This document shows positions 1 to 35,080 of a stretch of DNA of 35,080 nucleotides, piece by piece. Source of the DNA: Gammaproteobacteria bacterium (GTDB lineage Bacteria > Pseudomonadota > Gammaproteobacteria > Steroidobacterales > JABDKV01). The stretch covers positions 1 to 35,080 of the forward strand of contig JAHEKH010000018.1 of assembly GCA_024638445.1 (NCBI GenBank), read 5' to 3'. The notes beneath the pieces are model-generated. The model ran no database searches. It was not told where the DNA came from and saw nothing but the letters and a program-made list of their open reading frames with translations. Numbering within the stretch: the first letter of the stretch is position 1; every line of letters starts with the position of its first letter. A program made the translations under genes and the position numbers.

Positions 1-390
1 TGGGTATTGCGCGACGACGTGCTGCAGCGTATTGCCCACCAGCTGCCCCGCGACGAAAACCAGCTCTCGCAGGTCAAAGGGCTGCCAAAACCCGTCCTGC
101 GGCGCCAGGCAAAAACGCTTTTGGACCTGATCCGGGAGGCCAGGGCCTGCGAGGATGCGCCACCGCCGCTCCCCGAACAGCTCAGCAACGAACAACGCAA
201 GCTGGCCAGCCTGATGATGGAAACGGTGAGGGAGACGGCTGCCGAACGGGAGATCAGCGCGTCCACGCTGGCAACCCGGCGTGACGTCAACACGATTGTC
301 CGTGGCGGAGAGGCGCTACCCCTGACCGGCTGGCGTGCCGAGGTTATCGGCTCGAAGCTGGAGTCGCTTAACGGCGGTCGCCAGGGCTGA
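1..390 (+). CDS. rnd: Ribonuclease D, C-terminal (HRDC) part; truncated by the window start
   Basis: The open frame runs in from the window edge. The sequence WVLRDDVLQRIAHQLPRDENQLSQVKGLP...LLDLIREAR resembles an RNase D HRDC tail. Confidence 0.8.
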   Translation, partial: WVLRDDVLQRIAHQLPRDENQLSQVKGLPKPVLRRQAKTLLDLIREARACEDAPPPLPEQLSNEQRKLASLMMETVRETAAEREISASTLATRRDVNTIVRGGEALPLTGWRAEVIGSKLESLNGGRQG

Positions 391-414
391 ATCCGGCGTC
401 GAGCCCGCGCGCTG

Positions 415-444
415 ACAATCGCGGCTGGAAGCCGCTCCTGCGAG
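415..444 (-). repeat. REP-like palindrome
   Basis: Minus strand reads CTCGCAGGAGCGGCTTCCAGCCGCGATTGT, with stem GCGGCT-tcc-AGCCGC. It lies between the convergent rnd and adk genes and resembles the GTAGGAGCGGCTT..AGCCGCGA REP family of gammaproteobacteria. Confidence 0.55.
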
Positions 445-483
445 TCGCCTCGTTAGCGGACCAGGCTGGCCTGGGCCTGACCG

Positions 484-1911
484 TTATCGGCGGGAGCGAC
501 GTTTAGCGGCCTTCTTACGCCCCGCCTTTTTGGCGGCACGCTTCTTTGCCGGCTTCTTCTTCGCTACCTTCTTCTTCGCAACCTTCTTGCGAGCCGGCTT
601 TTTCCTTACAGCCGTCTTGCGTTTTGCGGTTTTCTTCTTCGCGGTTTTCTTACGTGTTACCTTTTTCTTTCGACCCGTCGTCTTCCTGGAAGCCTTCTTC
701 TTCGTCGCCTTCTTTTTGGCGGTCTTACGCCGCGTCGTCTTTTTCGCGGCTTTCTTCTTCGAAGCCTTCTTCTTCGTCGCTTTTTTCTTGCGCGTTGTTT
801 TCTTTGCCTTCTTGCTGGCTACCTTTTTCCTGGCGACCTTCTTCCGGGACGCCTTTTCCCGCGTAGCCTTCTTGCGCGAAGTCTTCTTCTTCGCGACTTT
901 TTTCTTCGCTGTTTTCTTTTTGGCTGCCTTCTTCCGGCTCACTTTTTTCTTCGTGGCCTTCTTCTTGGCGGCTTTTTTCTTCGCGACCTTCTTTTTCGCG
1001 ACCTTCTTTTTCGCGACTTTCTTTTTCGAAGCTTTCTTTTTCGCGACCTTCTTGCTGGCCGCTTTTTTCCTGGCTACCTTCTTGGTCGTCTTTTTCGCGG
1101 CCGGTTTTTTCTTTGATTTAGCTGCCTTCTTCTCTGCGGCGGCACGAGCCTTGCTTGCCTCTTCCTCGGCTTTCTCCTGCTCCGCCTTGGCACGTGCGGC
1201 GGCTTCGGCCGCGGCCTTCTGCTCGGCGGCCTTGCGAATCTGGGCCCGGCGACGGCGCTGGTTTCGCAGCGGCTTGACGACTTCGAGGATGCGTTTGAAG
1301 ACATCCTTCGGAGAGCCTACCGCGTCGACCCGGACCAGGAGGCCGTTGAATTCGTAGTAGGCAATGACCGGGCGGGTATGGCTCTCGTAGACCTTGAGCC
1401 GGTTGTTGATCGTGTCTTCGTTGTCGTCGGCCCGATGCTTCAGGCGGCCACCACAGCTATCGCACCGGTCTTCCAGGGAAGCCGGCGAGGTGAAAATATT
1501 GAAGACTTCGCCGCAGCTGGAGCAGGTCCGCCGACCCGTCAGGCGCTGCATCAGCGATTCGTAGTCGACCTCCATGAGCAGGGCACCATCGAGGGGTACG
1601 TCCAGCTCGTCGAGGACTTCGTCCAGCGCCTGGGCCTGGGAGATATTGCGAGGGAATCCGTCGAGAATGAAGCCCTTGGCCGCGTCTTTCTCGGCCAGGC
1701 GCTCGCGAATGATGCCCAGTACGATCTCGTCGGATACGAGGTTACCGGCATCCATGGCGTCACGCGCCAGGACCCCGTAGGTCGTCTCGGCCTCGACCGC
1801 CTCACGGAGGAGATCGCCGGTGGAGATCTGTGGAACCCCGAACTTGGTGACCAGCATCCTGGCCTGAGTGCCTTTGCCCGATCCGGGCGCCCCCAACAAT
1901 ACGAGCCGCAT
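484..1911 (-). CDS. adk: Adenylate kinase with a ~260-aa Lys/Ala-rich histone H1-like C-terminal extension
   Basis: N-terminal 214 aa: GAPGSGKGTQA P-loop, ISTGDLLR, GFILDGFPRN, Cys4 LID (CSSC...CDSC), RADDNEDTINNRL. After ~residue 215 comes a charged helix and then KKKVAKKKASKKK-type repeats up to the stop at 484. Confidence 0.95.
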   Translation of the reverse strand: MRLVLLGAPGSGKGTQARMLVTKFGVPQISTGDLLREAVEAETTYGVLARDAMDAGNLVSDEIVLGIIRERLAEKDAAKGFILDGFPRNISQAQALDEVLDELDVPLDGALLMEVDYESLMQRLTGRRTCSSCGEVFNIFTSPASLEDRCDSCGGRLKHRADDNEDTINNRLKVYESHTRPVIAYYEFNGLLVRVDAVGSPKDVFKRILEVVKPLRNQRRRRAQIRKAAEQKAAAEAAARAKAEQEKAEEEASKARAAAEKKAAKSKKKPAAKKTTKKVARKKAASKKVAKKKASKKKVAKKKVAKKKVAKKKAAKKKATKKKVSRKKAAKKKTAKKKVAKKKTSRKKATREKASRKKVARKKVASKKAKKTTRKKKATKKKASKKKAAKKTTRRKTAKKKATKKKASRKTTGRKKKVTRKKTAKKKTAKRKTAVRKKPARKKVAKKKVAKKKPAKKRAAKKAGRKKAAKRRSRR

Positions 1912-2065
1912 GTGCGCCCCTCCTCGCCTCTGAAATGGCCGGCGCGCCGGCGCCGGAGCGCGGTAAAGCTACAGGGTGCCCGGCGCCTCGTCAAACCGGT
2001 GAACGCTCAGCCGCTTTCCGCTATGCTCATGCGGCGCCGGAAATGATGAACCAGATGGGGGCCCA

Positions 2066-3328
2066 ATGGCTGCAAGAAACCTTTTCTACGCCCAGAGCGG
2101 CGGTGTCACGTCCGTAATCAACGCCACCGCATGTGCGGTCATCGAAACGGCGCGGAAGCACAAAAACAAGATAAATAAGGTCTATGCCGGCCGCGACGGC
2201 ATCATCGGCGCGCTGACCGAAGACCTGATCGATACCAGCAAGGACAGCCGTCATGCGATCGCCGCACTGCGGCATACCCCGGGCGGTGCCTTCGGTTCAT
2301 GCCGCTACAAGCTCAAGGGTCTCGACGAGAACAAGGCCCAGTACGAACGGCTGATCGAGGTCTTCGCTGCGCACGATATTGGTTATTTTTTGTACAACGG
2401 CGGCGGCGATTCGATGGACACCGCCCACAAGGTCTCGCAGATCGGCCAGCGCCTCGGTCATCCGATTACCTGCGTCGGCGTCCCGAAGACGGTCGACAAC
2501 GACCTGCCGCTGACCGACTGCTGCCCGGGTTTCGGCTCGGTAGCCAAGTATGTTGCCGTTTCCACCCGTGAGGCCGCGCTGGACGTATTATCGATGTCCC
2601 GGACTTCCACCAAGGTATTCGTGCTCGAGGTCATGGGCCGTCATGCCGGCTGGATTGCTGCTGCGGGCGGTCTGGCCGGTGAAAAAGCCGGCGATCCGCC
2701 GCACATCATCCTCTTCCCCGAGGTGCCGTTCGACCGTGCAGCCTTCATGAAAAAGGTCAAGGCGACGGTCGAAAAATACACGTATTGCGTGGTGGTGGCC
2801 TCCGAGGGCGTGCGTGGCGAAGACGGCCGCTTCCTGGCTGACGCGGGCACGGTGGACGCCTTCGGTCATGCCCAGCTCGGCGGGGTCGCCCCGGTGGTGG
2901 CGCAAATGGTCAAGGACGAGCACGGCTACAAGTATCACTACGCGGTTGCCGATTACCTGCAGCGTTCGGCCCGCCACATCGCCTCCAGGGTGGACGTCGA
3001 CCAGGCCTACGCGGTTGGCAAGGCCGCGGTCGAACTGGCGGTACGCGGCGAGAACGCGGTCATGCCGATTATCAGGCGCACCTCGGACAAGCCCTATCGC
3101 TGGAAAATCGATACGGCGAAGCTGTCAAAGGTCGCCAACGTCGAAAAGAAGATGCCGCGCAGCTATATCACCCGGGACGGCTTCGGGATTACCGCCCGCT
3201 GCCGGCGTTACCTCGCGCCGCTCATCCGCGGTGAGGACTACCCGCCCTACCGCGACGGTCTGCCAAAATTCGTCACGCTCAAAAACAAGGCCGTGCCGAA
3301 GAAGCTCAAGACGCCCTTCGAGCTGTAA
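2066..3328 (+). CDS. pfp: 6-phosphofructokinase, pyrophosphate-dependent type
   Basis: PFK fold motifs: AQSGGVTSVINA, YNGGGDSMDTA, GVPKTVDNDLPLTD, MGRHAGWIA. The Asp in GGGDS and the Lys in PKTVDND are PPi-PFK signatures. Confidence 0.88.
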   Translation: MAARNLFYAQSGGVTSVINATACAVIETARKHKNKINKVYAGRDGIIGALTEDLIDTSKDSRHAIAALRHTPGGAFGSCRYKLKGLDENKAQYERLIEVFAAHDIGYFLYNGGGDSMDTAHKVSQIGQRLGHPITCVGVPKTVDNDLPLTDCCPGFGSVAKYVAVSTREAALDVLSMSRTSTKVFVLEVMGRHAGWIAAAGGLAGEKAGDPPHIILFPEVPFDRAAFMKKVKATVEKYTYCVVVASEGVRGEDGRFLADAGTVDAFGHAQLGGVAPVVAQMVKDEHGYKYHYAVADYLQRSARHIASRVDVDQAYAVGKAAVELAVRGENAVMPIIRRTSDKPYRWKIDTAKLSKVANVEKKMPRSYITRDGFGITARCRRYLAPLIRGEDYPPYRDGLPKFVTLKNKAVPKKLKTPFEL

Positions 3329-3331
3329 AGC

Positions 3332-3357
3332 GGGTTCCGGCCTGCGGGCCGGAACCC
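3332..3357 (+). terminator. Strong stem-loop after the PFK gene, possible terminator
   Basis: GGGTTCCGGCC-TGC-GGGCCGGAACCC begins 4 nt after the PFK stop. There is no clean T-tract, only a nearby gggtttt. Confidence 0.4.
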
Positions 3358-3494
3358 TGAAGGGTTTTCCTCCCCACCTGGGGGGGTTTCCCCCATTCTG
3401 CCGCTTCGCTGCGGGCGCGATCATGGTCCCATCACGGGACCAGGGCTGACCGTGCCGCGACAGGGGTCGCCGCGCGCTATGCCGGAGCAGAAGC

Positions 3495-5306
3495 ATGAAG
3501 ACATTCCACACCGCCATAGCAATCGGACTGGCCCTGGTGGCCGGCGCCGCGTTTGCCAGTAAGCCCGCCGACCGGGTGCTCGCCTGGCAGGACAAGGTCG
3601 ATGCCTCTGTCATCACGCAGGCCACGGCGCTCGGCGAGGCCGAGTTTCTGGTTTACCTCGCCGACCAGGCCGATGTCAGCGCCGCGGACGCTCTGCGCAC
3701 CAAGGCAGAAAAAGGTGCTTACGTTTACCAGACGCTGAAAGCGAAGGCCGATACCACCCAGGTTGGCGTCCTGCAGGAGCTGACGACGCGGGGACTCGAC
3801 TACGAGTCGTTCTACATCGTCAACGTTGTGTGGGCCAAAGGCGGCCTTGCTGACATCCAGGCGCTGGCCGAACGGGCCGACGTTGCACACCTCTACGCCA
3901 GCGGCTTTGGCCAGATCGCCAACCCGATCGTCGAAAGTGCAAACGCACCGGATCGCAAGAACGCGACCCGTGCGCCCGAAGGCAACCTGGTCAACGTCAA
4001 CGCCGACGACGTGTGGCTGCTCGGCTACGAGGGCCAGGGTGTCGTCGTCGGCAGTGCCGACACCGGCGTCAACTGGCGCCACGAGACGCTGCTCAACCAG
4101 TACCGCGGCTGGAACGCGATCGACCAGGTCGCCACCCACGACTACAACTGGTTTGTCGGCGGCGACCCCAACCCCGCAGCCTGCCCGAACGAGGCGACCG
4201 AACCCTGCGACGACGATATTTACCTGGCCAGCGGTCACGGCACCCACACGACCGGCACGATGGTCGGTGACGACGGTGGATCCAACCTCACCGGTATGGC
4301 ACCGAAGGCGCAATGGATGGCCTGCCGTAATCTCGATTCCGGTGTAGGCCATGTTCCGTCCTACCTCAACTGCATGGAGTTCATGCTGGCGCCGACCGAC
4401 CTGGCCGGCAATAACCCCGATCCGTCGATGGCGCCGGATATCGTCAACAACTCCTGGGGCTGTATCGAGGCCTGCCCGCCGCCGGTGCTGAAAGAACAGC
4501 TCGAAAACTCCGTGGCGGCCGGTATCTTTTACGCCGTTTCCGCCGGTAACGATGGCGACACCTGCAGCTCGCTGGCGTTTCCTCTGGCCATCTACGAAAA
4601 AGCCTTCTCGGTTGGTGCGACTGACCACCGGACAGATACCATCGTCGGATTTTCCAGCCGCGGTCCGGTTGTCGCCGATGTCCCGAACCCGGCACGGGTC
4701 GGTCCCGATATTTCGGCGCCGGGTTACCGCATCCGTGCGGCCAATCGCGGCGGCCCCGCGGCCATAACCACCGACTACAGCACGCTCAGCGGCACCAGCA
4801 TGGCCGGACCGCACGTGGCCGGACTGGCGGCGCTGATCATCTCGGCCAACCCCGACCTGCGTGGCCAGGTGGCGATCATCGAAGAAATCATTCAGGACAC
4901 GGCTGTGGCCAAGTTCACCAATGAGGGCTGTGGCGATGACACTCCCACCAGCCGGCCGAACAACGCCTACGGCTGGGGCCGCATCGACGCGCTGGCCGCC
5001 GTAAACCGGGCGACCGACGACAGTGACGTCGACGGTGTAGCCGACGTGCTGGACAACTGCACCGACGTGGTCAACGCCTCCCAGTGCGACACCGATGGCG
5101 ACGGCTACGGCAATCACTGCGACGCCGACTTCGACAACAACAACATTGTCAATTCGCTGGATCTCAGCGAGTTCCGGGCCAACTTCGGCGCAACGGGCGA
5201 GACCGAATACGATCTCAACTGCGACAACATCGTGAACAGCTTTGACACCACGCTGCTGCGCGGCATGTTTGGCCAGGGGCCGGGACCCAGCGAAGTCGCC
5301 AACTAG
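3495..5306 (+). CDS. Secreted subtilisin-like (S8) serine protease with C-terminal Ca-binding/dockerin-like region
   Basis: N-terminal signal peptide MKTFHTAIAIGLALVAGAAFA. Catalytic motifs: GSADTGVN (Asp), GHGTHTTGTMVG (His), LSGTSMAGPHVAG (Ser). C-terminus: DTDGDGYGNHCDADFDNNNIVNSLDLSEFRANFG...DLNCDNIVNSFDTTLLRGMFG. Confidence 0.92.
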   Translation: MKTFHTAIAIGLALVAGAAFASKPADRVLAWQDKVDASVITQATALGEAEFLVYLADQADVSAADALRTKAEKGAYVYQTLKAKADTTQVGVLQELTTRGLDYESFYIVNVVWAKGGLADIQALAERADVAHLYASGFGQIANPIVESANAPDRKNATRAPEGNLVNVNADDVWLLGYEGQGVVVGSADTGVNWRHETLLNQYRGWNAIDQVATHDYNWFVGGDPNPAACPNEATEPCDDDIYLASGHGTHTTGTMVGDDGGSNLTGMAPKAQWMACRNLDSGVGHVPSYLNCMEFMLAPTDLAGNNPDPSMAPDIVNNSWGCIEACPPPVLKEQLENSVAAGIFYAVSAGNDGDTCSSLAFPLAIYEKAFSVGATDHRTDTIVGFSSRGPVVADVPNPARVGPDISAPGYRIRAANRGGPAAITTDYSTLSGTSMAGPHVAGLAALIISANPDLRGQVAIIEEIIQDTAVAKFTNEGCGDDTPTSRPNNAYGWGRIDALAAVNRATDDSDVDGVADVLDNCTDVVNASQCDTDGDGYGNHCDADFDNNNIVNSLDLSEFRANFGATGETEYDLNCDNIVNSFDTTLLRGMFGQGPGPSEVAN

Positions 5307-5323
5307 AACCGAAAGCGGATAAG

Positions 5324-5356
5324 AAAAAAGCCAGGGCAGAGGCCCTGGCTTTTTTT
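5324..5356. terminator. Bidirectional rho-independent terminator between the protease and hppA
   Basis: AAAAAAGCCAGGGC-agag-GCCCTGGCTTTTTTT, with A- and T-tracts on both sides of a GC-rich stem between convergent genes. Confidence 0.9.
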
Positions 5357-5376
5357 GTGGCCGTTGCGAGCCGGTG

Positions 5377-7389
<2,013 letters not shown>

Positions 7390-7663
7390 TGATTAAACCC
7401 CATGACCGGACGCAGCCAGATCCGCTGTCCGCCTTTTGTTGGTTGATCGGGCGCGGCAATCGAATCGCGCCGGCGATGCCGCCGCGATACCCCATTTTTC
7501 ACCGCTTCAGGCCCGCGAGGGCCCGCCCATGCACAGGCGCGGTATTCTAAGCACGCGCCCGCTCTATCGCAATGCGCAACAGCGCCATACCAATGATTTT
7601 TTTGGCTGAAACAGCAGAAAACGGCCCTGCGGGACAGCCTGGAACCGGCCTGGAGGAGTTATG

Positions 7664-11850
<4,187 letters not shown>

Positions 11851-11938
11851 CTATCCTTCCAGGAATGATTGGCGGGCACAGGCGGCCAGGGCAGCGGCGG
11901 GCCCCCTTCCACCGGCACCGGTTATGTTGAAGCAGCTT

Positions 11939-11944
11939 ATTATA
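11939..11944 (-). promoter_or_regulatory. Candidate -10 element for thiC
   Basis: Minus strand TATAAT about 90 nt upstream of the thiC start. No convincing -35 was found. Confidence 0.25.
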
Positions 11945-12043
11945 ACCGGGTCGCCACGGCGACAGCGTTTCACATAAGTCCGGCTTGTCAGCCACAATCA
12001 AACTGGTAACCTTCCCGGGCCCCGGCCTATTGAAGAGAAGACG

Positions 12044-12694
12044 ATGGACGTCCAGCACGCGCGCGAGCAGATGATCGACCAGCAGGTCCGCACCTGGGAG
12101 GTGCTCGACAACCGGGTGCTGAAGGCGCTTGCCGGTACCCCGCGGGAACGCTTCGTACCCGAGGAATTCCGTCAGCTGGCATTCGCCGACACGCCGATCC
12201 GGCTGCCGCTGGGGCAACAGATGATGACGCCGAGTGTCGAGGGCCGGATGCTGCAGGCAGTGTCGGTCAGTCCGGGCGACAATGCACTGGATATCGGCAC
12301 CGGCAGCGGGTTTTCAGCCGCCTGCCTGGCAGCTCTCGGTGCACGTGTGACCAGCATTGACCTGCACACGGAACTGGTCGAACGCGCATCCGCCATCCAC
12401 GCGGAACTGGGGATCGGCGCGATAACCTGCAACGTTGCCGATGCCGCGGAACTCGAAGAGCCTGACAAATACGACGTTATTGCGGTCACCGGCTCAATCC
12501 CGGTCCTGGACGAGCGGTTTTCCCGGGCTTTGCGGCCGGGCGGACGACTGTTCCTGGTGGTCGGCACCGAACCGGTCATGGAAGCCGTCCTCATCACGCG
12601 CACCGGTACCGACACCTGGCTGAGCGAAAGCCTTTTCGAAACCGTCCTGCCGCCCCTGGAGCACTTCAGCCGCCCTTCCGGCTTCGAGTTCTGA
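12044..12694 (+). CDS. pcm: Protein-L-isoaspartate O-methyltransferase family
   Basis: MIDQQVR...RERFVPEEFRQLAFADTPIRLPLGQQMMTPSVEGRML, LDIGTGSGFSAACLAALGARVTSID. Confidence 0.9.
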   Translation: MDVQHAREQMIDQQVRTWEVLDNRVLKALAGTPRERFVPEEFRQLAFADTPIRLPLGQQMMTPSVEGRMLQAVSVSPGDNALDIGTGSGFSAACLAALGARVTSIDLHTELVERASAIHAELGIGAITCNVADAAELEEPDKYDVIAVTGSIPVLDERFSRALRPGGRLFLVVGTEPVMEAVLITRTGTDTWLSESLFETVLPPLEHFSRPSGFEF

Positions 12695-12695
12695 A

Positions 12696-13019
12696 GTGAA
12701 CGAGATGACCGTCGAGGAGCTTGCCAGCCGATTGCCTGAAGGCTCGGTCTGCCTGTTAGACGTCCGCGAGCCCTGGGAACTGGAAACGGCGCGGATAGAC
12801 GGCGTGCTGGCGATCCCGATGAACGATGTACCGGAACGCCTCGACGAGCTGCAGACCGCCAGAGACGGCCGCGACCTGGTGGTGATGTGTCACAGCGGCG
12901 CCCGCAGCGGCATCATCGTACGTTTTCTGAACCAGGAAGGCTTCGATGCTGTCTTCAACCTGGTAGGCGGCATCGATGCCTGGTCGAAGCATATCGACCC
13001 CTCGGTCCCGGTTTATTGA
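12696..13019 (+). CDS. Rhodanese-like domain protein
   Basis: LLDVREPWELETARIDGVLAIPMNDVPERL...VVMCHSGARSG, with active-site Cys in CHSGARS. The start is GTG 12696 or ATG 12705. Confidence 0.92.
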   Translation: MNEMTVEELASRLPEGSVCLLDVREPWELETARIDGVLAIPMNDVPERLDELQTARDGRDLVVMCHSGARSGIIVRFLNQEGFDAVFNLVGGIDAWSKHIDPSVPVY

Positions 13020-13112
13020 GCGCAAACAGACAATCTGCTATCCAGCCGCGAACCAAGCTGTTATAGTTAGCTATATCACTAAATCACTAATATTGCATCG
13101 CATCAATCGAGG

Positions 13113-14483
13113 ATGGCCCAAATGATGACGATTTCCCGGATTTGCGCGGTGGTCGCGCTTGGCTCCACCCTGCTGTTGCCGGCCCATGGCGCCGACCTGC
13201 TCGAGATCTACCAGTTCGCCCAGCAGAGCGACCCGCTCCTGCGCGAAGCCGACGCCAACCGGCTGGCAACCCTCGAGGCCCGCCCCCAGGCACGCTCGGC
13301 ACTGCTGCCGCAGCTGAGCTTCTCCGGCTCGCGGACCGACCAGGGCCGGGACGGACTCAACGCACAGTTCGGGGCGATGGGTTTCGAAGACACGGTCTTC
13401 GACAGCGATTCCGACCAGGACTTTTTCCAGCTCGAGCTGCGCCAGACGCTTTTTCGCTGGGACCAGTGGCTGGGGCTGAAACAGGCCGACAAGATCGTGG
13501 CCCAGGCTGAAGTTGATTACAGCGCGGCACAGCAGGACCTGATGATTCGCGTAACCACGCTCTATTTTGACGTGCTTTCCACGGCGGACGATCTCGAATC
13601 CGCAGTGGCCAACAAGGAGGCCATTGCGCGCCAGCTGGAGCAGTCCGAAACCCGTTTCGAGGTCGGTCTGATTGCAATCACCGACGTCGAAGAGTCCCGC
13701 GCGGCATACGACCAGGCGGTTGCCGAGGAAATCGTGGCCACGCGACGTCTACGCAATGCCCAGGAAAGCCTGCGCGAGGTCAGCGGAAAATTCATCGAGG
13801 ATCTCAGCACTCCCGGCGAATCACTCACGCTGGCAGCACCGGACCCGGCCAGTCCCGAGGCATGGGTGGAACGGGCGCTGGAACAGAACCTGAATATCGT
13901 TTCGAGCCGGCTTGGCGTGCAGATTGCCAAAGACAGCATCAATGTCGAGCGTGCCGGTCACCTGCCGACACTCGATCTCGTGGTCAGTCGCAGCGAGTTC
14001 GACGACGAGACCGACCAGGTGTTGAATGGTTTCGCCAACCCGACCCAGGCGGATATCTCGACTGACCAGATACAGCTGCAGTTCACCGTGCCGATCTACA
14101 GCGGCGGCCGGGTCTCCTCCCAGGTCCGCGAGGCTGTCTACCGTCATCGCGCCGCTCGTGAGCAGCTCGAACGCGTGGCGCGCCAAACCGAACGCCAGAC
14201 CCGCGATGCCTACCTGGGTGTCTCTGCGGACATCCCGACGATTCGCGCGTTGCAACAGGCGCTGTCGTCGGCCGAAACGGCGCTCAAGGCTACGGAGGCC
14301 GGCTTCGACGTGGGCACCCGCACGACCGTCGACGTGCTCGACGCCCGCCGTGACCTGCTGACCGCAAGAACCAACCTCAAGCGGGCGAAATACGATTACA
14401 TCATCAACACGCTGCAGTTGAAGCAGGCAGCGGGAACCCTGTCGGGTGAGGACCTAATCGCGGTGAACCGGTGGCTCGACTGA
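13113..14483 (+). CDS. tolC: TolC-family outer membrane efflux protein
   Basis: Signal peptide, then two repeated OEP domains (LLEIYQFAQQSDPLLREADANRLATLEARPQARSALLPQLSFSG...; GTRTTVDVLDARRDLLTARTNLKRAKYDYIINTLQLKQAAGTL). Confidence 0.95.
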   Translation: MAQMMTISRICAVVALGSTLLLPAHGADLLEIYQFAQQSDPLLREADANRLATLEARPQARSALLPQLSFSGSRTDQGRDGLNAQFGAMGFEDTVFDSDSDQDFFQLELRQTLFRWDQWLGLKQADKIVAQAEVDYSAAQQDLMIRVTTLYFDVLSTADDLESAVANKEAIARQLEQSETRFEVGLIAITDVEESRAAYDQAVAEEIVATRRLRNAQESLREVSGKFIEDLSTPGESLTLAAPDPASPEAWVERALEQNLNIVSSRLGVQIAKDSINVERAGHLPTLDLVVSRSEFDDETDQVLNGFANPTQADISTDQIQLQFTVPIYSGGRVSSQVREAVYRHRAAREQLERVARQTERQTRDAYLGVSADIPTIRALQQALSSAETALKATEAGFDVGTRTTVDVLDARRDLLTARTNLKRAKYDYIINTLQLKQAAGTLSGEDLIAVNRWLD

Positions 14484-15755
14484 TCCGTCCTTTGTCACGA
14501 GCGGATCGATCAGCCTGAGCAACCGCTCCAGCGCCCCGCGGTTCTGACGCAGCAATTCGCGGCCACGCTCCCCGTAGTCACGCGCCTTGTCCGGCGCTTC
14601 GAGCCACTCGACCAGGCGGTAGGCCAGGTCGCGTGCATCGTCGACCCGCATCGCCGCATGCTGCTCGATAAACATCTCGGCGATATCGGCAGCATTGAAG
14701 GTATGGGGTCCGATCAGCACGGGTTTGCCCAGCGCGACCGGCTCCAGCAGGTTGTGGCCACCGATTGGCACCAGGCTGCCGCCGACGAAGGCGATATCCG
14801 CCGCGGCATACACCATGGTCAGTTCTCCCAGGGTGTCGACCAGCAAGACGTCGGTGTCAGCGGTACAGGACATGCCGCTGCTACGGGTCACCACCGACCA
14901 GCCGCGATCTTCCAGCAGCGTGGCAACGGCGTTGAAGCGTTCAGGATGACGCGGGACCAGCATCAGCAGCACGTCCGGCAACCGTTGCCGGACCAGTTGC
15001 ATCGCCTCCAGCACCTGTTCTTCTTCGCCTTCGTGGGTGCTCCCGGCTACCCAGACGCGACGTCCCGGCGCGTGTTCCGCCCGGAAGCCCCGTCCTCGCT
15101 CCGAAAGCTCCGGCGGTGGCTCGAAGTCGAACTTGATGTTACCCGTAACGTGAGTCCGTGCGGGGTTGGCTCCGAGCGAACGAAAACGGTCGGCATCGCT
15201 CTCGCTTTGCGCGGCAATAACAATTCCGTGAGACAGCGCTTCACGAAACAGCCCGACGAAGCGCCGGTACTTGGTCACGGACAGCGGCGAGACCCGCGCA
15301 CTCGCCAGCACCAGCGGTACTCGCCGCCGGCCACACTCGTGGTAAAGGTTGGGCCAGAGCTCGGTCTCGATGATGATTGCCAGTCGTGGCCGGGCGCGGT
15401 CGAAAAACCGGCGTACTGCTCCGGGTAGATCGTAGGGCGCGTAAAGGTGCGTGACGCTGTCGCCAAAGATCGCCTGCACCCTGGCAGCGCCGGTCGGGGT
15501 CACCGTGGTAACCACCAGCGGCACTCCCGGGTAACGCTGCATGAGCGCGCGAACCAGCGGTGCAGCGGCCTGCACCTCGCCGACGGAAACCGCATGGACC
15601 CAGATACTGGGAGACCCGAGGTTGGTCTTGCTGAATCCGAACCGCTCGCCGAAACGGTCCCAGTAGGCCCGGTTGCGAAAGCCGCGGATGAACAGGAATG
15701 CCGCCACGACCGGCGCGAGCAGGTAGGACAGAAGCACATAGGCAAGACGCAGCAA
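14454..15755 (-). CDS. waaA: 3-deoxy-D-manno-octulosonic acid transferase
   Basis: SIWVHAVSVGEVQAAAPLVRAL, VTTVTPTGAARVQ, YAPYDLPGAVRRFFDRARPRLAIIIETELWPNL, GGSLVPIGGHNLLEP. Confidence 0.96.
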   Translation of the reverse strand: MLRLAYVLLSYLLAPVVAAFLFIRGFRNRAYWDRFGERFGFSKTNLGSPSIWVHAVSVGEVQAAAPLVRALMQRYPGVPLVVTTVTPTGAARVQAIFGDSVTHLYAPYDLPGAVRRFFDRARPRLAIIIETELWPNLYHECGRRRVPLVLASARVSPLSVTKYRRFVGLFREALSHGIVIAAQSESDADRFRSLGANPARTHVTGNIKFDFEPPPELSERGRGFRAEHAPGRRVWVAGSTHEGEEEQVLEAMQLVRQRLPDVLLMLVPRHPERFNAVATLLEDRGWSVVTRSSGMSCTADTDVLLVDTLGELTMVYAAADIAFVGGSLVPIGGHNLLEPVALGKPVLIGPHTFNAADIAEMFIEQHAAMRVDDARDLAYRLVEWLEAPDKARDYGERGRELLRQNRGALERLLRLIDPLVTKDGSVEPPVHRD

Positions 15756-15763
15756 TGCGGTGA

Positions 15764-17185
15764 TCAGGCCTTGCGGATACGTTCGATGATTGACGACGTC
15801 GAGCGGCCTTCACGAAAACTGAGCACCTCGACCCGTCCACCGGCTTTACGCACGCAGTCGCCACCGGCTATCTCTTCGGGACGGTAGTCGCCGCCCTTCA
15901 CCAGCACGTCAGGCAGCACCTGGCAAATCAGCTCCTCCGGCGTATCGCCCGAAAACGGCACCACCCAGTCTACCGCCGCGAGACCCGCGAGCACCGACAT
16001 CCGGTCTTCGAGCGGAACGACTGGCCGGCCGCTGCCCTTGAGGCGCCGCACGGAGTCGTCGTCATTGACCGCAACGACGAGACGATGACCGAGCGACTTG
16101 GCCTCTTCGAGATAGGCGACATGCCCGGTATGAATAATGTCGAAACACCCGTTGGTCATGACCACGGTCTCACCGCGATCCTGCGCTTCCCGGACAAAGT
16201 CGGTCAGCTCGCCGGCATCGAGCAATCCCCGGCCGCCGATGCCCCGCCGGTGCAGCTCGAGTCGCAGCTCCGACCGGCTCACCGTTGCGACACCGAGTTT
16301 CCTCACCACGATGCCAGCGGCGATGTTGGCGAGCGTTGCTGCTTCAGCAATGTCCGCGCCCGCGGCCATCGCGGCGGCGAGCGTGGCAATCACGGTATCG
16401 CCGGCACCGGTCACGTCATAGACTTCGCGGCTCTCAGCCGCCAGGTTCAGCGCCGCACCGTTGTTGCCAACCAGGGTCATGCCGCGGTCACCCCGCGTTA
16501 CCAGCAGGCTGTGCAGTTCGAGATCGCGACGCAATGCATCCGCCCGTTCGACCAGCTGGTGGTCGTCCCGGCACTCGCCCGCCACGGCCACAAATTCGCC
16601 ATAGTTCGGCGTCAGCAGCGTCGCCCCGCGATAGCGCTCGAAATCAGTGCCCTTCGGGTCGACCAGCACCTGCGCCCCGGCATCGCGGGCGGCTGCAATA
16701 AGCGCCACCGGATCGCGCAGCGTGCCCTTGGCGTAATCGGACAGCACGACGACTGACGAATCAGCGCAGGCGGCTCGAAACGCTTCAAGCGGGAAGGCAT
16801 TTTCACCGCTGCCGAAGTCTTCCTCGTGATCCAGGCGAATCAGCTGCTGGTTGCGGCTGAGGACCCGCAGCTTGGTTATCGTCGGCGCCTCGGAGGCACC
16901 GAAGTGGCACTCGACGCCGGCTTCACCGAGCAGCCTGGCCAGCACGGCGGCAGGCTCGTCGTCACCGGTCACGCCGGCAAGCACGGCGTCGATGCCCAGC
17001 GCAGCAAGGTTGAGCGCGACATTCGCGGCACCGCCCGGGCGGTCCTCGGAATCGCTGACCCGAACCACCGGGACAGGCGCCTCAGGCGAAATACGCGAAG
17101 CCGGCCCGAGCCAGTAGCGATCGAGCATGATATCGCCGGCGACGAGTACGCGACGGCCGGCAAAATCGGGCAGCTTTAACGACAT
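15764..17185 (-). CDS. hldE: Bifunctional D-glycero-beta-D-manno-heptose-7-phosphate kinase / 1-phosphate adenylyltransferase
   Basis: Ribokinase-type VAGDIMLDRYW...PGGAANVALNLAALG...DVTGAGDTVIATLA, joined to nucleotidyltransferase TNGCFDIIHTGHVAYLEEAKSLG. Confidence 0.97.
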   Translation of the reverse strand: MSLKLPDFAGRRVLVAGDIMLDRYWLGPASRISPEAPVPVVRVSDSEDRPGGAANVALNLAALGIDAVLAGVTGDDEPAAVLARLLGEAGVECHFGASEAPTITKLRVLSRNQQLIRLDHEEDFGSGENAFPLEAFRAACADSSVVVLSDYAKGTLRDPVALIAAARDAGAQVLVDPKGTDFERYRGATLLTPNYGEFVAVAGECRDDHQLVERADALRRDLELHSLLVTRGDRGMTLVGNNGAALNLAAESREVYDVTGAGDTVIATLAAAMAAGADIAEAATLANIAAGIVVRKLGVATVSRSELRLELHRRGIGGRGLLDAGELTDFVREAQDRGETVVMTNGCFDIIHTGHVAYLEEAKSLGHRLVVAVNDDDSVRRLKGSGRPVVPLEDRMSVLAGLAAVDWVVPFSGDTPEELICQVLPDVLVKGGDYRPEEIAGGDCVRKAGGRVEVLSFREGRSTSSIIERIRKA

Positions 17186-17254
17186 TTCAGTCCCTGGATA
17201 CGATCGGGCGGATGTTACCAGAAACGCGGAACCCTACCCTTCACAGCTGCTACC

Positions 17255-18187
17255 ATGCGCGCGATGAGCGAGACCCGACCACCGCTGTCCGCCTACCTGG
17301 CACCCCGCTACTGGCCGATGTGGTTACTGCTCGGAGTCGTCCGGGCCGCCACCGTGTTGCCTTACCGCCTCCTCATGGCGGTTGGCCGGGCAACCGGCCG
17401 GATTGCCCGGCTCGTGCTCGCGGACCGTCGCGCTGTTGCCGAAAGAAATATCGATCGCTGCCTGGTGGACCTGGATAGCGACGAGCGCGACCGGCTGGTG
17501 CGGGCACATTTCAGGTCGCTGGGGATGGCGCTGTTCGAAACCGGGCTGGCATGGTGGGCCAGCGACGCCCGGCTGGCGCGATTGTGTCATCTCGAAGGCC
17601 GCGAGCACCTCGAAGCGGCCCTGCAGCAGGGTAAGGGCGTCATCATGCTGAGCGCCCACTTCACCTGCCTGGAGATCTGCAGCCGCATGCTCGCGATGAA
17701 CGTTCCGCTGAACCCCGTTTACCGCGGTTTCAAGAACCCGGTACTGCAGGAAGTCATGCTGCGTGGACGGGAACGCGCTTCCGTCAGCGTGATCCCGAAA
17801 AACGACATTCGCCAGATGGTCCGTATCTTGCGGAAAAAAGGCATCGTCTGGTATGCGCCCGACCAGTCACACAGCGGCAAGGCCTCGGAAATCGTGCCCC
17901 TGTTCGGATTACCGTCACAGACCAATACCGCAACTTCGAGGCTGGCACGGCTGACCGGCGCCCCGGTGCTGCCGTTTCTGCCCTGGCGCCGTGCCGACGG
18001 CAGCGGCTACTCGATCGTGATCGGCGAAGCGCTGGCGGGTTTTCCGTCCGGTGACGATGCGGCAGATGCGGCGCTGTTTCACCGCCTGATCGAGGAACAG
18101 GTTGCACGCGTGCCCGAGCAGTACCTGTGGATTCACCGGCGGTTCAAGAACGTCCCGGGTGCAGAGGATTTCTACTCGCCGGCGTAG
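17255..18187 (+). CDS. lpxL: Lipid A biosynthesis acyltransferase (LpxL/HtrB family)
   Basis: YLAPRYWPMWLLLGVVR..., AHFTCLEICSRML (HX4-type site), PVYRGFKNPVLQ, WYAPDQSHSGK. ATG 17264 is an alternative start. Confidence 0.92.
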   Translation: MRAMSETRPPLSAYLAPRYWPMWLLLGVVRAATVLPYRLLMAVGRATGRIARLVLADRRAVAERNIDRCLVDLDSDERDRLVRAHFRSLGMALFETGLAWWASDARLARLCHLEGREHLEAALQQGKGVIMLSAHFTCLEICSRMLAMNVPLNPVYRGFKNPVLQEVMLRGRERASVSVIPKNDIRQMVRILRKKGIVWYAPDQSHSGKASEIVPLFGLPSQTNTATSRLARLTGAPVLPFLPWRRADGSGYSIVIGEALAGFPSGDDAADAALFHRLIEEQVARVPEQYLWIHRRFKNVPGAEDFYSPA

Positions 18188-18981
18188 CCGGCCAGCAGCG
18201 CCGGCCACTGGATTTCCTCGAACTCCGGCGTCGACAGGCTCAGGCCGATCTTGTGCAGCGAGCGGTTCAGGCGCTTGAGGTTGCGCCGCTGCCAGCCACC
18301 CGGCCGGCGCCTGGCGCCGCGGTCGAAATCCACGACGTAAATCTGGCCTTCCTCTTCACCGAGCAATACGTTGTGCGCGTTGAGATCGGCGTGATACACA
18401 CCGGCATCGTGAAGTCGCCGGATACACCGGCCGATCGCGCGCCATTCATCCGGCGCCGGCAGGCGTTCCGCGACGATCTCCGACAGCGCCCGCGCATGCG
18501 GTATCCGCTCGGTCAGCAGGTCGGCCCGGTAATACACACCATGACGAACGAAACGGGCGGCCAGCGGCCGCGGGACCGGCAGGCCCTCGTCATGAAGCTC
18601 CGCGAGCAGCCGCCATTCCGCCAGCGAGCGGGTCTGCTCGCTGCCGGTCCACAGGTACCTGTCCTGCAGCGGTTTGCTGACCAGACCGCCACGATGATAG
18701 TGCCGCAGCACCCATTGCTCGGTACCGTTATCGACAAACAGCACCTGGCCGCGGCCACCGGCCGAACCGACGACCGCCTGTTGCTGGTGCCAGTATTCCG
18801 GCTCGAACATGGATTCGTCGAAGTGCGGCGCATAACGGGCATCGACGATCACCCGCCCGCCAAATCGTTTCGGCTGCTGCCCCACGATCGCCACACTCAT
18901 CCCCCGCCTGCCTGCTTCGAACCGGAATGTACCTGAAAAGCCAGGACCCCGCTGCGCCGTTTTTTCGACGATCGACTGCAT
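18172..18981 (-). CDS. kdkA: 3-deoxy-D-manno-octulosonic acid kinase
   Basis: WVLRHYHRGGLVSKPLQDRYLWTG, YRADLLTERIPHARALSE, HDAGVYHADLNAHNVLLG, VVDFDRGARR. Confidence 0.92.
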   Translation of the reverse strand: MQSIVEKTAQRGPGFSGTFRFEAGRRGMSVAIVGQQPKRFGGRVIVDARYAPHFDESMFEPEYWHQQQAVVGSAGGRGQVLFVDNGTEQWVLRHYHRGGLVSKPLQDRYLWTGSEQTRSLAEWRLLAELHDEGLPVPRPLAARFVRHGVYYRADLLTERIPHARALSEIVAERLPAPDEWRAIGRCIRRLHDAGVYHADLNAHNVLLGEEEGQIYVVDFDRGARRRPGGWQRRNLKRLNRSLHKIGLSLSTPEFEEIQWPALLAGYAGE

Positions 18982-19186
18982 GAGTCAGGTCACAAGCCCG
19001 GACGAACGCTTAGTCCAAAAACCCGAAGGGGTCGGACCGAAGCATGCGTGACACACTCGCAGGCCCAGCAACATGCGCAGTATGGCCACCCGGCATCGTT
19101 TTTCTTGTTGGGCCACTACCCCCGAAGTCTAGCGCCGTTCGCGGGCCGCTACCTTCTGCATTGCGGCAAACCGGCCCGCCCGGCAA

Positions 19187-20203
19187 TCACGCGGTGGTGC
19201 CGATGGCGTCGAGGATGCGTTGCGTCGTGATTTCGTTGAGGCAGCGATAGTGACCAAAGCGGCAGGTGCGATCGAAACAGGGGCTGCATTCCAGCTGAAG
19301 CCATACGATCTCGGCGCGATCGGTCAACGGCGGCGTGTACTCAGGGCTCGAGGAGCCATAAATCGCGATCACCCGGGTCCCGGCCGCCGCGGCGATATGC
19401 ATCAGCCCGGAGTCGTTGGTGACCGCGTGACCCGCTATCGAGATGAGATCGATGGCATCGGGCAGCGAGGTGCGCCCGCACAGGTTCACCGTGCCCTCCG
19501 CCGCCGAGGCTGCAATTTCGTCGCCGAGACCGCGATCTTTTTCAGAGCCGAAGATCCACACCGCGGTGCCCTGGCGGTTCAGCGTGCGCGCCAGGGCGGC
19601 AAAGCTGGCGGCAGGCCACTGCTTGGCCGGCCCGTACTCCGCACCAGGCACAATCGCGGCCACCGGACCGGTGGCATCGAGACCGAGCCGGGCAACGGCG
19701 CTGTCGCGATTCTCCGGGTCGATACGCAACCGGGGGTATGGCAACGGATCAGGCAGGGCGGTATCGGCCGGCATGCCCAGCGCTACGTAACGTGACACCG
19801 TGCTGGACAGGCGTGCACGGTCGAGTTCGCGCATGTCATTGACGAAGCCGTAACGCATTTCGCCGCGGTAACCGGTGCGCAGAGGAATGCCGGCATGAAA
19901 CGGCACCAGCGACGATTTGAATGAACGCGGGAGGACGATCGCCTGGTCATAGGCGCGGTCTCGCAGCGATTTGCCGAGGCGGTGTCGCCCGGGCCAGTCG
20001 AATACCCCGTGTCCGAACGGCGACTCGATACCCTCGCGCACTTCGTTCATGCGTGCCACAACCGGCAATGACCAGGCCGGCGCCAGCATATCGATCTGCA
20101 CTTCCGGGCATTGCTGGCGCAGCGTCATGCACAACGACTGTGCCATGACCATGTCGCCTATCCACGACGGACCGACGACCAGCACGCTGCGGGGGGCGTT
20201 CAC
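19187..20203 (-). CDS. waaF: Lipopolysaccharide heptosyltransferase II
   Basis: VLVVGPSWIGDMVMAQSLCMTLRQQ, PGAEYGPAKQWPAASFAAL, NLCGRTSLPDAIDLI, TNDSGLMHIAAAAGTRVIAIYGSSSPEYTPPL. The start codon is GTG. Confidence 0.95.
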   Translation of the reverse strand: MNAPRSVLVVGPSWIGDMVMAQSLCMTLRQQCPEVQIDMLAPAWSLPVVARMNEVREGIESPFGHGVFDWPGRHRLGKSLRDRAYDQAIVLPRSFKSSLVPFHAGIPLRTGYRGEMRYGFVNDMRELDRARLSSTVSRYVALGMPADTALPDPLPYPRLRIDPENRDSAVARLGLDATGPVAAIVPGAEYGPAKQWPAASFAALARTLNRQGTAVWIFGSEKDRGLGDEIAASAAEGTVNLCGRTSLPDAIDLISIAGHAVTNDSGLMHIAAAAGTRVIAIYGSSSPEYTPPLTDRAEIVWLQLECSPCFDRTCRFGHYRCLNEITTQRILDAIGTTA

Positions 20204-21150
20204 TAGCCCTGGCCGAGTTCGTCAAGATAGGCGCGCACGCCTTCCTCGACAGTGCGAAACGCCTCGCGATAGCCAGCCTGGCGCAAAGCACCGACATCGG
20301 CCTGGGTATAACTCTGGTAATGGCCCGCCAGGTGCTCGGGGAAGGGAATGTAACGAATCTCGCCGCGGCCGTGCCTGGCAATGACCGCACGGGCAACATC
20401 GTTGAAGGTCTGGCTGGCACCGGTTCCGACGTTATAAATCCCCGACTGGCCCGGGTGATCCATAAAATGCAGATTCACTGCGGCGACATCGTCGACGTAG
20501 ACGAAATCCCGCTGCTGCTCGCCGGCGGCATAGCCGTCGCTGCCTTCGAACAGGCGCGCCTCGCCGTCCTGCTCCACCTGGCGGCTGAAATGCCAGGCCA
20601 CGCTGGCCATACCGCCTTTATGCGCCTCTCGCGGTCCGTAGACGTTGAAATAACGCAGACCAACGATCTGGCTGTCGGCTTCCTGGATGGCGCGGCGAAC
20701 GAACTGGTCGAACAACAGCTTGCTGTAGCCGTATACGTTGAGAGGCCGCTCGTTTTCGGGCGCCTCGGCGAAAACCGGACCGGCGCCATAAACCGATGCC
20801 GACGATGCATAGATAAAAGGCACGTGGCGCTCGACACAATAATGCAGCAGCACTTTCGAATACTCGAAGTTCTCCCGCATCATCAGCCTGCCGTCCCATT
20901 CAGTCGTGTCCGTGCAGGCGCCCTGGTGCAGGATTGCCCGAACCCGGCGGGCCGGATCCTGGCCACGCACGATCCCGCCGATGAACGCGTCCTTGTCGAT
21001 GTAATCGGCAATCGACAGGTCGGCGAGGTTGGCGAACTTGGTGCCATCGGTCAGGTCGTCGACAACCAGGATCTCTTTTTCACCCCGGCGGTTCAGCGCC
21101 TTGACGATATTGCTGCCGACGAACCCGGCACCACCGGTTACGATGATCAT
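20203..21150 (-). CDS. hldD: ADP-L-glycero-D-manno-heptose-6-epimerase
   Basis: [82 protein letters not shown]. Confidence 0.97.
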
Positions 21151-21168
21151 TGCCGGACGGCCGGTTGT

Positions 21169-21390
21169 TCAGGCCGCATCGATTTCGCCCTTATGCTCCA
21201 CCAGGCGAAAAACCGCACCGCAGTAGGCACAGCGGGCATCGCCGGTCTTCTCGATAGGCAGATAGACCTTGGGATGCGAGTTCCAGAGGCTCATACCGGG
21301 CATCGGGCAATGCAGCGGCAGGTCCTTCGGCGTGACTTCGTAGTAGTTGGATGTGTTCGGCGGCAGTGCGCCGGTCTGGTCGTCGCTCAC
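21169..21390 (-). CDS. Small zf-CHCC zinc-finger protein
   Basis: 73 aa with LHCPMPGMSLWNSHPKVYLPI...ARCAYCGAVFRL, matching the C-x(n)-H-x(n)-CxxC pattern of the zf-CHCC family. Confidence 0.88.
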   Translation of the reverse strand: MSDDQTGALPPNTSNYYEVTPKDLPLHCPMPGMSLWNSHPKVYLPIEKTGDARCAYCGAVFRLVEHKGEIDAA

Positions 21391-21437
21391 TGGTTTACCC
21401 GGTCGTCTGGAGGGTCCTCATTATAAACCGGGCGGGC

Positions 21438-24272
21438 TCAATCACCGAAAAGCCCGGCCCAGCGCTCGATCACCCGGGCCCGCTCGCGGGAAAACTCCTC
21501 CGCCGGAACAACACCGGGAGCATCGGCCAGCGCCAGGCGGTGCAGCCGCTGCCGGAAACGCCGATAAATGTCGGTCATTTCCGCCGCAATTCCGGCATCC
21601 AGTATGTCCGCATCCGCCAGTGCCTCCAGCTGCCGGATGTTGTCGCTGTAGCGCACCAGCTCGGGGTGCCCGGCGGCACCGGCCAGCACCCGGTACTGGA
21701 CCATGAACTCGATGTCGGTCAAACCGCCCGGGTCGCGCTTGATGTCGAATTGACCCGGTCCGCCGCCACGCAGTTCGCGGCGCATGCGGTCGCGCATTTC
21801 CAGCACGTCTTTGCGCAGCGTGGCAGGGTCGCGCGATGCGGTCAGCACTGCCCGGCGGATTGTCTCGAAGCGCCCGCACACCGCGTCGCTGCCGGCCAGC
21901 GCCCTTGCGCGCAGCAACGCCTGGTGTTCCCAGGTCCAGGCGGACTGTTGCTGGTAGTGCTCGAAGGCATTGACCGAACTGACCAGCGGGCCGCCCTTGC
22001 CGGAAGGACGCAGCCGCATATCGACTTCGTACAACACGCCGGCCGCGGTCGTCGTGCTCAGCATGTGCAGCAGGCGCTGGCCGAGGCGGGCGAAATAACG
22101 CACATTGTCGAGAGCATCGGGCCCATCGCTGCACTGGTTCTCGCCCTCCGAGTCGTGCAGCAGAACCAGGTCGAGATCCGAGGCATAGCCCAGCTCCAGC
22201 CCGCCGAGCTTGCCGTACCCGACGACCGCAAAACCCGCCTCGCGACGCACCTCGCCGGGACCGCAACCCGGACGACCATAGCGGCGGCGCATTTCGCCGG
22301 CGGCCAGCTCAACCGTCCGGGCCAGCACGAGCTCCGCGATATCGGTGAGACGATCGCTGACCTTCATTAGCGGCAGGGCACCGGACAGGTCCGAAACCGC
22401 CACCCGGAACACGGAGGCCTGCTGGAACAATCGCAACGCTTCCATCTGCCGCTCGAGGTCATCGTCCTCGACACCGTCAAATCGTTGCTGCAGCTCGGAA
22501 GCCAGGTCCGCGCGGGTGGGTGGCGTTTCGAAAATCCGCGGATCGATCAACTCGTCGAGCAGAATCGGGTGCTGTGCGACGCGACGGGCGATCCAGGGAC
22601 TGGCCGCACAAAGCGTCGCCAGTCGCTCCAGCACGGCGGTATTCTCGTTCAGCAAAGCAAAGTACGCGCTTCGCCGTCCAACCGCTGCGATGATGTTGAG
22701 CAGCTGGCTGACGACGGCGTCCGCCTGGTCCTGGCGGCCGGCCAGCCGCAGGATCTTGGGAATCAGCTCGTCGAGACGCTTGCGTCCGCGGCGGTCCAGG
22801 TGCCGGTACTGACTGCTGTCGTGAAGGGTCTTGAGCTGCCGCTTGACCACCGCCGGGTGAGCAAAACCCAGCTCCGCCAGCCGTTCCCCGGCAGCATCAC
22901 TGCCGGGATCCCCGGTCCACAGCGCCTTTATCACGTCGGTATGACCGGGATCACGGGTGACCGGCACGACGGATTCGAAATGGCGCGTTACGGTAGCGCG
23001 AACCTGTTCAAGCGTAGCGGCCAGGGCGTCCCAACTCTCGAGACCCATGGCATGAGCGACCCGGGCCCGGCCGGTTTCATCTTCGGGCAGCCGGTGAACC
23101 TGCTCGTCGCGCCAGAACTGCAGCCGGTTTTCCACCTGTCGCAGGAAAAAATAAGCATCAACCAATTCTCCGGCGACCGGCCCTTCGAGCCAGCGCTGCT
23201 CGGCGAGGCGCGGCAGTACCGCCAGCAGCGAGGGGTTGCGTAAGTCCGGGTCGGCGCCACCCCGGAGCAACTGGAAGCTCTGCGCAATAAACTCGATTTC
23301 GCGAATACCGCCCGGCCCCAGCTTGACGTCGTTGTGCCGGTCGCGGCTGTTGACGTCAGCGGCGATCAGCGCATGCATTTCGCGGAGCGACTCGATGACG
23401 CCGAAATCGAGATAACGACGATAGACAAAAGGCCTGACCAGCGCAGCGAACTGTTGCCGGCAATCGTCGCGGCCGTTGAGGGCCCGGGCCTTGACGTAGG
23501 CGTACCGCTCCCACTCCCTGCCATGTTGCTGCAGGTAGGTTTCAAAGGCAGCAAAACTCAGCGCCAGCGCACCGGTAGTGCCGAACGGGCGCAGCCGCGT
23601 ATCGACCCGAAACACGAAACCGTCACCGGTCGGCTGGTTGAGTATCCGGATCAGGTGCTGCGCAATGCGCGCGAAATAGCGGTCGCTTCCAAGCGGCCTT
23701 CCGCCGTCGCTGGTCCCGCTTTCGGGGTACAGGAACACCAGGTCGATATCGGACGAAAAATTGAGCTCGCCACCGCCGAGCTTGCCCATGGCAATGACGA
23801 TCAGTTCCTGCACATCGCCACTGCTGTCATACAGCTGACCATGCCGGGACTCAATTTTCGCCGTCGCCTGACGCAGCGCCGCACCGATGCAGGCCTCGGC
23901 CAGCCGAGACGTGGCCGACAGCGTTTCACGCAGACCGGCGCTGCCGACGAGATCGCGCCACGCAATCTGTGCCATAAGACGGTTTCGCAGCCGGCGTAGT
24001 TCGCCCATGAAGGCGTTCTCGTCTTCACCGATGTCGAGTGATTCGAACGCGGTCGCAATTGCCGGGGCCTGTGCCGACTCGGCCGGCAGCGCGGGGTGCC
24101 GCAGACACTGTGCCGCAACGAAATCACTGCAGGCGAAAACATGGCCTGCCAGGGCGTGCAGTTGCGGATCCGGCAATTCGCCCGCGGCATCCGCCCAGCG
24201 TTCTGCCTTCTGCGCGGCGGCAACCGCGAGTATGTCGGGAAGCGGATACTTCCCGCGGAGACCCTCGATCAT
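21438..24272 (-). CDS. glnE: Bifunctional glutamine synthetase adenylyltransferase/deadenylase
   Basis: Two GlnE nucleotidyltransferase domains: VIAMGKLGGGELNFSSDIDLVFLYP and VVGYGKLGGLELGYASDLDLVLLHD. Also GPGGIREIEFIAQSFQLLRGG and DPGGLTDIEFMVQY. Confidence 0.97.
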   Translation of the reverse strand: MIEGLRGKYPLPDILAVAAAQKAERWADAAGELPDPQLHALAGHVFACSDFVAAQCLRHPALPAESAQAPAIATAFESLDIGEDENAFMGELRRLRNRLMAQIAWRDLVGSAGLRETLSATSRLAEACIGAALRQATAKIESRHGQLYDSSGDVQELIVIAMGKLGGGELNFSSDIDLVFLYPESGTSDGGRPLGSDRYFARIAQHLIRILNQPTGDGFVFRVDTRLRPFGTTGALALSFAAFETYLQQHGREWERYAYVKARALNGRDDCRQQFAALVRPFVYRRYLDFGVIESLREMHALIAADVNSRDRHNDVKLGPGGIREIEFIAQSFQLLRGGADPDLRNPSLLAVLPRLAEQRWLEGPVAGELVDAYFFLRQVENRLQFWRDEQVHRLPEDETGRARVAHAMGLESWDALAATLEQVRATVTRHFESVVPVTRDPGHTDVIKALWTGDPGSDAAGERLAELGFAHPAVVKRQLKTLHDSSQYRHLDRRGRKRLDELIPKILRLAGRQDQADAVVSQLLNIIAAVGRRSAYFALLNENTAVLERLATLCAASPWIARRVAQHPILLDELIDPRIFETPPTRADLASELQQRFDGVEDDDLERQMEALRLFQQASVFRVAVSDLSGALPLMKVSDRLTDIAELVLARTVELAAGEMRRRYGRPGCGPGEVRREAGFAVVGYGKLGGLELGYASDLDLVLLHDSEGENQCSDGPDALDNVRYFARLGQRLLHMLSTTTAAGVLYEVDMRLRPSGKGGPLVSSVNAFEHYQQQSAWTWEHQALLRARALAGSDAVCGRFETIRRAVLTASRDPATLRKDVLEMRDRMRRELRGGGPGQFDIKRDPGGLTDIEFMVQYRVLAGAAGHPELVRYSDNIRQLEALADADILDAGIAAEMTDIYRRFRQRLHRLALADAPGVVPAEEFSRERARVIERWAGLFGD

Positions 24273-24416
24273 CTGGCGATTATCGCATCCCGTTCAGCGG
24301 CCTGCGCCCGTAAAGCCTTCCGTCTGCGCCCGTTCCCGCCAATTCCGCAGCTGGCTGCCTTGATCCTGCCTGCGGCCTGATCCATATTCATCCGTAACTT
24401 CGGCCCGGGAGCGGCC

Positions 24417-25670
24417 ATGTCCGGCGATTCCGACAATATCGACGACTCTGTAATCGAGGCACTGCGCCCGCAGGAGCGTCGCTATGACGTGGCAATCGAT
24501 AAAGACATGGTCCTGTCAGTCCTGCCCAACGGCGTAAAAACCTGGACCTGGGTATATGACGACCCGGATAACCCGCACCGCAAGACACTCGGGATCTACC
24601 CTGACATGACGCTCGAAGACGCCAGGAAATCGCTCGGCGCCGAAAAGGCCGCCTACCGGCAGGCCGACGAAGCCGAGCCTTCATTCGTGATTCGCGATGG
24701 CCGGATCGAACCCGCTCGGGGGGGTATCACCCGGTCGCAGCTGCCGATCATTGCCGGTGCCGTCGGCGCGGTCGTGGTTGCAGCCCTGGCCTGGCTGCTG
24801 TTCGGCCGTGGCGGAGATCCTGCGCCGGCGGCGGCAGGGGTCGCAGACACTCCGGCCGCCCCGGCACGCACCGCGCCTGAGCAAGCTGCGGCAACCACTG
24901 ATGCCGCGAAGCCGGCCATGGGGTCGCAGCCCGAGCAAGCGATGCCTGCAGGGCCGGACAACGGCAGCGCCACGGGAGGCAATCCATCTGCGGTCCCCGG
25001 TAGCGCAGACCCGATCGTTGCCGAGATGGAGGCGCAGGTCGCAGCGATTAACGAAAGGCTCAACGCCGAGCTGGAACGCATCAAGGCGATATCCGACGGC
25101 AACGCATCGAACACCCAGCCAGCAGTTACCGAAATCCCTGCGGCGGACAACGCCAGTCCTGACATCCAGCCGGCAGCGGCCGAAACGAACCGCCCTGCGC
25201 CCGCCCGCCAGCCCGCCGTAATTCCGCCGCCTGAGCCCGTACCGGCTGCACCGGTAACAGCAGCGCCGGTGACGGCGGCGGCGGTCTTGCCAGCCGCAGG
25301 GGAACCCGCCGCGCAACCGGTCACCGACCCGCGGGTGGCGCGGGCCATACTGACCACAACGGTGATCGACCGTGAACCGGCCGACGACCTCGGTAACACG
25401 CTGATCGGCAGCAGCGTCAGCGAACAGGTGTTCTACTTTTTCACCGAGTTACGCGACCTGGGCGGCCAGCGCGTTTACCACCGCTGGATTCATAACGGCA
25501 GCGTCATGGCCGAGGTGCCGTTTACCGTCGGCGAAGGCGCCTGGCGCTGGCGGGTCTACTCCAGCAAGACCTTCATTCCGGAGCTCGAGGGAGACTGGCG
25601 GGTCGATGTCGTGCTCGGCGACGGCACCCTCCTGCACAGCCAGCCGTTCCTGTACTCGATCGGCTACTAA
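24417..25670 (+). CDS. DUF2914 membrane protein with N-terminal integrase arm-type (DUF4102-like) domain
   Basis: N-terminus SVIEALRPQERRYDVAIDKDMVLSVLPNGVKTWTWVYDDPDNPHRKTLGIYPDMTLEDARKSLGAEKAA; one TM helix (LPIIAGAVGAVVVAALAWLLFG); Pro/Ala-rich linker; C-terminal ARAILTTTVIDREPADDLG...VFYFFTELRDLGGQRVYHRWIHNG...WRVYSSKTF...GDWRVDVV. Confidence 0.85.
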   Translation: MSGDSDNIDDSVIEALRPQERRYDVAIDKDMVLSVLPNGVKTWTWVYDDPDNPHRKTLGIYPDMTLEDARKSLGAEKAAYRQADEAEPSFVIRDGRIEPARGGITRSQLPIIAGAVGAVVVAALAWLLFGRGGDPAPAAAGVADTPAAPARTAPEQAAATTDAAKPAMGSQPEQAMPAGPDNGSATGGNPSAVPGSADPIVAEMEAQVAAINERLNAELERIKAISDGNASNTQPAVTEIPAADNASPDIQPAAAETNRPAPARQPAVIPPPEPVPAAPVTAAPVTAAAVLPAAGEPAAQPVTDPRVARAILTTTVIDREPADDLGNTLIGSSVSEQVFYFFTELRDLGGQRVYHRWIHNGSVMAEVPFTVGEGAWRWRVYSSKTFIPELEGDWRVDVVLGDGTLLHSQPFLYSIGY

Positions 25671-25683
25671 AAAACACCCGCCC

Positions 25684-25715
25684 AAAAAAAACCCCGGCCG
25701 AAGCCGGGGTTTTTT
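25684..25715. terminator. Bidirectional rho-independent terminator
   Basis: AAAAAAAACCCCGGC-cgaa-GCCGGGGTTTTTT between the convergent DUF2914 gene and groEL. Confidence 0.93.
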
Positions 25716-25762
25716 GCGCTGCGAGCAGCTCGCGACCACCTGGCAGTCGCGTGGCGGGCGAT

Positions 25763-27720
<1,958 letters not shown>

Positions 27721-27773
27721 CGCTTATCTCCTAAATTTCAGTAACTTACGGATTCTGATTGAGTGCTGTTTTG

Positions 27774-27800
27774 TTAGCACTCCCCTGAAAAGAGTGCTAA
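27774..27800 (-). promoter_or_regulatory. CIRCE operator (HrcA-binding site), perfect inverted repeat
   Basis: TTAGCACTC-N9-GAGTGCTAA, exactly matching the CIRCE consensus, upstream of groES. Confidence 0.96.
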
Positions 27801-27827
27801 TTCTAGCGATGGCGCGGCCCCAGTCAA
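27800..27827 (-). promoter_or_regulatory. Sigma70-like promoter for groESL
   Basis: Minus strand TTGACT-N16-TAGAAT, directly abutting the CIRCE element. Confidence 0.65.
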
Positions 27828-27898
27828 GCCCCGCCGTGACAGGCACCGGCCGGGTCGCTAAGCTGCGCGCTCGACGCCCCTCCCTGGGAACCCTATTA

Positions 27899-28231
27899 AT
27901 GAGTCATCCTGACGTGCTGCTGGTCCTGTCTACCTGCCCCGATATGGCGACCGCCCGGCGTCTGGCCGGTGTCATGGTCGAGCGGCGGCTGGCGGCCTGT
28001 GTCAACCAGCTGCCGGGCCTCGGCTCGACCTACCGCTGGGAGGGCAAGGTCGCGCACGAGAAGGAGGTGCTGCTGCTGATCAAGACGACAGCGGAGCGCT
28101 ACCCAGCACTGGCACAAACGCTGGCCGAACTGCATCCTTATGAACTTCCCGAAATCGTGGCAGTCCCTGTGACTACCGGTCTGCCCGGTTATCTGGCCTG
28201 GGTGGCCGAACAGACAACGGACCCTGCATGA
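27899..28231 (+). CDS. cutA: Divalent-cation tolerance protein CutA
   Basis: MSHPDVLLVLSTCPDMATARRLAGVMVERRLAACVNQLPGLGSTYRWEGKVAHEKEVLLLIKT...HPYELPEIVAVP. The longer ORF in the track over-extends upstream. Confidence 0.96.
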   Translation: MSHPDVLLVLSTCPDMATARRLAGVMVERRLAACVNQLPGLGSTYRWEGKVAHEKEVLLLIKTTAERYPALAQTLAELHPYELPEIVAVPVTTGLPGYLAWVAEQTTDPA

Positions 28232-30429
28232 CTAGAACCTGGCTCGTTATTCTCCTGATACCGCTGGTGGCCGGCGCCGCAGACGTGGTGCCGCCGGACG
28301 AAGCGTTCGGCTACACCGTCACCGCCGACGCCGACGAGCTCCGGATCGACTGGCGCATCCTGCCGGGCTATTACCTTTACCGCCACCGGTTTGGCTTCGA
28401 AAGCGAAACCGACGGCGTCGTGCTGGACGAGCCGCACATCCCCCGGGGCAAGAAAAAAGTCGACGAGTTTTTCGGCGAATCCGAGGTCTACCGCGACTCG
28501 CTGCGTGTCGTACTGCCCTACTCCACAGGTGCCGACGGCCCGACGCGGATGACCCTGGTACTCAAATCGCAGGGTTGTGCCGACATCGGGCTTTGTTATC
28601 CGCCCCAGACCTGGCGCGCCGAAGTCGCGCTGCCGGCGCGCGTGGCGACCGCCGACACGGCACCCGGTGGTGTCGACCTCATGGCGCTGCTGCAGGATGA
28701 ACCGGTCGAGACCGTCGGTGAGTTCCTGCACCCCGACGAAGCCTTCCGCTTCATCGCCGAGATGGACGGCGACTACACGCTCAGCGTCAGTTTCGATATC
28801 GCCGAAGGCTATTACCTGTATCGCGACAAGTTCAGCTTTGCTACTGACAGCGGTTTGGTGCAGTTCGGCGCACCACGGCTTCCGGCCGGCGTACCAAAAA
28901 CAGACGAGTACTTCGGTGAAACGGAAGTCCTCTACAACCGTGCCGGGCTGTCGGTGCCGTTGTCCCGCGCCAGCCCCGACGCCGGAGATTTCGAGATCAC
29001 TGTAGGATTCCAGGGTTGCGCCGAGGACGGCATCTGTTACCCGCCGATGACCCGCCAGACCGCCGTCATTCTTCCGGCAGCAACCACCGAGCCGCCACCG
29101 GAATTTGCCGCCGATACACCGGTCAGCGAGCAGGACCGGCTGGCTGAGCTGATCCGCAGTGGCAACCTCGGCCTGGTCGCCGCGAGCTTTTTCGGTTTGG
29201 GGCTGCTGCTTGCCTTCACACCGTGCGTCTTCCCGATGGTGCCCATACTCTCCGGCATCATCGTCGGCCAGGGACCGGACATCACGACACGGCGCGCTTT
29301 CACGCTGTCGCTGATCTATGTGCTGGCCATGGCCGTGACCTACACGGCTGCCGGTGTCGTCGCCGCGTCGCTGGGCCAGAACCTGCAGGCATTTTTCCAG
29401 CAACCGGCGGTGATCATCGTCTTCAGCCTGATTTTTATCGCGCTTGCGCTGGCGATGTTTGGCACCTACGAGTTCCAGATGCCGGCCGCGCTGCAAAACC
29501 GGCTGAACGAGATGAGCAATCGTCAAAGCGGCGGTACGCTGATCGGCGTCGGCATCATGGGCGTGTTGTCGGCCCTGATCGTCGGCCCCTGTGTCGCCGC
29601 CCCGCTGGCCGCGGCGCTGATCGTGCTGGGGCAGAGCGGCGACCCGGTGCGCGGCGGGCTGGCGCTGTTCACGATGAGCCTGGGCATGGGCGCCCCGTTA
29701 CTGGTATTCGGCGCATCGGCGGGTCACCTGTTACCCCGGGCCGGCGCCTGGATGACCGCCATTCGCGGCGCGTTTGGCGTCCTGATGCTGGGCATCGCCA
29801 TCTGGATGCTGTCCCGCATCCTGCCCGATGCCGTCACGATGTTCCTGTGGGCCGGGCTGGTCCTGATGACCGGGATTTTCATGGGCGCGTTCTCGCCGCT
29901 GCCCGAGAACAGCGACACCCGCCACAAGCTGGCCAAGGGCGCGGGGCTTATCGCAGTGGTTTACGGCATCCTGCTCGTAATCGGTGCCGCCACCGGCGGC
30001 AGCGATCCGTTGCGGCCGCTGCACGGCTCGACGCTGACCTCCTCCGGAGAAGCACGGCCCCACCTGGAGTTCAGGCGCATCAAGAGTCTCGACGACCTGC
30101 AGGAAGAGATTCGCCTGGCCAGCGCCTCGGACCGCGGCGTGATGCTCGACTTCTATGCCGACTGGTGTGTCGAGTGCAAGAAGATGGAAAAAACGACCTT
30201 CGAAAGCCCGGCCGTGCTCGCCGCACTCGGAGACACCGTGCTGCTGCAGGCCGACGTTACCGACAACGACGATATCGACCGCGCGCTTCTGAACCATTTT
30301 GGAATCTTTGGTCCACCGACGATCGTGTTATTCGGCAGCAACGGGCTGGAGCAGAAAAACCTGCGCGTCGTCGGCTACATGGGCGCCGAGGAATTCGCGG
30401 CGGTCGTGCGTGCGGCGGGTGCGCAATGA
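28228..30429 (+). CDS. dsbD: Thiol:disulfide interchange protein DsbD with two N-terminal DsbD-alpha domains
   Basis: TM domain with FTPCVFPMVPILSGIIVG and VGPCVAAPLAAAL. C-terminal thioredoxin-like MLDFYADWCVECKKME. Two N-terminal repeats, each with PDEAF...GYYLYR...(Q)GCA..G(L/I)CYPP. Confidence 0.95.
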   Translation: MTRTWLVILLIPLVAGAADVVPPDEAFGYTVTADADELRIDWRILPGYYLYRHRFGFESETDGVVLDEPHIPRGKKKVDEFFGESEVYRDSLRVVLPYSTGADGPTRMTLVLKSQGCADIGLCYPPQTWRAEVALPARVATADTAPGGVDLMALLQDEPVETVGEFLHPDEAFRFIAEMDGDYTLSVSFDIAEGYYLYRDKFSFATDSGLVQFGAPRLPAGVPKTDEYFGETEVLYNRAGLSVPLSRASPDAGDFEITVGFQGCAEDGICYPPMTRQTAVILPAATTEPPPEFAADTPVSEQDRLAELIRSGNLGLVAASFFGLGLLLAFTPCVFPMVPILSGIIVGQGPDITTRRAFTLSLIYVLAMAVTYTAAGVVAASLGQNLQAFFQQPAVIIVFSLIFIALALAMFGTYEFQMPAALQNRLNEMSNRQSGGTLIGVGIMGVLSALIVGPCVAAPLAAALIVLGQSGDPVRGGLALFTMSLGMGAPLLVFGASAGHLLPRAGAWMTAIRGAFGVLMLGIAIWMLSRILPDAVTMFLWAGLVLMTGIFMGAFSPLPENSDTRHKLAKGAGLIAVVYGILLVIGAATGGSDPLRPLHGSTLTSSGEARPHLEFRRIKSLDDLQEEIRLASASDRGVMLDFYADWCVECKKMEKTTFESPAVLAALGDTVLLQADVTDNDDIDRALLNHFGIFGPPTIVLFGSNGLEQKNLRVVGYMGAEEFAAVVRAAGAQ

Positions 30430-30956
30430 AAACCCAGAATCTCATCCTTTACGTCGCCCTGGTCGCCGCTTCCGTGACGGGCGGCTACCTCTACTACCAG
30501 GCCAAGGCCGACAATACCGAGGTGAAAGCGAAAGCGACGCTGCGCCCGGTTTTCTCTCTGCCGGATATCGACGGCACCCCGCGCTCGATCACCGAGTGGG
30601 ACGGCAAGGCGATGGTGGTCAATTTCTGGGCGACCTGGTGCGCCCCCTGCCGTCGCGAAATCCCGGTGCTGGTGGCTATGCACGACGAGCTGCTGGCCGA
30701 CGACATCCAGATCATCGGTATTGCCATGGACGACCCCGCGGCCGTCGCCGAGTTCGCGAAAGAGACCGAATTTAATTACCCGGTGCTGGTCGGCGAACAG
30801 GAAGCGGTCGACGCTGCGGAGGGCTTTGGCATCGAGGTGATGGCGCTGCCGCTGACTGTTTTCACCGACCACGACGGCCGCATCATAGAAATCCACGCCG
30901 GCGAACTGACGCAAGACGACCTGGTGGCAGCCACCCTGCCGCTGCGTCAGCAATGA
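30426..30956 (+). CDS. TlpA/ResA-like thioredoxin-family protein, membrane-anchored
   Basis: MKTQNLILYVALVAASVTGGYLYY anchor; FSLPDIDGTPRSITEWDGKAMVVNFWATWCAPCRREIPVL; cis-Pro ALPLTVF. Confidence 0.93.
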   Translation: MKTQNLILYVALVAASVTGGYLYYQAKADNTEVKAKATLRPVFSLPDIDGTPRSITEWDGKAMVVNFWATWCAPCRREIPVLVAMHDELLADDIQIIGIAMDDPAAVAEFAKETEFNYPVLVGEQEAVDAAEGFGIEVMALPLTVFTDHDGRIIEIHAGELTQDDLVAATLPLRQQ

Positions 30957-31011
30957 TCCCGATTACGGGCGCCGGCCAACAGCCAGCCCGCCTGCAACAG
31001 GAGGTGACACG

Positions 31012-31428
31012 ATGAGTTACCGCGGCAGCTGCCTCTGCGGCAAAGTAACCTACGAGATCGACGAATTCCTGCCGGGCGTAGCGCACTGCCATTGCTCGAT
31101 GTGCCGCAAGTTTCACGGCGCCGCCTTTGCGACGATCGCCTCGGTCGCCGCCGACCAGTTCCACTGGCTCACTGGCGAAGCGGACCTGCAGGGCTATACG
31201 GCACCGAACGGCACCACCCGCACCTTCTGCCGCCACTGTGGCTCCAGCCTGCGCTTCCACAGCCCACGCGCCCCGCAGGACGAAGTCGAAATCGCCCTGG
31301 GCACCCTCGATGACGACTGCCCGGTAAAACCCAGCGCCCACATCTTTGTCGCCTCAGGCGCCAGCTGGACCGAACTGCACGACCCCCTGCCCAGGTTCTC
31401 CGCCGGCCGCAACTCCGACCGCATCTGA
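31012..31428 (+). CDS. GFA/CENP-V family (Mss4-like) zinc protein
   Basis: [13 protein letters not shown]...[21 protein letters not shown]...[13 protein letters not shown]. Confidence 0.93.
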
Positions 31429-31519
31429 GCCGGGCCTGCAGGTTCCCGTCGGCCCGCGACGCTTCCGCGGTAACGCCGCCGACAAATCAAAATTTGCCTG
31501 GCGGCAGTCGTTTCGTCCG

Positions 31520-31848
31520 CGCGCATCAACCCGCGTTGCGAACGCAAAGCGTTCGCCACTCCGGCCCTCTTCAACAATCCCCACCCTCGCGGCGCCATGC
31601 GGTGGGGAGGTGGCCAGTCCGGCGTCGTGGCCGGCCGTCGCGCATCAACCCGCGTGGCGAACGCAGCGTTCGCCACTCCGGCCCTCTTCAACAATCCCCA
31701 CCCTCGCGGCGCCATGCGGTGGGGAGGTGGCCTGTCCGGCGTCGTGGCCGGCCGTCGCACATCAACCCGCGTGGCGAACGCAGCGTTCGCCACTCCGACC
31801 CTCTTCAACAATCCCCACCCTCGCGGCGCCATGCGGTGGGGAGGTGGC
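31520..31848. repeat. Three tandem copies of a ~117-119 bp palindrome-containing intergenic repeat
   Basis: Copies start at 31520, 31639 and 31756 (CGC[G/A]CATCAACCCGCGT...). Each contains (GT)GGCGAACGC-A-GCGTTCGCCAC and CCCCACC...GGTGGGG inverted repeats. The third copy ends early at ggggaggtggcg. Confidence 0.93.
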
Positions 31849-31910
31849 GCCCCCCTTTTGCCCCGAAAAGCGTTAAACTTGCCGCCATCTCCCGGGAAAA
31901 GGACGGTAAA

Positions 31911-32348
31911 TTGGCCAAGCTACTCCTGCTCAACGGACCCAACCTGAACCTGCTGGGCACCCGCGAACCCGACCGCTACGGCAAAACCACGCTCGACGAG
32001 ATCGAAAAGCGCCTGGTGAAGCAGGCGACCGACGCAGGCCACACGCTGACCACACTGCAGAGCAACGCGGAGCACACACTGATCGACGCAATCCAGGCCG
32101 CCGGCACCGACGGCACGGCCTGCATCCTGATCAACCCCGGCGCCTTCACCCACACCAGCGTGGCGCTGCGCGATGCGATCCTCGCCGTTGGCGTACCGGT
32201 CATCGAAGTCCATCTCAGCAACATCCAGGCCCGCGAGGAATTCCGGCACCGCTCGCTGATCGGCGATATCGCCCGCGGCACGATTGCCGGCTTCGGGGCG
32301 CTGAGCTACGAACTGGCGCTGCAGGCCGCCATCGCCGACCTGGCCTGA
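31911..32348 (+). CDS. aroQ: 3-dehydroquinate dehydratase, type II
   Basis: [29 protein letters not shown]...[13 protein letters not shown]...[17 protein letters not shown]...[20 protein letters not shown] start preceded by AAAAGGA. Confidence 0.95.
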
Positions 32349-32352
32349 TCGC

Positions 32353-32826
32353 ATGGACATCCGCAAGGTCAAGAAACTGATCGAGCTGCTGGAAGAATCC
32401 GGCATCGCCGAAATCGAGATCACCGAGGGCGAAGAAGCGGTGCGCATCAGCCGCTACCCTCAGGGCGGACCTCCCGCCCCCACGATCATGCAGGTGCCGG
32501 CTGCCGCACCGGCCGCGGCTCCCGCCGCCGCGACTCCCGCGCCGACAGGCACACCGGAACCCGACTCGCCGCCAACCGATTCGACGGACAGCGGGCACAC
32601 CGTCAAGGCCCCGATGGTCGGCACCTACTTTGCCGCGCCCTCGCCCGGTGCCGACCCGTTTGTCGAGGTCGGCAGCAATGTCAGCGTCGGCCAGACGCTG
32701 TGCATCATCGAGGCGATGAAAATGATGAACCAGATCGAGGCGGACCGCGCCGGCCGCGTCACCGCGGTCCTGGCCCGTAACGGCGAACCGGTCGAGTACG
32801 CCCAGCCGCTGTTTGTCATCGAGTAA
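32353..32826 (+). CDS. accB: Acetyl-CoA carboxylase biotin carboxyl carrier protein
   Basis: [34 protein letters not shown]...biotinylation motif [15 protein letters not shown]. Confidence 0.97.
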
Positions 32827-34172
32827 TGGCTCACTTCGACAAGGTGCTGATCGCCAACCGGGGCGAAATCGCGCTGCGTATCCTTCGCGCCTGCCGTGAG
32901 CTCGGTATCGGCACCGTCGCCGCTCACTCAACGGCAGACCGCCAGCAAACTCACGTGTTGCTGGCCGATGAATCAGTCTGTATCGGTCCGCCACCGGCGG
33001 CAGCCAGCTACCTGAACATGCCGGCACTGATCAGTGCGGCGGAGGTCACCGCCGCCAACGCGATCCACCCCGGTTATGGTTTCCTGGCGGAGAACGCCGA
33101 CTTTGCCGAAAGCGTGGGCCGCAGCGGTTTCGTGTTCATCGGGCCCTCGCCGGACACGATTCGCACGATGGGCGACAAGATCTCTGCCCGCGACACCATG
33201 CAGCGTGCCGGCGTGCCCTGCGTACCCGGCTCGGATGGCGCCATTGGCCGTGACCCGGAAGCCAACCAGAAACTGGCCCGGCAGATCGGCCTGCCGGTGA
33301 TGGTTAAAGCCGCAGCCGGTGGTGGCGGCCGCGGTATGCGGGTTATTCATGACGCCGACAAGCTGGAAGAAGCCCTGGCGCTGACCCGCCAGGAGGCCGA
33401 CGCGGCGTTTGGCGACGCGACCTTGTATATGGAGAAATACCTGGGCGGACCACGCCACATCGAGTTCCAGGTACTGGCTGATCACCACGGCAACGTCATT
33501 CATCTCGGCGAACGGGACTGCTCGATGCAGCGTCGTCACCAGAAAGTCATCGAGGAATCGCCGGCGCCGGGAATCAGCGAAGCCCAGCGCGCGGAAATCG
33601 GCCAAGTCTGTGTCGACGCCTGTCAGGAGATCGGCTACCGCGGCGCCGGGACCATGGAATTCCTGTACGAAGACGGTAACTTCTATTTCATCGAGATGAA
33701 TACCCGGATCCAGGTCGAGCACCCGGTGACCGAGATGATCACCGGCATCGACCTAGTCCGCGCACAGCTGGCCATCGCCGCCGGGGAGCCGTTGCCGTGG
33801 CGCCAGGACGACATCGGCCTCGACGGCCACGCTATCGAGTGCCGCATCAATGCCGAGGACCCTGACCGCTTCATACCTGCCCCGGGCACCGTCACCCAGT
33901 GGCATCCGCCGGGCGGACCCGGAATTCGCGTCGACTCCCACCTCTATTCCGGCTACACGGTCCCGCCGTATTACGATTCGCTCATCGGCAAGCTGGTCGC
34001 CCATGCCGAGACCCGGGACCTGGCGCTGGCGCGGATGCGCAACGCACTGGCCGAAGTCGTCGTCGAGGGCATACCGACCAATGTGCCGCTACTCGCCGAC
34101 CTGTGCGCCGATACGCGTTTTTGCGAGGGTGCGGTCGAGATTCATTACCTGGAAAAACGGCTGGGCCTGTAG
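32826..34172 (+). CDS. accC: Acetyl-CoA carboxylase biotin carboxylase subunit
   Basis: [51 protein letters not shown]...[12 protein letters not shown]...[24 protein letters not shown]. Confidence 0.99.
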
Positions 34173-34199
34173 CAGCGGGATCAGCCGCCATGGAAAACG

Positions 34200-35075
34200 A
34201 TGCCCTGGCAAAAACTCATCGTCGAGATAGATCCCGAATCCCGTGAACGTATCGAGGAATCGGTCGTGGAGCTGGGCGCGTTGTCGATCAGCCTCGAAGA
34301 CGCCGGCGACGAACCTCTGCTGGAACCTGCGCCGGGCGAGACGCCGCTATGGTCGGCGCTGCGGCTGATTGCCCTGTTCCCCGACGAGGTCGACCGTGAA
34401 ACCGTCAACGCAGCGCTGGCCACCGGCGAGACCCGCTGGGAGCGGCTCGACGACCGTGACTGGGAACGGGTCTGGCTGGCGGACTTCAAGCCCGAGTGTT
34501 TCGGCGGACACCTGTGGGTCTGTCCGCACGGCGAAAAAACCCCTGCTGCAGGCGCCGTCGTGCGGCTGGACCCCGGACTGGCCTTCGGCACCGGCCGCCA
34601 TCCGACCACGGCGCTGTGCCTGGAATGGCTCGCTACGGCGCCGCTCAACGACCGGACCGTCGTCGACTACGGCTGTGGCTCCGGGATACTCGGTGTCGCC
34701 GCCGCGGTGCTCGGCGCAGCACGTATCGTTGCCGTGGACATCGACCCGCAGGCGCTGCTTGCGACGCGAGATAACGCGGCGGCCAACGGCGTTCGCGAGC
34801 GGTTCACGATCAGCGCGCCGGAAGACCTGGCGCCGGAACCGGCGGACATCCTGGTGGCCAATATCCTCTCCGGACCCCTGGTCCGGCTGGCACCGCAGCT
34901 GGCGGCTGCCGTCCGGCCGGGCGGAGCGCTGGTGCTTTCGGGTATCCTCGACGAGCAGGCGGCGCAGGTCCGGGCCGCCTATGCGCCCTGGTTCGACGAA
35001 CTGGCTGTCACCACGCGGTCGGGCTGGGTGCGAATCGACGGCGAAAGAAACAAGCGTGTACACACAGTGTCCTGA
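34200..35075 (+). CDS. prmA: Ribosomal protein L11 methyltransferase
   Basis: MPWQKLIVEIDPESRERIEESVVELGALSISLEDAGDEPLLEPAPGETPLW...LDPGLAFGTGRHPTTALCLEWL...VVDYGCGSGILGVAAAVLGA...NILSGPLVRLAPQL. Confidence 0.97.
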   Translation: MPWQKLIVEIDPESRERIEESVVELGALSISLEDAGDEPLLEPAPGETPLWSALRLIALFPDEVDRETVNAALATGETRWERLDDRDWERVWLADFKPECFGGHLWVCPHGEKTPAAGAVVRLDPGLAFGTGRHPTTALCLEWLATAPLNDRTVVDYGCGSGILGVAAAVLGAARIVAVDIDPQALLATRDNAAANGVRERFTISAPEDLAPEPADILVANILSGPLVRLAPQLAAAVRPGGALVLSGILDEQAAQVRAAYAPWFDELAVTTRSGWVRIDGERNKRVHTVS

Positions 35076-35080
35076 CTGCA

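Follow-up and report, generated by a model that had tools for sequence, protein, structure and literature searches.

An integrase-type arm domain joined to DUF2914 in a predicted trans-envelope protein family with an apparently reduced DNA-binding surface

In regulators of the ToxR/CadC type, the DNA-binding domain is a winged helix-turn-helix. The DUF4102/PF13356 arm of the IntSXT-type tyrosine integrases is known from the structures 3JTZ, 3JU0, and 3RMP, and its presence in a tyrosine recombinase has been described as strongly predictive of phage or ICE mobility (PMC8138268). Our literature search returned nothing on the function of DUF2914 or on DUF4102 together with a transmembrane segment. 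Here, we analyzed a 35,080-nucleotide stretch of DNA (hereafter, the window), in which a 417-residue open reading frame joins such an arm to a transmembrane (TM) helix, a Pro/Ala-rich linker, and a DUF2914 domain (Table 1). A preliminary description had read this protein as a membrane-bound, DNA-binding regulator, resembling ToxR and CadC in topology, that senses an envelope signal.

Table 1. Coordinates of the arm-DUF2914 gene, its segments, and its neighbors in the window
Feature	Position	Strand	Basis
Arm-TM-linker-DUF2914 gene	24417..25670	+	ATG open reading frame; Pfam above cut-off; same four segments in relatives
Integrase-type arm domain, PF13356, residues ~8-80, predicted cytosolic	24417..24686	+	Pfam, PDB search, AlphaFold, Foldseek
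Single predicted TM helix, residues 111-129, N-in	24747..24803	+	Hydropathy, positive-inside rule
Pro/Ala-rich linker (P+A 45%), poorly conserved	24804..25316	+	Composition, ortholog comparison
Predicted periplasmic DUF2914 domain, immunoglobulin-like beta sandwich	25317..25667	+	PF11141, model, Foldseek
glnE-like gene (name presumed), divergent neighbor, synteny conserved	21438..24272	-	Open reading frames and flank comparison
groEL and groES (names presumed), convergent neighbors, synteny in part of the relatives	25763..27720	-	Open reading frames and flank comparison
GC-rich hairpin with adjoining A and T runs, located between the gene and groEL	25685..25715	.	Sequence, folding

A Pfam scan of the 417-residue protein revealed PF13356 (Arm-DNA-bind_3) at residues 10-73, scoring 32.7 bits (35.6 bits when the domain was scanned alone; cut-off 27 bits), and PF11141 (DUF2914) at residues 351-411, scoring about 63.9-66.8 bits (curated cut-off 23.6 bits), and nothing beyond these two, a recombinase domain included. 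The coordinates, residues, and order of the domains are exactly those given in the preliminary description, and the protein, in which no catalytic recombinase domain follows the arm, would not be classed as a tyrosine integrase. Likewise, neither the Pfam scan nor Foldseek matched a helix-turn-helix family, the arm fold being found instead, and a cytosolic helix-turn-helix of the ToxR/CadC type appears to be absent. The TM segment (hydropathy 2.58 over 19 residues) has a net charge of +2 before it and -1 after it, and a single-pass, N-in topology is predicted from hydropathy and charge, in agreement with what had been proposed. The linker that follows spans 173 residues. Residues 108-265 (window:24417-25667) also gave a match to the NCBIfam conjugal transfer protein TraP, which at 20.8 bits is far under the cut-off of 135 and is probably compositional. 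Downstream of the gene, the hairpin folds at -21.7 kcal/mol and is likely a bidirectional terminator between the convergent gene and groEL; a scan for consensus promoters and terminators returned nothing above chance, and the hairpin did not appear in its output.

Comparison of the arm by sequence and fold revealed a kinship to integrase arms. A single-sequence search of the PDB returned 3JTZ and 3RMP (E = 4e-5) and 3JU0 (E = 1e-4), each of which is an integrase arm, and a profile built from 17 arms of the family matched the same three structures at ~2e-11 and no other PDB structure significantly. The AlphaFold model of the arm, computed from an alignment of the window, fusion, and arm-TM sequences from which integrases were left out, displayed a short helix followed by four strands and a long C-terminal helix (pLDDT 86, pTM 0.73). 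In a Foldseek search with this model, 3JTZ was the best match (E 1.2e-5, TM-score 0.82 of the target), and the significant matches were limited to 3JTZ, 3RMP, and 3JU0. Matches in the phage and plasmid collections span the arm only and are integrases wherever annotated. The domain thus belongs to PF13356 by descent, on profile and fold alike, and the kinship to tyrosine integrase arms, which the preliminary description had suggested verifying by profile and structure prediction, was confirmed.

In a tree of 62 arms, all 18 arms of the fusion proteins and of their arm-TM relatives (described below) grouped together, with no integrase among them and a branch support of 95%. The closest integrase arms by identity (32-46%) are mostly of the RRxTLG type, and tree and identities together suggest a single capture of the arm from an integrase of that type. 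The 18 family arms carry a mean net charge of -1.3 (-5 to +4), whereas 43 canonical integrase arms carry +8.1 (integrases about +8, +4 to +16) and the seven arms of the nearest, RRxTLG, subfamily +8.9 (5 to 16). The charges of the family and of the RRxTLG arms do not overlap (p = 1.3e-4, for 18 against only seven sequences), and the gap was unchanged after clustering at 50-90% identity. Alignment positions 27, 33, 41, and 45 (S34, V40, D48, and N52 of the window protein) are basic in 71-100% of the RRxTLG subfamily and in 0-11% of the family, and at position 10 the basic share drops from 100% to 22%, with R17 retained in the window protein. The absence of the W-R-x-K-Y-R basic strand could look decisive but was rejected as an argument: R37 and K39 of the canonical arms are missing from the RRxTLG subfamily too, which leaves net charge and positions 10, 27, 33, 41, and 45 as the basis of the case. 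Retained across the family are R22, K41, and R55 (R or H at 54), with K41 and R55 highly conserved, and the RR[RKQ] cluster ahead of TLG, a basic ridge at positions 47-49. Judged by DNA-facing residues that we infer, and that do not come from a complex, the DNA-binding surface of the family arm appears much reduced, and the basic surface of a functional integrase arm seems to be missing. The conserved K41 and R55 make some contact with nucleic acid or phospholipid possible, and a low net charge would in principle be compatible with DNA binding.

These findings bear on the earlier proposal of a membrane-tethered one-component regulator, whose arm would sit on promoter DNA while DUF2914 senses an envelope signal. 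The arm homology and fold that it presupposes are genuine, an N-in single TM helix with a periplasmic domain is predicted, and R22, K41, and R55 show the same conservation that is seen in the RRxTLG arms. The charge difference from integrase arms, the loss of the basic residues at window positions 34, 40, 48, and 52, a pI of 4.7 for the cytosolic part of the window protein, and the existence of arm-TM forms without a sensor domain all speak against such a regulator, which we consider unlikely. The loss of DNA-contact residues, which the preliminary description had itself named beforehand as an outcome that would overturn its proposal, is largely what the putative contact positions reveal.

The window genome harbors a paralog with both domains (L033:4013-5083, minus strand; copy B, the window gene being copy A), and the sample of the order yielded arm-DUF2914 proteins from 11 further genomes (G003, G004, G008, G016, G019, G022, G030, G042, G049, G066, and G073) and on one further contig, L105, so that the spread of the fusion, another point raised in the preliminary description, places the domain combination far beyond chance. 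Overall, 39 of the 147 genomes of the order gave matches, many of these being integrases. Within the window's family, all three well-covered relatives carry a pair of copies, one copy being truncated where its contig ends, and the only member without any copy is a genome that is 70% complete. Outside the order, no arm fusion was found among the longer DUF2914 reading frames fetched from the class sample; DUF2914 itself was present in 100 of 369 class genomes and in 24 of 396 of the order, the latter count including multi-TM proteins of the DUF5924 type.

In each of the four family genomes with copy A, and in two genomes of family f5, the glnE-like gene lies divergently beside this copy. On the other side, groEL-groES was found in the window, in G016, and in both f5 genomes, as well as beside the fusion on L105, and was not seen in the flanking sequence retrieved for G030 and G042. 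Copy B is accompanied by a YigB-like HAD gene, with msrA nearby and, in some genomes, endonuclease V as well. This synteny of both copies marks the gene as an old chromosomal resident and not a mobile insertion, and the best reading is of a vertically inherited gene whose product resides in the inner membrane. A search for functionally linked neighbors returned only the genes just named, with no linkage outside the order, and the neighbor comparison revealed neither a partner gene nor a conserved operon for copy A. At copy B (L033:3294-5083), the YigB-like HAD phosphatase gene lies 35 bases downstream of the paralog on the same strand. In Escherichia coli, yigB follows xerC, and the resemblance between the two gene orders is probably a coincidence. 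The L105 contig (L105:2286-5511, with groES, groEL, and the fusion) is filed under Candidatus Polarisedimenticolaceae, and its GroEL is 78-82% identical to gammaproteobacterial GroELs; it is possibly a mis-binned contig.

The source assembly is 82% complete in 208 contigs, which might raise the suspicion of a pseudogene, a chimeric assembly, or a mobile-element remnant. Such an artefact is refuted by the independent orthologs, with the same architecture recurring in 11 more genomes from the order, and further by the conserved synteny, a purifying pattern of substitution, and the lack of any recombinase remnant; we regard its probability as negligible.

Comparison with the closest ortholog revealed 79% identity in the arm, 62% in DUF2914, and 30% in the linker, with dN values of 0.15, 0.29, and 0.98, respectively, at a dS of 1.2-1.6 that is near saturation (about 1.4 for the arm). 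As the best-conserved segment, the arm is a working part of the protein. In three species of genus g13 (family f12), arm-TM proteins occur without DUF2914, the reading frame ending just past the TM helix, with a stop at a matching position in all three. These tail-anchored loci are L015:1393-1872, L018:1498-1884, and one on L021. Since the arm-TM forms have no periplasmic domain, the envelope-signal sensing that had been attributed to DUF2914 cannot be the common function of the whole family. The forms could be decayed copies, although matching stops in three species argue against decay. The same observations weigh on a further possibility, namely that the RR[RKQ]TLG ridge lies on membrane phospholipids and orients the TM anchor, leaving DUF2914 as the working part. 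The ridge is indeed conserved while other basic residues were lost, the arm adjoins the TM helix, and DUF2914 also occurs alone behind N-termini resembling signal peptides; that the arm is better conserved than DUF2914 between close orthologs, and that one genus has the arm without DUF2914, makes this a very doubtful explanation.

The DUF2914 model is an all-beta sandwich (pLDDT 96.6), for which Foldseek returned RhoGDI, UNC119, and CARDB as best matches with a TM-score of about 0.5. The model supports an immunoglobulin-like fold and nothing narrower; lipid binding, as the RhoGDI and UNC119 matches might suggest, was rejected, scores of this size being read only as an Ig-like sandwich. Other DUF2914 proteins have N-termini resembling signal peptides, are multi-TM proteins of the DUF5924 type, or have a single TM helix behind other cytosolic N-termini. 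Three genomes encode RMF-like N-termini on the TM-linker-DUF2914 plan, with Pfam RMF E-values of 0.003-0.03 that lie under the cut-off, and a profile of the three sequences placed RMF structures at the top of a PDB search (E = 6e-4). These loci (L058:685-1692, L083:1688-2590, and L101:4545-5363) possibly represent a membrane-bound RMF-like family. A short, recurring LKIKIKL-like strand motif precedes the TM helix in the single-TM DUF2914 proteins of L067, L071, L075, L078, L079, and L047, and a large reading frame (L141:832-3147) contains two DUF2914-like stretches followed by apparent ankyrin repeats. Together with the arm-TM forms, the RMF-like and short N-termini reveal that the two ends of the protein are modular.

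The RMF-like proteins also raise the possibility of a membrane tether for RNA or ribosomes, recruited to the inner membrane by the arm or, in other families, by the RMF-like domain, and the conserved RR[RKQ] cluster before TLG would suit such a role. The RMF-like forms, however, belong to other families and are only weakly similar, further DUF2914 proteins have just short or Arg-rich N-termini, and the arm as a whole is near-neutral to acidic; we think this tether rather improbable.

We favor instead a trans-envelope tether or scaffold, in which the exapted arm serves as a cytosolic protein-docking module and not as part of a DNA-bound regulator, a proposal on which we find ourselves evenly divided between acceptance and doubt. 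The protein would extend from the cytosol through the inner membrane and a flexible Pro/Ala-rich linker to the periplasmic DUF2914 beta sandwich. Its arm would dock onto a protein, or may bind another copy of itself through a sheet face that, from the alternation of residues along the strands, is now neutral or hydrophobic, and the DUF2914 end would contact a component of the envelope. More tentatively, a DNA-binding fold of mobile-element origin may have been captured once in this gammaproteobacterial order, lost the charge for DNA binding, been turned into the part of a trans-envelope protein that docks in the cytosol, been duplicated, and, in one genus, come to stand alone as a tail-anchored form; in that case, DUF2914 would form the envelope side of a modular family whose cytosolic end takes up different small nucleic-acid-binding folds (the arm and RMF-like domains).

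All parts of the protein come from known families, but the literature searched contains no description of the combination of arm and DUF2914, of the loss of basic surface from the arm, or of the arm-TM form. A chromosomal family that carries the arm and is not a recombinase could be mis-annotated as an integrase or a DNA-binding protein. If the favored reading is true, the family would show clearly how a DNA-binding fold from mobile elements can be exapted for a membrane role that does not involve DNA, and it would provide an initial way into the function of DUF2914, which is common as an envelope domain.

Compared with the IntSXT-type arms, the window arm is homologous in sequence and fold, with strands followed by a long helix, and the motifs P-N/S-G-x-K-x-W and LG-x-YP are common to both. 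Unlike these integrases, the window protein has neither a core-binding nor a catalytic domain, a TM helix following the arm instead, and the arms of its family are near-neutral to acidic, chromosomal, and syntenic, with no sign of a mobile element. The nearest arms, those of the RRxTLG subfamily (L020, L022, and L181-L185; identity up to 46%), share with the family the motifs RY[DE], K, and RR-x-[TS]LG, but have net charges of +5 to +16, mostly R or K at positions 27, 33, 41, and 45, and full-length integrase reading frames. The other single-TM DUF2914 proteins have the same TM helix, linker, and C-terminal DUF2914 as the window protein and, in place of the arm, an RMF-like, a short LKIKIKL, or an Arg-rich N-terminus. 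With ToxR and CadC, finally, the protein shares the predicted plan of a cytosolic N-terminal domain, one TM helix, and a periplasmic C-terminal domain, whereas the place of their winged helix-turn-helix is taken by an arm fold that appears to have lost most of its basic surface.
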